A DNA stretch of 64,000 bases from contig JANYGI010000056.1 in NCBI GenBank assembly GCA_025362495.1, forward strand, positions 1 through 64,000. The letters are read 5' to 3'. The translations under genes and the position numbers were made by a program. Shown one piece after another: positions 1 through 64,000 of the stretch; within the stretch, counting starts at the first letter, position 1; every line of letters starts with the position of its first letter. The stretch is from Byssovorax sp. Its GTDB lineage: Bacteria; Myxococcota_A; Polyangia; Polyangiales; Polyangiaceae. Under the pieces are notes generated by a model. It worked only from the letters and a program-made list of their open reading frames with translations, did no database searches and had not been told where the DNA came from.

Positions 1-2
1 GC

Positions 3-254
3 GCCGACGGCGCGGGCGGCGGCGGCGGCGCGGGCGCGGGCGGGGCGGACGGGAGCGGCGGCAGCGTGGGCAGCGGCGCGGGCAGCGGCGGTGGGACGTG
101 CGCGCACGACACCTGCACGGCCGGAGTGGCGCTGATCCCCTTCTGCTCGAGCTGCGCCCTCGCGGTGTGCACCAGCGATGCGTACTGCTGCCTCGTGACG
201 TGGGATGCGCAGTGCGTGGCCGACGTCGCGACGTACTGCCCGTCCGGCTGCTGA
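3..254 (+). CDS. C-terminal part of a Gly/Ala-rich secreted protein with a Cys-rich end module (5' truncated)
   Basis: The reading frame is open from the left window edge and stops at 252-254, so only the last 83 residues are seen. The first half is almost pure Gly/Ala/Ser, a linker. The second half is a compact Cys-rich module running from CAHDTC to CPSGC, with a CxxC pair (CSSC), a CC pair and the sequence WDAQCV. This pattern of about ten cysteines with YCC and WD...C is common at the C termini of predicted surface or secreted proteins of myxobacteria (recalled, not searched). The cysteines probably form disulfides outside the cytoplasm. Function unknown. Confidence 0.75.
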   Translation, partial: ADGAGGGGGAGAGGADGSGGSVGSGAGSGGGTCAHDTCTAGVALIPFCSSCALAVCTSDAYCCLVTWDAQCVADVATYCPSGC

Positions 255-276
255 GAACGGGCGCCTACAACCACCT

Positions 277-303
277 TCGCGGGGGGATCATCGGACCCCG
301 CGA
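277..303 (+). other. Perfect hairpin abutting the wecB start codon
   Basis: TCGCGGGG (277-284) is followed after 11 bases by its exact complement CCCCGCGA (296-303), whose last A is the first base of the wecB ATG. The G-run that could act as a ribosome binding site lies inside the left arm and loop. It could be a terminator stem for the preceding gene without a T-run, or a structure limiting initiation at wecB. Confidence 0.5.
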
Positions 304-1415
304 TGATTACCGTGGTCGCGGGCACGCGGCCGAACTTCATGAAGGTGGCCCCCGTCCACCGCGCGCTCGAGAAGCGCGGCCTTCAGGTTCGGCTCATTCA
401 CACGGGGCAACACTTCGACGCCGCGATGAGCGACGTCTTTTTCCTGGATCTCGGGCTGCCGAGCCCGGCCGTGCGCCTCCACGCCGGCGGCGGATCACAG
501 GCGACGCAGACGGCCGCGGCCCTCGTGGGGATCGAGGCCGATCTGCTGCGGAATCGCCCGAGCCTCGTCGTCGTGGTCGGCGACGTGACGAGCACGCTCG
601 CCGGGGCGCTGGCGGCGGCCAAGCTCGGGGTGCCCCTGGCTCATGTGGAGTCGGGCCTGCGCTCGCGCGACTGGACGATGCCGGAGGAGATCAACCGCGT
701 GGTCACCGATCACCTGGCGGATCTGCTGCTCACCTCGTCGCGCGACGCGCTGCCGAACCTGCTCGACGAGGGAATACCCGGAGAGCGGATCGCCTTCGTC
801 GGCAACGTGATGATCGACTCGATGCACCACGCGCGCCGCCACGAGACTGGCATTCTCAAGCGCCACCAGCTCGAGCCAGGCGCTTACGCGGTCGCGACGC
901 TGCACCGGCCCGTGAACGTGGACACGGCGGCGGCGCTGGGCGCGACGCTCGACGCCCTCGCGGCGATCGCCGCGAGGATCCCGCTGCTCTTCCCCGTGCA
1001 CCCGCGGACCCTGGCCCGCGCCGCGGATCTCGGCCTCTCGGCGCGGCTCCAGGAGACCCCGGGCCTGCAGACGATCGATCCGCTCGGGTACGACGATTTC
1101 GTGACACTCATGGCCGGCGCGAAGCTGGTGGCCACCGACTCGGGCGGGATCCAGGAGGAGACGACCGCCCTCGGGATACCGTGCTTGACCCTGCGTGACG
1201 GGACCGAGCGGCCAGTCACGGTGACGGTCGGGACCAACGTGATAACAGGGCTCGACGTGGGGCGGATTGACCACGAAGTGAAGGAGATCCTCGCCGGGCG
1301 CGGCAAGCGCGGCGAGGTGCCGGAGGGGTGGGATGGGAACAGCGGAGAGCGGGTGGCCGAAGCCATCCTGACGTTCCTCTCGGGCTGGCCTCCGGCGCGG
1401 ACCGTGCGGCGGTGA
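303..1415 (+). CDS. wecB: UDP-N-acetylglucosamine 2-epimerase (non-hydrolysing)
   Basis: Interconverts UDP-GlcNAc and UDP-ManNAc in the cytoplasm, supplying ManNAc-type sugars for surface polysaccharide. The 370 residues match the family length. Visible motifs: the N-terminal GTRPNFMKVAP nucleotide-binding loop (residues 6-16), HTGQH, the acidic residues of VVVVGDVTST, HVESGLRS and MPEEINRVVTDHLAD that correspond to catalytic Asp/Glu positions of the family, a His in TLHRPVNVD, and the UDP-binding ATDSGGIQEE followed by TERPVT near residue 300. TLHRPVNVD replaces the more usual THRREN, a divergent version of this loop. ATG 303 is the only start that keeps the complete N-terminal loop. It stands alone; no glycosyltransferase neighbours are visible. 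Confidence 0.93.
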   Translation: MITVVAGTRPNFMKVAPVHRALEKRGLQVRLIHTGQHFDAAMSDVFFLDLGLPSPAVRLHAGGGSQATQTAAALVGIEADLLRNRPSLVVVVGDVTSTLAGALAAAKLGVPLAHVESGLRSRDWTMPEEINRVVTDHLADLLLTSSRDALPNLLDEGIPGERIAFVGNVMIDSMHHARRHETGILKRHQLEPGAYAVATLHRPVNVDTAAALGATLDALAAIAARIPLLFPVHPRTLARAADLGLSARLQETPGLQTIDPLGYDDFVTLMAGAKLVATDSGGIQEETTALGIPCLTLRDGTERPVTVTVGTNVITGLDVGRIDHEVKEILAGRGKRGEVPEGWDGNSGERVAEAILTFLSGWPPARTVRR

Positions 1416-1655
1416 CCTGGAGCGCAGACGCGTCCGTCTTTCCGATAGGCGTTCGGAGCGGGAGCCGACGAGACCGCGTAAGGAGCTTCAGCCGCGCCGG
1501 AGGAGGTCGCGGTGGAGAGGGGCCGCAGGCGGTGGGCTGTCGCCGCAGCCCACGACGAACAATCCGTTCACGACTCGCACGACCTTCATCAGACGTATAG
1601 TGTACGGCTTTCGTGCGCGGATCTACCACCTCGCCACTGCCGCGTGAAGTGCGGC

Positions 1656-1973
1656 TCAGGACACGGGGTAGCCAAGTCGACGAAGCCCCGCGAGCACCGC
1701 GGTCTGTTCGAACGTCCAGAAGACGAGGCTCGGTGGAAAGTCGGCGTTCGCGTTGCCGCGAATACGCACGCCAGGTGAGATCACGCCAGAGGCAGGCTCG
1801 ATACGCTCCACTTCGGACAACGCGAGTGCGTAGGTCTTCAGCCCGAGCACCGTGATGCGCAGGCGCTCGTGGTCGGCGTCGAGCTTCACGAAAGGCCACG
1901 TGACATTGGCGAGGCCGATGCGGCAGCCGCCGCGCGTGGAAAGGGGATGGGAGGAGCGCGAGGCGTCGGTCAT
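1656..1973 (-). CDS. Small conserved-looking hypothetical protein
   Basis: 105 residues, no signal peptide and no membrane segment. The middle (residues 25-90) alternates hydrophobic and charged residues in short strands (ITVLGLKTYALALSEVERIE), as in small PH-like or beta-barrel domains that sense membrane or stress signals, but I cannot assign a family. A GGAG six bases before the ATG at 1973 supports this start. It is transcribed toward wecB (convergent). The 240 bases between the two stop codons hold no other gene I can support. Confidence 0.6.
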   Translation of the reverse strand: MTDASRSSHPLSTRGGCRIGLANVTWPFVKLDADHERLRITVLGLKTYALALSEVERIEPASGVISPGVRIRGNANADFPPSLVFWTFEQTAVLAGLRRLGYPVS

Positions 1974-2334
1974 GGGAGAGCTCCGGGGAGTCTTTCGACT
2001 ACATCGTTATCACAGGGGCGCCCAGCTCGATTGGAAACCACGCAGCCAAGCCGTTTGACGCTGGACACATCCGAAGATAGCCGCTCTCGTCGCTCCATGG
2101 AAGGACAAGCAAGGCGGCTCACGCAAGCCCAGACCCACCGGAGCCTCCCCAGCCCGCGCTGCCGAAGGCAAAATCGCCAAAACGCCCCCCGAACCTCGCG
2201 CACATCTTCCTCGCGGCACACGTTGGCTTTCGCGACGATGTCCCGCCTTCGGCCCGCTGCCCGAGCCGTTGCCCACTCACGCGAGCTCGAGAGGGTATCC
2301 CGAGCAAGGCGGGCGCTCGGCGACCCGACCGGGA
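1974..2334. other. Intergenic stretch, nothing recognised
   Basis: About 360 bases between two minus-strand genes. Open frames cross it on both strands, but their translations are Arg/Pro-rich shadow sequence. It presumably carries the promoter of the 105-residue protein; no clear promoter boxes, repeats or RNA structure stood out. Confidence 0.4.
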
Positions 2335-2883
2335 TCAAGGCCGACCGGCCTTCGCCGCGCGCTCGGCGGACTGGACCGCGAGCGAGGGGAGGCCAGGCGG
2401 GCCACCGGCGATCACCAGCGTGCGGCCGCCTTCGCAGGCGGTGACGGTGGCGCCGATGTTGGACTCCGGGGGGCTGCACCCCTGGAGCTTGGCGATGATG
2501 GCGGCTGTCTTCGCCGTCCTGTCGAACACCGCGCCTCCAACGCGCACCGCGCCGGGCAACTCGTCGAGCGCCACCTGCACCGAGCCGACTCGATCGCCGT
2601 CGAAGGTGGCGACATAGGGCCCCACGAGGATCTCGGCCGGGATCGACCCCCGCTTCGTCGGTAGCCCGAGCCCGTCGAGCTCGGCGCGTGTCATGCCAAC
2701 GCGGACCGGGCCAATCGAGACCCCGGAGACGAGCTCGACGACAGCGCCTGCGCTCGGCGCGCTCGGCGCGCTCGCCGCGCTCGCGGCGGCCGAGCTCCGC
2801 GGCTCGGGGCCGGGGGTGCCGGGCGAGCACGCGGCGGCCGCGGTGAGCAGGAGCCCCAGGCACATGAAACGACTTGAAATCAT
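2335..2883 (-). CDS. Predicted lipoprotein of unknown function
   Basis: 182 residues starting at ATG 2883; the frame is open upstream, but only this start gives a lipoprotein signal (MISSRFMCLGLLLTAAAACS, lipobox AAAC near residue 19). After an Ala/Ser/Pro linker comes a folded domain beginning about residue 45 (VSGVSIGPVRVGMTRAEL). The GPVRVGMTRAEL element resembles the short repeat of SmpA/BamE-like or similar periplasmic modules in which a G-M-T/S-x-x-x-V/L turn precedes a helix, but similarity is too weak for a name. CSPPESNIGATVTACEG holds two further Cys that may pair. Expected to be anchored in the cell envelope. Confidence 0.7.
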   Translation of the reverse strand: MISSRFMCLGLLLTAAAACSPGTPGPEPRSSAAASAASAPSAPSAGAVVELVSGVSIGPVRVGMTRAELDGLGLPTKRGSIPAEILVGPYVATFDGDRVGSVQVALDELPGAVRVGGAVFDRTAKTAAIIAKLQGCSPPESNIGATVTACEGGRTLVIAGGPPGLPSLAVQSAERAAKAGRP

Positions 2884-3070
2884 GGTGTTTTCTTTCGATC
2901 TACGGTGTTGGGAATCATCGACGACACTCACGACCTTCGCGCGGGTTGGCTCGTCTGGCGAGCCGGCTTGCGCCGACGCCGTGCCCCGCACTCCACAGGG
3001 AGACGCGGCTCGCGGCCATGTGTAACAAGAAAACTTGCGCGCAGGGTTCGGCGGCGATGACGCCGAGGCC

Positions 3071-3274
3071 TCAGTTCTCATCCAGCTTGAACGCGCCGCC
3101 CTCCTCGCTCACCTGGATCTTGGCGAACGAGGCCGGAGTCTTGCCCGCGGCCGGGTGCCAGATCTGGTACCAGGCATCGCAGTCCGAGGCGTGGGCCGCT
3201 AGCATCCGCGCCGACACGCAGCGCCGGAGCTCGCTGCAATGAACCGCGACCTCGTCCTCGAAGTCGGCGTTCAT
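3071..3274 (-). CDS. Possible small protein (67 aa)
   Basis: A 67-residue frame with balanced, non-Arg-rich composition, unlike the shadow frames around it, and three Cys. No signal peptide and no obvious ribosome binding site before ATG 3274. It may be the surviving 3' end of a longer gene. No family recognised. Confidence 0.35.
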   Translation of the reverse strand: MNADFEDEVAVHCSELRRCVSARMLAAHASDCDAWYQIWHPAAGKTPASFAKIQVSEEGGAFKLDEN

Positions 3275-3655
3275 TTACGAAGACGGTCAGCGAAATCCAA
3301 GTCTCGTCCAACGTCGGCCCTCGCGTTCAGCGGCGAGCGCCTCTTCCACGAGCTCGCACCGTAGCAGAGGTCGCGTGCGGGCAGCCAGCGTGAGGTACGA
3401 ACACTGGCTGCCCGTACGCGACCTCGGACGACGGTCCCCATGTCCAAGGGCGGCGCTCGTCCGCTGCAACGCAGGATCGGGCGGCACGCACAGGACGCTG
3501 GCGCGGCTTCGGCGTCACGCCGGAGCGAAGCCCACCCGAGCGCCACCTTGAGGGCGAGCTGGCGTCGCCATAACTGGACCGCCCGCGCTGCTATCGGGTA
3601 GCCTACGACCAGCGACGATGGCACGGCTGGGTCGCGGCGAGACAAGGCGGTATCC
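3275..3655. other. Gene-free stretch carrying a long inverted repeat
   Basis: About 380 bases without a supportable gene. Its main content is the 22-bp-arm hairpin at 3367-3425. On the minus strand the flank reads PPDPALQRTSAA, which looks like translated repeat DNA rather than a protein. The promoter of the 215-residue gene should lie near 3600-3655. Confidence 0.4.
3367..3425. repeat. Long near-perfect inverted repeat (22-bp arms, 15-base loop)
   Basis: Left arm 3367-3388 (GAGGTCGCGTGCGGGCAGCC then AG) pairs with right arm 3404-3425 (CTGGCTGCCCGTACGCGACC then TC). 21 of 22 positions are Watson-Crick; the remaining one can form G-U in RNA on one strand. There is no T-run after it, so it is not a classical terminator. 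A dispersed intergenic repeat or the end of a small mobile element is more likely. Confidence 0.75.
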
Positions 3656-4303
3656 GTGGCGAAGAGAGTATCCCCGAAGGGCAAGGTCGCTAAGCGCAAG
3701 GTGAAGAAGAGTGGGACGCAACGGACGCCGTACCCGGAAGGTTTGGCGGCGTTGGCGAGACCAGGGGCGACGACGGACGACTTGCGCCGGTGCCGGGTAG
3801 AGCTGGCGCGCGCCGTCAACGTCATGATCGACCATGCAGTCGTACACATCGCCCTTTGCGACAGCCGTGCGGACGACGCCCACCGGTTCCTTCGCGACCT
3901 TGAAGCACTTACGCAGCGGTTTCACAGACGCCACGTCAGCCCGACGCGAATCGAAGGCGTGGAGGGCGCACTCCGGTCGATGGCGAGTGCCGTGTTCGTC
4001 GGTGATCGCAGTGAACTGTTCCCGGACCACCACAATCTCGCCAGAGAGCTCCTTTGGGACAAGCGCGATCAAGATGACTTTGACGAGCAAGTATCGAACC
4101 TCGCCAAGCGTCTCAACGTCCACTTTCACGGTTGGGAGCGTCTTCCGGCCGATCCGATGGAAGCTGTGGAGCAGGCGTTCAAGGTGGCCAACCTGGACCC
4201 GTACAATGTGATCGACGCTCCAGCAAAGATGCGCGCGCACCGCGAGCGCCAGAAGATGGCCACAGAACCGGCAGGGCCGAAACGGCGACCGCGGGCTACC
4301 TAA
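3656..4303 (+). CDS. Hypothetical protein, basic N terminus, helical
   Basis: 215 residues from GTG 3656, preceded by AAGGCGG at a good distance. The first 25 residues are Lys/Arg-rich (RVSPKGKVAKRKVKKSG), and the last 25 are basic too; such tails suggest nucleic-acid contact. The body is predicted helical and acidic, with HRFLRDLEALTQRFHRRHV and DLDEQ-like segments; no enzyme motif. Base composition is visibly less GC-rich than the neighbouring genes, suggesting acquisition. No family recognised and no obvious partner gene. Confidence 0.6.
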   Translation: MAKRVSPKGKVAKRKVKKSGTQRTPYPEGLAALARPGATTDDLRRCRVELARAVNVMIDHAVVHIALCDSRADDAHRFLRDLEALTQRFHRRHVSPTRIEGVEGALRSMASAVFVGDRSELFPDHHNLARELLWDKRDQDDFDEQVSNLAKRLNVHFHGWERLPADPMEAVEQAFKVANLDPYNVIDAPAKMRAHRERQKMATEPAGPKRRPRAT

Positions 4304-4322
4304 CGGCTACCCCGTCGCGTTA

Positions 4323-4607
4323 GTGCGCACCGCGCTGCATGCTGCGCTTATGAAAACGCCGCGCTCTCTGAAGGCTCAAGTTGCCAACCCGCTCCGTCGC
4401 ACTGCCGGGACGCATGGGCGCCGCGGTGCGTCCACCGCTCCACCCAACCCCGCCGCCGCTCCGAGGGCGTGGAGGGGGGCCCTCGCAGCCACAGTCGCGA
4501 TCGTGGGGGCCGGCAGTGCCACGCGGAACTCCGATACGCGCGTCTTGCTTGCTGCGCTCGCGTTCATGGCGATCCTCGCGGTGGTGGATGTGCTTGGAAC
4601 CCGTTAG
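4323..4607 (+). CDS. Possible small membrane protein
   Basis: 94 residues from GTG 4323 (an ATG at 4350 is an alternative). The C-terminal half could form two short hydrophobic helices (ALAATVAIVGAG and VLLAALAFMAILAVVDVL). The first half is Ala/Pro/Arg-rich. It follows the 215-residue gene by 19 bases on the same strand. Neither start has a convincing ribosome binding site, so this may be non-coding. Confidence 0.3.
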   Translation: MRTALHAALMKTPRSLKAQVANPLRRTAGTHGRRGASTAPPNPAAAPRAWRGALAATVAIVGAGSATRNSDTRVLLAALAFMAILAVVDVLGTR

Positions 4608-4621
4608 CACGAGGCGCAGCG

Positions 4622-4650
4622 GTAGAGGGCAGGGGCACCCCGTCCTCTAC
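4622..4650 (+). terminator. Weak terminator-like hairpin
   Basis: GTAGAGG (4622-4628) and CCTCTAC (4644-4650) are exact complements, with GGGG/CCCC adding inner pairs. It lies 15 bases after the stop of the small frame ending at 4607. No T-run follows, so termination is only a suggestion. Confidence 0.25.
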
Positions 4651-4882
4651 AGTTCGCCCCCGTCTGCTCGACAGTGCCGCGGAAGTCCCGTCCATGGTCA
4701 GCACCCTGCAGGTTGGTGCCTCCCGTTTGGTCCTTCTCGACCCAACGCCCGGCCCGCCCAACGCCCTGCCGTTCACTCGCGGCCGGCGCAGCCGGCCGTC
4801 GAGTGCAACGGCTTGTTCGGAGGCTGCAAGCCAACAGGCATCATCGTTCAATTACTCACGACTTTCGTTTCACAGCGCGAGG

Positions 4883-5284
4883 TCACCAGCGAAGTACGCT
4901 CAACCCTGGGATCCTCGGAAAGCTGCGTTCGTCTCGTGTCGCGACGTCGTACCCCACGGCAAGCGCGGTGGCGGCGATCAGGAGGTCATGCGCACCAACC
5001 GGTGAACCCCGCGCGGCAAGCTCTGCCGAAAGACGTGAATGCACACGTGCAACTACCAGGTCGAACGGGATTAACGGCAGATCTGCGAGCAGCCGCTCGA
5101 CGAATGCTTCTCGCCGATTGCGCTGTGCGGAATCCGCTGCGCGGTGCACTCCGTGCAACAGTTCGGACGCGGTGATGGCTGAGATGGCGATCGGCGCATC
5201 CCCGTAGTCGCGAAGCACGATTTCCAGGTCAAGTTTGCCTCGCTCGGCGGCGATTAGCACACTTGAATCGATCACGGCTCCCAC
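4883..5284 (-). CDS. vapC: VapC-type PIN-domain ribonuclease toxin
   Basis: 133 residues, typical PIN-domain toxin length. The acidic Mg-binding set is visible: Asp in AVIDSSVLIAAERG (residue 6), Glu in ITASELLHGV (residue 41), Asp in VGAHDLLIAATAL (residue 100) and a further Asp in DVATRDERSF (about 118). Known VapC proteins cut tRNA or rRNA when freed from their antitoxin. The gene overlaps the upstream antitoxin gene by 13 bases, the usual translational coupling for such pairs. DNA here is less GC-rich than the chromosome average. Specific RNA target unknown. Confidence 0.9.
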   Translation of the reverse strand: MGAVIDSSVLIAAERGKLDLEIVLRDYGDAPIAISAITASELLHGVHRAADSAQRNRREAFVERLLADLPLIPFDLVVARVHSRLSAELAARGSPVGAHDLLIAATALAVGYDVATRDERSFPRIPGLSVLRW

Positions 5285-5538
5285 GGCACCTCCGGCAACG
5301 TGGGCTGGCTGTTAGCGATTTCCTGGACTGCGTCGAGGTAGGCGTCATCGGGGCGCGGCGCCGATTGAAGCAGTCGCACGAGGTCACGCACCGTGCGCTG
5401 TGGGCGTCTCACCGGCGCGATCTGACAGATCGGCTCGCCTGCTTGCTCGATAACGAAGACCGCCCCGTCCGTTCGAACCCGCTCGATCATCTCGGGAAAT
5501 GTCTGGGCGGCTTCGGCTGCAGAGATGTGCGACACCAT
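5272..5538 (-). CDS. vapB: Antitoxin of the Phd/YefM type, partner of VapC
   Basis: 88 residues from ATG 5538; the open frame runs further upstream but there it passes through the palindrome array and is not protein-like. The start MVSHISAAEAAQTFPEMIER, followed by TDGAVFVIEQAGEPICQIAPV, is the DNA-binding N-terminal fold of Phd/YefM antitoxins (normally V-x-x-A-K-x-x-L-x-x-L ... V-I-T-x-x-G-x-P-V-A). The C-terminal part (DDAYLDAVQEIANSQPTLPEVPWEP) should wrap around the toxin. It probably represses its own promoter. Confidence 0.85.
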   Translation of the reverse strand: MVSHISAAEAAQTFPEMIERVRTDGAVFVIEQAGEPICQIAPVRRPQRTVRDLVRLLQSAPRPDDAYLDAVQEIANSQPTLPEVPWEP

Positions 5539-6303
5539 GCGCGTCAGGGTACCCGGTCCGGCCCCGCTGGCAACACCTACGAGTATGGTCAGAACACGCT
5601 CGCCCGAAGGCGGGTTGGTTGCCGTAGCAACGGATCTCTCGCCCGCCGAACGTGCCATTCGACGAATCCGCCGATCGCTGTCGCCCCAGATCGGCCTATT
5701 CCGACAGACGGCAGCCGAGGCTCGCCGATCTCCGCCAGACTTGCTAGGCAGTGCCGTTACCAAAACTTCTCGTCCAGATCTGTCGAACGCCGCCGCGCCT
5801 GCTGCCGCGCGCTCTCCTGGCCATTCGGCGCCGGTCGCAGACCGCCCGAGGGCCAGGATTGGCCTGCCAGCGTCCCGGAGCTCTCGCCGAGGGGATCTCG
5901 AGCTTGATGACCAACGTTGGCGGGTCTGTCGCGGAGGGGCGAGCACTGTAACCAATACCCGTTTTTCGCGGAGAAGCACCGCATCGCGCTCCGCGCTGAT
6001 CTGGATCACCCGGGACCAGGATGCATCGCGCCCCAGGCTGATCCAGATCACCCCGGACCAGGATACATCGCGCTCCCGGCTGATCTGGATCACCCGGGAC
6101 CGGGATGCATCTCACCCCAGGTTGATCCGGATCACGGAGGAACGAGATGCATCGCCCGCCGGGGTGATCCGGATCACGCGGGACCAGGATGCATCCTGCC
6201 GCGGGCTGATCCGGATCACGAGAAAGCCGGCAGCATTGCTTTCCGTCGCGCTCCCGGTCGACTGGGAGCCTATCCCGCCGCGTTGTAGTTCGGCGAGACG
6301 GCG
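5539..6303. other. 765-base gene-free region with a palindrome array
   Basis: Between the antitoxin start and the stop of the next minus-strand gene I see no convincing protein. All frames across the repeat are open because its period (42 bases) is a multiple of three and lacks stops. Outside the array (5997-6218), 5539-5950 shows no motif that I recognise, and 6250-6269 holds a GCTCCC/GGGAGC hairpin just past the stop of the 257-residue gene, a possible terminator. Confidence 0.6.
5995..6218. repeat. Tandem 42-bp repeat made of two alternating palindromes at an exact 21-bp period
   Basis: Five full 42-bp units start at 5995, 6037, 6079, 6121 and 6163, with a partial sixth at 6205. Each unit holds the 12-bp palindrome TGATCCGGATCA (exact in copies at 6123, 6165 and 6207; one change in copies at 5997, 6039 and 6081) and the 8-bp palindrome GATGCATC (exact at 6020, 6104, 6146, 6188; GATACATC at 6062). 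Centres fall at 6002.5, 6023.5, 6044.5 and on to 6212.5, always 21 bp apart. The 11-base spacers vary much more than the palindromes. Confidence 0.95.
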
Positions 6304-7077
6304 TCAGGGAGTCTTGTCAGCGGGCGCAGCGGCCTCGACGGCGGCATCCGGCGCGGCCGCGCGGTGCGTCGTTTCCCACACGCTGAGGGGCACCAGCAGC
6401 GCCTCGGCCAGCTCCTCCGACCCCGGCACGTCCGGCTCGGCGTGCGCCGCGACACGGTTCACGTAGTCGCGAACGGCGGCGAGCACGGCGAGCAGCCGAA
6501 CGCGCACCTCCGCCGTCGCCTCGGCCGGGGCGGGGACAGTGATGTGGAGCGCGACCCCATACCCCTCTTGCGCCTCGATGATGTTGGCGAGGAACGCGGC
6601 GCCGCCGAGCTGTTTGAACGTCTTGTCATGGCCTTCGCGTGCGATGGCTTCGAGGCGCACCTTCGATTCCTGCCACTCCACGCGATAGGGCAGCTTGGTG
6701 AAGCTGAGTCCGTCCGGGAAGACCAGGGCCATCAGGGCCTTGGCCTGGTCAAGGTGCGGATTCTTCTCGACTGGCAACTTGCACCAGCCCGAGAGCCAGT
6801 CGAAGCCCGCGCTCCAGGCGCCGTCGATCCGGCGATCAGCCCTGCGCTTCACCTGCGTGTCGCCGACGATCTGGGGCGCCACGACCTCGTTCAGTGCGAC
6901 ATGCGCGACCGTGAGCCGCGTGCGTGAGCGCTCGATCGGTGGGGGAAGCTCCTTGGTCTTGGCGGCTTTCGCCTCGGCGGCAGCGGCGGTGAGGATCTGA
7001 GTGACGAGCACCGCAGCCTCGGCGGCGCTGAGGATCGGAAGCTGGATGAGGCTTTGTGACGTGTACGAACGCGACAT
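6304..7077 (-). CDS. Conserved-looking hypothetical protein (257 aa)
   Basis: 257 residues from ATG 7077, preceded by AGGAGAG at ideal spacing, a strong start. No signal peptide, no membrane span. N-terminal 40 residues are helical and Ala-rich; the middle (residues 60-190) contains VVAPQIVGDTQVKRRADRRIDGAWSAG and several aromatic residues; the C terminus is Ala/Pro-rich. The mixture resembles short phage-like or T6SS-accessory hypotheticals found in many copies in Polyangiales, but that is an impression only. Function unknown. Confidence 0.75.
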   Translation of the reverse strand: MSRSYTSQSLIQLPILSAAEAAVLVTQILTAAAAEAKAAKTKELPPPIERSRTRLTVAHVALNEVVAPQIVGDTQVKRRADRRIDGAWSAGFDWLSGWCKLPVEKNPHLDQAKALMALVFPDGLSFTKLPYRVEWQESKVRLEAIAREGHDKTFKQLGGAAFLANIIEAQEGYGVALHITVPAPAEATAEVRVRLLAVLAAVRDYVNRVAAHAEPDVPGSEELAEALLVPLSVWETTHRAAAPDAAVEAAAPADKTP

Positions 7078-7165
7078 GGATGCTCTCCTGTGGCCGCGAA
7101 CGTAGATGTCTGTAGGGATCAGCGAAAGAGAAAAGTTACGCAGCTTCCATTCATGTTCAAAGAAG

Positions 7166-7846
7166 TTAGAACGCGGCCGGGCCGAGCTGGTGCTTCGGGA
7201 TCTGCTCCGTTCGCAGCATCACCTTGCCTTGCCACTGCGGGGTTCCCAGCGTCCCCACATGGCAGCTCCGGCAGCGCAGCCGGCTCCCGTCGGCGGCGAC
7301 GAAGCGATTGACCATCACCATCGCCATCCACTCGGCGGCCTTGGCCTGGGACCGGGGCTCGCCGAGGACCTTGACGAGCGGCTTGCCGTTCTCGTCGATG
7401 TGGCAGCTCTTGCAGCGCATGGGCGAGCCGTCCGCGGGCTTGACGGACTGCATGAAGTGCTGGCTCATCCAGTTGGCGATCTCCTTGCGCGGAGTCATCA
7501 CCGGATAGTCTTCCTTCTTCGGATTGCCGGGGAGCGGGACATGGCAGTAGACGCACTCCACGCCGAGCTGATCGGCGACCGATGCCATGGTGAGGAACCG
7601 CTGCTGATCGCAGCGCGCGCCGCGGAGAATGCCCTCGTACGCGCGGGGCACGGGGCCCGAGTCCTTGCACTCGTCGAAGGCTGGCCCGGCCGCGGCGCTC
7701 GCCTGTGGCGCGGCCGCGCTCGCGCTCGCGGACGCCTGCGGCGCGACGCTCCCGCTCCGGCCGGCGCCGCAGCCCGTGAAGGCGGCCAGCGCGGCGACGA
7801 AGCACCCGAGCGAGAGGGAGAGCGAGAGCGAGCGAGCCTCGAGCAT
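7166..7846 (-). CDS. Tri-haem c-type cytochrome lipoprotein
   Basis: 226 residues with a lipoprotein signal (hydrophobic segment FVAALAAFTGC, Cys at about 26) and then an Ala/Ser linker. Three CxxCH haem-attachment motifs are visible: CVYCH, CKSCH and CRSCH, spaced about 50 residues apart, with several Met/His that could be sixth ligands (e.g. HFMQSV). It should be attached to a membrane facing the periplasm and carry electrons. The arrangement is reminiscent of multihaem cytochrome subunits of respiratory or photosynthetic reaction-centre type. CGAGG five bases before ATG 7846 supports the start. It follows the debranching-enzyme gene by 56 bases on the same strand; no functional link is obvious. 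Confidence 0.85.
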   Translation of the reverse strand: MLEARSLSLSLSLGCFVAALAAFTGCGAGRSGSVAPQASASASAAAPQASAAAGPAFDECKDSGPVPRAYEGILRGARCDQQRFLTMASVADQLGVECVYCHVPLPGNPKKEDYPVMTPRKEIANWMSQHFMQSVKPADGSPMRCKSCHIDENGKPLVKVLGEPRSQAKAAEWMAMVMVNRFVAADGSRLRCRSCHVGTLGTPQWQGKVMLRTEQIPKHQLGPAAF

Positions 7847-7902
7847 GAAAACCTCGGTAAGACCGGCCTACCGCGAACGGAGCAACGACGATCGACCCCG
7901 GC

Positions 7903-9909
7903 TCACGCGAGGTCCCAGCAGAGGGCGCGGAGGAGCTCCGCGACGGAGACGGCGTGCGCGACGCAGCCGCCCGGCGCGTGCGGCTCGTCGCCGTCGGCGA
8001 GCTGCGGGACCTGGCCCACCGCGAGCTCGTTGCCGGCCGCAGAGGCCACGAGGCGGTGCAGCAGCGGGGCGAGGCTCGCGCCGTCGGCGCTTCGGCGCGC
8101 GGCCCGGACGAAGAAGCCGAGGAGCCAGGGCCACGCCGCGCCCTGGTGGACGGCGGACTCGCGCGCCGCGGCGTTGCCCGACGCGTGGCCGGTGTAGCGG
8201 GGATCTTCCCGGGCGAGCGCGCGGAGGCCGGCGCGCGTGACGAGGCTCTGCGCGCGATCGAGCAGCGCGGAGGCTTGTTCGGCCGTGAAGCACGCGGGAT
8301 CGACGGCGAGGGCGATGACTGCGTTGGGGCGAATCGAGGCGTCGCGGAAGGCGCCCGGTCCCTCTTCGAGCTCGCTCACGACGTCGTACGGGAAGCCCGT
8401 GGCCTCGCACCAGAAGCGGCGGCGGAAGGCCGCGTGGGTGCGATCGCGCTCGCTTTCGGCGCGCTCGGCGAGGGCCATGTCGCCGCCCGCGCGGGCGAGG
8501 CGCGCCACGGTGTCGCAGCCGCGCGCCCACAGGGCCGAGAGCTCGACCGGGCAGCCGAGGCGCGGCGTGACGGCGGCGCCGCCGCGGCGGGCATCCATCC
8601 ACGTCGGCGCGGCGTCGACGACGGCGCCGGCGCTCACGGCGAAGAGGCCGTCCGGGGTGAGGTGGATCCCGTGGTGTTTGCCCTCGATCACCGCCTCGAA
8701 CGCGTCGCGCAGCGCGAGGCAGAGCTCGTCGGTGACGAAGGTGTGGCCGTCGCCGAGTGCGTCGGCCATGTGGCGCGCGGCCTCGAACAGCCAGAGCGAA
8801 GTGTCGGCCGCGGCGAGCTCGGCGGCGGCGCCCTCGCCGACGTGGCTCGGGACGAGCCCAAAGGCCATGTGCGCGAGGATCTCGCGGAGCACGCGGATCG
8901 CCGCGTCGTGCTTCTTCGTCACGAGGTAGAGGCCGGGGAGAGCGATCAGCGCGTCGCGCCCGCGCATGTCGAGGTGGGGGTAGCCGGCGATGATCCCGGG
9001 GCGGCGCGCGAGATCGGCGCGGAACGCCTCGGCCGCGATGAAGAGCTTGCGCTGGAGCGGGGGCGCCGTGGGCCCGGGATCCTCGGCGCGGAGCGCGGCC
9101 TCCGTCGCGGCGAACAGCGCCTCGGGCTCGCCCGTCGGCAGCCGATCGACGCCGGCCACGAGGTAGCTCGGCGCGTCGCCGATCGACATCTCGAAGACCC
9201 CCGGCGTCCAGAGATCTTCCTCGAAATCCAGGCCGCGATCGCGCTCTGCCAGGTACTCGAAGCGGCGCCACCAGTCCGGCGATCCGACGAAGGTGCCCTC
9301 GTAGCGAAAGCAGAGGCGCGGGAGATCCTTCTTCGGCTGGACGCGCATCTCGCCCGGGCGCAGCTCGACGCGCTGGAGCATCCCGCCGTTCTCGCGCTGG
9401 AGCTTGTGGAAGCCGCGCGCCGCGAGCAGCGGGCGGAGCGTGAGCAGCACCGGGCGCTTGCCGCGGAAGCGGTAACGGAGCACCGCCGCGTTCTCGCCGC
9501 GCACCAGCGCCAGCGTGATCTCGAGCTCGCCCGCGGGCACGGAGTACGTCCATCGGGGGAGCGGATCCTGATCGAACCGCTGCAGATAAAAGGGCCCCGT
9601 CGTGGGATCGACGCTCGGGAACTGGTGCTTCGCGAGGTCCCACCGCTGGCGGCTCGGAGGCCCGGCGCCCTCGCGCGGCAAGGAGATCGTCGCGTCGACG
9701 TGCGAGAGGAACAGGTGCCGCCCCTCTGGCGGATCGAGCGCCGCGATCAGGAGGCCGTGGTAGCGGCGCGCGTGCATGCCGGCGATCGTCGACGAGGCGT
9801 ACGCGCCCGCGCCGTTGGTGTGGAGCCACTCGCGGCGCGCGCGGGTGAGGTCTCCCGCGACGACGACGCTCGGCCAGACCGACTCGACGCCGGATGTCGG
9901 GAGCACCAT
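7903..9909 (-). CDS. Glycogen debranching enzyme (amylo-alpha-1,6-glucosidase type)
   Basis: 668 residues. N-terminal domain carries the family signature REWLHTNGAGAYASSTIAG (residues 26-44) and RRYHGLL, as in archaeal/bacterial GDE proteins; the C-terminal (alpha/alpha)6 domain includes YPHLDMRGRDALIALPGL (around 345), TSLWLFEA, RPNAVIALAV and the HQGAAWPWLLGFF segment near 590. The enzyme hydrolyses alpha-1,6 branch points of glycogen in the cytoplasm. Its ATG shares one base with the aroE stop (TGATG), so translation is coupled to aroE, a mix of carbohydrate and shikimate genes probably reflecting only co-transcription. Confidence 0.9.
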   Translation of the reverse strand: MVLPTSGVESVWPSVVVAGDLTRARREWLHTNGAGAYASSTIAGMHARRYHGLLIAALDPPEGRHLFLSHVDATISLPREGAGPPSRQRWDLAKHQFPSVDPTTGPFYLQRFDQDPLPRWTYSVPAGELEITLALVRGENAAVLRYRFRGKRPVLLTLRPLLAARGFHKLQRENGGMLQRVELRPGEMRVQPKKDLPRLCFRYEGTFVGSPDWWRRFEYLAERDRGLDFEEDLWTPGVFEMSIGDAPSYLVAGVDRLPTGEPEALFAATEAALRAEDPGPTAPPLQRKLFIAAEAFRADLARRPGIIAGYPHLDMRGRDALIALPGLYLVTKKHDAAIRVLREILAHMAFGLVPSHVGEGAAAELAAADTSLWLFEAARHMADALGDGHTFVTDELCLALRDAFEAVIEGKHHGIHLTPDGLFAVSAGAVVDAAPTWMDARRGGAAVTPRLGCPVELSALWARGCDTVARLARAGGDMALAERAESERDRTHAAFRRRFWCEATGFPYDVVSELEEGPGAFRDASIRPNAVIALAVDPACFTAEQASALLDRAQSLVTRAGLRALAREDPRYTGHASGNAAARESAVHQGAAWPWLLGFFVRAARRSADGASLAPLLHRLVASAAGNELAVGQVPQLADGDEPHAPGGCVAHAVSVAELLRALCWDLA

Positions 9910-10844
9910 CACGCCTCCGTTCCGCGCGAGGCGAGGGCTTCCTCGGCCGCGCGGCGCATCACGAAGGCGGGCGCGTCGTGGCCCGTCCACATCCTGATCG
10001 CCAGCTCGGCCTGGCGCACCAGCATGCCGAGGCCGCCCTCGGCCTTGAAGCCGTGCTGGCGCGCCGTCGCGAGGAACGGCGTGACGGGCGGGTTGTAGAC
10101 GACGTCGTACACGAGGGCCTGCGCGGGCAGCCGATGCCACGGCACGATCGCCGTCACGTCCTCGCCGCGCGAGCCGCCGAGCATGCCGGCGCTCGTCGCC
10201 TGGATCACGCAGTCGGCGTCGGCGACGAGGTCGTTCCACTGGAGGCGCAGCACCTGCGAGGCCTTGCTGCGCTCGGTCGTCGGCGCGTCGCCTTCGCCCG
10301 GCCAGAGCGTGGTCAGCACGCCGAGCGCGCGCGCCCGCTCGGCCGAGGTCGACTCGTACATGGCCTCGCTGTTCGACCACGAGCGCGAGGTCGCGCACAC
10401 CAGCTTGAAGCCGAGGCGACGGCACGCCGCGATCGCCGCGAGCGCCGCGCCGCCGCCGCCGATCACCGCCGCGCGCGATTTCGGCCGCCCGGTCCACTGC
10501 GCGCCGAGCTCCGCGGTGAGGGCGTCGACGTCGGTGTTGTGCGCCGTGACGCGCCCGCGGGAGACCGTGAGCAGGTTGGCCGCCCCGACCTCCACCGCGC
10601 TCGGCGCCACGGTGTCGACGAGGCCGAGCACCGTCTGCTTGTAGGGCAGCGTGACGTTGGCGCCGTCGATCGCGCCGCTGCGGAGATCGTCGATCGAGTC
10701 GCGCAGATCGCTCTCGGAGCCGATGTCGAGCGCCGTGTAGATGTCGCGCTCGCCGAGGACGGCGAGGGCTGCGTTGATCATCGCCGGCGACACCGAGTGA
10801 GCCACGGGGTGCCCGAGCAGGGCGAAGCGCTTCCACTTAGACAT
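9909..10844 (-). CDS. aroE: Shikimate dehydrogenase
   Basis: 311 residues from ATG 10844; the frame is open further but MSKWKRFALLGHPVAHSVSP is the family N terminus. Shikimate-binding motifs HSVSPAMIN, NVTLPYK (catalytic Lys) and NTDVDAL are present; the nucleotide fold has GGGGAALAAIAA; the C-terminal GLGMLVRQAELAIRMWTG provides the usual Gln. It reduces 3-dehydroshikimate to shikimate with NADPH in aromatic amino-acid synthesis. An insertion around residues 195-225 makes it longer than the usual 270-280 residues. It overlaps xseA by 8 bases upstream and the debranching gene by 1 base downstream. Confidence 0.92.
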   Translation of the reverse strand: MSKWKRFALLGHPVAHSVSPAMINAALAVLGERDIYTALDIGSESDLRDSIDDLRSGAIDGANVTLPYKQTVLGLVDTVAPSAVEVGAANLLTVSRGRVTAHNTDVDALTAELGAQWTGRPKSRAAVIGGGGAALAAIAACRRLGFKLVCATSRSWSNSEAMYESTSAERARALGVLTTLWPGEGDAPTTERSKASQVLRLQWNDLVADADCVIQATSAGMLGGSRGEDVTAIVPWHRLPAQALVYDVVYNPPVTPFLATARQHGFKAEGGLGMLVRQAELAIRMWTGHDAPAFVMRRAAEEALASRGTEA

Positions 10845-12327
10845 TGCGGATCGGTTCCGGAGACGGGGAGGTCGAGAGGACGCGCGCGGTGAACGTACCA
10901 CGATGGACCCGGACGTTGACGGTGTCGCCCACCGTGACCTCGGCCGCGTCGCGGACGGCGGCGCCCTCGACCGAGCTGGCGATGGCGTACCCGCGGCCGA
11001 GCACCGCGAGCGGCGACAGGGCGTCGAGGCTCGCCGCGGCGGCCCCGAGCTCGCGGCGACGCGCGGCGACGACGCGACGGGCGGCGGCGCCGAGGCGGAC
11101 CGAGAGCGGGCCCAGCGCGGCGCGCGCCCCGGCGAGCACCGTGCTCGGGTGGCGCGCCCCGAGGCGTCGCTCGAGGCGGGCGAGCTCGCCCCTGTCCGTG
11201 GCCAGGCGGCCGCGCAGCACGGCCTCGATGCGATCGAGCGCGTCGTCGACGTCGCGGCGGTGATCGCCGAGGAGCCGCTGCGGGGTCCCGAGCCGCGCGC
11301 GCAGCCCGTCGAGCGCGCCCTGATCGATGGCGAGGCGATGATCGAGGGCCCGCTCGAGCCGCACGCGCAGCCCGTCGATCGCGCCCTCGCGCGCCTCGGC
11401 GTCGGCCACGACCAGCTCCGCCGCCTGCGAGGGCGTCGCGGCCCGGCGATCGGCCGCGAGATCGGTGAGCGTGGTGTCGATCTCGTGGCCGACGGCGCTG
11501 ACGATCGGCACCCGCGACGCGGCCACCTTGCGCACCAGCGCCTCGTCGTTGAAGGCCGCGAGATCGTCGGCCGAGCCGCCGCCGCGACCGAGGATTATCG
11601 CCTCGATCTCCGGCACCTGCGCCAGCAGATCGAGCGCGCGGATCATCTGCGCGGCGGCGTTCGCGCCCTGCACCTGGGCCGGCGCGAGGATGACCCGCAC
11701 CCGGCCGCGGCGCGCCGCGACCTTGATGATGTCGTGGAGCGCCGCCCCGCTCGCGCTCGTGACGACGCCGATGACCCGGGGATCGGTGGGCAGCGGTCGC
11801 TTCTTCTCGACGGCGAAGAGCCCCTCGCCCGCGAGCTTTTCCTTGAGCCGTTCGAGCGCCTCGAGCAGCGCCCCGCGCCCGACCGGTCGCACCTCGTCCG
11901 TGGTGAACTGGAGGCGCCCGCTCGGCGCGTAGACGGTGGCGCGACCGATGAGCACGACCCGCGCGCCGTCGACGAGGAGGCGCTTCGATCGCGAGGGAGC
12001 GCGCCCGTACATCACGGCGTCGATCACGGCCTCTTCGTGCTCGTCCTTGAGGCGAAAATAGCTGTGCCCGCTCGGGACGACGCGCAGCCCGGAGACCTCG
12101 CCCTCGACGTGGACGCCCGCCGTGTCGCCCTCGACCAGCCGCTTGAGGCGCCGATCGAGCTCGCCGACCGAGATGACCACCGGCTCGGGCTTGACCGCCG
12201 ACGTACGCGCCGAGGGCGGCAGCGCGGGCTCGGACGTGACGGACGTGACGGACGTGACAGCGGTGACGGGCGCGACCGGCGTCGACGGGGCGATCGGCGG
12301 CGCCGGGATCGCCGGCTCCGGGAGCAT
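10837..12327 (-). CDS. xseA: Exodeoxyribonuclease VII large subunit
   Basis: About 496 residues from ATG 12327; GTG 12375 with a weak GGATT before it is an alternative. A Pro/Ala/Val/Thr-rich tail of about 55 residues precedes the OB-fold (ISVGELDRRLKRLVEG ... GHSYFRLKDEHEEAVIDAVMYG). The catalytic domain shows IGVVTSASGAALHDI, ILAPAQVQGANAA, IILGRGGGSADDLAAFNDE and SAVGHEIDTTLTDLAADRRA, all standard for XseA; a long coiled coil follows, and SPLAVLGRGYAI near the end is the usual segment. With XseB it degrades single-stranded DNA. No xseB is visible in the window. First gene of the unit xseA-aroE-debranching enzyme. Confidence 0.93.
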   Translation of the reverse strand: MLPEPAIPAPPIAPSTPVAPVTAVTSVTSVTSEPALPPSARTSAVKPEPVVISVGELDRRLKRLVEGDTAGVHVEGEVSGLRVVPSGHSYFRLKDEHEEAVIDAVMYGRAPSRSKRLLVDGARVVLIGRATVYAPSGRLQFTTDEVRPVGRGALLEALERLKEKLAGEGLFAVEKKRPLPTDPRVIGVVTSASGAALHDIIKVAARRGRVRVILAPAQVQGANAAAQMIRALDLLAQVPEIEAIILGRGGGSADDLAAFNDEALVRKVAASRVPIVSAVGHEIDTTLTDLAADRRAATPSQAAELVVADAEAREGAIDGLRVRLERALDHRLAIDQGALDGLRARLGTPQRLLGDHRRDVDDALDRIEAVLRGRLATDRGELARLERRLGARHPSTVLAGARAALGPLSVRLGAAARRVVAARRRELGAAAASLDALSPLAVLGRGYAIASSVEGAAVRDAAEVTVGDTVNVRVHRGTFTARVLSTSPSPEPIRNV

Positions 12328-12485
12328 CGATGCGAAGTCGAACGACAGGGTCTTGGGACGGGAGAGTCGAGCCACGGCAATCCAGCAGTAGCCTGGGATC
12401 CTGCGATAGAAAAGCAGGTAATGTCGCCGCCTTCCCTCGCCTGCGGTTGAAGCGACCACGACGTGCACCTACGGTCCGCCTGCTC

Positions 12486-13772
12486 ATGAGCTCCGACAAG
12501 GCCGCCGCGCCCAGCGCCTCTCCGCCGTCGCCCGAGGCACCATCACCGTTCGCGGCCTTTCATTCGCGCGACTTCTGCTTCTACGCGGCCGGTCGCACCC
12601 TCGCGACGATCGCGCTGCAGATGCAGGCCGTGGCGGTGGGCTTCCAGGTCTACGCCCTCACGCATCGCGCGATCTCGCTCGGCTACGTCGGGCTCGCGCA
12701 GTTCCTCCCGGTCGTCACCCTCTCGCTCGCGACGGGGCACGCCGCGGATCGCTTCGATCGCCGAGGGCTCCTCATCGGCTGCCACGCGCTCGCCGCGGCC
12801 TGCTCCGTGGCCTTCTGGCTCCTCGCGCGCTCGGCGAACCCCAGCCTCTTCGCCATCTACGCGACGCTCGTCGTCCTCGGCGTCGCGCGCGCCTTCTGGG
12901 GCCCCGCGGCCTCGGCGCTCTTGCCTTCGCTGGTCCCGACGAAGCACTTCCCCAACGCCGCGAGCTGGGCCTCGACGCTCTGGCAAGTCGGCGCGATCGG
13001 CGGCCCCAGCCTCGGCGGCCTGATCTACGGCCTCCGCGGATCGGCCGAGCCCGTGTACCTCGCGGCCGCGATCGGGATCAGCGGCGCCGCGCTGCTCATC
13101 GCGGGCATCGGCGTGCGCACCGGCCGCCTCGAGCGGCGCCCGCCGTCGATCGCCACGGTCCTCGCCGGGCTCCGCTACGTGTGGTCGTCGAAGATCCTCC
13201 TCGGATCGATCTCGCTCGATCTCTTCGCGGTGTTCCTCGGCGGCGCGGTCGCGCTGCTGCCGATCTACGCGACCGACATTCTCCACGTCGGCGCCCGCGG
13301 CCTCGGGCTCCTTCGCAGCGCGCCCGCCTTCGGCTCCGCCGCGATGGCCATCTTCCTGGCGTTTCGCCCGCTGCGCCGCCGCGTCGGCCGCACGATGATG
13401 CTCTTCGTCGCGCTCTTCGGCCTCGCGACGATCATCTTCGGCCTCTCGAAAAGTTTCCTGCTCTCGCTCGCGGCCCTCACCGTCCTCGGCGCGGCCGACA
13501 TGGTCAGCGTCGTCGTGCGGATGACGCTCGAGCAAGCCGCGGCGCCGCCCTCCATGCGCGGTCGCGTCAGCGCGGTGAAATTCGTGCTCGTCGGCGCCTC
13601 GAACGAGCTCGGCGATCTCGAGTCGGGCGTCGCGGCCGCGCTGCTCGGCACCGTGCCCGCGGTGGTCGTCGGCGGCATCGGGACGGTGCTCGTCGTCGCG
13701 ATCTGGAGCGTGCTCTTCCCCCAGCTCCGCAACGTGGATCGCTTCGACGACGTGAAGTCCACCGAGCCGTGA
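12486..13772 (+). CDS. MFS transporter, EntS/multidrug-exporter-like
   Basis: 428 residues from ATG 12486 after an Ala/Pro/Ser-rich cytoplasmic start. About 12 hydrophobic segments; loop 2-3 carries GHAADRFDRRGLL, the MFS motif A. The DFCFYAAGRTLATIALQMQAVAVGFQVYALT start and the PPSMRGRVSAVKFVLVGASNELGDLESG segment are typical of the enterobactin-exporter (EntS) / DHA3-like subfamily in the inner membrane, which exports siderophores or drugs. Substrate cannot be read from sequence. It is divergent from xseA; the 158 bases between starts should hold both promoters. Confidence 0.88.
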   Translation: MSSDKAAAPSASPPSPEAPSPFAAFHSRDFCFYAAGRTLATIALQMQAVAVGFQVYALTHRAISLGYVGLAQFLPVVTLSLATGHAADRFDRRGLLIGCHALAAACSVAFWLLARSANPSLFAIYATLVVLGVARAFWGPAASALLPSLVPTKHFPNAASWASTLWQVGAIGGPSLGGLIYGLRGSAEPVYLAAAIGISGAALLIAGIGVRTGRLERRPPSIATVLAGLRYVWSSKILLGSISLDLFAVFLGGAVALLPIYATDILHVGARGLGLLRSAPAFGSAAMAIFLAFRPLRRRVGRTMMLFVALFGLATIIFGLSKSFLLSLAALTVLGAADMVSVVVRMTLEQAAAPPSMRGRVSAVKFVLVGASNELGDLESGVAAALLGTVPAVVVGGIGTVLVVAIWSVLFPQLRNVDRFDDVKSTEP

Positions 13773-13897
13773 GTGTCCACCGCGTGGATAGCCCCACTGT
13801 CCACGTCAGGCTGAATCACGCCGGATCGCGCTTGGAATGAAGCTGTTTTCGCGCTGGCCTCGCCCTTGCTCATGCCGTCCGGCACGAGGTGATGACG

Positions 13898-14773
13898 ATG
13901 GTCCTTGCATACCGTAGCGATGAAGAAGTCCTCCAGGCCCGCCTGGGCTCGCTGCTCGAGAGTCGCAGCGCCGAGGTGGCCAGCGTCGACGCCGAGGTCC
14001 GCAACATCTACTCGCGCCGCGTGGCCCGCTCGATCGGCGGCGGCGTCGCCTCGCTCGGCGGAGCGGCGCTGCTCGTCGGCGGCGCGCTCCGCTGGCTCGG
14101 GAGCAAATCGTCGTGGATAGCCCTGGAGCCGAAGGCGTACGACGGCATCCTGCTGGCGGTCCTCGCTGGCAGCGTGCTCGCCGGCCTCCTCGCGTACGGG
14201 CCGGCGCGGCTCGTCGCCAACCGCCGCTTCGACCGCGCGATGAGCGACGCGGTCTCGCTCTCGGGCAACGTGCGGATCGATCTCGTCCGCGTGGAGCGCG
14301 CCCAGCCGCTCCGCATCGCGCGTGAGCTCATCGAGCGCCACGAGGCCCGGAGCGCCTCGCTCCCCCTCGTCGCCGCCGCCCTGCTGGCGCCGCTCGGGAT
14401 CCACCTGCTCCTGTGGATGATGTTCGCCTGGAGCTCGTCGCGCACCGCTCACCTCGCGGACTTCGATACCTGGATCGCCATGACCGCGCCGATCGCCGGC
14501 GCCGCCCACCTCATCCTCGCGCTCTGCGCGGCGAAGTTCGGGAGCCGCCTGCGCGAGAAGACCACCGCTGAGCTCCGCCTGGCCCCGTCCCGCGACGGCT
14601 GGGTCGCCTTCGCGTACACCGCGATCGCGGGCCTGATCCCCGGCGCGCTCCTGATCCTGATCCCGCCGATCCTCATCGGGGTGACTGGCCTGCTGTTCAT
14701 CCCGCTCTCGTTTTACAAGATGAACCAGACCATCGTCGGTGAGCGCGAGGACCTCGGCTTCCTCGCCGCGTGA
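13898..14773 (+). CDS. Hypothetical multi-pass membrane protein
   Basis: 291 residues from ATG 13898, which has GAGG eight bases upstream; in-frame GTG 13889 and ATG 13892 are too close to that site. Residues 1-45 are cytoplasmic and helical; hydrophobic spans lie around 50-70, 90-110, 165-185, 200-220 and 245-285, the last ending in GLLFIPLSFYKMNQTI. No catalytic motif. Likely inner membrane. Downstream gene 14784 is convergent, 10 bases from its stop. Confidence 0.75.
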   Translation: MVLAYRSDEEVLQARLGSLLESRSAEVASVDAEVRNIYSRRVARSIGGGVASLGGAALLVGGALRWLGSKSSWIALEPKAYDGILLAVLAGSVLAGLLAYGPARLVANRRFDRAMSDAVSLSGNVRIDLVRVERAQPLRIARELIERHEARSASLPLVAAALLAPLGIHLLLWMMFAWSSSRTAHLADFDTWIAMTAPIAGAAHLILALCAAKFGSRLREKTTAELRLAPSRDGWVAFAYTAIAGLIPGALLILIPPILIGVTGLLFIPLSFYKMNQTIVGEREDLGFLAA

Positions 14774-14783
14774 CTCCCGCTCT

Positions 14784-15617
14784 TCAGCTCCGAGCGAGCC
14801 AGTCGAGGATCCGCGCCGCCTCGGCGTGCTTGCCGTCCGGGTTCGCGTACGGGATCATCTCCACCCCACGGGCCGCGAGCTCGGTCCGGCGCTCGGTCGT
14901 CAACGCTTCTTCTGCAAACAGCGCGAAGCGGCGCGGCGGCTGACCGCCGGCGAAGGCCTGGAGTCGCGCGAGGACCTCATCGAAGTCCTCGTCGGTGACG
15001 CCGTATCCGACGAAGAGGATCGGCGAGGAATGAAACACCGCAGTGAACGCCGTTTGCAGCTTCGGATCGGCGTACATGGCCCGACAGCGACGCTCGCGGG
15101 TGAGCGCCCAGCTCGCGCGATCGAGCAGAGTGCCGTGGACCTTCAAGAGATAGTGTCGGCGTCGAACGACCTCCCCTGGCACCCTGGCGAGCCCGGGCCA
15201 GGCCCCTTTGAACGCCTTTTCGAGCAGGTGATCGAGGCTGGTCGTCAACGCGCCGCGGAGCCGCGGAGCCAGCGAAGCGATGCTGACGGCGAGCGCCGGC
15301 GCCTCGAGGGCCCGATCGTCGAGGAGCACCTCCACCGCCGCACAGAACGACTCCGGGCCGAGCGCCGCCTCCGCCGCCGAGAGCGCGTCGACGAGGCGCC
15401 CCCGCTCGATGAAATCGGCAATCCCGGTCAGCGTCGCCTCGGGCATGCCGCCCGCGATCAGCCCCTCGACGAGGCCTTTCGACGAGGGGAGCCCGCCCGC
15501 CGTGGACACGCCGCCACCGGCGAAGATCAGGAGATCTTCGTCGAGGTAGGCGTCCCGGAGAGCCGCGAGGAGAGGATGGGAGAACGAGTCGACAGAGGGC
15601 ATGTGGAGCGCGACCAT
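14784..15617 (-). CDS. Stand-alone SIR2-like domain protein
   Basis: 277 residues; ATG 15602 (MPSVDSF) is an alternative start. The SIR2-like nucleotide-binding fold is visible: DLLIFAGGGVSTAGGLPSSKGL (residues 27-48, the GAG loop), LLKVHGTL with the conserved His (about 158), and ILFVGYGVTDEDFDEVL (about 200), the family's GYSxxDxD element. The usual TTNxD motif reads TTSLDHLLEKAF, Ser replacing the Asn needed for NAD hydrolysis in characterised defence SIR2 proteins. SIR2-like proteins often act in phage defence as NAD-depleting effectors, but no partner gene stands next to this one, and the changed residue makes activity doubtful. Confidence 0.8.
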   Translation of the reverse strand: MVALHMPSVDSFSHPLLAALRDAYLDEDLLIFAGGGVSTAGGLPSSKGLVEGLIAGGMPEATLTGIADFIERGRLVDALSAAEAALGPESFCAAVEVLLDDRALEAPALAVSIASLAPRLRGALTTSLDHLLEKAFKGAWPGLARVPGEVVRRRHYLLKVHGTLLDRASWALTRERRCRAMYADPKLQTAFTAVFHSSPILFVGYGVTDEDFDEVLARLQAFAGGQPPRRFALFAEEALTTERRTELAARGVEMIPYANPDGKHAEAARILDWLARS

Positions 15618-15727
15618 AACCGATGGCCAGACCCCGCGTCACCCCTCGCGTCGAGGCGAGCGAGGGGCGATGGCCCGCGTGACCGCGGCCGGCAGGCACA
15701 GGCCCCCTGGCCGCGCGGTGGCGAGCT

Positions 15728-16234
15728 TCAGGGCGCCGTCTGCGTCAGCGCGCCGAGAAAGTCGCGCTTGCCGATGCTCACGCCGTTGTGGCGGAGGATG
15801 GCGTAGCAGGTGGTGAGGTGGAAGAAGAAGTTCGGCACGACGTGCTCGAGGAAGTAATCGGCGCCGGTCATCGTCTTTCCCTCCCAGCGGGGCTGGCTGA
15901 TGGTCCGCGTCGCCGAGCCATCGAAGTCCTTCGCGGTGAAGGTGTCGAGGTAGGCGATCGTCGACTTCACCCGCGCGCTCAGCTCTTCGAGCGTCGCCTC
16001 GGTGTCGGCGCTCGAGGGGGCGTCCTTGCCGGTGAGGCGCGAGGCGCCGAGCTTCGTCGTGTCGCAGGCCACCTGGACCTGGCGCGAGAACGCGAACTGA
16101 TCGGGCGAGAGGCGGAAGCCGAGGAACAGGTTGGGATCGAACCCGCGCGCCTTGGCGCTGGCCCCGGCGGCCTCGAGCCATTTGTCGAGCTGGCCGAGCT
16201 GCTTCTTCATCTGGTTGAACGTCGGGTAGTACAT
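15728..16234 (-). CDS. DUF1993 family protein
   Basis: 168 residues. MYYPTFNQMKKQLGQLDKWLEAA, LFLGFRLSPDQFAFSRQVQVACDTTK and YFLEHVVPNFFFHLTTCYAILRHNGV are characteristic of DUF1993, a four-helix-bundle family related to DinB-like proteins, with conserved His in the last helix pair (FFHLTTCYAILRHNG). Cytoplasmic; biochemical role unknown. Single gene with about 110 bases to the SIR2-like gene downstream. Confidence 0.88.
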   Translation of the reverse strand: MYYPTFNQMKKQLGQLDKWLEAAGASAKARGFDPNLFLGFRLSPDQFAFSRQVQVACDTTKLGASRLTGKDAPSSADTEATLEELSARVKSTIAYLDTFTAKDFDGSATRTISQPRWEGKTMTGADYFLEHVVPNFFFHLTTCYAILRHNGVSIGKRDFLGALTQTAP

Positions 16235-16289
16235 GCCGCGCAGCCTACCGCATCGTCGCGCCGGGTGGGCGTCGAGTCGTCGACGAGAG

Positions 16290-18212
<1,923 letters not shown>

Positions 18213-18514
18213 TGCGTTCGCTCCCAACCTTGCCTCCCCGCCCGGTGAGTCGCTCGACAGCGGCTCGCCCACCTCGATCTGGAGACCGCGCGCGGCCCCG
18301 ATCGCTTCCCCTCGGACCGCCCCCGGAGACGACGACGTGCGTCGAACCTCCATCGATGTCGACAACAACTCTACCCCCAAGGATGCGCCTTGCCACCGCT
18401 TCGATCCCTCAGGATTGTTCGGATTCTCCGGGGAGGATCCTCGACGGGCGGACGGTTCCGAGCGGGTCGGAGCGGGCGTCGGAGAGCGCCTGTGGGTGAT
18501 ACGGAATTACCCGA
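18213..18514. other. Upstream region of the response-regulator gene
   Basis: 302 bases between the response-regulator start and the stop of the GMC oxidoreductase gene, both on the minus strand. Shadow frames cover it, none protein-like. It must contain the regulator's promoter and the end of the upstream operon; no clear boxes or hairpin seen. Confidence 0.4.
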
Positions 18515-20074
18515 CTACCAGCGCGCGGCGATCCCGAGCGCGATGCGATCGGCCAGCGCCATGCACGTGAGCATGGGGTTCACGGCGGGGCTGCCAGGGA
18601 AGATCCCGGTGTCGGTGATGTAGAGGTTCTCGAGCGCGTGGTGGCGGCCGTCCTCATCGACGACGCCGTCCTCGGGGCGACGCGACATGCGCGTGGTGCC
18701 GAACGCGTGGTTGGCCGCGGTGATCGTGTCGCGCGCGTCGAGGCGGCGGGCGCGGATGATCTCCGAGTCGGCCTTGCTGGAGATGATCTCCGGGACGCCG
18801 TGGAGCCCCGGGAGAATGCCGCTGCAGCCCGAGGCCCAGCAGATGTCCGAGAGGATGCCGAGCCCGCGCTGGATCACGTCGACGTCTTCCTGGACGAAGT
18901 CGAAGCGGATCTCCGGCTCCCATCCGTTGCGCTTGGCGCGCACGCTGCCGCGCGATCGATCGGCGGCGATGATCACGTCGAACGGCGCCATGCGATCGTA
19001 GGTGAGCAGCGTGCCCTGGTACTCGTGGCCGAGCCCAGGCAGACGCGCCGCGAGCACCGCCGGCGGCGACCACAGCACCTCGAGCTTGATGTGATCCTCG
19101 ATGTAGTGGAGCGAGTGAAAGCCCTGCGTGGCCCCCTTCCACGGATCGATCGGATCGTCGTAGACCGCCATGATCGCCAGGCCCGGGTGGAGCTGGAGCT
19201 CCTTGCCGACGTAGCCGCCGGGATCGGGCGCGTTGCTCTTCTGGAGGATCACCGGCGTCGCCATGCAGCCCGCCGCGAGGACGACGAGCTTCGCCTCGAT
19301 CTCGACGGCGTGCGTCTCCTTGCGCGTGAACGGCTCGACGACGCGGCCGCGCACGCCGGTGACCTTGCGGCCAGCGATGACGAGGTGCTCGGCGCGGACG
19401 CTGGTGAAGACGCGCGCGCCGGCGCGGATCGCCGCGGGAACGTAGGACACGTCGGTCGATTGCTTGGCGCCGTTGCGGCACCCGGTGAAGCACTCGCCGC
19501 TGCCCTTGCAGCCGGCCACATTGCGGAAGGTGGGCTCGCTGGAGATGCCGAGCGCGTCGCAGCCGCGCTTGAAGCGGAGGTTGCGCTCGCCCTGCACATC
19601 CATTGGCGTGGGCCCGACGAAGAGGAATTTCTCGACGCGCTCGTAGTGGGGATCGAGGGCGGCCCGCGTCAGCGCGTGGGTCCCCGTGGTCTCGGCCCAC
19701 TTGTCGAAGACGAACGACGGCGAGCGGGCGCAGATCGCCGAGTTGATCAGCGAGCCGCCGCCGAGGGCGATGGCCTGCATCGTCGGGAAGAACAGGTTGC
19801 CGCGCGCGGCGCGCGTGCCGCCCTCGCGCAGGGTGCGGTGCATCGACTCGCCCGCCTCCTGCACGAAGTCCTTCTTGCCGAACGGCGGGCCCTCTTCAAG
19901 CAAGATCACGTCGCGCCCGGCCTCGGCGAGCTCCTTCGCGACGACGGCGCCGCCGGGCCCCGAGCCGATCACCAGCACGTCGCACGAGGCGCGGATGTCG
20001 CCCGCGTACTCGGCGAAGATCTTCACGCCGCGGTGGGGATCCGCGAACACGGGGCGCGCGACGTCGAGCTTCAC
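18515..20074 (-). CDS. GMC-family FAD-dependent oxidoreductase
   Basis: 519 residues from GTG 20074. The FAD fold is DVLVIGSGPGGAVVAKELAEAG (about residues 27-48) with LLEEGP after it; FPTMQAIALGGGSLINSAI is the GMC substrate/FAD signature. CKGSGECFTGCRNGAKQST has four Cys in short range, as in the Cys-rich GMC subgroup of glucose/gluconate dehydrogenases that work with a small subunit. C-terminal NHAFGTTRMS (His) and FPGSPAVNPMLTCMALADRIA (Asn) supply the active-site pair. Likely oxidises an alcohol or sugar. The GTG overlaps the stop of the small upstream protein by four bases (GTGA), so both are made together. Confidence 0.9.
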   Translation of the reverse strand: MKLDVARPVFADPHRGVKIFAEYAGDIRASCDVLVIGSGPGGAVVAKELAEAGRDVILLEEGPPFGKKDFVQEAGESMHRTLREGGTRAARGNLFFPTMQAIALGGGSLINSAICARSPSFVFDKWAETTGTHALTRAALDPHYERVEKFLFVGPTPMDVQGERNLRFKRGCDALGISSEPTFRNVAGCKGSGECFTGCRNGAKQSTDVSYVPAAIRAGARVFTSVRAEHLVIAGRKVTGVRGRVVEPFTRKETHAVEIEAKLVVLAAGCMATPVILQKSNAPDPGGYVGKELQLHPGLAIMAVYDDPIDPWKGATQGFHSLHYIEDHIKLEVLWSPPAVLAARLPGLGHEYQGTLLTYDRMAPFDVIIAADRSRGSVRAKRNGWEPEIRFDFVQEDVDVIQRGLGILSDICWASGCSGILPGLHGVPEIISSKADSEIIRARRLDARDTITAANHAFGTTRMSRRPEDGVVDEDGRHHALENLYITDTGIFPGSPAVNPMLTCMALADRIALGIAARW

Positions 20075-20682
20075 GCGAACGCCTCGCGGCCCGGCGCCGA
20101 GGGGCGGATCGAGACCGAGACCGAGGCCGAGACCGAGACCGAGGCCGGCGCGAGCGCCTCCGCGGCGACGGCGCGCGGAGCGAAGGGCTCGAGGTTCGTC
20201 TCGATGCGCATGCGCCGCGCGACGTCTTGATTGGCGAGGTACGCCATCGTCAGCATCACGCGAAGCGAGAGGAAGATGACGCGGAGAAAATAGAGATCGC
20301 TCTTCGCGAGCTTGCCGAGGAAGGCGATACGATCGCCGACGCCGAGCCGCGTGAAGCGAGCGAAGCGCGGGCCGAGGAGCCACGGGCCGTGCTCGACGGC
20401 CTGGAACAGCAAGCGCATCAGCGCGCGCTGCGTGCGATCGACGCGGCCGACGTAGGCGTCGAGGTACGGGATGGCGCCGGCGTCCGTCCCGGAGAGGGGG
20501 ATCGGGCCGCCCGACGGGAACAGCGCGTCGGCCGCGGCGGCGAGGATCGCCTGCTCTTTGCGGCTGAGGTTCCGCGCGCGCACGCCCGTCGCCGGGTAGC
20601 CGAGGAACACCCCACGAGCGAGGAGCGCAATGGCCGCAGCGAGCGCGACCGGAACGAGAAACCAGGCAGAAAGTAGGCTCAT
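20071..20682 (-). CDS. Gluconate 2-dehydrogenase subunit 3-like protein, N-terminally anchored
   Basis: 203 residues from ATG 20682, overlapping the regulator stop by four bases (ATGA). One N-terminal membrane segment (AWFLVPVALAAAIALLARGVF). Residues 38-165 (LSRKEQAILAAAADALFPSGGPIPLS ... YLDAYVGRV ... KSDLYFLRVIFLSLRVMLTMAYL) match the helical subunit-3 fold that accompanies GMC dehydrogenases; usually that subunit carries a Tat signal instead. The last 25 residues include SVSVSASVSVS, encoded by a hexanucleotide tandem repeat. Likely presents the GMC partner at the membrane. Assignment by context plus pattern. Confidence 0.75.
   Translation of the reverse strand: MSLLSAWFLVPVALAAAIALLARGVFLGYPATGVRARNLSRKEQAILAAAADALFPSGGPIPLSGTDAGAIPYLDAYVGRVDRTQRALMRLLFQAVEHGPWLLGPRFARFTRLGVGDRIAFLGKLAKSDLYFLRVIFLSLRVMLTMAYLANQDVARRMRIETNLEPFAPRAVAAEALAPASVSVSASVSVSIRPSAPGREAFA
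20111..20146. repeat. In-frame hexanucleotide tandem repeat inside the small subunit gene
   Basis: Six GAGRCC units (two copies of GAGACCGAGACCGAGGCC) encode alternating Ser/Val/Ala near the C terminus of the 203-residue protein. Slippage by whole units would change length without shifting frame. It lies 36 bases before the GTGA junction with the GMC gene. Confidence 0.9.
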
Positions 20683-21434
20683 GTGAGGACCGCCTTGTCG
20701 AGTGGAGCGCCCAGAGATGCGGCTTCGAGCACCCACTCGAGCTCGCTCAAGAGGTTGGCGTCGACGCGCGCGAAGAAGGCGCCGAGGTGCGCCTCCGCCG
20801 TCTGCTCGTCGCGGACTTCGATGAGATCGATCAGGCGCTCCATGTCGAGCTGGTAGCCGTCGGCGATCGATCCGACGGAGCCCGCGAGCATCCCGTGCAG
20901 ATCGCGCATCGGCGCCCAGAACACGTTCGCCAGCCACACGGCCGGCCAGATCCCGCTGGCGCAGACGAGGGCGCGGAACATTTCCAGCTCGTTGAGCGCG
21001 TGCGCGACGCGGTCGGCCTCGAGCGCGGGGGCGCGCGCGAGGATGGCGCGCGCCTCGGCGATCCCCGCGGCGTCGGCGTAGCGCGCGGCCATGCGCACGG
21101 CCTGCAGCGCGACGAGGGTGCGGACGCCGAGCAGCTCCCGCGCGAGGGCGCCGGCCGGGCGATCGAAGCGCCCCGCGAGCACGTACGACGGCAAGAGCGC
21201 CGGCGTCCCCTCGCGGCGGAAGTCCAGCACCATCGCGCCCGAGCCGCGCCGGCTGCGCACGACGCCGAGGCCCGTGAGGTGGCGCAGCGCCTCGCGGATC
21301 GTGCTGCGACCACACGCGAGCTGGCTGCCGAGATCGGCCTCGGACGGGAGGCGAAGCCCGGCTGGATACGCCCCGGAGACGATCCGCTTCAGGATCTCGT
21401 CCGAAACTCGCCGAACTTCGCCTCTGGATGCCAT
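20679..21434 (-). CDS. GntR/FadR-type transcription regulator
   Basis: 251 residues. Winged helix at residues 8-75 with the GntR signature LPSEADLGSQLACGRSTIREALRHLTGLGVVRSRRGSG; the rest is an all-helical FCD-like effector domain (AVRMAARYADAAGIAEA ... EVRDEQTAEAHLGAFFARVD). FCD domains bind small carboxylic acids or fatty acyl-CoA; the usual metal-binding His set is incomplete here. First gene of a three-gene coupled operon (regulator, small subunit, GMC dehydrogenase), so it probably controls its own operon in response to the enzyme's substrate or product. A matching operator lies 17 bases upstream of the start. Confidence 0.88.
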   Translation of the reverse strand: MASRGEVRRVSDEILKRIVSGAYPAGLRLPSEADLGSQLACGRSTIREALRHLTGLGVVRSRRGSGAMVLDFRREGTPALLPSYVLAGRFDRPAGALARELLGVRTLVALQAVRMAARYADAAGIAEARAILARAPALEADRVAHALNELEMFRALVCASGIWPAVWLANVFWAPMRDLHGMLAGSVGSIADGYQLDMERLIDLIEVRDEQTAEAHLGAFFARVDANLLSELEWVLEAASLGAPLDKAVLT

Positions 21435-21450
21435 GATCTGTCCTATGAAT

Positions 21451-21461
21451 TAGTCTGACAA
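21451..21461. promoter_or_regulatory. FadR-family operator in front of the regulator operon
   Basis: TAGTCTGACAA (minus strand TTGTCAGACTA) fits the FadR-family consensus TNGTNNNACNA on both strands and ends 17 bases before the regulator ATG. On the minus strand TTGCGC, 17 bases, TAATTC could be the promoter that it would cover; the -10 match is weak. Confidence 0.6.
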
Positions 21462-21698
21462 CTTCTGGTGCGCAACTTCTTTCGCACGTGTTGGTGGGTT
21501 CGCACCCCGGTTATCTACGGTCGTGGAGCCAGGCGATTCAGGATTTGCCGGTGTGTGAGCGTCGGAGCGCGCGTGCTAGCTCTGAAAGGCCAGCGTTCTG
21601 GTCCGACGCGGGGCGTCCGACGGCACCTCGGCAGCGCGTGGTCATTCGAGTCGAGCGCCCCGACGCGGGCTCGCGTGGGGGCGCGAGAGGAACCAGCC

Positions 21699-23012
21699 AT
21701 GGATGCACTCGCGGGCAACGGGCTGATGATCGCCGGCAAGTACCGGCTCGATCGACCGCTCGCGCGGGGCGGCATGGGCTCGGTGTGGGTCGCCCGGCAC
21801 GTGGGCCTCGACATGCCCGTCGCGATCAAATTCATGGACGCGGCGATCGCGTCGCTCGACGAGGCCGTGGTGCGCTTCGAGCGCGAGGCGAAGCTCAGCG
21901 CGCGCATCCGCAGCCCCCACGTGGTCGAGGTCCTCGACTACGGCACCGACGCCGGGCGGCCCTACATCGTGATGGAGCTGCTGCTCGGCGAGCACCTCGG
22001 TGAGCGCCTGCGGCGTGAGGGCCGGCTCTGGCTCCCCGACGCCGCGGCGATCGTCCTCCAGGTCGCCAAGGCGCTCCGCCGCGCTCACGAGGCCGGCGTC
22101 ATTCACCGCGATCTCAAGCCCGCGAACGTGTTCTTGAGCCAGGTCGACGACGACGAGATCGTCAAGCTCCTCGACTTCGGGATCGCCAAGTGCGGGTGGG
22201 GCGACGACGGCGAGGTGACCAAGACCGGCGTCGTGCTCGGCTCGCCGAGCTACATGAGCCCCGAGCAGGTGCGCGGGATAAAATACATCGATCACCGCAG
22301 CGATCTCTGGTCGCTCGGCGTGCTGCTCTACCGCGCGCTCACGGGGCAGATGCCGTTTCAAGGCGAGTCCAACCTCGACATCGCGCTGCGGATCGCCGGC
22401 GATGCCTGCCCGCCCGCGACGAGCGTGGCGCCGGATCTCCCGCCGGAGATCGACGAGCTCTTCACGCGGGCGCTGGCCCGCGATCGCGAGGATCGCTTCC
22501 AGTCGGCGCGCGAGATGGGCGCCGCGATCGCCGCGCTCACCGCGCGGCTGAGCCTGCTGCCGGAGCCGCCGCCGCCGTCGTCGCGGATCTCGTTCGAGCC
22601 CGCGTCCGGATCCGGTCCCGATTCGCGGAGGTTCTCGACGAACGTCTCGTCACCGCCGCCGCCGCCGAGCCTCTACCGGCCCGCGTTTCCACGCGCGGAT
22701 CTCGCCCCGCTGCGCGCGCTCCCCGGCGGCGGCGCGAGCGGCGACGAGACGTTCGCCGAGGGCTCGCCGCGCTCGTCCCGCGCCCCGGGTGAGGTCCGAC
22801 GCAGCGGGACGATGCCTCGGGCCACCGCGCCGCGCGCCGTGTCGACGCTGATCGACGAGGGCTTCGACGCGCTCCGGGCCTTCGATCGCGAGGGCGCCGA
22901 GCGCTGCTGGCGCGCGGCGCTGGAGCTCGATCCCGACAATCGCCTGCTCCAGCTCAACCTGCAGAAGCTCGCGGCGCTCAGCGGCAAGAGCGTGCTCGCC
23001 GGCGAGCGCTGA
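21699..23012 (+). CDS. Cytoplasmic Ser/Thr protein kinase (Pkn2 type)
   Basis: 437 residues from ATG 21699, with GAGAGGA upstream. Kinase domain residues 15-275 has all key motifs: Gly loop LARGGMGSVW, VAIKF Lys, HRDLKPANVF catalytic loop, DFGIAK, and SPSYMSPEQVRG in the activation segment. A Pro/Ser-rich linker follows, then a single TPR-like helix pair (LIDEGFDALRAFDREGAERCWRAALELDPDN) near residue 380-430. No membrane segment, so unlike many myxobacterial kinases it is soluble. Next gene is convergent (6 bases between stops). Substrates unknown. Confidence 0.93.
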   Translation: MDALAGNGLMIAGKYRLDRPLARGGMGSVWVARHVGLDMPVAIKFMDAAIASLDEAVVRFEREAKLSARIRSPHVVEVLDYGTDAGRPYIVMELLLGEHLGERLRREGRLWLPDAAAIVLQVAKALRRAHEAGVIHRDLKPANVFLSQVDDDEIVKLLDFGIAKCGWGDDGEVTKTGVVLGSPSYMSPEQVRGIKYIDHRSDLWSLGVLLYRALTGQMPFQGESNLDIALRIAGDACPPATSVAPDLPPEIDELFTRALARDREDRFQSAREMGAAIAALTARLSLLPEPPPPSSRISFEPASGSGPDSRRFSTNVSSPPPPPSLYRPAFPRADLAPLRALPGGGASGDETFAEGSPRSSRAPGEVRRSGTMPRATAPRAVSTLIDEGFDALRAFDREGAERCWRAALELDPDNRLLQLNLQKLAALSGKSVLAGER

Positions 23013-23018
23013 CGCCGC

Positions 23019-25028
23019 TCAGGGCCGAGGGATCCGCTCGGCGAGGATCTCCATCCAGAAGGCCTCGACGTCGGACAGGCGATCGGTCCGCTGCGCCGGC
23101 GGCAGGCCCGCGAGCAGCGTCGTCCCGTAGCCGCGCGTGCGGATCCGGCGATCGAGGATCGCCACGATTCCTCGGTCAGAGCGCGATCGGATCAGCCGGC
23201 CGAAGCCCTGCTTCAGCGTGATGGCCGCCTCGGGCACGCTGTAGGCGATGAAGGGGTTCAGGCCCGCGGCCTCGAGCGCGGCCGAGCGCGCCGCGACCAC
23301 GGGATCGCTCGGCACGGCGAACGGGATGCGATCGATGATCACCAGGCGCAGGGCCTCGCCCGGCACGTCGACGCCCTCCCAGAAGCTCATCGTCGCCACC
23401 AGCACGGCGTTGCGATCGGCGCGAAATCGCCGCAGCAGCATCAGCTTGGGCGCGTCGCCCTGCACGAGCGGCGGGAGCGGCGTCTTGCCGCGCAGCGCCG
23501 CGGCGATGGCGCGCATCGATCGGTTCGACGTGCAGAGCACGAAGGCCCCGCCGCCGGTGATGGCGATGAGCTCGGCTGCGCGCGCCGCGGCGTGCTCGGT
23601 GAACGCGGCGTCGGCGACCTCGGGCAGATCGCGCGGCGTGTAGAGCAGCGTCGTCCGGGCGTAGTCGAAGGGCGAGAGCACCGTGAGCTCGTCGACGGGG
23701 ACGGTCCCGCTCGCCTCGAGCCCCATACGGGAGCGCAGGTACTTGAAGCCGCCGCCGCCGGTGAGCGTCGCGCTGGTGAGCACCACGGCGCCGACGCGCT
23801 CGAAGACCCGATCGCGGAACAGCGATCCGAGATCGATCGGCGAGGCGCCGACGGCGACCGATCGCGATCGCACCTCGACCCATGTGACCTGGTTCTTGCC
23901 GGGATCGACGATGCGCGCGAGATCGTCGCGGAGCTGCCCGGCGCGCTGCCCCGCGAGCTTGATCGCCTCCTGCTTGCCGTGGAGATCCGCGTACGACGCC
24001 AGCGCGTCGAGGGTGCTGTCGAGCGCGTGATACGTCGCGAGGAGGTCGCCCGCCCACACGTCCGGCGCGAGCGTCACGCGATCGGCCGTCGGCCCCGCGA
24101 GCTTCGCCAGCTGATCGAAGAACGCGTCGGCCGCGCTGTGCACGACCGAGGAAAGCTTCGTGGCCTCGCCGCGCGCGAGGAGCCGGTCGCCGAGGCCCGC
24201 GGCGATGAAGGCCCGATCGGCGTCGCGCAGCATCGACTCGATCCGCGCGCCCGAGACGCGCACGCCGAAGAAATCCGTGGCCACGTGCTCGAGCTCGTGG
24301 GCCTCGTCGAAGATCACGGCGTCGTACGGCGGCAGCGCGCCCGCGACGGCGTAGCCCCGCTTCTCGGCGGCGATCTTCACGGCGAGATCGGCGAAGAACA
24401 GCGCGTGGTTCACGACCACGACCCGCGCCTGCTCCATGTCGCGCCGCATCTTCGTGACGAAGCACTCGGCGTGGTACTCGCAGCCGGCGCCGATCCGCGT
24501 CTCGCTCGACGAGCAGACCTCGCGCCAGAGCGGATCGCCCTCGGGCAGCGTGGGGAGCTCGGCGACGTCGCCCGTCTCCGTCTCGCGGACCCACGCCTCC
24601 AGGAGCGGCAGCGATCTTCGAATCGACGGATCCGCGGTCGACGCGGCGCCCGCGCGCAGCTCGTTGTAGCGGCGCAGGCAGAGATAATTGCCGAGCCCCT
24701 TGCCCAGCGCCGCCTCGATCTCGAGGCCGAGGTGCTCGTGCACGAGCGGCAGATCCTTGGTGAAGATCTGCTCTTCGAGGGCCTTGGTGGCCGTCGAGAT
24801 GATCACCTTGCGGCCGCTGAGGATCGCCGGGACGAGGTACGCGAGCGTCTTGCCGGTGCCGGTGCCCGCCTCGCAGAGCAGCGTGCGATTGTCGTGCAGG
24901 GCGCGCTCGACGGCGTCGGCCATCGCGAGCTGGCCCTCGCGATCTTCGTAGCCGGGGAAGGCGCGTTCGAGAGGCCCGCCCGGCCCGAGGAGGCGCCGCG
25001 ACAGGCCGCGGGGGTGGGTTTCACTCAC
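23019..25028 (-). CDS. DinG/XPD-type superfamily 2 DNA helicase
   Basis: 669 residues. Walker A EAGTGTGKTLAYLVPA (about 54-69), DEAH box VIFDEAHELEHVA (about 238), motif VI QGFGRLIRSRSDRG (about 625), and WEGVDVPGEALRLVIIDRIPF typical of DinG/YoaA. Between Walker A and DEAH lie Cys at LCLRRY, CSSSE and CEYHAECF, suitable ligands for the 4Fe-4S cluster of XPD-like helicases. ATP-dependent 5'-to-3' unwinding of damaged or D-loop/R-loop DNA is the family role. Start ATG 25028. Confidence 0.92.
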   Translation of the reverse strand: MSETHPRGLSRRLLGPGGPLERAFPGYEDREGQLAMADAVERALHDNRTLLCEAGTGTGKTLAYLVPAILSGRKVIISTATKALEEQIFTKDLPLVHEHLGLEIEAALGKGLGNYLCLRRYNELRAGAASTADPSIRRSLPLLEAWVRETETGDVAELPTLPEGDPLWREVCSSSETRIGAGCEYHAECFVTKMRRDMEQARVVVVNHALFFADLAVKIAAEKRGYAVAGALPPYDAVIFDEAHELEHVATDFFGVRVSGARIESMLRDADRAFIAAGLGDRLLARGEATKLSSVVHSAADAFFDQLAKLAGPTADRVTLAPDVWAGDLLATYHALDSTLDALASYADLHGKQEAIKLAGQRAGQLRDDLARIVDPGKNQVTWVEVRSRSVAVGASPIDLGSLFRDRVFERVGAVVLTSATLTGGGGFKYLRSRMGLEASGTVPVDELTVLSPFDYARTTLLYTPRDLPEVADAAFTEHAAARAAELIAITGGGAFVLCTSNRSMRAIAAALRGKTPLPPLVQGDAPKLMLLRRFRADRNAVLVATMSFWEGVDVPGEALRLVIIDRIPFAVPSDPVVAARSAALEAAGLNPFIAYSVPEAAITLKQGFGRLIRSRSDRGIVAILDRRIRTRGYGTTLLAGLPPAQRTDRLSDVEAFWMEILAERIPRP

Positions 25029-25043
25029 GGCGGGGCCGGGGCT

Positions 25044-25508
25044 CTACACCCGGGGGACCGCCTTGTCGAAGGCGACCGCGCGGCGCACCTCGTCGATGGC
25101 CGCGTCGAGATCGGCCACCGGGTTCTCGAGCGTGAGCTCGCACCAGGTGTCGATGATCCGCGCCGGATCGCCGGGATCCGCCACCTCGTGGAGCTGCGCG
25201 CTTACCTCGTGGTAGCCGGCGTCGAGGGCCATCACCGCGACGGCGCGGGCGCGGGCGAAGAGCTGCGCCTCGACTTCGCCGGGGAAATCGCTGGCCTGGG
25301 CGCGCACGACGACGCCGACCCCCATCGCCGCGCCGGTGCGGATGAACGCGCCGGCGTCCATCAGCAGGTTCTCGCGAACGCGATCGGCCAGGAAAACAAG
25401 CGCGCCGCGCGTGCGGTAGACCTCGAGCCCGGCGGCGACGAGCGCCTTCTTGGTCTCGGCGGTCGTCGCGATCGTCGCGCGGGCTTCGGGCGTCGAGTCT
25501 CGACTCAT
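25044..25508 (-). CDS. Hypothetical protein coupled to a PilZ gene
   Basis: 154 residues from ATG 25508, overlapping the PilZ gene stop by four bases (ATGA). Helical, no signal. Reads as a small globular protein: EVYRTRGALVFLADRVRENLLMDAGAFIRTGAA then an alternating segment and a C-terminal helix (DLDAAIDEVRRAVAF). I do not recognise a family. Tight coupling to a PilZ protein and 15 bases to the helicase gene downstream suggest co-expression of all three. Confidence 0.75.
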   Translation of the reverse strand: MSRDSTPEARATIATTAETKKALVAAGLEVYRTRGALVFLADRVRENLLMDAGAFIRTGAAMGVGVVVRAQASDFPGEVEAQLFARARAVAVMALDAGYHEVSAQLHEVADPGDPARIIDTWCELTLENPVADLDAAIDEVRRAVAFDKAVPRV

Positions 25509-25963
25509 CGCGCTTCCGGGCGATCGAGGTCGGGCGCGAGGCCAGCGTCGTCGATCTTCTCGGCGGCCTCGGCCGCCTTCGGCGGGGGCGCGATATCGGA
25601 GATGCGGCTCTCGCGCTCGATCACCAGGCCTTCGGGGAGCGGCTCGAAGAACTCGAGCCCGACGATCGTCCCGTCGGGCTCGGGTGACGTCCACACCACG
25701 CGGACGCCGCGATGCACGTGGTCATCGCCGACGCGGACAGTGATCTCGGACCCGACGTCGATGTGCTCGTCCTCGACGATCGCCCGGAGCCCGGTGCGGC
25801 TCATGTTCAGCGCCCAGCCGGGGATCTCCCGCTCACCGCGGAAAAATGCGACCCGGACGCTGACGTTGTGGCGCGCGCCCCCCACGCGCCGGGTCGGCTT
25901 GATCCCGGCGGTGGGGGTGGGGATCGGTGTCCCCCGAGGAGGCGTGGTAGTGCTGCGATTCAC
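25505..25963 (-). CDS. PilZ-domain protein
   Basis: 152 residues. Residues 28-120 form a PilZ barrel: RRVGGARHNVSVRVAFF, then WALNMSRTGLRAIVEDE containing the [D/N]xSxxG motif (NMSRTG), and GVRVVWTSPEPDGTIVGLEFFEP at the end. The RxxxR arm that clamps cyclic di-GMP is not clean (Arg residues at slightly different spacing), so ligand binding is uncertain. Pro/Thr-rich N terminus and an acidic C-terminal tail. Myxobacterial PilZ proteins commonly affect motility or exopolysaccharide. Confidence 0.85.
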   Translation of the reverse strand: MNRSTTTPPRGTPIPTPTAGIKPTRRVGGARHNVSVRVAFFRGEREIPGWALNMSRTGLRAIVEDEHIDVGSEITVRVGDDHVHRGVRVVWTSPEPDGTIVGLEFFEPLPEGLVIERESRISDIAPPPKAAEAAEKIDDAGLAPDLDRPEAR

Positions 25964-25993
25964 GAAGGCTTGCCGGACGATAGCACGTCCAGG

Positions 25994-26512
25994 TCAATGC
26001 CCGAGGTTGGGGGCGTGCCCGGAGCTGCCGTCATCGGGCTCCGTGTACCAGGAGCAGGGCTCGAGGATGTTGAGGCGCTCACGCGGGAGGCCCATGCCCT
26101 TGTCCGAGAAGAAGAGATCGTTCTCCTCGAGGCGCGCGCGGATCGTGGCGACGAAGAGGATCGGGTCGGCCGATTTGGTGTAGCCGAGCTGGACGATCGA
26201 GCCCTTCGGCCACTTGCCCCGGCCCTCGTCGAACGTGAGCTCCTGGCGCAGCGTGTAGAAGCCCTCGGTCGGCACCTTCTCGAGCTGCTCCACCCAGCTC
26301 GGGTTGCGGATGTTCTCGATCGCCGGACCATGGAAGTGCCAGCGGTTCTGGATGTTGTGATCGGGGGCGAGCACGCTCGGCAGCGGCCCGCTGTCCGAGT
26401 GGTTGTGGAAATAAACGAGACAGCCGGCGGGGATGCGCTCCTCCTGGCCGGGGTACGCCTTGGGGGTGCGGTACAGCCCGCAGTCGGGCACGCGATTCTT
26501 CGGGGTTGCCAT
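25994..26512 (-). CDS. Hypothetical protein
   Basis: 172 residues from ATG 26512 (MATPKNRVPDCGLY). Rich in aromatic and His residues: YFHNHSDSGPLPSVLAPDHNIQNRWHFHGPAIENI suggests a beta-rich fold, perhaps with a metal site, but no family is recognised. No signal peptide. Divergent from the parvulin gene with 195 bases between, where an 8-bp inverted repeat (GGACGGCC at 26551, GGCCGTCC at 26583) lies. Confidence 0.7.
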   Translation of the reverse strand: MATPKNRVPDCGLYRTPKAYPGQEERIPAGCLVYFHNHSDSGPLPSVLAPDHNIQNRWHFHGPAIENIRNPSWVEQLEKVPTEGFYTLRQELTFDEGRGKWPKGSIVQLGYTKSADPILFVATIRARLEENDLFFSDKGMGLPRERLNILEPCSWYTEPDDGSSGHAPNLGH

Positions 26513-26707
26513 GGGCGCGATCGAATAACCACGTCGCGCGCCGCCGTAAAGGACGGCCTCGTCGGACCGCCGCATTCAGCGGGGCCGTCCGTGCGCGGGG
26601 AAGCCATGGGTATCCGGCCAGGGTCGTGCTATGCCGCGCGGCTCCGGCCATCCAGGGGCGGCCCCAGCGGGGGCGCCGGGCCGGGCATCCACCTCGTCGG
26701 AGCACTC

Positions 26708-28483
26708 GTGAACAAGCTCAATTCAATCCTCGGCGGAGCGGTGGTGATCGCGATCGGCATCGTGTTCATCGTCCAGTTCCGGCCCGCGAGCGGCCAGCAG
26801 AAGGTCGACTCCGGCCCCAAGTGCGTGGCCGAGGTCAAGGGTAGCTGCATCGACAGCAACTACTTCTTCGCGGCGCAGCGGCTGATCTCGTACGCCGGCA
26901 TCGACGGCGCGCGGCAGAAGGCGATGGGCTTCCGCAAGCAGGTGGCCGAGGGCTTGATCGAGCAGTGGGCGCTGAACCAGGACGCGAAGCGCCTCGGCAT
27001 CGTGGTATCGGACGACGACGTCAGCGCCGAGATCGCGGCCGGGCGGGCTCACATTTCGCTCCCCGCCGACAAGGCCCGCGAGATGGGCTACCCGCTCCGC
27101 ATCGGCGAAGAGCTGGTGACCCCGCTCTACGTCCGCGACCGCAAGACGAAGAAGTTCGACGCCAAGCTGGCCGAGAAGAACATCCGCCAGGCCACGCGCC
27201 TCAGCTCGCTCGAGTTCCGCGAGTTCCAGAGGCAAGAGCTCACCGCGGCGCGCATGCGCGAGATCATCAAGCAGCGCGTCCGCGTCGGTGAGAACGAGGC
27301 GTTCGAGCAGTTCGCACGCGAGAAGGCCACGGTCACGCTCGACTTCGCCCGCCTCGATCGTCGCTTCTACGCCGACCTCGTCCTGGACACGTCGCCCAGG
27401 GCCGTCGAGGCCTGGGCCGCGCAGAACAAGGAAGAGCTCGACAAGGTCTGGGAGTCGCGCAAGGCGCAGTTCCTCCCCGAGTGCCGCGTCACGCGCCACG
27501 TGCTCGTGAAGATCGGCGAGACGGCGAGCGACGACGAGAAGGCCGAGGCCCGGAAGAAGGCCGAGCGCCTGCTCGAGCGCATCAACAAGGGCGAAGACTT
27601 CGCCGAGGTCGCGCGCAAGACGAGCGACGACGGCAGCGCCTCGCGCGGCGGCGAGCTCGGCTGCGTGCAGAAGGGCAAGATGGTCAAGCCCTTCGAGGAC
27701 GCGATGATGGCGCTCGGCGAGGGCAAGGTCAGCGGCGTCGTGCAGAGCGAGTTCGGCTTCCACATCCTCAAGGTCGAGAAGATCGCCAAGGACGCCGACG
27801 CCGAGAAGCTCGGCCGCGCGCAGACCGCGACCGAGGTCTACATCGGGCACGAGTCCGACCGCCTCGCGACCGAGGGCGCGAAGAAGATCCTCGAGGCCGT
27901 GCGCGGCGGGAAATCGCTGAAAGACGCGCTCCAGGCCCACCTCGACGAGGTGCTCCCGAAGACCGACGCGCCCGCCAAGAAGGACGAGAAGAAGGCCGCC
28001 AAGAAGGACGAGAAGAAGGCCGCCAAGAAGGACGACAAGTCCGAGGAAGCGGCCAGCGACGACAAGCCGGCGATGACCGCGGAGAACCACCCCGCGCGGC
28101 CGACGATCGAGTCGACGATGCCCTTCAACTCGAGCGGCGATCCGATCCAGGGCGTGCGCCCCGGCGTCGAGGTCGCGCGCATCGCCTTCGGCCTCGACAA
28201 GCCCGGCGCGGTGCCGAACGACATCCTCCCGCTCGAGACCGGCTACGCCGTGCTCCAGCTCAAGGACAAGGCCCCGGCCTCGAAGGACGACTGGGAGAAG
28301 AACCGCGAGTACTACGTCGGCTCGATGCGCGCGAACCGCCAGAACGACGCGCTCGTGGCGTACATCAAGAAGCTCCGCGCCCAGGTCGTCGGCGAGCCCA
28401 AGTTCCCCGAGCCGTCGATGCTCGTCGATCCCTCGAACAAGGACGACGCGCCGAACAACGCCGACAGCAACGAGGAGCAGTGA
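26708..28483 (+). CDS. Membrane-anchored peptidyl-prolyl isomerase (SurA/PpiD-like)
   Basis: 591 residues from GTG 26708, with GGAG six bases before; a much longer frame upstream overlaps genes on the other strand and is rejected. One N-terminal membrane anchor (ILGGAVVIAIGIVFIVQF), a helical SurA_N-type chaperone domain (residues 40-230), and a parvulin domain at about 255-355 (CRVTRHVLVKIGE ... ASRGGELGCVQKGKMVKPFEDA ... GVVQSEFGFHILKVEKI). Then a Lys/Asp/Ala repeat linker (about 410-450) and a second, degenerate parvulin-like half (VRPGVEVARIAFGLDKPG ... ILPLETGYAVLQLKDK). Assists folding of exported proteins in the periplasm. Followed immediately by the M16 peptidase (4-base overlap). Confidence 0.9.
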   Translation: MNKLNSILGGAVVIAIGIVFIVQFRPASGQQKVDSGPKCVAEVKGSCIDSNYFFAAQRLISYAGIDGARQKAMGFRKQVAEGLIEQWALNQDAKRLGIVVSDDDVSAEIAAGRAHISLPADKAREMGYPLRIGEELVTPLYVRDRKTKKFDAKLAEKNIRQATRLSSLEFREFQRQELTAARMREIIKQRVRVGENEAFEQFAREKATVTLDFARLDRRFYADLVLDTSPRAVEAWAAQNKEELDKVWESRKAQFLPECRVTRHVLVKIGETASDDEKAEARKKAERLLERINKGEDFAEVARKTSDDGSASRGGELGCVQKGKMVKPFEDAMMALGEGKVSGVVQSEFGFHILKVEKIAKDADAEKLGRAQTATEVYIGHESDRLATEGAKKILEAVRGGKSLKDALQAHLDEVLPKTDAPAKKDEKKAAKKDEKKAAKKDDKSEEAASDDKPAMTAENHPARPTIESTMPFNSSGDPIQGVRPGVEVARIAFGLDKPGAVPNDILPLETGYAVLQLKDKAPASKDDWEKNREYYVGSMRANRQNDALVAYIKKLRAQVVGEPKFPEPSMLVDPSNKDDAPNNADSNEEQ

Positions 28484-29778
28484 GCGCCGGGGCGCCGATG
28501 CTCGAGCACCACGACGTCGTCCTCCCGAACGGGCTCAAGCTCGTCCTGGTCCCGCAGCCGAGCGTGCATCGCGCGGTGGCGTCGCTCTACCTCCGGACCG
28601 GCTCGCGCTTCGAAACGCCTGAAAACAACGGCATTTCGCACTTCCTCGAGCACATGGTGTTCCGGGGGACGAAGAGCATGCCCTCCGCGCACGAGCAGTC
28701 GCTCGCGTTCGAGCGGCTCGGCGGCACCCTCTACGCCGCGACCCACGTCGACCACGGCGTGATGTCGGTCGCGGTCCCGCCCGCGAACTTCGAGCGCGTG
28801 CTCCCGCTGCTCGGCGAGGTGACGACGTCGCCGCTGTTCACCGAGATCGAGATCGAGCGCGGCATCGTCCGCGAAGAGATCCTGGAAGACCTCGACGACG
28901 ACGGCCGCGACGTCGATCCCGACAACATCTCGCGCGCCCTCATCTACGACAAGCACCCCCTCGGCTACACGATCACCGGGGCCATCGCCGCGCTCTCGCG
29001 CTTCGACGAGGCCGCGCTCCACGCGCACCACGCGCGCCACTACAGCGGCGAGAACGCCGTCCTCTGCGTCGCGGGGCGCATCGGCGATCTCGACCGGATA
29101 ACGGCGCTGGTCGAGCGCAGCTTCGGCGCGATGCCCCGGGGCGCCCGCGTCCCGGTCGTGGCCCCGCCGAACGGCCAGAAGAAGCCGCGCTTCCGCTTCG
29201 TCGAGAACCAGTCGAGCCAGACCGATCTCCGCATCGCCTTCCGCGCCCCGAGCGAGCGCGATCCGCGCGAGCCCGCCGTCGAGATGCTCCTCCGCGTCCT
29301 CGACGACGGCATGTCGACGCGCCTCTACGAGCGGGTCTGCGACCGCCTCGGCCTCTGCTACGACGTCTCGGGGATGTTCGAGTGCTACGAGGACGACGGT
29401 GTCGTCGACGTCGCCGCCGGCGCCCAGCACGAGCGCGTCGCCCAGGTCGCGAAGGAGATCTTCTCGCTCTTCCACGATCTCGCCGAGCACGGGCCGCGCG
29501 AGGACGAGCTCGAGAAGGCGCGCGATCGCCACCTCTGGTCGGTCGAGGCGATGCAAGACGACGCCGAGGGGGTGGCCGGATTCTTCGGCCTCGCCGCGCT
29601 CGCCGACATCACTCGCACGCCGATGGCGCGCCACGCCGAGATGGTGGCCGTCACCGCCGCCGACGTGCGCGACGCCGCGCAGGCGGTGTTCCGGCCTGAG
29701 CGCCTCAGCGCCGTGGCCGTCGGCCTGCTGAGCGAGGCCGAAGAGCGCCGCCTGGAAAAAGCGATCAAGGCTTTCTGA
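28480..29778 (+). CDS. M16-family zinc metallopeptidase
   Basis: 432 residues from GTG 28480, which overlaps the isomerase stop (GTGA); ATG 28498 is an alternative. The inverted zinc motif HFLEH (residue 57 region) with the downstream Glu in IERGIVREEILEDLDDDG is complete. Second half (residues 230-430) is the inactive partner domain with FRFVENQSSQTDLRIAF and RLYERVCDRLGLCYDVSG. No signal peptide: likely cytoplasmic or released by other means, similar to processing-peptidase-like PqqL/YmxG proteins. Pairing with a foldase suggests envelope protein quality control. Confidence 0.92.
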   Translation: MSAGAPMLEHHDVVLPNGLKLVLVPQPSVHRAVASLYLRTGSRFETPENNGISHFLEHMVFRGTKSMPSAHEQSLAFERLGGTLYAATHVDHGVMSVAVPPANFERVLPLLGEVTTSPLFTEIEIERGIVREEILEDLDDDGRDVDPDNISRALIYDKHPLGYTITGAIAALSRFDEAALHAHHARHYSGENAVLCVAGRIGDLDRITALVERSFGAMPRGARVPVVAPPNGQKKPRFRFVENQSSQTDLRIAFRAPSERDPREPAVEMLLRVLDDGMSTRLYERVCDRLGLCYDVSGMFECYEDDGVVDVAAGAQHERVAQVAKEIFSLFHDLAEHGPREDELEKARDRHLWSVEAMQDDAEGVAGFFGLAALADITRTPMARHAEMVAVTAADVRDAAQAVFRPERLSAVAVGLLSEAEERRLEKAIKAF

Positions 29779-29813
29779 TCACTGCTGTCTCCTGACGCCG
29801 CGTTCCTCGCGCC

Positions 29814-29855
29814 TCGCGCCGGACAGCCGGAGCCGGCGCGAAGACCGCGGTTTTT
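29814..29855 (+). terminator. Rho-independent-like terminator after the M16 gene
   Basis: TCGCGCCGG (29814-29822) pairs exactly with CCGGCGCGA (29833-29841); a TTTTT run follows at 29851-29855 after nine more bases. The gap makes it imperfect, but it sits between the peptidase stop and the next promoter. Confidence 0.45.
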
Positions 29856-29873
29856 CATGCCGAGAAGTCTTTC

Positions 29874-29902
29874 TTGCATTCATCCAGATGAATGCATATA
29901 AC
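29874..29902 (+). promoter_or_regulatory. Sigma-70-like promoter whose spacer is a 22-bp palindrome
   Basis: TTGCAT (29874-29879), 17 bases, TATAAC (29897-29902) is a good sigma-70 promoter. Between and overlapping the -35 lies TGCATTCATC (29875-29884), CA, GATGAATGCA (29887-29896): two perfect 10-base arms. A dimeric ArsR protein bound here would block the polymerase. A start point six or seven bases after the -10 falls at 29908-29909, on an in-frame GTG. Confidence 0.7.
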
Positions 29903-29908
29903 TCCTTA

Positions 29909-31006
29909 GTGTCCAGCGACGAAGAGCCCCTGATTGGCAGCGTGCCCAGCGGCGCGGCCGCGGCCTCGGCGCGCTGGGAGCTCTATCGGCTGCTCGCCGA
30001 TCCGGTGCGGCCGCGCCTCCTCGCGCTGGTGTCCGTGGAAGAGCTCGGCGTCGGGGAGCTCGCGGATCTCCTCCGCGAGGGGCAGCCCAAGATCTCGCGG
30101 CACGCCTCGGCGCTGCGCGAAGCGGGGATCGTCGCCGGTCGCAAGCAAGGCACGTGGACGCTCCTCCGCCTCGCGCCCGGCGCCGCGGAGGACGCGGTCG
30201 TCGCCGACGCCGTGGCCGCAGGGCTCGCCTCGTGCCGCGCCGATGGCACCCTCGCGCGCGTCGACGAGGTCATCGCCGCGCGCGACGAGGCCACGCGCGA
30301 GTTCTTCGCGCGCGGCGGGCGACCCGTGAAATCCGGCCCGCCGCACGAGCTCGGCGCCTACCTCGCCGCGCTCGCACCACTGCTCCCGTACCGTCGCCTC
30401 GCGGTCGACGTCGGCACCGGCGAAGGCCCCCTGCTCGAGGTGCTCGCCCCGATCTTCGACAAGGTCCTCGCCGTCGATCGCTCGGACGCGCAGCTCGCCC
30501 TCGCGGCCGAGCGCGTGCGCCGCCGCGAGCTCACCAACGTCACGCTCGTGCGCAGCGAGATCGACGGGCCCGAGGTCCTCGAAGCGCTTCATGAAGCGCT
30601 TCAGCATCACCGGCCCCGCGGCGCCGACGTGGTCTTCGCGTCGCGCGTCCTCCATCACGCGCCGGTGCCTGCGCGCGCCCTCCGCGCCCTCGTCGATCTC
30701 GCGCGCCCGCCCTCGGGCGACGCGCCCGGCGGCGCGGTCTGCATCCTCGACTACGAGGCCCACGACGATCAGGCGCTGCGCGAGCAGCAGGCCGATCTCT
30801 GGCTCGGGTTCGAGCCGCGGGAGCTCAAGCGCCTCGCCCGCCACGCGGGCCTCGTCGACGTCACCTGGCAACGCCTCCCGGCCGCCTGGCAGGGCGAAGG
30901 CCCCGATCGCCACCTCGCGTGGCAGCTGCTCGTAGGTAAACGCGGAAACGACGCTCACGCCCATCCGGCGGAGCACTCACCAGAGAACAACAAGAGGAAG
31001 TCATGA
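29909..31006 (+). CDS. ArsR-type regulator fused to a SAM-dependent methyltransferase
   Basis: 365 residues from GTG 29909; an ATG at 29888 adds seven residues but lies inside the promoter, upstream of the likely transcription start. Residues 20-90: winged helix ([34 protein letters not shown] ... [15 protein letters not shown]) of ArsR type. Residues 150-320: class I methyltransferase with motif [17 protein letters not shown], then VLAVDRS and [12 protein letters not shown]. Such fusions are found next to methionine-cycle genes; ATGA overlap with ahcY makes coupling certain. The methyltransferase half may sense SAM or SAH and thereby set DNA binding, or methylate a substrate. Confidence 0.9.
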
Positions 31007-32316
31007 GCGCGAAGGATCAGAACTACAAAGTCGCCGACATGAAGCTCGCAGACTGGGGTCGCAAGGAGATCCGCATCGCCGAGAAGGAGATGCCGGGGCT
31101 CATGGCACTCCGCGCGGAGTACGGCGCGTCGAAGCCCCTCAAGGGCGCGCGCATCGCCGGCTGCCTCCACATGACGATCCAGACCGCGGTCCTGATCGAG
31201 ACGCTGACCGAGCTCGGCGCCGACGTGACCTGGACGAGCTGCAACATCTACTCGACGCAGGATCACGCGGCCGCGGCGATCGCGGCGGCCGGCGTCCCGG
31301 TCTTCGCCTGGAAGGGCGAGACGCTGGAAGAGTACGACTGGTGCCTCGAGCAGCAGCTCAAGGCCTTCCCGGGCGGCAAGCCCCCGAACATGATCCTCGA
31401 CGACGGCGGCGATCTCACGGTGTGGATCCACGAGAAGCACCCGCAGATGTTCGCCGGCGACGACGCGATCCGCGGCATCTCGGAAGAGACGACGACGGGC
31501 GTGCACCGCCTCTACGAGATGTTCCAGAAGGGCACCCTCAAGGTCCCCGCGATGAACGTCAACGACTCGGTCACCAAGTCGAAGTTCGATAACCTCTACG
31601 GTTGTCGCGAGTCGCTCGGCGACGCGATCAAGCGCGCCACCGACGTGATGTTCGCCGGCAAGGTCGCCGTCGTGTGCGGCCACGGCGACGTCGGCAAGGG
31701 CTCGGCGCAGTCGCTCCGCAGCATCGGCGCCCGCGTCATCGTCACCGAGGTCGATCCCATCTGCGCGCTCCAGGCCGCGATGGAAGGCTACGAGGTCAAG
31801 ACGCTCGAAGAGGTCGCCCCCATCGCCGACATCTTCGTCACCGCCACGGGCTGCAAAGACATCATCCGCGCCGAGCACTTCAAGGCGATGAAGGACGAGG
31901 CCATCCTCTGCAACATCGGCCACTTCGACAGCGAGATCCAGGTCTCGTGGCTCGAGTCGAACCCCGAGATCAAGCACGAGGAGGTGAAGCCCCTCGTCGA
32001 TCAGTACATCTTCCCGGACGGCAAGCGCCTCACGCTCCTCGCCAAGGGGCGCCTCGTCAACCTCGGCTGCGCGACGGGGCACCCCTCGTTCGTGATGAGC
32101 TGCTCGTTCACCAACCAGGTGCTCGCGCAGCTCGCGCTCTGGAGCGAGAAGTTCCCGCTCGGCGTGCACATCCTCCCGAAGAAGCTCGACGAGAAGGTCG
32201 CCGCGCTCCACCTGAAGAAGCTCGGCGTCAACCTGACGAAGCTCAGCGCCGATCAGGCGTCGTACCTCGGCGTGCCGGCCGAGGGCCCGTTCAAGCCCGA
32301 GAACTACCGCTATTGA
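31003..32316 (+). CDS. ahcY: S-adenosylhomocysteine hydrolase
   Basis: 437 residues, overlapping the regulator stop by four bases. [65 protein letters not shown]-binding [15 protein letters not shown] (about residue 222) and the C-terminal KPENYRY are all family landmarks. It cleaves SAH to homocysteine and adenosine using bound NAD, removing the inhibitor of methyltransferases. Coupling to an ArsR-methyltransferase suggests feedback by SAH or SAM. No SAH riboswitch is visible upstream; control appears to be by the operator. Confidence 0.97.
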
Positions 32317-32383
32317 GCGAGGAGAGGGCGCCTGCCCCCTCCACCGATATCCCCGCCGTGCCCGCCGTAGTAGTCACGCGGGC

Positions 32384-33196
32384 ATGGCTCTCCCCAAGCA
32401 CCCTCGCGCCGTGATCACCGGCGCCGGCTCCGGTCTCGGACGCGCCCTGTCGCTCGAGCTCGCCGGGCGCGGCGCGCGCTTGCTCCTCGCTGACATCGAC
32501 GACGCCGGGCTCGCCGAGACGGCGCGGCTCACGGGGGCGGCAGGGGCCGAGACGGTGACCCAGCGCTGCAACGTCGCGGTCGCCGCCGAGGTCGAGGCCC
32601 TCGCCGTGGCCGCCGACGAGCGCATGGGCGGCTCCGACCTCGTGATCAACAACGCCGGCGTCGCCGTCGGCGGGCTCGTCGGCGAGATCCCCCTCACCGA
32701 CTGGGAGTGGATCATGGCCGTCAACATCTGGGGCGTGATCTACGGCTGCCACTCGTTCTTGCCGCGGATGAAGCGGCAGAAGAGCGGCCACGTGCTCAAC
32801 GTCGCCTCCACGGCCGGGCTGATCCACGCGCCGGGAATGGGGCCGTACAACGTCACCAAGGCCGGCGTCGTCGCCCTCTCCGAGACGCTCGCGGCCGAGC
32901 TCACCGGCACCGGCGTCGGCGTCACCGTCCTCTGCCCCACGTTCTTCAAGACCAACATCTTCAAGAGCTCGCGCTCCACCGGCGACGCCGCCGCGAAGGC
33001 CCCCGTCGAGAAGCTGATGGCGCGCGCGCGGCTCCAGGCCGACGGCGTCGCGCGCTACGCGATCGACTCGGTCGACGCCGGCCGCCTCCACGCGCTCCCC
33101 CACGGAGACGGCCGCTGGTTCTGGCGAGCGAAGCGCGTGGCTCCAGGATTCTTCGCATCCACCGTACTCGGGCACGGCCAGCGCTTCCTCAAGTAG
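32384..33196 (+). CDS. Short-chain dehydrogenase/reductase
   Basis: 270 residues. Rossmann TGAGSGLGRALSLEL (residues 11-25), DIDD cofactor-selecting acid pair (NAD-preferring), NNAG (about 85), catalytic Ser-Tyr-Lys in VASTAGLIHAPG and YNVTKAG. After residue 200 a C-terminal FASTVLGHGQRFLK-type tail is typical of the classical SDR subgroup annotated as SDR family oxidoreductase; substrate not predictable. It begins 67 bases after ahcY on the same strand. Confidence 0.9.
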   Translation: MALPKHPRAVITGAGSGLGRALSLELAGRGARLLLADIDDAGLAETARLTGAAGAETVTQRCNVAVAAEVEALAVAADERMGGSDLVINNAGVAVGGLVGEIPLTDWEWIMAVNIWGVIYGCHSFLPRMKRQKSGHVLNVASTAGLIHAPGMGPYNVTKAGVVALSETLAAELTGTGVGVTVLCPTFFKTNIFKSSRSTGDAAAKAPVEKLMARARLQADGVARYAIDSVDAGRLHALPHGDGRWFWRAKRVAPGFFASTVLGHGQRFLK

Positions 33197-33212
33197 GGGG
33201 TCGGAGACAACC

Positions 33213-33698
33213 ATGAACATTCGCGTATTGCTGCTCCTCGGCGCGCTCGCGCTCTCCTCCGGCGCCGCCGGTTGCCAGGACAAACCCACGCGCTGGGACA
33301 CCGCCGCGACGTCCACCGTGGCGCGCGCCCCCGACGCGCCGCCCGTCAAGGAGGCTGGCTCGTTCAACAAGTTCTTCCCGGCCGACGGGATCGACGGGAT
33401 GAAGCGAGTTTATACCCAGGAGAAGACCGGATTCGCCGAGGCCAAGCTCCAGAAGGACGGCAAAGACGTGGCCGTGCTCTCGATCTCGGACGCCTCGGGC
33501 GACGCCGAGGCCCTCAAGAAGTTCGAGGGCGCGACCGACAAGATCCAGGGATATCCACTGGTCACCGTCGGAAAGAACCAGTCTTCGCTGCTCGTGAAGG
33601 GGCGGTATCAAGTCAAGGTCTCTTCCCAGCAACTCGACGAAGGCGCGCGCAAGCCATGGCTCGAGAAGTTCAACCTGAGCGGCCTCGCCGGCCTTTGA
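33213..33698 (+). CDS. Predicted lipoprotein
   Basis: 161 residues with a clear type II signal (MNIRVLLLLGALALSSGAAGC, Cys 21). The mature part (SFNKFFPADGIDGMKRVYTQEKTGFAEAKL, VAVLSISDASGDAEALKKF, SLLVKGRYQVKVSSQQLD) resembles small envelope proteins with an alpha-beta fold that follows a ligand's ebb; no family recognised. First of three small genes with short gaps (10 and 55 bases). Confidence 0.85.
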   Translation: MNIRVLLLLGALALSSGAAGCQDKPTRWDTAATSTVARAPDAPPVKEAGSFNKFFPADGIDGMKRVYTQEKTGFAEAKLQKDGKDVAVLSISDASGDAEALKKFEGATDKIQGYPLVTVGKNQSSLLVKGRYQVKVSSQQLDEGARKPWLEKFNLSGLAGL

Positions 33699-33708
33699 GG
33701 ATCAGTCC

Positions 33709-34599
33709 ATGAGCCACCAACCGATTCACAAGATTCTCGAAGAGCTCCCCGCCTCGAACCTCACCACGCGGCTCCTTGGCGCCCTCGACTACGTCGTCCC
33801 CGGCCAGTGGGAGAACGTGACCAGCTGGGAGACGATGATCAAGCGCGTCACCGGCGAGGACGATCAAGCGCTGATCCAGCGCGTCGGCGACCGCGCCATC
33901 GAGCTCTACAACGATCCCGAGCAGGGGTATCAGCGCGCCATCCAGATCTTCCACCTGGTCGACAGCACCCAGGGCATGGCCGGCGCCGCCGAGATGGCCA
34001 ACAAGCTGAGCGAGTCCTTCGATTTCCTCTCGTTCCTGGGGAGGATCACGCCCAAGGCCGACACCACGCAAGGCATCGACGCCGCGGTGAAGTTCGTCGC
34101 CGAGATGGCCACCTTCTGTTACACCAACGGCCTCCCCGGCGACAGCGTGGGTGATTTCCTCTCGTCGCTGATGGCCTACGAGAAGGAAGACTCCATCCGC
34201 TTCGCCGCGTGGGTCACCTTCGATCTCGTCCTCCCGCTCGGGCCCGACTTCCTCGCCAAGACGCTCGACGTCCTCTCCAGCGCGACCCACGCCGAGCTCG
34301 GAGAGAACAGCCGCTTTGCCAGGATCGCGAAATACCTCCCCGGCGCCGATCTCGCCGAGAAGGCGGGGCTCCTCAGCTCGACGCTCGCGGTCTCCAGCGG
34401 CCACATCACCAGCTTCGTGGCCGAGAAGGGGCTCGATCAGCAGGACATCTTCCAGCGGATCAAGGGCTACGTCGAGGTCGGCGACAACGCCCTCGACTAC
34501 GTGTCTGCGGCGATCGACATGAGCACCAACTACTTCGAGCACACCGGCATCCAGAGCGTCAGCCGCCGGCTGATCTCGCGCGCTTACGGCGAGATCTGA
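33709..34599 (+). CDS. Hypothetical all-helical protein
   Basis: 296 residues, no signal peptide, ten bases after the lipoprotein gene. Predominantly helical with Phe/Tyr/Leu-rich helices (VKFVAEMATFCYTNGLPGDSVGDFLSSLMAY); no catalytic motif. Could bind a ligand or a membrane surface. I do not recognise a family. Confidence 0.8.
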   Translation: MSHQPIHKILEELPASNLTTRLLGALDYVVPGQWENVTSWETMIKRVTGEDDQALIQRVGDRAIELYNDPEQGYQRAIQIFHLVDSTQGMAGAAEMANKLSESFDFLSFLGRITPKADTTQGIDAAVKFVAEMATFCYTNGLPGDSVGDFLSSLMAYEKEDSIRFAAWVTFDLVLPLGPDFLAKTLDVLSSATHAELGENSRFARIAKYLPGADLAEKAGLLSSTLAVSSGHITSFVAEKGLDQQDIFQRIKGYVEVGDNALDYVSAAIDMSTNYFEHTGIQSVSRRLISRAYGEI

Positions 34600-34654
34600 C
34601 GCTCTCGTCGCCGCCTTCGATTCGACACCACGCAATCATCCAAGGAGACTCATC

Positions 34655-34870
34655 ATGACCGTTCTCGCGAAGCTTCTCGACAAGGCCTACGAAACCAAGA
34701 CGCCGACCGAGCTGGTCGACGCCCCCGTGGCCGCCCTCCAGGGCGTCTCGGACGCCGACGCCGAGGCCCTCAAGAAGGCCTTCGGCATCAAGACGATCGG
34801 TGATCTGGCGAAGAACAAGTACGTCATCGCCGCCCAGACGATCGCGCACCTCGCGGCCCTGCACAAGTAG
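34655..34870 (+). CDS. Small helix-hairpin-helix-like protein
   Basis: 71 residues. LQGVSDADAEALKKAFGIKTIGDLAKNKYV has the pattern of a helix-hairpin-helix (as in the C-terminal modules that follow a 'GVs/GI ... tI.dLa' rule in DUF4332-like proteins). Such modules bind DNA or protein. Follows the 296-residue gene by 55 bases with GGAGACTC before the ATG. Confidence 0.8.
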   Translation: MTVLAKLLDKAYETKTPTELVDAPVAALQGVSDADAEALKKAFGIKTIGDLAKNKYVIAAQTIAHLAALHK

Positions 34871-34887
34871 AGCGACGCGCGCTCGAG

Positions 34888-37800
34888 ATGCCCCGCGGAG
34901 ATCCTGAAAGCGCCCCGACGGTCCGCCTGGATCGGGGCGCTCTCCCCGGCTCCGCGGCGGCGTCATCCTCCCTCGTTCTCTGCCTTCTTCTCGGCGCCGC
35001 GACGGGCTGCGCGCCGCTCACGTCGGGCCCGACCACTCCGCAGGATGGCGGCGTCCACGGGCCGAGAGTGGCAGTCTCCCCGCAGGCCGAAGAGGCCCTC
35101 CCCGCCACCGCGCAGAGCTACCCGCCCGGCTGGCGCAGCGCGCTCGATCCCCGCTATGCTCGCCACGTCGAGCGCGGCGCCGGGTTCGACGACTGGACCT
35201 CTGCGCTCCAGGCCGCCATCGACGATCTCGCCGTGGGCGAGGCCATCCCGCCGTCGAGCTGCGCTGACGCGTGCGGCGCGCGCCTCCCCACCCGGGCCTG
35301 CGCGCCCGCCTGCGCCGCGCCCGTCGCCCCGGGGACACCGCTCGACTACGCGGGGACGCTGTTCCTCCCGGCCGGCGTCTACGCCATCACCCGGCCTCTC
35401 CACGTCCGCGCCCCGTGGATCCGTGTCATCGGCGAAGATCCCGCGACGACGCGCCTGGTGTGGAAGGGCCGCCCCTACGATCCCACGGCCGACAACTCCA
35501 GCGCGGCCGACGGCTCGTTCGCCGAAGCGGAGACCGGGAGCGGACGGGTTGATTGCCTGTCGGAGCCGGATCCCTCGTTCCCTCCCACCCCACCGACGGT
35601 GATCCCCAATAACTGCTCCCGTCCCACGCTCGACGCCGGCGGCTACCCGACCGGGCGGAGCTGGATGATCTGGGTCGACGACGCGAGCTCGTTCGCCATC
35701 TCCCGCCTCACTCTCGACGGCCAGGGCACCGCCGAGGTGGGCATTCGCGTCGCGGCCACCAACCATCAATTCCCGGCCACGCCCGAGCCTGCGGGCGGCA
35801 GCGGCGCGGGGAAATGGCTCGATTTCTACGGTCGTTACCGCCCTTTCGGCTCGGCCACCGGCTATCACTTCAGCGATCTGGTGATCGAGGAGACGGCGCG
35901 CGGCCTGTGGGCAGGGGTCCTGTGGCACGACGGCAACGGCCGCGGCACCGGAGCGATGGATAGCGAGGGTGATCTGCGGCGCGTCCATTTTCTCCGGATC
36001 GGCCAGAGCCTCTCGCCGCTGCGGCCGGAGCGCCCGCCCGCCGGAGCCGACACGTCGGCCAACGTCGAGCGCGCCGCGGTGCGCACCAGCAGCCAGAACG
36101 CGATGAACTGGAACGTCTGGGACTCGACCTTCACCGACTGCGACGCTGGCCTCTTCGACGGCAGCGGCGCCGGCGGGCTCAACGTCTGGAGCAGCCTCTT
36201 CGTCCGCTCGCGCGTCGCCGATGTGGCCATCGCCAACAGCTACTTCAACGTCATCCGCGGCAACACCTCGTGGGGCTCGCGCAAGCTCCTCACCGAGGGG
36301 GGGTATGCGCCCGGCGCCGCGCCCGGCGGCGCCCGGCCCGGCGATCAGCCCAACGAGGACTTCTGGGCCTCGTCGACGAAGCGCGGCGGCGCGACCTGGA
36401 CTCACCTCACCATCGAAGACAACGTGGTCCTCGATCCGGTCTCGACGGCGATCGACGTCCGGACGATGGAAGCGGCGATCCTCGACAACGTGCTTCGCGC
36501 GACGACGACGCCGATCGCCGAGCCGTCGGGCTTCGGCTACGTCGATGGGGTCAATCGCATCGGCAACCGCGTGCTCCTCGTCGGCAACACCTTTCCCGCA
36601 GCGCTGGAGCGCCCACCGGCCTCGCCCCTCGCCTACCCCGACAGCTATCCTGGCCACGCCTGGTGGACGCTCTATGGCACTCACGGCGACGCTCCAGGCG
36701 CCGCCAGGGTGCCCGCGCCGGCCGCCTTCATCGAGGCCGACAACACCCGAGCTCCGCCCGCGGCGCTCGCCGCGCTCACGCTCCCGCGGATGCCCGAGAC
36801 CCCGCGCGCGGTCGCCGGACGAGCCCTGTTCGAGGTCGCCCCGAGCGGGATCACGGCGACCGACGTTCACCGCGTCTCCAGCGCCATCACCGCGCTGTGC
36901 CGCGGGGATCGCGAGCGCCCGATACTGCACCTCCTCGGCGGCGTGTTCTTCGTCGATCACTCCCTGGAGATCCCCGGCGGCTGCGAGATCCAGATCGTCG
37001 GTGACGGGATGAGCACGCTGATCGAGTGGGGCACCGGGACTCCGCAGGTCGCCGCCGGCTCGCCCGGGCACGACGCGGCCGAGGACGGCGCGATCTTCAC
37101 GCTCCGGGCCCCCGCCCGCGCCACGATTCGTGATCTCCGCCTCGGCGCCCACGCCTACGACACCCGCGCGCGCCGCGCCCGCGCCCGGGATCTCAACGCC
37201 CATCCCGGCGATCCCGTCGGTCAGGGGATCGTGATCGAGACCCGCGACGAGCCCGGCGATCAGGTCTATCTCGAGAAGGTCTATGCCGCCGTCTCCGAGA
37301 ACCCCTGGCCGGGCCGGGACGACTTCACGCGCGCCCTCGTGGTCACGGGGAGCCACGTCGATGTCCGGGTCGAGGGCTCGGGCTTCAGCAACGCCGCGAT
37401 CGCCGTCGACGTCGACGGCGCCGGCGCCGCGTCGGGCGGCGTGCGCCTCTACGGCTGCAACTCGGGGGGCAACGCCCTCTCCAGCTATCGAGTGCGCAAC
37501 GGCGGCCGCCTGGTCGCCGAGGGGGTCGAGCAGGAGTCGACGGCGGGGATCGATCTCCGCGGCGGCGCCGGCTCGTTCACCTTCGTCGGCGCGCGCTACG
37601 GCGTGAGCATTCCAGTCTTCTGGGACGCCGAGACCGACTCCGGCGCTCGCGAAGACCCCGTGAAAGCCGCCTGGTGGGGCGCCTGGCGAGCGCAGCTCAC
37701 CAGCGCGGGCCGCGGGGTGGGCGCGCTCCACGCCGGCGATTTCCGGGGATCGCTCACCCTCCTCGGCGTCGACGTCGGACTCCCGATCTTCCGCGAGGCG

Positions 37801-38241
37801 GCTCCCTCCGATCTCACCTTCGTCTTCGGCCTTCGTTATGCGTACTCCGGCAACCGTCGTCGGCGCTGCAACGACGCTCTCGATCCTGGCCTGTGGCCGA
37901 GCGGGCTCCTGCCGACGAAGAACCCCGAGGCGGCCGACGCCTGCCGCCCGGCGTTCGAGATCAGCGGCGGGACGAGCTATGTCGTCGGGTCGGTGATGAC
38001 GGGCTCACCGCTCCCGCGGACGGCGGGCTGCGCCGTCCCCTCGTTCACGCCGCAGGACCACACCTGCGAGCCGCCGCTCGAGAATCGCTTTGTCCCGGCC
38101 ATGCTGGCCGATCTGCGGCGGGCCCGGCTCGGGCGGAGCAGCGCAGTGCGCGGCCCCGCCAGCACCGACGTGCACCTCGCCCGGGTGAGCTTCTGGAGCT
38201 GGGACTCGCGCGCCGCGATCCGGATCATGAAGGTGCCTTGA
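34888..38241 (+). CDS. Large right-handed beta-helix lipoprotein
   Basis: 1117 residues. After a long n-region the signal LVLCLLLGAATGC gives a lipidated Cys near residue 41. Two beta-helix segments can be seen: residues 140-560 with LFLPAGVYAITRPLHVRAPWIRVIGEDPATTRLVW, a pattern that opens pectate-lyase-like folds, and residues 640-900 with a second start (LHLLGGVFFVDHSLEIPGGCEIQIVGDGMSTLIEW). Several Cys in the first 110 residues (SCADACGARLPTRACAPACA). Probably a surface protein that binds or degrades a polysaccharide, yet I see no certain catalytic Asp/Lys set. A short gap follows the helix-hairpin-helix gene. Confidence 0.85.
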   Translation: MPRGDPESAPTVRLDRGALPGSAAASSSLVLCLLLGAATGCAPLTSGPTTPQDGGVHGPRVAVSPQAEEALPATAQSYPPGWRSALDPRYARHVERGAGFDDWTSALQAAIDDLAVGEAIPPSSCADACGARLPTRACAPACAAPVAPGTPLDYAGTLFLPAGVYAITRPLHVRAPWIRVIGEDPATTRLVWKGRPYDPTADNSSAADGSFAEAETGSGRVDCLSEPDPSFPPTPPTVIPNNCSRPTLDAGGYPTGRSWMIWVDDASSFAISRLTLDGQGTAEVGIRVAATNHQFPATPEPAGGSGAGKWLDFYGRYRPFGSATGYHFSDLVIEETARGLWAGVLWHDGNGRGTGAMDSEGDLRRVHFLRIGQSLSPLRPERPPAGADTSANVERAAVRTSSQNAMNWNVWDSTFTDCDAGLFDGSGAGGLNVWSSLFVRSRVADVAIANSYFNVIRGNTSWGSRKLLTEGGYAPGAAPGGARPGDQPNEDFWASSTKRGGATWTHLTIEDNVVLDPVSTAIDVRTMEAAILDNVLRATTTPIAEPSGFGYVDGVNRIGNRVLLVGNTFPAALERPPASPLAYPDSYPGHAWWTLYGTHGDAPGAARVPAPAAFIEADNTRAPPAALAALTLPRMPETPRAVAGRALFEVAPSGITATDVHRVSSAITALCRGDRERPILHLLGGVFFVDHSLEIPGGCEIQIVGDGMSTLIEWGTGTPQVAAGSPGHDAAEDGAIFTLRAPARATIRDLRLGAHAYDTRARRARARDLNAHPGDPVGQGIVIETRDEPGDQVYLEKVYAAVSENPWPGRDDFTRALVVTGSHVDVRVEGSGFSNAAIAVDVDGAGAASGGVRLYGCNSGGNALSSYRVRNGGRLVAEGVEQESTAGIDLRGGAGSFTFVGARYGVSIPVFWDAETDSGAREDPVKAAWWGAWRAQLTSAGRGVGALHAGDFRGSLTLLGVDVGLPIFREAAPSDLTFVFGLRYAYSGNRRRRCNDALDPGLWPSGLLPTKNPEAADACRPAFEISGGTSYVVGSVMTGSPLPRTAGCAVPSFTPQDHTCEPPLENRFVPAMLADLRRARLGRSSAVRGPASTDVHLARVSFWSWDSRAAIRIMKVP

Positions 38242-38385
38242 TCGTGCTCCCGGCGCGGCGCCCGCCGGCTCCGACGTGGAGACAATTCGCCCCATGAGGC
38301 GCGAACGCCGCGACTATCACGACTGGCGCGCGCTGGTTTCCCGCTCACCGCCGTGGCGCGCCGGTTGCAGCCCATCCACCGCCCA

Positions 38386-39549
38386 ATGCCACTGTTCCCG
38401 CTTCGAGCTTCCCTTCTGGGCGCCGCGCTGCTCGCGGCCGGCTGCGGCGTCCCTGCTCTCACCGTGTCTCCCGGCGGCTTGCGCAGCCCCTACACCGGCT
38501 ATTCGAGCGAGAAATACGGTGACGACAAGATGTGGCTCTGTCGTCCGGATCTCCCGTTCGACGTCTGCCGGAGCGACGCCACGGCGACCGAGCTCCGCGA
38601 CGATCACTCCCGCTCGGTCGTCACCGCCAGGGCGGCGCCGCGGCCGGACGTCGACTGCTTCTATGTTTACCCGACCGTGGATCTCGATCTGCTCCCCGGC
38701 AACGCCGCCGCCGACGCCACGCGGGTCCCCGCCGCGCGCGCGACGCTGAGCCAGATCACCCCGTTCAACGGCGTCTGCTCGCTCTACGTGCCAGTCTACC
38801 GCCAGGTCACGATCGGCACCTACCTCTTCGGCCAGGGCGAGGGGCCCCGCTCCGACGTGGCCTTCTCCGACGTGCAAGACGCTTTCTTCCACTACATGGG
38901 ACAGTACAACCACGGTCGCAAGGTGGTGCTCATCGGCCACTCCCAGGGCGCCGGGATCGTGGTTCGCCTGCTCCAGGACCGCTTCGAGCGCGATCCGGTG
39001 ATGATGGCGCGCTTGCTCCTCGCGATGCCGATCGGCGGGCCGGTCGAGGTGCCGAAGGGCAAGACGAAAGGAGGCACCTTCGACAACCTCCCGCTCTGCA
39101 CCAAGCCCGACGAGATCGGGTGTGTGATCGCCTATCAATCCCGCCCTGCCGGCGGCAAGGTCGGCAAGCCGGCGTTCGTGCCGCAGCCCGGGAACGAGAT
39201 CGCCTGCGTCAACCCTGCGGCGATCGGCGACTCGGGGCCACATCGCTTCTCGCGCAGCCTGTTCCCGCTCACGATCGACTCGCGCCCCTGGCTCCAGGGG
39301 ATCGAGGGCGTCGATACCCCGTTCGTGATGCTGCGCGACTACTACACCGGCGAGTGCACCGACGGGCCCGACGGGTATCGCTACCTCGCCGTCGCCGGCG
39401 CGCCCGAGCCCGGCGATCAGCGGGTGAGCACCGTCGATCTCGCCGCGTCGAGATTCAATGGCACCTTCGGGCTCCACGTCGTCGACTTCCAGTTTCCGCT
39501 CGGCGATCTCGTCGATCAGGTGGCTCGCCGGGCCAAGAAGGTGCATTGA
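38386..39549 (+). CDS. DUF3089 lipoprotein, alpha/beta-hydrolase fold
   Basis: 387 residues from ATG 38386 (MPLFPLRASLLGAALLAAGC gives a lipobox); GTG 38353 is an alternative. VDCFYVYPTVDLDL and QYNHGRKVVLIGHSQGAGIVVRLLQDRFE are DUF3089 hallmarks, the latter with the nucleophile elbow GHSQG. The family is thought to hydrolyse esters or peptides, unproven. The first 280 bases, including the region upstream of the start, are repeated in the pseudogene at 48198. Confidence 0.9.
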   Translation: MPLFPLRASLLGAALLAAGCGVPALTVSPGGLRSPYTGYSSEKYGDDKMWLCRPDLPFDVCRSDATATELRDDHSRSVVTARAAPRPDVDCFYVYPTVDLDLLPGNAAADATRVPAARATLSQITPFNGVCSLYVPVYRQVTIGTYLFGQGEGPRSDVAFSDVQDAFFHYMGQYNHGRKVVLIGHSQGAGIVVRLLQDRFERDPVMMARLLLAMPIGGPVEVPKGKTKGGTFDNLPLCTKPDEIGCVIAYQSRPAGGKVGKPAFVPQPGNEIACVNPAAIGDSGPHRFSRSLFPLTIDSRPWLQGIEGVDTPFVMLRDYYTGECTDGPDGYRYLAVAGAPEPGDQRVSTVDLAASRFNGTFGLHVVDFQFPLGDLVDQVARRAKKVH

Positions 39550-39619
39550 GCCGGGCGCGGGCGCGCGCGCCTTGACATCGTGCCAGAGGTCGACTCCGAT
39601 CCGCGCCGAGGGCAGATCG

Positions 39620-40720
39620 ATGGGCAAGAAAAGCGGTTCGGCCGGGCAGCGCGGGAAGAAGAAGCACGCGCGGGAAATGGCGCGCAGGAAGGCTCCGGCC
39701 ACGCGACCGCCCGCGGCTGCGGCGGCGCACGTCGGACGCTCGCGCTCCGGGTGGCTGCCCGCCGAAGAAGGGATCGAGGGGCTCGTCCGCCGCCTCGAGA
39801 TTCACTACCACGAGGCAGCGCACCATGCGGCCGAGCACGCCGGCGTCTCGCCCGCCGAGCTGCCGGGTGTCCTCGTCACGCCGGCGCGGGTGGCGGCGCT
39901 CGGGACACCGGATCTGCTCGCGCGCCTCGGCGCCCTCGGCGTCACCACCGATCGCGACGCGTTCCTGGCCGCCACGGCCACCGCGGGCTCTGCTCTCCAG
40001 TTCGCGACGGAGCGCTGGTTACCGCTCCTCGGCGCCGCGGCCACGGTCCACGATCGCGACCTCGTGCGCCTCGCCGCGTGCGATCTCTGGAAGCGCTTCC
40101 GGCCCGAGGCGCCGTCCACCGAGGGGCTGCTCGACCTGTTCCAGCGGGGTTTCGCGCACGCCCGCAAGCAGGAGGACGCGGCCGCGGTGAGGTTGTGGCT
40201 CGATTTCTGGGCCGCGCTCCGCCCTCGCCTGACGGCGGATCTCCGCACGCTCGACGCGGTCAATGGCTTCTTCGGGGAAGGCTTCACCGAATTCGACACC
40301 TGGATCGAAGTGCTGATCAACGCGACGGAGGGCGTGGTCAAGGGCGAACCCGACCTCGTGCGCCGGGTCGTCGCGCTGCTCGACGAGGTCCATCAACAGC
40401 TCTCCGGCGAGCACGACGAGTACCGCAGCCTGCTCGTGAGGGATCGCGTCGGCTTGCTCTTCTGCGCCGGCGCGCGCTCCGAGGGAGAGCAGATAATGCG
40501 CGCGATCATCGCCCGCGATCCCTCGGAAACGAGCCCGTACCTCGCGCTCTCCGGCCTGCTCGCCCCGGACGAGAGCGAGGATCGCGCCGGGCTCGCCGCC
40601 GCGCTCGCGCTGCTCGAAGAGGCCGCGACGAAGCGCCGGAAAGACAGCGTGGAGTGGGCCCTCGACATGAAGATCAGCGAGCTGCGCGAACGACTTCAGG
40701 CGCTCGGCGCGAACGCGTGA
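39620..40720 (+). CDS. Hypothetical protein, first of a tandem paralogue pair
   Basis: 366 residues from ATG 39620. Lys/Arg-rich N terminus (MGKKSGSAGQRGKKKHAREM), then helical. A clear paralogue of the next gene: RLAACDLWKRFRPEAPSTEG aligns with RLAACELWKRFCTETPSAEG, and FDTWIEVL with FDDWIELL. It is about 80 residues longer at the C terminus (ASLTPYL...KDSVEWALDMKISELRERLQ region), with helical-repeat character. No family recognised. Confidence 0.8.
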   Translation: MGKKSGSAGQRGKKKHAREMARRKAPATRPPAAAAAHVGRSRSGWLPAEEGIEGLVRRLEIHYHEAAHHAAEHAGVSPAELPGVLVTPARVAALGTPDLLARLGALGVTTDRDAFLAATATAGSALQFATERWLPLLGAAATVHDRDLVRLAACDLWKRFRPEAPSTEGLLDLFQRGFAHARKQEDAAAVRLWLDFWAALRPRLTADLRTLDAVNGFFGEGFTEFDTWIEVLINATEGVVKGEPDLVRRVVALLDEVHQQLSGEHDEYRSLLVRDRVGLLFCAGARSEGEQIMRAIIARDPSETSPYLALSGLLAPDESEDRAGLAAALALLEEAATKRRKDSVEWALDMKISELRERLQALGANA

Positions 40721-40792
40721 GCTTGCCCGGTCATCGCCCAGCTTGACGCACGCCTCGACCTCGACTCCCTTCCCCGCGGAGAGGTCGACGCC

Positions 40793-41659
40793 ATGGGCAA
40801 GAAGGACAGCGGAGCCGCGCAGCGCGCCAAGAAAAAGCACGCCAAGGACGTCAAGCGCAAGAAGGCCGTGGCGAAGAAGCCGCGCAACGCGCCTCCGCCC
40901 GACACGGCCGCTCGCATCCGCGGCTGGAAGCCGGTCGACGAAGGCCTCGAGGGGCTCGCGCACCGCACGGGCTATCACTTCTACTCCGCGGCCGTGAGCG
41001 CCGTCGACATCGCCGCGGCCCTCGGCGTCGCGCTGCCAGAGGCGGTGTGGACGATCCCGCGCGTCGCGGCGCTCTCCACCCCGGCTCTCCTCGCGCGCCT
41101 CGCCGAGCTCGGGATTGCCACCGATCTCGAAGCGTTCGTCGCCCTGAGCGCGCCGCTCGACTCGGCCGTGCGCCTCGCCGAAGAGGCCTGGTTCCCGCTC
41201 CGCTCCGCCTCTCCCACGCTCCACGATCGCGACTTTGCCCGCCTCGCCGCGTGCGAGCTGTGGAAGCGCTTTTGCACCGAGACGCCTTCTGCCGAAGGGC
41301 GGCTCGATCTCTACCGCCTCGTGATGGAGCGCGCCGAGGCCGGAGACGAGCCCGCGACCGTCGTCGCCTGGCTCGATCTCTGGGCGGTGATCCGCGCGCG
41401 CCTCACGCCCGAGATCCGGACGATCGCGGCGATTGACGCCCTCTTCGGCAGCCTCTTCAAGTCGTTCGACGACTGGATCGAGCTGCTCGCGGGCGCGGCC
41501 GAGATCGCCGGCGAGAGCGATCCCGGGCTGGCGCTCCGCGCGGCCGACGCGCTCCGCGAAATCTCGGAGCAGCTCTCGGAGCAGGACGGGGCCTGGAAAG
41601 AGCGGATATCGGAGGACGAAGGCGCCTTGCGTTCCCTGGCGCGAGCCGAGATCACGTAG
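40793..41659 (+). CDS. Hypothetical protein, second of a tandem paralogue pair
   Basis: 288 residues from ATG 40793, beginning MGKKDSGAAQRAKKKHAKDV, nearly the same as its neighbour. Paralogue of the upstream gene over residues 1-280, lacking its last 80 residues. Basic N terminus, helical body, no catalytic motif. Fifteen bases before the beta-propeller lipoprotein gene. Duplication of the pair is part of the block discussed with the pseudogene at 48198. Confidence 0.8.
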   Translation: MGKKDSGAAQRAKKKHAKDVKRKKAVAKKPRNAPPPDTAARIRGWKPVDEGLEGLAHRTGYHFYSAAVSAVDIAAALGVALPEAVWTIPRVAALSTPALLARLAELGIATDLEAFVALSAPLDSAVRLAEEAWFPLRSASPTLHDRDFARLAACELWKRFCTETPSAEGRLDLYRLVMERAEAGDEPATVVAWLDLWAVIRARLTPEIRTIAAIDALFGSLFKSFDDWIELLAGAAEIAGESDPGLALRAADALREISEQLSEQDGAWKERISEDEGALRSLARAEIT

Positions 41660-41674
41660 ACTGCCGGGAGCCCC

Positions 41675-43426
41675 ATGCGTCGACTTCGCTCTTCTTCCTC
41701 GCTACGCGCCCTCCTCGTCATCCTCGCCGCGGGCGGCGTCGTCAGCGCCTGCAATGCGATCTTCGGGATCGAGCCCGGTCAGCTCTCCGGCAGCTCCGCG
41801 GCGGGCACCGGCGGGAGCGCGGCGACCAGCACCGGCACCAGCGCGACGAGCACCGGCGGCGCCGCGAGCGCGACCACCGGCAGCGCCGGCGGGGCGAGCG
41901 CGACGAGCACCGGCTCGGCCAGCAGCTCGAGCACCGGCGTCGTCTTCGACTACCCGGGCGATTTACTCTGGGCATCGACACCGATGAACGCCAACGGGGC
42001 AACCTTCGGCGTGACCTACGACGCGACTGGCAACAAGCTCTTCACGGGCTCCGTCGCTCTCATCGATCCGGCGGGGACGAGCTTCGGCGGGCCGTCGTTC
42101 CCCGCCAGCGCCGACGGCAGCAACGACGTCTTCGTCGCCAAGTACGACGCGAACGATGCCCACCTGTGGAGCCATGTCTTCCCGGGCCTCGGGAATCAAT
42201 GGGGCGCCGGCATCGCGACCGACACGGGTGGGAGCGTGCTCCTCACCGGGACGCTGCTCTCCAGCGCTGACTTCGGCACGGGCTTCCTCACGGCCACGCC
42301 CCCGCCCGACGACGCCGGCGGCTACGATGGCGCCGATATCTTCGTGGCCAAGCTCTCCGCCGCCGGCCAGACGACGTGGAGCTTCGCCTTCGGCGACTCC
42401 GACGATCAATATGGCATCCGGACGGCCGTCGACAGCAAGGGCAACGTCATCGTCGCCGGCGCTGGCCGCGGGCAGATCCCGTTCACAGGGACGAACAAGG
42501 GCTATATCAACGATCCTCTGGCGCCGGGCATCTTCGTCTTCAAGCTCGGCAGCGACGGCAAGCAGGTGTGGATCTGGAAGTTCCCGGTCGACTACGACTG
42601 TCGGTTCAGCTTCTACGGGGCGCCCTGCATGCCTGTGGGCCTCGCCATCGACGCTTCGGACAACATCGTTCTGGTCACCACCTCGAAGTCCGACCGTCCC
42701 AATGCCTATGTCGGCCTGGGCGAGCCGGTCCCGAACAAGTACCGCCCGCTCGACGGCGGCCACGACATCGCCCTCTGGAAGCTCGACGCGAACGGCGACA
42801 CCCTCTGGGGCCGGGTGATCGGCGGCGACGACGCCGATCCGGCGCAGAACAGCGATCAATGGGCGAGCTCGGTCGCCGTCGATCCCGCGGGCAACATCGT
42901 GGTCGGGGGCTCGTTCTCGAAGAGCGTGCGCCTCGGCAAGAAGCCGGGAGAGCACGTGATCTCCGGCAGCTCCGCCGATCTCGATCTCTTCGTCGCCAAG
43001 CTCAGCCCGGCGGGAGATCCGCTGTGGGAGAAGGCCTTTGGCGACCTCGGCGACCAGGAGACGAAGGGGCTCGCCGTCGACGCCTCCGGCAACATCGCCC
43101 TCACCGGCGACGTGCAGTACGATCCCGCGGCCATTGGCCTCGATTTCGGGACTGGCCTCCTCGGCGCGCCGAGCGACGGCGGGATGGACATCGGGGCCGA
43201 CTACTTCATCGCCAAGCTCGACCCGCAGGGCAAAGGCCTCTGGGCCAAGCGCATCTATGGCGTCTTCGAGCAACACGGCATGTCGGTCGCCCTCGACCGG
43301 TCGGACGCGCTCCATCCGGGCCGGACGCTCACGGGCGGCTGGTTCTTTGGCAACATGCCGCTCGGCGTCGCGTACACTTTCCAGGCGCCGTCGTATGCCC
43401 CGTTCCTCGCGGAGTACACGCGGTAG
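41675..43426 (+). CDS. Lipoprotein with SBBP-like beta-propeller repeats
   Basis: 583 residues. Signal RALLVILAAGGVVSAC gives a lipidated Cys at residue 26, followed by about 60 residues of Ser/Thr/Gly/Ala linker. From residue 90 on, repeats of the type W...(F/P)G...D.....IA.D..GN...TG..., e.g. WSHVFPGLGNQWGAGIATDTGGSVLLTG, WGRVIGGDDADPAQNSD with SVAVDPAGNIVVGGSF, LFVAKLSPAGDPLWEKAFGD. These are the SBBP (seven-bladed propeller) repeats common in myxobacterial surface proteins. Binding function presumed. Its last 30 bases and a middle segment recur in the pseudogene at 48198. Confidence 0.9.
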   Translation: MRRLRSSSSLRALLVILAAGGVVSACNAIFGIEPGQLSGSSAAGTGGSAATSTGTSATSTGGAASATTGSAGGASATSTGSASSSSTGVVFDYPGDLLWASTPMNANGATFGVTYDATGNKLFTGSVALIDPAGTSFGGPSFPASADGSNDVFVAKYDANDAHLWSHVFPGLGNQWGAGIATDTGGSVLLTGTLLSSADFGTGFLTATPPPDDAGGYDGADIFVAKLSAAGQTTWSFAFGDSDDQYGIRTAVDSKGNVIVAGAGRGQIPFTGTNKGYINDPLAPGIFVFKLGSDGKQVWIWKFPVDYDCRFSFYGAPCMPVGLAIDASDNIVLVTTSKSDRPNAYVGLGEPVPNKYRPLDGGHDIALWKLDANGDTLWGRVIGGDDADPAQNSDQWASSVAVDPAGNIVVGGSFSKSVRLGKKPGEHVISGSSADLDLFVAKLSPAGDPLWEKAFGDLGDQETKGLAVDASGNIALTGDVQYDPAAIGLDFGTGLLGAPSDGGMDIGADYFIAKLDPQGKGLWAKRIYGVFEQHGMSVALDRSDALHPGRTLTGGWFFGNMPLGVAYTFQAPSYAPFLAEYTR

Positions 43427-43497
43427 CGGGCGCTCTCGAGACGAGAGGCCGCGGGCGTCCGGTGAGCGCCGGACGCCGAGCGGCCCTCGCACGCAGC

Positions 43498-43767
43498 TCA
43501 CGGCACCGTCTCGGCTTCATCCGCCGGCGTCGGCTCCGGAGGCGCCGCGCAGAGCTGGCTCCGCGGAGCGCACGTCGCGGGGCACCGCCCGCGCTCGCGT
43601 CGGATGGCGACGACGTTCGCCTTCGCACCCTTCGTGCAACACTCCTCCCAGAGCCGGCAGGTGCCGTCGCTGCCGTTGATGCGGTGCTCGAAGCAAGCCG
43701 TCGTCGCCGCCCCATCGCCGGGGTGCTCCGCCGAGCACTGGGCGAGATCACCGATGGCGTACGACAC
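43498..43767 (-). CDS. Possible small Cys-rich protein
   Basis: 89 residues starting five bases after the stop of the STAND gene, same strand. Eight Cys in LAQCSAEHPGDGAATTACFE, GTCRLWEECCTKG and RCPATCAPRSQLCAAPP suggest metal binding or disulfides, but no signal peptide is present. May be the C-terminal remainder of a longer gene. No family recognised. Confidence 0.45.
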   Translation of the reverse strand: MSYAIGDLAQCSAEHPGDGAATTACFEHRINGSDGTCRLWEECCTKGAKANVVAIRRERGRCPATCAPRSQLCAAPPEPTPADEAETVP

Positions 43768-43771
43768 AGGA

Positions 43772-46573
43772 TCACGCGCTCCCGCCGCACGCCGCGGCGG
43801 GATCCCCTTCCACGAGACGAACCTCCACCGCGGGATCGAGCAGGTAGCCGTCTTCCCGGGTGCGCAGCACGTGGCGCAGACCGAGCTCGCGCAGCCGGAA
43901 GAGGATCCCCCGCAGCCGGTTCGCCGCCGCGTCGTGGAGAATGCGCTGCCCGGGCCACCCCTCGGCGATCAGCGCGTCGGGTGACAGCGCCTCCCCGGGC
44001 CGCTCGCGGCGCGCGCGAGCGAGGGCCAGCAGCAGCCGCGCGAGCACGTGGCGCGCCTCGCAGCGGACGATCTCCCCGCCGGGAGGGATGAACCACTGGC
44101 CCGCGGCGTGGACCAGCAGCGGCGCGCGCTCGCGCTCGTCCGGCGACGACGGCGCGGATCGCCCGAGCGCGCGCGCCACCATCCGCATCATCACCCGGAG
44201 CTCGTAGAGGCGCTCAGCGACGGGGAGTCCCCCCGGCACGGCGGCGCGCGCGGGCTCGCGCCGACGCAGCGCCTCCTCACGCAGCGCGCTCGCCGAGGCC
44301 GTGTCGCCCTGCGACGCGAGCAGCGTCGCTTCGGCCAGATCCACGAGGACGCTCGCCAGCTCCGCCATCCAGACCTGGAGCTCGTCGCCCCGCGCTTCCA
44401 TCGCAGCGCGCGCCCGCGCGACGAGCACCCGGCCCCGCGCGACGTTCCCGAGCTCGGCCTCGATCACCCCGAGCACGCCCTCGCAGAACGAGGCGAACCA
44501 GTCGCCCGGATCGAGCTGCCCCAGCACCTCCGCGAGCTCGATCTGCGCCTCGGAGAGCCGACCGAGCTCGAAGCTGGCGACGGCGCGCCACGCGGCGGCG
44601 GTGGCCCCGTAGCGCGCCACGCCGTGGACGCGCTCCCAGTCGATCAGCGCCGTGAACCCGGCGCGCGATCGATCGAAGCGCTCCTCGGCGTGGTCGACGA
44701 TCGCGCTGAAGAACAGGACGATCTCGTCGGCCCAGCCCCCGCGCGGGAACGAGCGACGGTGCCTGTCGACGAGCTGATCCAGGTAGGCGCGCGCGCGATC
44801 GATCCGGCTCGTCTCGACCAGGATGTTCACGAGCACGGCGAGCGCGCGGATCTCCTGGCCCACGTTCTCGAGCGAGAGATGGATCGAGAGCGCCCGTCGC
44901 GCCGCGTCGATCGCCGCGTCGTGGTGGCCGAAGAACCGCTCGGCGAGGGCCAGCCGGGAGAGCGCCTCGCCCCGGAGCCCGCGCGCGCCCTCGGCGTCGG
45001 CGAGCCCCAGCGCGCGGACGGTGAGGTCGTGCGCTTCGCGCCACGCGCCCGCCCAGCTCCGGAGTTGCGCGAGGTGGAGCAGAGCCCGCGCCTCGACCTC
45101 GCGGGCGCCTTCGACCCGCGCGAGCGAGAGCGCGAGATCGAGGTCCGACGAGACCGCCGAGCGCCGCTGACGAGCGCGCAGCTCCGCCCGGGCGAGCAGC
45201 GCCCGCGCCCGCAGCGCCCCGGGGACAAGCGGCGCGTCGGCGTGATCGAGCGCGCGCTCCAGGCGGCCGAGGAAGACGCTGATCGGCCCTTTCGTCACCA
45301 CGATCGGCGCGAGCGCGATCAGCAACCGGAGCCCGGACGCGAGCCAGCCCGACGGAGGCGCCCCCGGATCGCGCGGCGTCGTCGCGCGATCGAGGCAGCG
45401 ATCCGCGGCCGCGAGGAGGTTGTCGCGCTCCTCGTCGAAGTGCTCGAGGGCGAGCGCGATCCCCGGGCCGTCGACGCGTCGCTGGAGCGCCTCGGCATGG
45501 TGTACGAAATACGCTGCGTGACGGTCGCTCGCCGCGCCCGCGCTCGCGAGCTTCGCGCCGGCGTACTCGCGGATGCTGAGGAAGAGCGCGAGGCGAACCT
45601 CGCCGCGATCGCCGCGCTCGTCGGCGCGCAGGAGCGACTTGTCCCGCAGGGCCTGGAGCAGATCGAGCACGCTGGGCCCGTCCCGATCACCGAGCTCGAT
45701 CACCGCCTCGGCCGCGGCCGCGTCGAAGCTGCCGCGGAACACCGAGCACTGCGCGAGCGCGTCCTGCTCGGCCGGCGAGAGCGGATCCCACGACGCGTCG
45801 ATGGCAGCGCGGAGCGTCGCCTGCCGCGGCGTCACCCCGCGCGCGGGGCGCGTGAGCACGTCGAAGCGCCGGTCGACCCGCGCCAGCAAGGTCGCGGCGC
45901 CGAGCACGCGTGAGCGCGCCGCGGCGAGCTCGATCGCCAGCGGGAGGCCGTCGAGCTCCCGCGCCAGCGCCCCGATGACGCGGGCCTCCTCGTCGCCCGG
46001 CGCGTAGCCCGGCGCCAGCGCCTGCACGCGCGCGACGAAGAGCTGCACCGCCTCGCTCGTGGCCGGATCATCGCCGGGGAGCGGCAAGCTCAGCGGCTCC
46101 AGCTCGTGCACGATCTCCAGCGCCGACCGCAGCCGCTCGCGCGAGGTCACCAGGAACTGCGCCTCGGGCGCCTGGCTCAGCCAGACGTCCAGCGCCCGCT
46201 CCGCGACGCCGACGATCTGCTCGACGTTGTCGAGCACGAACAGCGCCGGCCCCCGCGCGCCGAGGACCTCGCCGAGGTGGGCGACGAGCGCGGCGTCGTC
46301 CATCGCGCGCGTGAGCGGCGCCGCGGCGGCCCGCGCCACGGCCTCGCACAGGCTCTGCGCGTCGTGGGCCTCGGTGAGATCGCAGAACACCGCCGGGCCG
46401 AAGCGCCGCCGGTGCGACTCGGCGAAGCGCCGCGCCAGCGTCGTCTTCCCGATCCCCGCGGTGCCGAGGAGCGTGATCAGGGGCGCCCCGGCGCCGAACG
46501 ACTCCTCGAGCCGCGCCAGATCCCGCGCGCGGCCCACCATCACGGCGGCGGGATGGGAGCGCCCTCGCTGCAC
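43772..46573 (-). CDS. STAND ATPase with TPR region and C-terminal winged-helix domain
   Basis: 933 residues from GTG 46573 (ATG 46540, MVGRARDL, is an alternative). Residues 10-330: NB-ARC-type ATPase with P-loop TLLGTAGIGKTTLARRFAE, Walker B ALFVLDNVEQI and ARELDGLPLAIELAAAR, as in AfsR/LuxR-family STAND regulators. Residues 370-780: helical repeats (TPR-like, e.g. ALLHLAQLRSWAGAWREA). Residues 840-925: RCEARHVLARLLLALARARRERPG ... NRLRGILFRLRELGLRHVLRTREDGYLLD, which fits an OmpR/SARP-type winged helix. In SARP-type regulators this domain is normally first; here it is last. Divergent from the LRR gene by 128 bases. Confidence 0.87.
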   Translation of the reverse strand: MQRGRSHPAAVMVGRARDLARLEESFGAGAPLITLLGTAGIGKTTLARRFAESHRRRFGPAVFCDLTEAHDAQSLCEAVARAAAAPLTRAMDDAALVAHLGEVLGARGPALFVLDNVEQIVGVAERALDVWLSQAPEAQFLVTSRERLRSALEIVHELEPLSLPLPGDDPATSEAVQLFVARVQALAPGYAPGDEEARVIGALARELDGLPLAIELAAARSRVLGAATLLARVDRRFDVLTRPARGVTPRQATLRAAIDASWDPLSPAEQDALAQCSVFRGSFDAAAAEAVIELGDRDGPSVLDLLQALRDKSLLRADERGDRGEVRLALFLSIREYAGAKLASAGAASDRHAAYFVHHAEALQRRVDGPGIALALEHFDEERDNLLAAADRCLDRATTPRDPGAPPSGWLASGLRLLIALAPIVVTKGPISVFLGRLERALDHADAPLVPGALRARALLARAELRARQRRSAVSSDLDLALSLARVEGAREVEARALLHLAQLRSWAGAWREAHDLTVRALGLADAEGARGLRGEALSRLALAERFFGHHDAAIDAARRALSIHLSLENVGQEIRALAVLVNILVETSRIDRARAYLDQLVDRHRRSFPRGGWADEIVLFFSAIVDHAEERFDRSRAGFTALIDWERVHGVARYGATAAAWRAVASFELGRLSEAQIELAEVLGQLDPGDWFASFCEGVLGVIEAELGNVARGRVLVARARAAMEARGDELQVWMAELASVLVDLAEATLLASQGDTASASALREEALRRREPARAAVPGGLPVAERLYELRVMMRMVARALGRSAPSSPDERERAPLLVHAAGQWFIPPGGEIVRCEARHVLARLLLALARARRERPGEALSPDALIAEGWPGQRILHDAAANRLRGILFRLRELGLRHVLRTREDGYLLDPAVEVRLVEGDPAAACGGSA

Positions 46574-46700
46574 CGCCGACGAGTATCACACCCGCCCGCC
46601 GGGGCGCGGCCGCGCGATCTAATCCCAAATAATGCCGCTTTCCCGCGGCGAGATCGTACGTCGTGGCCCTCGCCGACGCGGCGAAGAAGGAGCCCCGATC

Positions 46701-48197
46701 ATGACCCACTATCCCTCGCTCGACGACGCGCTGCTCGACGCCGAGAACGCCACGAGCCTCGCCCTCGACGCCGGGGAGCTCGAGCGCTTCTGCCAGGATC
46801 CCGCGCAGCTCCCCCACGTCACCGCCATCGACGTCGACGACGAGGTGACCCGCGTCCCGCGCGAGCTGCTGGCGATCCACCGACTGACGAAGCTCTCGTT
46901 CGCGGGGACGCTGGCGCGCTTTCCCGTGGAGCTCGCGGCGCTGCCGGCGCTCGAGGCCCTCTACCTGTACGACTGCAAGAAGATCAAGGCGATCCCCGCG
47001 GAGATCGGCCAGTTCCCTGCCCTGCGCGACCTCACCCTGCGCGAGTGCAAGCTCACGGCGATCCCGGCCGAGCTCGGCGCGCTCGCGCTGCTCGAGGACC
47101 TCGAGCTCTCGCTCGGCGTCGTCGCCGATCCCGAGGCGATGGGCGCCACGCTGGCGAGCTTGCCCGCGCTGCGCGTGCTGGCGCTGACGCCGGAGGGCGG
47201 GCGGAGTACGAAGAAGGGCCTCCGGCGGATCCCGACGTCGCTGCTCCGCGCGCCGTCGCTGACGACGCTCAAGATCACCTGGAGCCTCGACGAGCTCCCG
47301 AGAGGCCTCTCCCAGCTCCGGCATTTGCGGGTGCTCGAGGTCCCGCGCTGCTCGTTCACAGCGCTCCCCGACGACCTCGGCGGCCTCGCGGCGCTCGAAG
47401 AGCTCGACATCAGCGGTGGCGCGCTCGTCGCGCTGCCGGAGAGCCTCGGTGAGCTCCGCTCGCTGAAGAAGCTCGTCGCCTTCGCCAGCCTCCTGGAGAA
47501 GCTGCCCGATAGCCTGTTCCTTCTTCCCGCGCTCGAGGAAGTGACGGTATCGAACAACAAGCTCCGTGCTTTGCCGGAGACGCTGGGGCGCTGTCGTTCT
47601 CTCACGACGCTCGACATCGAGCACAACCCGATCGAAGGGTTCCCGGCGTCGCTCGGCGAGCTGACCACGCTCACGCACCTCTCGCTCGGATGCACGGCGA
47701 CTCCCGAGCTCCCCGAGTCGCTGCGACGGCTTCACCACCTCGAGGAGCTGCGGGCGGAGGGCTCCGGGGGCGGCGTCTGGACGAAGCGGATCACCGAGAT
47801 CCCCGCGTGGATCGGGGAGCTCGAGAACCTCGAGGTCCTCTCGTTCCGCGACAACCCCATCACCTCGTTGCCGCCCTCGATAGGCCTCCTCCGCAAGCTC
47901 CGCGTGCTGGAGATCGTCCGGGGAACGCTCTCGCCCTTGCCGACCGAGATCGGCGACTGCACCGCGCTCGAGCAGCTCACCCTCTGTGGCACCAAGCTCG
48001 GCCATCTCCCGGAGGAGCTCTCGCGGCTCGTCAACCTGAAGCAAATCGACGTGCGGGGCAACGGGCTCGCCCGCATGCCGCGGAGCCTGGCCGCGTTCTC
48101 GAACCTGCGCCGGTGGGGCAACTACATCTTCGACGGAAACGACTTCTCCGAGAAGGAAAAGGCCCGGATCAAGGCGGCGATCCCTCAGGCCACCTGA
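46701..48197 (+). CDS. Leucine-rich repeat protein
   Basis: 498 residues from ATG 46701, with AAGGAG nine bases before. Fifteen or so leucine-rich repeats of the LxxLxxLxLxxxxLxxLPxxLxxL type (e.g. LEALYLYDCKKIKAIPAEIG, LKQIDVRGNGLARMPRSLA). No signal peptide, no kinase or ROC domain attached; cytoplasmic binding platform or effector. Divergent to the STAND gene; both may be controlled from the same 128 bases. Confidence 0.9.
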   Translation: MTHYPSLDDALLDAENATSLALDAGELERFCQDPAQLPHVTAIDVDDEVTRVPRELLAIHRLTKLSFAGTLARFPVELAALPALEALYLYDCKKIKAIPAEIGQFPALRDLTLRECKLTAIPAELGALALLEDLELSLGVVADPEAMGATLASLPALRVLALTPEGGRSTKKGLRRIPTSLLRAPSLTTLKITWSLDELPRGLSQLRHLRVLEVPRCSFTALPDDLGGLAALEELDISGGALVALPESLGELRSLKKLVAFASLLEKLPDSLFLLPALEEVTVSNNKLRALPETLGRCRSLTTLDIEHNPIEGFPASLGELTTLTHLSLGCTATPELPESLRRLHHLEELRAEGSGGGVWTKRITEIPAWIGELENLEVLSFRDNPITSLPPSIGLLRKLRVLEIVRGTLSPLPTEIGDCTALEQLTLCGTKLGHLPEELSRLVNLKQIDVRGNGLARMPRSLAAFSNLRRWGNYIFDGNDFSEKEKARIKAAIPQAT

Positions 48198-48569
48198 GCG
48201 ATGAGTGGAGGCTAATGCCCCATGCGGCGCGCGCGACGGCCCTCTGCGCCTGATCCGACGGTCGCGCCCGCTCGCGCCGCGCCTCGCTCGCGCCTTGCCA
48301 AGCGGCGTCGGCCTCCTGCCGCACGCCCTCGTCACGACTTGCTTGCTCGGCGCCGCGCGGCTGTCCGCCGGCTGCGCGCTTCCGGTGCTCACCGTATCTC
48401 CGGGCGGCCTGCATGGCCCTTCTACGGGGTAGTCGAGCGAGACGTACCGCGACGACAAGAGGTGGCTCTGTCGCCCGGATCTCCCCGTCGACGTCTGCGT
48501 CGATTTCGGGACTGACCCGCTCGCCGCGCGCCGTCGTATGCCCCGTTCCTCGCGGCGTACACGCGATGA
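48198..48569 (+). pseudogene. Chimeric pseudogene: DUF3089 5' end fused to beta-propeller 3' end
   Basis: 48198-48497 aligns with 38275-38570, the upstream DNA and first codons of the DUF3089 gene: CTCACCGTATCTCCGGGCGG versus CTCACCGTGTCTCCCGGCGG, and AAGAGGTGGCTCTGTCGCCC versus AAGATGTGGCTCTGTCGTCC. TAC at TGY is now TAG (48430-48432), a stop. From about 48498 the sequence switches in frame to a stretch of the beta-propeller gene (GATTTCGGGACTG, 43142 on), then after a second junction to its last 40 bases (CGCCGTCGTATGCCCCGTTC at 48530, ending TGA 48567 where the parent has TAG). A frameshift at the second junction confirms decay. Confidence 0.85.
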
Positions 48570-48622
48570 ACCGTGCTCGCCTCTGGACGCCTCGCCTCCC
48601 CGCCCCTATCCCTCCTGCCCTC

Positions 48623-49234
48623 ATGCGACGTCTGCTCCTTGCCCTCCCGCTCCTCGCGTTTGCCCTCCGTGCCTGCGCCGATCGCGAGCCGCCCGCCAAG
48701 CCTGGCCCGGCGGCCCCCACCACGGCTGCAGCCACCCCGGTGACCACCGACATGAAGACCCTCGCCGACTTCTCCGCCGTCCCCTTCAAGGCCTCCGAGC
48801 CGAAGTCCCTCGCGGGCTACAAGGGCGATGTCGTCCTCGTCGTCAACATCGCGGCCAACTGCGGCTACACCCCGCAGATGGGCCCTCTCGCCGAGCTCGA
48901 TCAAAAGTATTCGGCCAAGCACTTTCGCGTCGTCGGCTTCCTCAGCGACGACTTCGGGCACCAGGGCGGCACGACCGACGAGGTCACGTCCTGCTCGCTC
49001 AAGTACAAGGCCGCCTTCGATGAATACGCGATCATTCACGTCAAGAAGGGGCCCGAGCAACACCCGCTCTTCGCCTGGCTCACCTCGCAGCCGGGGATGA
49101 CGGCCGACGTGAGCTGGAACTTCAACAAGTGGCTCCTCGGCCGCGACGGGCACCTCGTCGCCCGCTGGTCGAGCGACGTCGAGCCGGGATCGGCCGAGAT
49201 CGCCAAGGCCGTCGAGGCCGCGCTCGCAAAGTAA
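48623..49234 (+). CDS. Glutathione-peroxidase-like lipoprotein
   Basis: 203 residues from ATG 48623, giving a lipoprotein signal (LLLALPLLAFALRAC). The thioredoxin-fold GPx core shows VVLVVNIAANCGYTPQMGPL with the catalytic Cys, and WNFNKWLLGRDGHLVARW with the conserved Trp/Asn. FGHQGGTTDEV is close to the FGxQEPG element. Reduces peroxides, here probably in the periplasm or on the outer membrane, with thioredoxin rather than glutathione in most bacteria. It directly follows the chimeric pseudogene. Confidence 0.9.
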   Translation: MRRLLLALPLLAFALRACADREPPAKPGPAAPTTAAATPVTTDMKTLADFSAVPFKASEPKSLAGYKGDVVLVVNIAANCGYTPQMGPLAELDQKYSAKHFRVVGFLSDDFGHQGGTTDEVTSCSLKYKAAFDEYAIIHVKKGPEQHPLFAWLTSQPGMTADVSWNFNKWLLGRDGHLVARWSSDVEPGSAEIAKAVEAALAK

Positions 49235-49297
49235 GAGCCCATCTCAGGCCACGCCCGATATCGGCCGGCGATCGCGCTCTGCTATAACCGCCCGATC

Positions 49298-51376
49298 ATG
49301 CAGTCGCACTACGATCCCGCCGAGGCGCAGCGCACGCTCGATCGCTACGCTCGCGAGCACGGCGAAGACCTCGCGCTCCGCGTCTACACCTCGCGCCTCC
49401 TCGGCAGCGATCCGGCCCTCGTCCTCCACGGCGGCGGCAACACCAGCGTCAAATCCCGCGTCACGGAGCTCCTCGGCGACGTGACCGACGTCCTCTTCGT
49501 GAAGGGCAGCGGGTCGGATCTCGCGAGCATCGAGCCGCGCGGCTTCCCCGCGTGCCGCCTCGCGCACCTGCGTCGCTGCTGCGAGCGACCGAGCATGACC
49601 GACGAAGAGATGGTCGCGCAGCTCCGCGGCCAGATGATCGATCCGTCGAGCCCGACGCCCTCGGTCGAGGCGCTGCTTCACGCGTATCTGCCGGCGAAAT
49701 TCATCGATCACACCCACGCCGACGCGGTGCTCGCGGTCGTCGATCAGCCCGACTCGGCCGCCCGCGCGCGCGACATCTGGGGTCCGCGCGTGCTCTTCGT
49801 GCCCTACGTGATGCCGGGCTTCGGCCTCGCGCGCCGCGTCGCCGAGCTCTGGCGCGGGCGGCCGAAGGGCGACGAGCCGACGGTGATGATCCTCGACAAG
49901 CACGGGATCTTCACCTGGGGCGCGACCGCGAAAGAGAGCTACGAGCGGATGATCGAGGCCGTCTCCGCCGCGGAAGAGTGGCTCCGCGATCGGCACGAGG
50001 CCTCGTCGCGCCGCACCATGTCGGTCCCGCCGGCGCGCGAGCTCTACACCTTGCTCGCGCCGATCGTCCGCGGCGCCCTCGCGCGCGCGAGCGGCACGCC
50101 GTGGATCCTCGCCTGGCGCAACGATCTCGAGCTCGTCGCCTTCACCGATCGCGACGACCTCGGCGAGATCAGCCAGATCGGCTGCGCCACGCCCGATCAC
50201 GTCATCCGCACCAAGGCCATCCCGCTGGTGATCCGCGGCCCGTTCGACGGCGATCCGCTGGCAATCCGCGCGCGGATCGAGGCCTCGATCGCCTCGTACG
50301 CCGACGGCTACCACGACTACTTCCACCTCGCCTCGGCCGCGCGGAAGGTCACGAAGAAAGAGCTCGATCCCTGGCCGCGCGTGATCCTCTTCGAAGGCCT
50401 CGGCGCGCTCACCGTCGGCAAGACGCGGGTCGACGCCGACATCGCCGGCGACATCTACGAGCACACCGCGCGCGTGATCGACGAGGCGAGCGCCATCAGC
50501 GAGTACCAGCCCGTCCCGGTGCTCGATCTCTTCGACGTCGAATACTGGAGCCTCGAGCAGGCCAAGCTCGCGAAGAGCGCCGGCTCCGGGGACGCGGGCC
50601 CGCTCGATCGCCGCGTGGCGCTGGTAACCGGCGCCGCCGCGGGGATCGGCCTCGCGGTGAGCCGCGCGCTCCTCGCGGCCGGCGCGCACGTCGTCCTCGC
50701 CGATCGCAACGCCGCGGCGCTCGAGAAGATCGCGGCCGAGCTCGCGCTCCGCTACCCCGGCCGCGTCGTCCACGCGGTCTGCGACGTGACCTCGTTCGTC
50801 GAGGCTCGCAAGGCCGCGGCGATGGCGTCAGATCGCTTCGGCGGGCTCGACGTCGTCGTCTCCAACGCGGGCACGGCGCCCTCGGGCGCGCTCCACACCA
50901 CGTCGGGCGACGGCGCCCTGCGCGAGTCGCTCGAGGTGAACTTGCTCGGCCACCAGAACATCGCGCGCGCCGCGACCGAGGTGATGCTCGCGCAGGACAC
51001 GGGCGGCGTGCTGCTCTTCAACGCGTCCAAGAGCGCCTTCAACCCCGGCCCCGACTTCGGCCCGTACGCCGTCGCCAAGGCCGCCCTCGTCGCGCTGATG
51101 AAGCAGTACGCCATCGATCTCGCGCCGCGCGGCGTCCGGTCCAACGCCGTCAACGCCGATCGGATCCGCACCGATCTCTTCGGCGGCGGCCTCGCCGAGG
51201 CCCGCGCCAAGGCCCGCGGCGTCCCCGTGGACGAGTACTTCCGCGCCAACCTCCTCCACCGGGAGACCACCGTTGACGATGTTGCCCGTGCCTTCGTGTA
51301 CCTGGCGACGGCCGAAGCGACGACGGGCTGCGTCGTGACGGTCGACGGCGGGAATGCCGCAGCATTCCCCCGCTAG
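49298..51376 (+). CDS. Bifunctional class II aldolase / short-chain dehydrogenase
   Basis: 692 residues. N-terminal 430: class II aldolase fold (LVLHGGGNTSVKSR, FIDHTHADAVLAV zinc His pair, FVKGSGSDLASIEPRGF). C-terminal 240: SDR with VALVTGAAAGIGLAVSRALL, DRNAAAL, SNAGTAP and YAVAKAALVAL (Tyr, Lys). The fusion is the RhaD/RhaE-like enzyme that handles rhamnulose-1-phosphate and lactaldehyde or related sugars. No rhamnose kinase or transporter gene in the window; the TRAP transporter is the closest candidate uptake system. Confidence 0.92.
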   Translation: MQSHYDPAEAQRTLDRYAREHGEDLALRVYTSRLLGSDPALVLHGGGNTSVKSRVTELLGDVTDVLFVKGSGSDLASIEPRGFPACRLAHLRRCCERPSMTDEEMVAQLRGQMIDPSSPTPSVEALLHAYLPAKFIDHTHADAVLAVVDQPDSAARARDIWGPRVLFVPYVMPGFGLARRVAELWRGRPKGDEPTVMILDKHGIFTWGATAKESYERMIEAVSAAEEWLRDRHEASSRRTMSVPPARELYTLLAPIVRGALARASGTPWILAWRNDLELVAFTDRDDLGEISQIGCATPDHVIRTKAIPLVIRGPFDGDPLAIRARIEASIASYADGYHDYFHLASAARKVTKKELDPWPRVILFEGLGALTVGKTRVDADIAGDIYEHTARVIDEASAISEYQPVPVLDLFDVEYWSLEQAKLAKSAGSGDAGPLDRRVALVTGAAAGIGLAVSRALLAAGAHVVLADRNAAALEKIAAELALRYPGRVVHAVCDVTSFVEARKAAAMASDRFGGLDVVVSNAGTAPSGALHTTSGDGALRESLEVNLLGHQNIARAATEVMLAQDTGGVLLFNASKSAFNPGPDFGPYAVAKAALVALMKQYAIDLAPRGVRSNAVNADRIRTDLFGGGLAEARAKARGVPVDEYFRANLLHRETTVDDVARAFVYLATAEATTGCVVTVDGGNAAAFPR

Positions 51377-51425
51377 CCCCCTGACGAGCGTGGAAAGGCG
51401 CCGCGACTTTGTGTAGAAACGTCGC

Positions 51426-52352
51426 ATGACCAAGATGACGTTTCCGGCCGTGGCGCTCGCGTGCGCTCTCGGAGTGGGCAGCTCGGGTTGCATCAAGCAG
51501 ATCCTCGTCGAAGGCCAGATCGAGGGAACGCTCAAGGGCTCCGCCGGCGTCGAGACGCTGAGCGACTACGAGGTCGCCAACACCATCGCCTTCTCCGGCA
51601 TCGGCCAGTTCGAGGGCATGCACGTCCTTGCGCCCGACAGCGAGAACGCCCTCTTCGGCCTCACCAAGACGTGGACCTCCGCCACGTTTGCCTTCATCGA
51701 AGATCAGATGGAGCAGGCCGAGGACGCCGAGGGCACGTCGAGCGAGCTCTACCTTTACCAGCAGGCGCGCGCGAAGGCCGGCTACGACCGCGCGGTCCAT
51801 TACGGCATCGAGATGCTGGAGATGAAGAACAAGGGCTTCGAGGCCGCGAAGAAGAACGACGACACGATGACGGCCTGGCTCGCGGGCTTCGACGACGCCG
51901 ACCACGACGCCAAAGAGCTCTTCTGGACGGGCTACGCGTGGATCAGCCGCGTCAACATCACCAAGGAAGATCCGGCGAGCGTGGCCGAGCTCTTCGTCGG
52001 CGTGAAGATGATCGAGCGCGTCATCCAGCTCGACTCAAATTTCTTCTACGGCAACGCGCACACCATCCTCGGCGCCTACCACGCGCGGAGCCCGATGGCC
52101 GAGCTCGAGGACGGCAAGAAAGAGCTCGAAATCGCGATGAAGATCAGCGAAGGCAAGCTCCTCCTGCCCAAGTTTCAGCTCGCGACGAAGTACTACTGCA
52201 TGAAGAGCGACAAGGAGAACTACGTCAAGACGCTCACCGAGATCATCGACGCCGGCGACGTCTTCCCCGAGCAGCGCCTCACCAACGCCATCGCCAAGCG
52301 CAAGGCCAAGCGGTACATGAGCAAATCGCGCCAGAGCGCCTGCGGCTTCTGA
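51426..52352 (+). CDS. TRAP transporter TatT-type lipoprotein
   Basis: 308 residues. Signal ALACALGVGSSGC gives a lipidated Cys at about 22. The rest is helical TPR-like (ASSELYLYQQARAKAGYDRAVHYGIEMLEM, FFYGNAHTILGAYHARSPMAELEDGKKELEIAMKISEGK) as in TatT (Tp0956-like) proteins, TPR lipoproteins that associate with the binding subunit of TRAP transporters in Treponema and others. Followed by the two membrane subunits in the same direction, which supports the assignment. Confidence 0.87.
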   Translation: MTKMTFPAVALACALGVGSSGCIKQILVEGQIEGTLKGSAGVETLSDYEVANTIAFSGIGQFEGMHVLAPDSENALFGLTKTWTSATFAFIEDQMEQAEDAEGTSSELYLYQQARAKAGYDRAVHYGIEMLEMKNKGFEAAKKNDDTMTAWLAGFDDADHDAKELFWTGYAWISRVNITKEDPASVAELFVGVKMIERVIQLDSNFFYGNAHTILGAYHARSPMAELEDGKKELEIAMKISEGKLLLPKFQLATKYYCMKSDKENYVKTLTEIIDAGDVFPEQRLTNAIAKRKAKRYMSKSRQSACGF

Positions 52353-52434
52353 TATCGAATCTCGAAGGGGATTCGCTCGCGCCCTTCACGTAGAAGATGA
52401 CGAGCGCCCCCGCGGCGGAATAACGTGGCCGTCG

Positions 52435-53742
52435 ATGGGATCGACCGGCAAGAACAAGGGAAAGCACGACAAGGGTGGAGGCGCCGGGCGAGCCCAGGCG
52501 GCGCCCGAGAAGAGCGCGACGAGAGCGCCCGAGGCCGAGCCCCCGGGGCCCGTGGTGCCTCCGGAGGCAGCGGCCGCCGCGCCGAAACCCCACGAAGGAG
52601 CGCCTGAAAAGCCCGCGTTGAAGGGCGCGGCGTGGGGCGATCCCGTCGCGCGGTTCGAGGCGCGGTGGACCTGGTTCGAGTCGCGCTTGATCACCTTCGT
52701 GCTGCTCTCGCAGCTCGCGGCGCTGGTCGCGTGGGTGTTCTTGAACGGCCTGTCGGAGTCGGTCGGCCAGTCGGCCGGCGTGGTGTTCCGCGCGGTGATG
52801 GCCGCGATCGCGCTCGGGTGCGGTACCTGGTTCGGCTTCCGCGCGATGGTCCTCGAGCGTCGGCGCGCGCTCACGCTCGTCGCCGTCGGCCTCGGCCTCT
52901 GCCTCGCCCCGGCGTGGCGCGAGTCAGTGCTCGCCGCCGCGAAGCCCGGCGCCGCGGGGCTCGTCGTCACGCTCGCGCACCTCGACAAGGCCAGCGCCGG
53001 TTACTTCGACAACCTCAAGGGCTGGCTCCAGGAGGGCTCGACCCTGACGCTGATGGGCGGCCTCCGCGGCCTCGGCACGCGCCTCACGCTCTGGCTCGCG
53101 CTCCTCGGCGGCTCGCTCGCGACGGCCTCGGGCAAGCACATCCACATCGACGTGGTGTTTCGCTTCCTGCCGAAGAAGCTCCAGGTCCCCTCGGCGATCG
53201 TGAACTATTTCGCGGCCGCCGCCGTGTGCCTCTTCGGGGCGTGGGGCTTCTTCGATCACATCGCGATCGAGTCCTACGGCTCGCGCGCCGACGACCGGGC
53301 CGGCGCCAAGATCGAAAACGCCGCCCACCAGATCTCCGACCACTTCTTCTACACGCGCAAGCAGCTCGGCCTCGATCTGCGCAGCATGCCCCGCGTGCTC
53401 GGCGGCACCCGCTACGACCAGTGGATGACGGCCTCGGCCTGGAACGAGTGGGTCGACGACGCGGGCTTCGACGCGCACTTCAAGCCCGAGGAGGTGAAGT
53501 CGATCAAGGTCCCGGGCGACAACGGCTTTCACGTGCCGCTGGTGCTCTCGCCGAAGGGGGAAAACACCCGCGGCATGCTCAGCAACACGCTCGGTCTCGT
53601 GTTCCCGTTTGGCCTCTTCGCCATCGCGCTTCGCTTCCTGCTCCGCGCGCTGATGACGCTGAGCGGCCACCTCTCGGCCGATCCCGACGAGGCCCACCGT
53701 GAAGAGCTCCGCGGCGCCGACGCCGGCGAAGGAGGCGTGTGA
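52435..53742 (+). CDS. TRAP transporter small membrane subunit (DctQ-like), extended
   Basis: 435 residues, much longer than the usual 160-220. Residues 1-70 are a Lys/Gly/Ala/Pro-rich cytoplasmic tail. Hydrophobic spans occur around 85-107, 112-135, 145-165, 205-225, 245-265 and 375-400. The DctQ core is LWLALLGGSLATASGKHIHIDVVFRFLPKK (GKHI-ID-V motif of DctQ). An insertion of about 110 residues (KIENAAHQISDHFFYTRKQLGLDLRSMP ... GDNGFHVPLV) lies between the last two spans, presumably periplasmic. It shares one base with the next gene. Confidence 0.87.
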   Translation: MGSTGKNKGKHDKGGGAGRAQAAPEKSATRAPEAEPPGPVVPPEAAAAAPKPHEGAPEKPALKGAAWGDPVARFEARWTWFESRLITFVLLSQLAALVAWVFLNGLSESVGQSAGVVFRAVMAAIALGCGTWFGFRAMVLERRRALTLVAVGLGLCLAPAWRESVLAAAKPGAAGLVVTLAHLDKASAGYFDNLKGWLQEGSTLTLMGGLRGLGTRLTLWLALLGGSLATASGKHIHIDVVFRFLPKKLQVPSAIVNYFAAAAVCLFGAWGFFDHIAIESYGSRADDRAGAKIENAAHQISDHFFYTRKQLGLDLRSMPRVLGGTRYDQWMTASAWNEWVDDAGFDAHFKPEEVKSIKVPGDNGFHVPLVLSPKGENTRGMLSNTLGLVFPFGLFAIALRFLLRALMTLSGHLSADPDEAHREELRGADAGEGGV

Positions 53743-55442
53743 TGGGCGCAATCATCGCATTCCTCGTCGCCGCGCTGGCGCTCCTCGGCACGCCGCTCTT
53801 CGCCATCATGGGCGGAGCGAGCGAGCTCCTGTGGATGCTCCACGATAACCCCACGCAGCGTTATCTCCGCTTCATCGCCCCCAACGTGATGGAAGAGCGC
53901 TTCGCCGGCTCACCCATCCTGGTGACGATCCCCCTCTTCACGTTCGTCGGCTACATGATGGCCGAGTCCAGGGCGCCGGATCGCATCGTCCGCGGCGCGG
54001 CGGCGTTCTTCGGCTGGCTCCCCGGCGGCCTCGCGATGGTGTGCATCGTCGCCAGCGCGTTCTTCACGACGCTCACCGGCGGCAGCGGCGTCACCATCGT
54101 CGCCATCGGCGGGCTGCTCTATCCCGCGCTCCGCAAGCAGGGGTATCCGAGCAGCTACGCTCTCGGCCTCGTGACGGTGGGCGGCTCGCTCGGCCTCTTG
54201 CTCCCTCCGTCGCTCCCGATCCTGGTCTACGCGCTCGTCGCCGGCATCGACTTCAACGCGGCGTTCAAGGCCGGCATCCTGCCTGGCATCATGATCATGG
54301 GCTTCCTCGCCCTCCACGCGGCGTACATCGGCAACAAGTACAAGGTGCCGCGATCGAAGCCGAACCTGAAGGAAATGGGCGGCGCGCTCTGGCTCCTCAA
54401 GTGGGAGCTCGGCGTCCCGGTCGTGATCCTCGGCGGCCTCGGCACCCACCTCACGTCGCTCGACGAGAGCGCCGCGCTCACGGCCGTTTACATCATGATC
54501 GTCGAGATCTACATCCACAAAGATCTCAGCCTGAAGAAGGATCTCCCCCGCGTCGCCAAGGCGTCGCTGATCCTCGCCGGCGCGATCATTCTCATCCTCG
54601 CGATGGCCAACGCGCTGATCAACTTCGTCGTCGATCAACGCATCCCGGGCCGAGTGCTCGAGTACATGCTCAGCCTCGGCCTCACGCAGACGTGGCAGTT
54701 CCTCATCGTCCTCAACATCTTCCTCCTGCTGATCGGGATGCTGATGGAGGGGTTCAGCGCCATCCTCGTGGCCGTGCCGCTGATCCTGCCGTTCGCGGCG
54801 CGGTTCAACCTGCACCCGTTCCACCTCGCGATGATGTTCCTCCTGAACCTGGAGCTGGCCTATTGCGCTCCTCCGCTCGGGCTCAACCTCTTCATCGCCA
54901 GCTTCCGCTTCGAGAAGCCTCTGGTGTCGCTCTACAAGGTGGTACTGCCGTTCACGGGGATCCTGGCATTCGGCCTCTTTCTGGTGATGTACGTCCCGTC
55001 GATCTCGACGGTGCTCGTCGACGGTGACATCCAGAAGGCGCTGGCCCTGGCCGATCAAAAGAAGGAAGCTCCGCGCGAGGCCTGGCTGATGCAGTGTGTC
55101 CAGGAAGACCGCTCCAACCCCCGTCCCTGCACCGCGGCCGACAAGCTGCGCTTCGGGGAAGATGGAACCAAGAATCCGTACGAGAAGGCCCAGCCCGTCG
55201 TCCCCGTCCCGGATCAGGCGAAGACGGCCGCGCCATCCGACGATCCCGACGATCTGATGAAGCAGATGATGGGCGACACCCCGAAGGGCGCCGCCGAAAA
55301 GGGCAAGAACGACTCCGACGATCTCATGAAAGAGATGATGGGCGACACGCCCAAGGGAGCGGCCTCCGCGGTGCCGTCGGCCAGGCCCGCCGCCGACCCG
55401 AACGACGATTTGATGAAGGAGATGATGGGTGAAAAGAAGTAA
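53742..55442 (+). CDS. TRAP transporter large membrane subunit (DctM-like) with repeated tail
   Basis: 566 residues from ATG 53742 (GGAGG six bases upstream; overlaps the DctQ stop by one base). Residues 1-435: 12 or so membrane spans with DctM motifs FAGSPILVTIPLFTFVGYMMAES, ASAFFTTLTGGSGVTIVAIGG, LLPPSLPILVYALVAGIDF and NLELAYCAPPLGLNLFIASF. The last 130 residues are a cytoplasmic or periplasmic tail with three copies of a DDLMK(E/Q)MMG motif (from 55248, 55317 and 55404) separated by Ala/Pro/Lys-rich linkers. The tail is not part of usual DctM. Sodium-coupled uptake of an organic acid or similar solute is the family role; no binding-protein gene is visible next to it. Confidence 0.93.
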   Translation: MGAIIAFLVAALALLGTPLFAIMGGASELLWMLHDNPTQRYLRFIAPNVMEERFAGSPILVTIPLFTFVGYMMAESRAPDRIVRGAAAFFGWLPGGLAMVCIVASAFFTTLTGGSGVTIVAIGGLLYPALRKQGYPSSYALGLVTVGGSLGLLLPPSLPILVYALVAGIDFNAAFKAGILPGIMIMGFLALHAAYIGNKYKVPRSKPNLKEMGGALWLLKWELGVPVVILGGLGTHLTSLDESAALTAVYIMIVEIYIHKDLSLKKDLPRVAKASLILAGAIILILAMANALINFVVDQRIPGRVLEYMLSLGLTQTWQFLIVLNIFLLLIGMLMEGFSAILVAVPLILPFAARFNLHPFHLAMMFLLNLELAYCAPPLGLNLFIASFRFEKPLVSLYKVVLPFTGILAFGLFLVMYVPSISTVLVDGDIQKALALADQKKEAPREAWLMQCVQEDRSNPRPCTAADKLRFGEDGTKNPYEKAQPVVPVPDQAKTAAPSDDPDDLMKQMMGDTPKGAAEKGKNDSDDLMKEMMGDTPKGAASAVPSARPAADPNDDLMKEMMGEKK

Positions 55443-55583
55443 GAGCGCCGAACAAAACCGGACCGAGCCGGCCAAAGAGACGCAAGCTCGCCAAGGCGCG
55501 AGGATGAAGGCGTGCGAATGCACGTCGAATCGGAGCAACGCAGGCGAGCGCCGCGGCTCTGCAGGACGGCGACGGGAGGTTTT

Positions 55584-57152
55584 GTGAGGCGCTCCAACGT
55601 TGCTCCCCGCAGCGCCGACGTGATCATCGTCGGCGCCGGCCACAACGGCCTCGTCGCCGCGCTGCTCCTCGCGCGGCGCGGGCTCTCCGTCGTGGTCCTC
55701 GAAGAGAAGGACATGGTCGGCGGCGCCGCCAAGACGGAGCGCCCGTTCAAGAAGGCTCCGGGCCTCGGCGTCTCCAGCGGGGCCTACCTGCTCGGCCTCG
55801 CCCCGCCGGAGCTCCTGCGCGAGCTCGGCGTCGATCTGCCGCTGAAGCGGCGCGATCCGCACTACTTCTTGCCCACGACCGACCGCCGTTACCTGCTCTT
55901 CGGATCGAACCAGGCCGAGATGAAGCGGCAATTCCTGGAGTTCTTCTCCGAGCAGGACTGGAACGCCAACGCCCGCCTCCAGGCCGAGATTGGCGCCCTC
56001 CGGGACGACGTGGCGCCGACGTGGCTGCAGGAGCCGCTCTCGATCGAGGCCACGGCCGAGAAGTACATCCGCAAGGAGCTGCGCGAGGTGTTCGTGAAGC
56101 TCTGTCGCGGGACGATCACCGACTACCTCGATCGGTTCGACTTCAAGAGCGATCTGATCAAGGCCATGTACGCGGTGACGGACGCGTTCTCGGGGCTCTC
56201 CGGCGGCTTCGATACGCCCGGCACCGGGATGAACTTCCTCGTTCACAACATGTGTCGCCTCCCCGGCGCCGACGGAACGTGGATGATCGTCGAGGGCGGG
56301 ATGGGGGCCATCACGAGCCGCCTCGCGGCCAAGGCCGAGAGCGAAGGCGCGGTGATCCTCACCGGGACCAAGGTCGAGAAGATCGAGTCCCAGGGCGGCG
56401 CCGTCACCGGCGTCGTGCTCGCGGACGGCACGTCGATCACCTCGAAGGTCGTGGTCGCCAACGCCGATCCCTACCGCACGCGCGCCCTCGCCGGCGCGGG
56501 GAACATCGACGCCGGCCTCTCGCAGCGACTCGACACGATGCGCCGCGACGGCTCGACCATGAAGGTCAACCTGGCCATGAAGGGCCTCCCGAATTTCACC
56601 TGCCTGCGCGAGGACAAGGGGCAATACGGGCCGACGATTCACCTCCTCCCCGACGAAGCGGTGGTGATGGACACGGTGCGCAAGGCCCACGCCGACGCCA
56701 TGGCAGGCTCGCTCCCGGAGTTCCCGGCCATCGAGTGGTATTTCCATACGCCCATCGATCCGAGCCTGCGCGACGCCGAGGGCCACCACAACGCGGCTCT
56801 CTTCGTGCAGTGGGTGCCTTACGAGCTGTCCGGCGGAAAGACCTGGGCCGAGGAAGAGGCGGGCTACGTCAAGCACCTGCTCTCGATCTGCGACCGCTTC
56901 GCCCCCGGGACGAGCGATCTGGTGATCGACACGTTCCCCCTCACGCCGAAGGGGATCGAGGATCACTTCGGGATCACCCGCGGCCACATTCACCACATCG
57001 ACAACGGGTATGGATTCGCCGATCGCGTCCCCTACCGCTTCGGCCTCGGCGGGCTCTACTCGGCCAGCGCCGGCACGCACCCCGCGGGGTCGGTGATCGG
57101 CGCCGCGGGCCACAACGCGGCGCAGGCCGTGCTCGCCGATCTCGGTCGGTGA
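55584..57152 (+). CDS. CrtI-like FAD-dependent oxidoreductase (PYROXD2-type)
   Basis: 522 residues from GTG 55584, with GGGAGGT just before; the frame extends upstream without support. FAD motif ADVIIVGAGHNGLVAALLLARRG and VVLEEKDMVGGAA near the N terminus; LVHNMCRLPGADGTWMIVEGGMGAI and the C-terminal GGLYSASAGTHPAGSVIGAAGHNAA are typical of the phytoene-desaturase-like / PYROXD2 group, which oxidises diverse substrates. Overlaps the amidohydrolase by four bases. Downstream of TRAP genes with 141 bases between, so possibly of the same operon. Confidence 0.9.
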   Translation: MRRSNVAPRSADVIIVGAGHNGLVAALLLARRGLSVVVLEEKDMVGGAAKTERPFKKAPGLGVSSGAYLLGLAPPELLRELGVDLPLKRRDPHYFLPTTDRRYLLFGSNQAEMKRQFLEFFSEQDWNANARLQAEIGALRDDVAPTWLQEPLSIEATAEKYIRKELREVFVKLCRGTITDYLDRFDFKSDLIKAMYAVTDAFSGLSGGFDTPGTGMNFLVHNMCRLPGADGTWMIVEGGMGAITSRLAAKAESEGAVILTGTKVEKIESQGGAVTGVVLADGTSITSKVVVANADPYRTRALAGAGNIDAGLSQRLDTMRRDGSTMKVNLAMKGLPNFTCLREDKGQYGPTIHLLPDEAVVMDTVRKAHADAMAGSLPEFPAIEWYFHTPIDPSLRDAEGHHNAALFVQWVPYELSGGKTWAEEEAGYVKHLLSICDRFAPGTSDLVIDTFPLTPKGIEDHFGITRGHIHHIDNGYGFADRVPYRFGLGGLYSASAGTHPAGSVIGAAGHNAAQAVLADLGR

Positions 57153-58087
57153 CGGACACTCTCTTCACTCCCTGCCTCGCCGACGCCCTCCCTCTCCCAC
57201 CGAGGGCGTCGACTCTCCCCCTCCCCGCCGTCAACGACGTCGAGGGGGAGCGGCTGCCATCGCAGCTCCCCGAGGTGATCGACGCCCACGTTCACATCTT
57301 CCCCGATCGCGTCTTCGAAGCCATTCATCGCTGGTTCGAGGCCTACGGGTGGCCGATCCGCTATCCCTTCCACACGCCCGAGGTGCTCTCGTTCCTGTTT
57401 GCGCGCGGCGTCTCGCGGGTGATCGCGCTCGCCTACTCGCACAAGCCGGGGATGGCGCGCGCGCTCAACGCCTACATGGCCGAGGTCTGCCGCCACGAGC
57501 CGCGCGTGACGGGCCTCGCCACGGTGTTGCCGGGCGAGCCGGGCGCCGTCGCCGTCCTGGAAGAGGCATTTGCGCTCGGCCTCTCCGGGGTGAAGCTCCA
57601 CTGCCACGTTCAGCGCTTCTCGCCCGACGACGCGGCCCTTCACGAGCTCTATGCGGCCTGCGTCGCGCACGACAAGCCGATGGTGATCCACGCCGGCCGC
57701 GAGCCGTCGAGCCCGGCGTACGGGTGCGATACCCACGCGCTCTGCGCCGTCGAGCGGATCGAGCGCGTGCTCACCGACTACCCTGGTCTCCGCGTCGTCG
57801 TACCGCACCTCGGATGCGACGAGTACGACGGCTACGCGCGCCTGCTCGAGCGCCACGACAACCTCTGGCTCGACACGACGATGGTCGTCAGCGACTACCT
57901 GCCGTTCCCGAGCCCGATCCGGATGCTGCAGGCCCGGCCGGAGCGGATCATGTACGGGACCGACTTTCCGAACCTGCCTTATGCGTGGGACCGCGAGGTG
58001 AAGACGATCGCGGGGCGCGGGCTCGAGGAAGAGGCGCTCCAGGCGGTGCTGGGTGGGACCGCGAAGGCGCTGTTCAAGCTGCCTTGA
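57149..58087 (+). CDS. Amidohydrolase-2-type metal-dependent hydrolase
   Basis: 312 residues from GTG 57149, overlapping the oxidoreductase stop (GTGA). The metal-binding set DAHVHIFP (residue 37 region), KLHCHVQRF, VIHAGREPS, VVPHLGCDEYDG and the final Asp in MYGTDFPNLPYAWDRE is complete for the ACMSD/amidohydrolase-2 family (TIM barrel, decarboxylase or hydrolase). Coupled to an FAD enzyme and near an organic-acid transporter, it may act on an aromatic or carboxylated metabolite. Substrate unknown. Confidence 0.92.
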   Translation: MTDTLFTPCLADALPLPPRASTLPLPAVNDVEGERLPSQLPEVIDAHVHIFPDRVFEAIHRWFEAYGWPIRYPFHTPEVLSFLFARGVSRVIALAYSHKPGMARALNAYMAEVCRHEPRVTGLATVLPGEPGAVAVLEEAFALGLSGVKLHCHVQRFSPDDAALHELYAACVAHDKPMVIHAGREPSSPAYGCDTHALCAVERIERVLTDYPGLRVVVPHLGCDEYDGYARLLERHDNLWLDTTMVVSDYLPFPSPIRMLQARPERIMYGTDFPNLPYAWDREVKTIAGRGLEEEALQAVLGGTAKALFKLP

Positions 58088-58106
58088 TCCCACCGCGAGC
58101 GCGCCG

Positions 58107-58952
58107 TCAGAATTTCGCGCCAATCGAGAAACGGTGGGTCACGTAGTTGCTGCCGCCGAATCCGAGCGGCTCGTCGATGGGCACGAGCAGGCCGTAGCGC
58201 GCGTAGAGCCCCAGGCGCTCCGGCGTCGCATAGCCGAGGAACGGCTCGAGCGCGGTCTGGGCGTGATCATCGACCTCCGCGATGATGAACGTGGTCTGTA
58301 CGCGCAAACCACCTTCCAGACCGAAGCGAGCGCGGATCGCCGCTGACATCGACGTCTCGACGTACCCGACGAGAATGCCTTGATTGTAATAGTCGAGAAT
58401 GCCGGGCGAGACCTCCATCTGGAGGATGATCGGGGCGAGATCGAGCTCCATGCCGGCGCGAACGGCGAGCGGGATGGAATACGGGGCGAAGTGGCCAGGA
58501 TCGTGATACGCGCGCGTGACGGAGGCCTCCGAGCCGAGCTGCCCGGTCCCGCCGGACCTCGACGCATCGGCGAAAGGGAGGCCGAAGCTCGCGCCGACGT
58601 ACCCGCTCGCGCGGCGATTGAAGCGACCGGCGTAGTGCGCCCCGAGGAAGGGATTGCCGAACATGCTCCCGGTGATGTCGGTCGACGCGAGCACGGCCGT
58701 CGGGATGTCGGCGTCGATGAACAGGTGCTTGGTCACGCCGATCTGCGCGGTCACATCGGCGGTCACGAGGTTGACCGCCACGCCATGAATGGTGTCGTGG
58801 AGAAAATCGGCCTCGACGCCGGCGCGGCTCTGCTCCGCCTCGGGTATCCATTCGCGGTGCGCGCCGGGCGGCTCCTGCGCGAAGGCGGTCTCGAACGGGA
58901 CGAGGATCGATGCGGCGGCGATGGCCGCTATCCAGAGTAGCTTCATTCGCAC
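58107..58952 (-). CDS. Predicted outer-membrane beta-barrel protein
   Basis: 281 residues with a cleavable signal (LLWIAAIAAASILVPFETAFAQ, cut after AFA). Many amphipathic strands ending in aromatic residues, e.g. GVTKHLFIDADIPTAVL, YGLLVPIDEPLGFGGSNYVTHRFSIGAKF, whose final Phe fits an outer-membrane C-terminal signature. ATG 58946 (MKLLW) is an alternative start. Convergent with the amidohydrolase gene; function unknown. Confidence 0.85.
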   Translation of the reverse strand: MRMKLLWIAAIAAASILVPFETAFAQEPPGAHREWIPEAEQSRAGVEADFLHDTIHGVAVNLVTADVTAQIGVTKHLFIDADIPTAVLASTDITGSMFGNPFLGAHYAGRFNRRASGYVGASFGLPFADASRSGGTGQLGSEASVTRAYHDPGHFAPYSIPLAVRAGMELDLAPIILQMEVSPGILDYYNQGILVGYVETSMSAAIRARFGLEGGLRVQTTFIIAEVDDHAQTALEPFLGYATPERLGLYARYGLLVPIDEPLGFGGSNYVTHRFSIGAKF

Positions 58953-59094
58953 CTCTCTGAAGGGGTCAACAGGCGGTTCGCGCCGCCTCTAGCGAGCATC
59001 GTGCCGTGCTCGCGCTTCGCAAGATCCGCGCTTTCAGCGCAGGTTCACGCGTGCCGACGATCGCGCGATTGGCAGACCGGCACGCGCGGCGCGG

Positions 59095-59292
59095 ATGAGC
59101 TGCCAACATGGCAGCTCGCGCTGCGTCGAGCGCCGGCGCCCGAGAGGTCCCCGTTCGCGTCGTGGAGCTGCGCCTTCAGAATGCAAGACGGAGTGCGCGG
59201 GCGGGAGCATCAGCGCCGATTGCGCGCCGTGCGTGAAGCTCGCGGGAATGAACCAGTGCAAGACTCAATATCAGGCCTGCGGCGGGATCTGA
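59095..59292 (+). pseudogene. Possible fragment of a Cys-rich protein
   Basis: The last 37 residues (CKTECAGGSISADCAPCVKL then AGMNQCKTQYQACGGI) have six Cys in a CxxxC / CxxC pattern seen in short repeats of myxobacterial secreted proteins. The first 28 residues are Arg/Ser-rich and not protein-like, so this is more likely the 3' relic of a gene than a complete one. Confidence 0.3.
59097..59117. promoter_or_regulatory. Perfect palindrome, operator-like
   Basis: GAGCTGCCA (59097-59105) and TGGCAGCTC (59109-59117) are exact complements, separated by three bases. Sited about 150 bases upstream of the outer-membrane protein start (minus strand). Typical size for a dimeric repressor site; protein unknown. 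Confidence 0.4.
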
Positions 59293-59589
59293 ACAACGCG
59301 GCAGCCCTTCCCTCGTAGCTTGCGCGGATCGCGGACTCGAAGAGGAATAAGCAACGTCGCCGAGGGCGAGGTTTGCGGTCAAGCGCGCGCCAATCGGGAC
59401 CATGGCATGCGCCGATCGTTACGTTGCCGTGGTGACGGGAGGGCCGCGAAGGTCGCTGCGCGCCGTGACGGTGCGTTCGCGCGGGCTCGCGCAAACGGGT
59501 TCGCGGATAGAAGGTGAAGAATCGTTCTCGTGCGCCGTTTTCGTGATCGCCCTCGCTGGGCTCGGTCTTGCTAGCGGGCTCGCTCCTGC

Positions 59590-60027
59590 ATGGTTCGCCG
59601 CGCCACCATCGTGCCTCACGCTCGTGCCCTCGTCCTGGCCGTCACCGTCGTGCCCACGCTTTCCGGCTGTCTGGGAGGCATCTACGCCGGCGATCCTCCT
59701 CCGCACAAACTGCCGCCGCCCTGCGTGGACATCATCCGCGGCGACTGGGAGCTCGAAGGGACGGGAGGCGAGCCGGACGGCAGCGCCACCCCTCCTCTCG
59801 CGGGTGCCCCGGGCTTTGCAATCACCCGGACCAACGTGTTGACCAACAGCCAGCCTCCTGTCGATCTCGGCGCTTACACGGTGACCGGATCGGCCGGCGC
59901 CGCCGTCGTGCTGGGCGGCCTGGGCGCCGCGCCGCTGCGCATCGTCTGCAACGGGGAGGACAAGATCCAGCTCGGCGATGGCCCTGCCTGGGCGAGACGC
60001 TGGTTCTACCGACGCGCCCCGCGGTGA
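59590..60027 (+). CDS. Predicted small lipoprotein
   Basis: 145 residues; signal ALVLAVTVVPTLSGC gives a lipidated Cys near residue 27. The mature part has GDWELEGTGGEPDG and AYTVTGSAGAAVVLGGLGAAPLRIVCNGEDKIQL, short strands typical of small envelope proteins. No family recognised. Convergent with the Asp-box propeller gene. Confidence 0.7.
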   Translation: MVRRATIVPHARALVLAVTVVPTLSGCLGGIYAGDPPPHKLPPPCVDIIRGDWELEGTGGEPDGSATPPLAGAPGFAITRTNVLTNSQPPVDLGAYTVTGSAGAAVVLGGLGAAPLRIVCNGEDKIQLGDGPAWARRWFYRRAPR

Positions 60028-60076
60028 GAGGCGCGCGTGCTCGGACGAGCGCGACCACGAGCCCAACGCCGCTGCT

Positions 60077-61060
60077 CTACGGCAGCTCGATCGGCGCGCC
60101 GAAGGTGTCCCCATGATCCCTGGAGCGACGCACCTGAGCGTTGCCCGTCGTGATGAACACCTCTCCGTCGTCACCCGCCCAGAGCGCGACAGCCTCGATA
60201 GGCGTGCTGTGGAAGGTCCGCTCACCGCCTCTCCGCCGCAGCAACGATCGGTTGGACTCGTCGTCGCGCCCGAGCAGATACAGGGCGCCTCCAGGCGTCA
60301 TGCAGGCCGCCGTGATGTCCTTCTCACCGTCGGCGAAGGCGTCGTCACCGCCGTCGACGCGCTCGAAGGCGCGGCCGCCGTCGGCCAGGCGCTCCACTGC
60401 GGCGTAGTCTCCGCTGTGGCAGTCGTACACGGTGGTGAGCAGAAGCACTGTTCCTCGTCGACCGACGATGTGCTGGATCTTGTCGTACTCCGCCGGAAGG
60501 CGGGTGAGCGCGTTCCCCTCGAGGTTCATGAAGGACACCACATTCATGCTCTCGCCGTCGGTTCGTTCCGTGACCCAGAGTCTGCCGCCGTCCGAGTAAA
60601 GGCCCGTGAAGCCAGCCGGGGCGTCCTGATCCTTCGCAACGATGGATACCGCCCTGGTCCAGCTCGCCCCGGCGTCGCGGCTGCGGTAGAGCGCGCGCTC
60701 GGTGGCCACGAGGATCGGGCCGTCGCGGCGACCGGCCACACCCACGAAGTCCTCGCCGACGGGCGCTGTCATCCGCACGAACGCCTGGCCATGATCGCGG
60801 GACCGCCAGATCCGCCCTGCGGGGCCCACGACCCATACCTCGCCGTGGTCATCGGACCATACGTGATTGACTGTCTGCGCCTCGCTCGGCGGCGCGGCTT
60901 CGACGGGGATGGGGTCGACCTCGGGCGCCGCTGTCATCGGCTGCGGAAGGGTGACGGCGCTGGGCGTCTGCGCGCGCCAGCGGCGGAAGAGCCACGGCGT
61001 GAACAGCACGCCGTGGGCGCAGGTGATGAGAAGCACCACGCGCGCGGAGGTCGATCTCAT
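60077..61060 (-). CDS. Membrane-anchored Asp-box (BNR) beta-propeller protein
   Basis: 327 residues. One N-terminal membrane segment (VVLLITCAHGVLFTPWLF). Four Asp-box motifs S-x-D-x-G-x-x-W/F: SDDHGEVW, SRDHGQAF, SRDAGASW and SRDHGDTF, on successive propeller blades as in sialidases and photosystem-assembly YCF48-like proteins. No sialidase active-site Arg triad recognised, so it is probably a binding or assembly protein on the outer face of the inner membrane. Confidence 0.85.
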   Translation of the reverse strand: MRSTSARVVLLITCAHGVLFTPWLFRRWRAQTPSAVTLPQPMTAAPEVDPIPVEAAPPSEAQTVNHVWSDDHGEVWVVGPAGRIWRSRDHGQAFVRMTAPVGEDFVGVAGRRDGPILVATERALYRSRDAGASWTRAVSIVAKDQDAPAGFTGLYSDGGRLWVTERTDGESMNVVSFMNLEGNALTRLPAEYDKIQHIVGRRGTVLLLTTVYDCHSGDYAAVERLADGGRAFERVDGGDDAFADGEKDITAACMTPGGALYLLGRDDESNRSLLRRRGGERTFHSTPIEAVALWAGDDGEVFITTGNAQVRRSRDHGDTFGAPIELP

Positions 61061-61109
61061 GGGCGCGGCAGAACGCGGCAGAGGGGGCGGGCCATTCCCG
61101 GGCTTGCTC

Positions 61110-62036
61110 TCATAGCTTCACTCCGCCCGGAATCAGCGCAAACGACGACAGGAATCTCTCCGTGTCCTCGGCCCCGACGCTGCGATCGGAGCGGCTCACC
61201 ATGATCGAGTAATAATGCCGCTCCGTCATGAACATTTGCATCTTCACGAAGGCCGCGGGAGCGCTGGCCTCGACCACGAGCTCGCGACCGGGGATGCCGC
61301 CAATCGAGATATCGTGACGATCGACGATCGTCCCGTGGAGGCGAGACGCCATGACGGTCTCGAACGAGTCGAACACGCGCCCGGCCGCCCCCGCCGGAGC
61401 ACCGAAATCGGCGGCGTTCACCGAATAGCTCGCGCCGCCGATCTCCGCGCTCTCCAGCCGCTCGGTGATGGCTCGCTGAGCACCGTTGGTCGTCACGGAC
61501 TTCAGGGTGGGAGTCGCCGGAAACTCCGCGCGGTACTCGTCCTCCGCGGAGGTGAACGGCGCCCAGTGGAGCGGAGCGTGGCTCCACCGCTTCACGATGC
61601 CGCGACCGAGCCCGACCAGGACCGCGCCGAGGATGATGGTCGACAGCACGATAGCCCACCACGCCTGGCTCTTGCCTCCCGTCCTCACCGCCGCGACGAG
61701 AGCCTCGTCGCTGGCCTCCAAGGCATCACGCCCCATCGCCTCGGCGCGACGCCGCGCGGCCATGCCGGGCCCTCGTCGCAGCTCACGGAGACCGAGCACC
61801 GCGAGCGTCATCCCGACAGCGTGCAGCACGAGCAGTTGCGCGATACCCACCGTCAGCAGCGCACCAACAGGCGTGGTGAACGAGCGGACGGCGAACGCCA
61901 TGCCCCAGGACGCGAGGACCACCGCGAGGGCGTGAGCGCATTTCGCGTTGACCGTGGGATCTTGCGCGCTGTCGAGGCTCTTCTTGAACCGCCAGAAGCG
62001 GAGCAACGCCGGGATCAACGCCTCATAAATCGCCAT
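61110..62036 (-). CDS. Hypothetical membrane protein with a C-terminal soluble domain
   Basis: 308 residues from ATG 62036 (the frame extends upstream into IS-remnant DNA and is not supported there). Three hydrophobic spans in residues 20-155 (CAHALAVVLASWGMAFAV, LLTVGIAQLLVLHAVGMTLA, AWWAIVLSTIILGAVLVGLG), then a C-terminal domain (FTSAEDEYRAEFPATPTLKS ... FVKMQMFMTERHYYSIMVSR ... ERFLSSFALI) that is widespread attached to membrane segments in Myxococcota and Planctomycetota. Function unknown. Forty-nine bases before the propeller gene, likely co-transcribed. Confidence 0.75.
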   Translation of the reverse strand: MAIYEALIPALLRFWRFKKSLDSAQDPTVNAKCAHALAVVLASWGMAFAVRSFTTPVGALLTVGIAQLLVLHAVGMTLAVLGLRELRRGPGMAARRRAEAMGRDALEASDEALVAAVRTGGKSQAWWAIVLSTIILGAVLVGLGRGIVKRWSHAPLHWAPFTSAEDEYRAEFPATPTLKSVTTNGAQRAITERLESAEIGGASYSVNAADFGAPAGAAGRVFDSFETVMASRLHGTIVDRHDISIGGIPGRELVVEASAPAAFVKMQMFMTERHYYSIMVSRSDRSVGAEDTERFLSSFALIPGGVKL

Positions 62037-62197
62037 GGGCGGGGAGCGTATCTGCAACGCTGGCCACTTCCAACGGAGATCGCGGACAAAATGCCCCGCG
62101 TGGCGGCGGATGGTGATTCCAGACGGGTTCTCGAGGTCATGCACAATCGCCGCGTCGCAAAAAGTGGACGTAACACCCGACCCGAGTAAGCGTACGG
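62037..62197. other. Non-coding stretch between the IS remnant and the membrane-protein gene
   Basis: About 160 bases holding the likely promoter of the membrane protein on the minus strand. No further IS66 sequence and no other feature recognised. Together with the remnant it makes a 411-base interval without an intact gene. Confidence 0.4.
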
Positions 62198-62406
62198 CGA
62201 TCGATGCATATCCACGGGCTCCACGGCGAAGTAGATAGGCACGCTCTGCGGAATCGTCAGCACGCTCGGCACCGGAGCGCCGCGGCGAGCGCGGCCACGT
62301 ACTCGACGTCGGTGCCGACCTCGAACGCCAGGACGTCACTCCCGGAGACGCGGACTTCGACGGCGCGCACGCGCGAGGCGCTGGTCACGAACTCGACGGG
62401 GAGCAG
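62198..62406 (-). mobile_element. IS66-family remnant (tnpA 3' end plus tnpB 5' end)
   Basis: On the minus strand 62406-62257 encodes LLPVEFVTSASRVRAVEVRV ... VLAFEVGTDVEYVAALAAAL then stop, the C-terminal pattern of IS66 TnpA accessory proteins. A new ATG at 62272 opens VLTIPQSVPIYFAVEPVDMH, the N terminus of IS66 TnpB (typically PPSVRIFLAxxPVDMRxS). The tnpA stop lies just inside tnpB, as in intact IS66. Similarity ends near 62198; tnpC and both terminal repeats are not visible. Recognition is by family pattern, not by search. Confidence 0.65.
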
Positions 62407-62447
62407 CCGTCGCGTACCAGCGCCTTGTTGAGCAGATTCAACATGAT

Positions 62448-63281
62448 TCACGTGCTGCGCTCCTGATGCTCGGCGACCGCAATCACGAGTCGCTCGACAT
62501 CCGCCGAGTAGAGCCGGCTCCCGTTGAAACAGTTGCACTCGACGATTTTCCAGCATCTGTCGACTCGTGCAACATCAATGACGAACACGCTTGCCGGCGC
62601 CCATCGAGACACCGCGGACGTGGCAAACGTGACCAGATCGCGGGGAACGTTCGGATCTCCGCTCGGTCGATACATACTGCCGGTCACGAAAGCCCCGTCA
62701 ACGAAGAACAGTCGCCATTCTGCGTCGACCTCCTTTGGTCGGCCGATGACGACCTCGGATTCTGGATCGATGGGACGCGCCGTCTTCCGCAGCGCTTGAT
62801 ACAGGTCGCCCGCCTCCGCGAAGCGAAGAGCCTGCCCTGTGAAGTACTTGAGGTCGTCGTTCGGCTTGAGGAAAAACACGTCGTCCGGGCCGCGCGGCTC
62901 GCGGAGGAGTCTCTCCCATGACATGATCTGCGCATCAGCGTTGAGCATGTCGCGCCCCCAAGCCGCCGCGTACGCTCGGTGCTGAAAGCGCTCGGGGTCG
63001 AAGAAGACGCCGTGTCGCCATCTCGGGTGCTCGAGCGCCCGCAGGATCAGGGTTGTGCGACCATGGAGAACCACCGGCCCGTCAACTTGCGGCATGTCGG
63101 GGAGCATTGCTGAACCCGCGACTACCGAGATTTCGTGAAAGGGGGATTCGATTGCAGAGCAAGCACGACGCAGGGCTGCCGGGGACGTTGACTCGGGGTC
63201 GACGTTGGTCTGAACGATCCAGGAGGTGCGCGTGGTCAATGGATCAACTCTTGATGACGTACGTCGGGCTTGTTCTGCCAA
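62448..63281 (-). CDS. ATP-grasp (DUF4343-like) protein
   Basis: 277 residues. The second half carries the ATP-grasp pattern: DVFFLKPNDDLKYFTGQAL, VVIGRPKEVDAEWRLFFVDG, VFVIDVARVDRCWKIVECNCFNGSRLYSADV, the last resembling the VEYNCFN element of DUF4343 proteins. Such enzymes join a carboxylate to an amine or thiol using ATP; substrate unknown. DNA from here to about 63.9 kb is less GC-rich than average, and it lies between an IS66 remnant and a toxin-antitoxin pair, so it was probably acquired. Confidence 0.8.
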   Translation of the reverse strand: MAEQARRTSSRVDPLTTRTSWIVQTNVDPESTSPAALRRACSAIESPFHEISVVAGSAMLPDMPQVDGPVVLHGRTTLILRALEHPRWRHGVFFDPERFQHRAYAAAWGRDMLNADAQIMSWERLLREPRGPDDVFFLKPNDDLKYFTGQALRFAEAGDLYQALRKTARPIDPESEVVIGRPKEVDAEWRLFFVDGAFVTGSMYRPSGDPNVPRDLVTFATSAVSRWAPASVFVIDVARVDRCWKIVECNCFNGSRLYSADVERLVIAVAEHQERST

Positions 63282-63341
63282 CGCCTGGGCCGATCTGCTG
63301 CGCGCGCGGCGCCCGTCAGCTGATCGGCTTGTTCGCCAAGC

Positions 63342-63635
63342 TCAAGCTCGTCGTTTCCACGCTCCTGGATGCCTGTGCCCGTGAAGGACGCCTACGACAA
63401 TGATACCTTCCGGCTGAACTCGGTACAAGATCGCATACGGAAACCGAGTCACCAGCGCTCTTCGAAGGTCCCGATACACAACAACCGATGCCAGCGGGGA
63501 AGTTCGTAGGCGTCGGATGGTGTCATTCAATGCAGCTCGGAAGACGCTGCCCAGGCCTGGTCGCTCGTTCTCGTACCAACGGAAAGCTTCGAGCGCTTCT
63601 TCTCGGGCTTCAGCGAGAAGAACGACTCGTCTCAC
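63342..63635 (-). CDS. RelE/ParE-type toxin
   Basis: 97 residues. VVLLAEAREEALEAFRWYENERPGLGSVFRAAL ... FPYAILYRVQPEGIIVVGVLHGHRHPGAW is characteristic of the ParE/RelE fold (Tyr-E-x-x-x-P-G-L-G, and the final VxxxxHxxRxP). ParE-type toxins poison gyrase or mRNA translation. It overlaps the antitoxin stop by four bases (ATGA). Confidence 0.9.
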   Translation of the reverse strand: MRRVVLLAEAREEALEAFRWYENERPGLGSVFRAALNDTIRRLRTSPLASVVVYRDLRRALVTRFPYAILYRVQPEGIIVVGVLHGHRHPGAWKRRA

Positions 63636-63847
63636 GGCTCACCGCTGGTCATCTCCGCGAACACGTCTTCCCACGTAGCGCCAGCGGGCCCCTCCTGATC
63701 GAGTCGCTCAAGGCGCCGATCAAGCTCGGCGCGAATCTCCGGCGTCAGCGAAAAATCGTCGGGCGACAAACTTCGCCAGAGATCGTCGATCAGTTCAAAT
63801 TTCTCGTCGGCTGTGAGCGCTGAAACGTCGAGCACAGGCTTGCCCAT
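63632..63847 (-). CDS. Antitoxin of the addiction-module (TIGR02574) type
   Basis: 71 residues. ALTADEKFELIDDLWRSLSPDDFSLTPEIRAELDRRLE then a Glu/Asp-rich end with TWEDVFAEM is typical of the small antitoxins paired with RelE/ParE toxins in the TIGR02574 group. First gene of the pair, coupled to the toxin. Confidence 0.9.
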   Translation of the reverse strand: MGKPVLDVSALTADEKFELIDDLWRSLSPDDFSLTPEIRAELDRRLERLDQEGPAGATWEDVFAEMTSGEP

Positions 63848-63939
63848 GAGCTTATCTTACCAGCGTCCACGTCGCCATACCAGGCTGCAATCAGATGGGC
63901 CGCCGGCTACCCCCACACCGCGAATCGACCAGCCGGACA

Positions 63940-64000
63940 TGGCTGCGCTTCGCGAGCCCGAGACCAGGCGGATCACCGTGGTGCTCCCGGCGAGAACGCC
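63940..64000 (+). CDS. Possible start of a gene cut by the window edge
   Basis: From ATG 63940 the frame reads MAALREPETRRITVVLPART up to the edge. RRITVVLPA could open a ribbon-helix-helix protein or a glycosyltransferase. Twenty codons are too few to decide; G+C returns to high values here. Confidence 0.3.

Follow-up and report, generated by a model that had tools for sequence, protein, structure and literature searches.

The inverted repeat found at positions 3367-3425 of the window (the whole 64,000-nt stretch of Byssovorax sp. DNA analysed here) is, at a probability which we put at about 95%, the tip of an integron attC site ending a gene cassette. In integrons, the bottom strand of such a site folds into a hairpin with bulges, whose R and L boxes are bound by the integrase IntI, and crossover takes place at R'. 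With this reading, an unexplained intergenic repeat becomes a recognised recombination site, placed in a small cluster of integron cassettes in which two attC sites have toxin genes beside them, within a large GC-rich genome.

The repeat described in the original prediction is real, with arms at 3367-3388 and 3404-3425 which pair in 21 of 22 positions around a 15-nt loop and are not followed by a T-run. Arms of 22 nt with no more than one mismatch and a loop of 3-30 nt occur once in the window and in none of five first-order Markov shuffles. In addition, the RNA fold of 3340-3450 reached -63.9 kcal/mol (z -6.41) and the single-stranded DNA fold of 3306-3482 a z of -7.05, and in each case none of 200 shuffles folded equally well. 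The coordinates first given to the repeat do hold a hairpin but are incomplete, being the apex of a larger palindrome with outer arms at 3323-3341 and 3452-3472 and end boxes at 3306-3312 and 3476-3482. Likewise, its position outside any gene is correct as regards plausible genes, although mechanically listed ORFs overlap it. The parts of the site are as follows:

3306-3482, minus strand (cassette orientation): attC recombination site (very probable), 177 nt; basis, the covariance model R1 described below and a paralogue on contig C145
3306-3312, minus strand: R' box GTTGGAC, the predicted crossover point; basis, sequence
3323-3341, minus strand: L' arm GGCGCTCGCCGCTGAACGC; basis, sequence and R1
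3367-3425, no strand: apex hairpin, the 22-bp repeat, read as the variable terminal structure; basis, sequence and fold
3452-3472, minus strand: L'' arm GCGTTGCAGCGGACGAGCGCC; two of its bases, 6 nt apart and reading G and A on the minus strand, are extrahelical
3476-3482, minus strand: R'' box GCCCGAT, degenerate with respect to RYYYAAC

Outside the hairpin the boxes follow the order R''-L''-L'-R'. The L'' and L' arms pair in all 13 core positions and leave two bulges, 6 nt apart, and the cassette end agrees with the R' consensus GTTRRRY. This asymmetry of the bulges, together with the flanking R boxes, is the anatomy of an integron attC on the minus strand of the window. The R'' box departs from its consensus, since RYYY is retained and AAC is replaced by GAT, and six of the seven R-box positions pair only when G-T pairs are counted. 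RYYYAAC is a loose sequence consensus, and we read the 3306 site as a degenerate attC member, not as another kind of element. A strict R/L grammar with two bulges matched the window once, at the 3306 site, missing the second site described below, and had no match in the reverse or the complement of the window or in 10 shuffles.

The repeat had been proposed to belong to a dispersed family, a proposal which a single copy in the genome was to overturn. A second copy does exist on contig C145, with 76% identity over 152 nt, so that the idea was right in spirit, although the kinds then suggested, a REP/MITE-like element or a small structured RNA, are not favoured. The two copies have in common the outer arms GCGTTCAGCGGCGAGCGCC and GGCGCTCGNCCGCTGCAACGC, paired save for two extra bases in one arm, and their R boxes read, at 3306 and on C145 respectively, GTTGGAC and GTTGGGC (R') and GCCCGAT and GTCTAAC (R''). 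The peptide noticed around the repeat, which had been associated with translated intergenic repeats, was a good lead: PPDPALQRTSAA is the minus-strand translation of R'' plus L''. PALQRT-like peptides may mark attC sites; a literature search for 'PALQRT' strings found no paper.

By DNA similarity, 3040-3660 matched no plasmid at E 0.01, and 3340-3450, compared at the same threshold with 59 genomes including its own, matched only the own genome and 22 nt in one relative (G004). With 3300-3490 and 377 genomes of the phylum, the best two first-look candidates of each listed genome being scored, matches were obtained in at least 21, the own genome included. When 14 of these loci from other genomes were given to R1, L243 alone proved to be an attC, and the remaining 13 are thus no evidence of kin.

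For the construction of R1, two public collections were scanned with a 17-base pattern covering the R'' end and L'', which gave at least 134 loci, and a script requiring the L' motif (up to two substitutions) and an R' box found 22 four-box sites among the 134 listed loci. After removal of three near-identical repeats in locus L095, 19 attC-like sites from other records remained (56-162 nt, all shorter than the 177 nt of the 3306 site). The model contains no site of the own genome, but both the L'' pattern and the L' motif were derived from it; the genome_contigs loci and the own-genome loci have no 40-mer in common. R1 gave 40.8 bits (E 2.9e-9) to 3306-3482, 40.9 bits (E 2.8e-9) to 4756-4821, 24.9 bits (E 1.6e-4) to 63276-63337 and 51.8 bits to the C145 copy. 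Covariation was assessed on 13 distinct R1-matched sites that are not in the training set. Of 20 pairs, 13 changed on both sides, and the score was 0.453, compared with 0.153 after shuffling (0/500 as high) and 0.034-0.077 after sliding. The alignment was fitted to the model, which biases the count in its favour, and a few of its matches are weak, e.g. L217:8917-8988 (22.2 bits). Covariation in the training set, selected for nearly fixed arms, was not above that of shuffles (60/500 as high).

R1 was also applied to 78 loci out of the 134, the training ones among them. It gave 67 matches at E <=0.05, and in many loci these formed one-strand arrays, eight sites long in L101. The background is illustrated by a Williamsia locus (L076; 28.7 bits), which has the seed pattern and no array, and by a match on contig C148 (28.0 bits) without the R' GTT triplet, probably due to chance. 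Therefore, scores near 25-28 bits do not by themselves decide, and the 24.9-bit candidate at 63276 rests on its context, while scores of 40 bits look safe. Short arm patterns were uninformative for copy counts (11 matches vs 10 in the control, and 5 vs 4 in the reversed control). The pattern TGAACN{4,12}CGTTRGRC gave 8 matches vs 2 in the control; three are known sites, and R1 supports one of the other five, on C18 (31.6 bits). The R1 search of the own genome scored 150 of 21854 first-look candidates, missing 4756-4821, and that of 59 relatives, the own genome included, gave matches in at least five and missed sites in G018, so that all genome-wide attC counts given here are lower bounds.

The surroundings of the site hold the following features:

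4756-4821, minus strand: second attC, 66 nt, with R' GTTGGGC and R'' TCCGAAC; basis, R1 and a DNA fold of z -4.96
3312-4761, minus strand: complete cassette between two R' sites, 1450 bp; basis, coordinates
3656-4303, plus strand: 215-aa ORF of the 1450-bp cassette, antiparallel to attC
4883-5284, minus strand: VapC-type PIN-domain toxin gene (PF01850, 57.3 bits, cut-off 23.6)
5272-5538, minus strand: probable Phd/YefM-type antitoxin gene, overlapping vapC (PF02604, 20.5 bits, below the cut-off of 29.8)
3071-3274, minus strand: 67-aa ORF just past R' of the 3306 attC, without a Pfam match
63276-63337, minus strand: weaker attC candidate, 62 nt, with R' GTTGGCA and R'' GGCGAAC, both off consensus
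63342-63635, minus strand: ParE-family toxin gene (PF05016, 32.0 bits, cut-off 23), without an NCBIfam match

At the 4756 site, the L'' core reads CACTCG and the L' core CGAGTG, a clean compensatory change. The vapC gene ends 61 nt before this site on the same strand; NCBIfam VapC models match its product below their cut-offs, and no NCBIfam model matches the antitoxin candidate. The ParE-family gene, in turn, stops 4 nt before the candidate at 63276. As regards the 1450-bp cassette, the product of 3656-4303 has no Pfam or NCBIfam match and, in a search of 183 genomes of the order, no relative, being found in its own genome only. Codon-position composition is also compatible with an overlapping minus-strand ORF (3515-4240); we consider 3656-4303 the likelier gene of the cassette, the minus-strand ORF ending at 3515 being a possible one. 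R1 found no attC after ORF 3071-3274. Upstream of the vapBC-like genes, 5981-6220 consists of about 5.7 tandem copies of a 42-bp unit with the palindrome GATCCGGATC.

Since no integrase lies near the attC cluster of the window, the only above-cut-off IntI match of the genome being on another contig, the 3306 and 4756 sites are a CALIN, defined in the available text of PMC9892861 as a cluster of attC sites lacking an integrase. The likeness lies in at least two attC sites 1.3 kb apart, in the lack of a nearby integrase and in a probable toxin-antitoxin cassette; the difference is that the own genome carries IntI elsewhere. This match to the integron-integrase family, on contig C55, scores 437.6 bits (cut-off 265), and the protein aligns over 312 residues (284 bits) with 2A3V, which was deposited under the name of site-specific recombinase IntI4 and which we take to be the integron integrase of Vibrio cholerae. 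Over its first 16 kb, C55 yielded no attC (best R1 score 12.8 bits). The integrase ORF (238-1431) stops 237 nt short of the contig end, and a cassette array could lie beyond it.

Among 59 genomes, the own included, an integron-integrase match at E <=1e-60 was present in eight and above the cut-off in seven. In four of the nine listed integrase matches (own, G012, G029 and G005), some 250-310 nt separate the 3' end from a contig end; the matches near contig ends are G000:C55:238-1431 and those of loci L209, L208 and L210. Perhaps the contig ends 3' of integrase genes reflect an assembly-breaking repeat, which may be a cassette array. In the relative G018, the IntI gene has three attC matches (31-34 bits) 5' of it and a weaker one (22.2 bits) on the other side, the integrase frame holding one TGA. 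attC sites located 5' of the integrase gene are the classical integron layout. The layout of another relative, G006, is unlike that of G018, with an attC match (L220 62-210, 37.3 bits) 3' of the integrase gene in the same orientation and, on G006:C156, three more within 2.1 kb.

Further attC candidates of the own genome are located on contigs C145 (after a kinase-like gene), C52 (after an FRG-domain gene), C18 (after a MORN-repeat gene) and C61, where they follow an unassigned 381-aa ORF, an FRG-domain ORF and other ORFs, the last of which overlaps its own site. Altogether, eight sibling candidates follow same-strand ORFs, hand-picked from mechanical lists, seven of them 4-64 nt past the stop and one overlapping: the gaps are 61 nt for VapC, 4 for ParE, 64 for the kinase-like, 24 for the FRG and 32 for the MORN gene, and on C61 16 nt, 33 nt and a 39-nt overlap. 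R'' agrees with RYYYAAC on C145, in three C61 sites and on C52, and not exactly at 4756, at 63276 and on C18 (GCAGAAC). On C61 (L223), the stretch 8336-10592 carries three successive candidates (49.2, 18.7 and 27.5 bits) with ORFs between them, and the neighbouring minus-strand ORF 10817-12496 has, by eye, the look of a large serine recombinase. The cassette gene on C145 (L057 7480-8925) encodes a protein kinase domain (PF00069, 76.7 bits), and its product is weakly similar, below cut-offs, to the phage-defence MADS and BREX kinases.

Other explanations have to be weighed against this background. A MITE- or REP-like dispersed element moved by a transposase could account for two copies in one genome, 76% identical over 152 nt and with imperfect terminal inverted arms. 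Nevertheless, such an origin is highly improbable, since both copies end in integron R'/R'' boxes around a bulged stem, most of the other candidates in the genome have the R/L structure in common and not the sequence, the eight siblings come after same-strand ORFs, and an IntI is encoded in the genome. The very stable fold would also suit a transcription terminator or a structured RNA, such as a small RNA or a riboswitch, a reading that we find barely credible: a T-run is lacking, and no Rfam family reaches its gathering score in 3000-3700, where the sole match up to E 1, mir-7147 (25.7 bits vs 90), is best read as chance. Moreover, the R boxes and the outer stem with its bulges are consistent with integrase binding, with no RNA role needed, and a weak terminator effect would be compatible with attC.

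A third alternative, to which we give somewhat less than even odds, accepts the attC and takes it for a fossil, formerly active and now dead through its R'' box, where GCCCGAT replaces RYYYAAC and the C145 paralogue retains GTCTAAC. It is opposed by the intact R' and L boxes and bulges and by the pairing of the R boxes, as counted above. The activity of the predicted 3306 site may be lowered or abolished given its degenerate R''. Points that count against the attC reading itself are this box, a length beyond that of all training sites, the presence of IntI on another contig with no attC in its first 16 kb, and the antiparallel orientation of the likelier cassette ORF, as well as the R1 background near 28 bits, the derivation of the training patterns from the own genome and the control-level counts of the short arm patterns.

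If the 3306 site is an attC, we infer that it would have arisen by IntI-mediated insertion and would work as a folded strand. Its bottom strand, i.e. the plus strand of the window, would fold into the bulged hairpin, IntI would bind the R and L boxes, the extrahelical bases picking the strand used, and crossover at R' (3306-3312) would have cassettes inserted, excised or shuffled. The 3306 and 4756 sites would bound the 1450-bp cassette, adjoining a VapBC-like one. According to the accessible part of PMC2727003, it is the bottom strand that folds, and both the choice of strand and the efficiency depend on the extrahelical bases of the R''-L'' arm. In the same source, exchange of the 65-nt variable terminal structure in a VCR shifted bottom-strand recombination by no more than 1.6- to 2.4-fold. 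On this precedent, the 22-bp repeat would be the variable terminal structure rather than a recognition element, and the part that matters least to the site.

A wider proposal, which we regard as rather unlikely, is that of a 'scattered' integron, in which the C55 IntI, acting in trans, would have seeded small clusters with several unrelated attC types at many chromosomal places, with no single array. If so, some of the clusters would carry toxin genes, and toxin-antitoxin cassettes would keep the individual clusters in place. A single genome with several attC types that differ from one another would allow a direct test of whether a resident integrase inserts cassettes off target.

attC sites are a familiar kind of element, as are CALINs, and the site of the window is an added example. 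In the text available of PMC8618304, 14 phyla with integrons are named and Myxococcota is absent from them; PMC12772301, as far as its accessible text goes, states that Myxococcota integrase descriptions are lacking and describes an integrase in Myxococcota MAGs, and the excerpt of PMC9668308 counts Myxococcota among the phyla with attC sites. No first is claimed, since the available portions of the latter two sources already place an integrase or attC in the phylum. As to known types, the site resembles the VCR-type attC of Vibrio cholerae, as presented in the accessible text of PMC2727003, in its R''-L''-L'-R' order, in having bulges on the R''-L'' arm only and in its long branched tip. It differs in its length of 177 nt, in the degenerate R'', in the near-perfect 22-bp tip hairpin and in the base nearest R'', which is C on the folded strand, in contrast to the conserved G given in that text. 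The array of Deltaproteobacteria bacterium OFTM107 (L086) shares the L'' arm and likewise has a long tip (162 nt), with no tip similarity by eye, and is denser than that of the window, with seven R1 matches in 8 kb on one strand. This record and genome G224, of the same phylum, have 2385 40-mers in common.

Follow-up and report, generated by a model that had tools for sequence, protein, structure and literature searches.

What is the short stretch of DNA between an LRR gene (46632-48197, + strand) and a glutathione-peroxidase-like (GPx) gene (48623-49234, + strand), and why does it resemble the two ends of a gene block that lies about 10 kb upstream on the same strand? The locus was found in the window, by which we mean the whole stretch of 64,000 nucleotides of Byssovorax sp. 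DNA analyzed here. An earlier note, made from the letters alone, had placed the stretch at 48198-48569 and interpreted it as the collapsed duplicate of a four-gene block. These coordinates are accurate to within a few bases, as the sequence in question, here called the relic, spans 48205-48568 on the + strand. It starts 8 bp past the stop codon of the LRR gene and ends about 55 bp short of the start of the GPx gene, and neither gene is touched. Among 108 genomes of the family searched, the LRR gene was found, at the threshold used, in its own genome alone.

The intact block consists of four genes on the + strand. The first, a DUF3089 gene (38386-39549; Pfam PF11288), is predicted to encode a lipoprotein of the esterase-like alpha/beta hydrolase type with a GHSQG motif. 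This surviving gene most likely begins at the ATG at 38386 and has a lipoprotein-type signal, and the motif together with the signal makes a cell-surface esterase the likely product. DUF3089 proteins include characterized esterases, which form lipolytic family XV, for example Est10 (PMC4431682), and the surviving gene shares with these the Pfam domain, the GHSQG motif, and a secretion-type N terminus. A second DUF3089 gene is located on another contig of the genome (G000:C6:28984-30123, 54%), here called the C6 gene. The DUF3089 gene of the block is followed by two tandem paralogues, parA (39620-40720) and parB (40793-41659), neither of which has a Pfam family. The latter is 43% identical to parA and C-terminally shorter; it is without some 80 to 100 C-terminal residues that are present in parA and in three homologues in genus g19, and could thus be a truncated duplicate in its own right. 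A propeller-like lipoprotein gene (41675-43426) closes the block. Between the block and the LRR gene, the - strand carries a gene for a large STAND-type ATPase (43772-46573; AAA, NB-ARC, and NACHT matches).

Self-BLAST of the window and focused BLAST gave three collinear + strand matches between the relic and the block, arranged in the relic as they are in the intact block. The N-terminal coding remnant of the DUF3089 gene (48338-48498) matches 38408-38568 at 126 of 161 positions (78%), without gaps and with an E value of 3e-33. A remnant of the inner part of the propeller gene (48497-48529) is identical to 43137-43169 at 28 of 33 positions (85%). The last remnant (48528-48568) represents the 3' end of the propeller gene, with 48528-48565 matching 43385-43422 at 37 of 38 positions (E value of 1e-12). 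Ahead of these, a remnant of the DUF3089 5' flank (48205-48231) corresponds to 38276-38303. This upstream match is weak alone, with 52 of 2,000 random segments scoring equally well; the 10.8-Mb genome contains just three instances of its core 15-mer, GCCCCATGMGGCGCG, and two of them are at these flanks, where they stand at a nearly conserved spacing, 119 and 121 nt, ahead of the coding match. Homology therefore starts upstream of the coding region and finishes at the propeller stop codon, which are both ends of the block, and no homology above chance was found past that stop codon. Aligned base by base, the relic and the block share more than short chance matches, and the pseudogene described earlier, which joins the start of the DUF3089 gene to two propeller segments in block order, is confirmed.

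For two pieces of just 33 to 38 bp, in a genome that is rich in propeller-like genes (58 matched stretches), a fortuitous match within GC-rich, repeat-rich propeller DNA has to be considered, and the first propeller piece resembles a motif common to many propellers. We regard this explanation as extremely improbable, as it is refuted by the near-perfect identity of the 3' piece, the E value of the DUF3089 part, the collinearity of the pieces, and a distinctive 18-mer in the first propeller piece. This 18-mer, TCGATTTCGGGACTGRCC, occurs at two places in the 10.8-Mb genome when one mismatch is allowed, namely, 43140 and 48500, and its reversed control has zero occurrences in the genome. Its confinement to two genomic sites excludes both chance and a different propeller gene as the source. 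The C6 gene was rejected as a direct source of the DUF3089 part, with a DNA-level match of 26 bp versus 161 bp to the block gene. A match of 48515-48589 on contig C193, in a gene that by its sequence is methylmalonyl-CoA-mutase-like, was gapped, with 73% identity over 79 bp, and was taken as compositional chance. No RNA family was found in the relic interval.

The reading frame of the relic is disabled. A Tyr codon of the intact DUF3089 gene is TAG in the DUF3089 frame of the relic, and a clear counterpart of the ATG at 38386, or any recognizable start codon at that place, is absent. The first junction, from the DUF3089 part to the inner propeller piece, retains the original propeller frame, and the second shifts it, putting the propeller tail in a different frame from the sequence that precedes it; at 48568 the relic closes with a stop codon in the propeller frame. 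The in-frame first junction, the stop mutation, and the frameshift that had been noticed earlier are thus all borne out. As read from the sequences, the bases shared at each junction amount to about 2 bp at most, and a repeat-mediated mechanism is therefore not indicated. About 53 N-terminal codons of the DUF3089 gene are left, and, unlike the lipolytic family XV esterases such as Est10, the pseudogene has no catalytic part, as the GHSQG motif is absent. With significant homology to an intact gene of the same genome and a disabled reading frame, the relic is a duplication pseudogene.

In the relic, both end genes of the block are in their original order and on the same strand, and any trace of the two middle genes is absent, since neither self-BLAST nor focused BLAST gave a match between the relic and 39.5 to 41.7 kb. 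This agrees with the earlier statement that both paralogues are missing. The block was not found in any other genome examined and is, as far as can be seen, specific to the source lineage. A DUF3089 gene of the block kind is present in 13 of the 108 family genomes, its own included, with none elsewhere above 50% identity, and among the named genomes scanned none came closer than 42%. At five DUF3089 loci of relatives and at the C6 locus, neither the middle genes nor the block propeller adjoins the gene within flanks of several kilobases, and the middle-gene homologues in three genus g19 genomes are likewise without DUF3089 or the block propeller within flanks of that size. Since the DUF3089 and middle-gene loci lie apart elsewhere, block content appears to be labile.

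This lability, seen in the three g19 homologue loci and the six other DUF3089 loci, together with the missing middle-gene remnant, would fit a copied block of only the DUF3089 and propeller genes, with the paralogues joining the surviving block later. Such a two-gene block is a variant compatible with the collapse of a second block copy, and we hold it as a tentative possibility: a single deletion could take out both paralogues just as easily, and the two-gene form is seen in no relative. Of the history first proposed, in which the whole block was duplicated and then lost internal parts, the collapsed DUF3089-to-propeller copy with internal losses is the most probable reading, but its four-gene content is unproven, as remnants of the middle genes are absent.

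The age of the copy was estimated from the 53 codons of the DUF3089 part, which differ from the intact gene by 20 silent and 15 replacement changes (dS of 0.76, dN of 0.14, and dN/dS of 0.18, with a bootstrap range of 0.10 to 0.34). In simulated copies that were neutral for at least half of their life, a replacement share this low was reached in 0 to 0.4% of the runs, and the simulations fit with selection on the copy for roughly three-quarters or more of the time. This rules out a recent, dead-on-arrival copy for the DUF3089 part, which evolved mostly under purifying selection. The relic also retains bases common to the C6 paralogue and a DUF3089 gene from another family of the order at positions where the intact gene has changed, indicating that it was not newly copied from the present gene. 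Taken together, the silent divergence, the dN/dS ratio, the simulations, and these retained bases indicate that the duplication is old and the loss comparatively late. The suggestion that block duplication is ongoing in this region is not upheld, given the age of the DUF3089 part and the lack of any other block-scale duplication in a self-comparison of the window, whose signals other than the relic came from the tandem paralogues and from short internal repeats. At 5981-6220, the same comparison showed tandem repeats that are imperfect and have partial inverted symmetry.

The two parts of the relic are unequal in silent divergence. Silent changes number 1 at about 17 silent sites in the propeller pieces and 20 at about 42 such sites in the DUF3089 part (Fisher P = 0.002, for a post hoc test with few sites), so one undisturbed, clock-like event is a poor fit to both parts together. 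This suggests that either gene conversion kept the two propeller genes similar or the propeller part came from a second, younger event. Under the latter alternative, an old stand-alone second DUF3089 gene was later truncated by recombination with a recent propeller 3'-end fragment. The strong inequality speaks for it, as does the composition of the propeller changes, 4 replacement and 1 silent, which is as expected for a copy dead from arrival. However, the agreement of order, strand, and both end points with the block would then be coincidence, two propeller pieces are present and are themselves in order, and the numbers are small and the test post hoc. We therefore regard two events of different age as unlikely. 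We favor gene conversion within an old block pair, since the relic corresponds to the block in order, strand, and both end points. It is possible, if still somewhat doubtful, that one block was lost only after two copies had been kept side by side for long, a time in which the DUF3089 genes diverged and conversion held the propeller genes alike.

The relic is thus probably the nonfunctional leftover of a duplicate DUF3089-to-propeller block, a copy that was old, was long under selection, and was then collapsed by deletions. An old duplication would have produced the second copy, in which selection would have acted on the DUF3089 gene through the greater part of its later history. In the collapse, one deletion would have joined the beginning of the DUF3089 gene to the propeller gene; its size would be about 4.6 kb for a copy with the content of the present block. 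A second deletion, of about 0.2 kb, would have removed most of the propeller end and shifted the frame. The stop mutation arose at some stage.

Duplication pseudogenes are a common and already known kind of sequence, and the relic is an ordinary gene fossil that leaves general views unchanged. It resembles the decayed duplicates beside surviving bacterial clusters in being a second copy of neighboring genes broken by deletion, a nonsense change, and a frameshift. In contrast to the usual decayed duplicates, this copy was apparently maintained through most of its existence, and its parts are unequal in silent divergence. The relic is a small, clean example of how clusters are copied, kept, and lost in large bacterial genomes, and it illustrates that a count of silent and replacement changes can distinguish a copy that is old and was maintained from one that is recent and dead.
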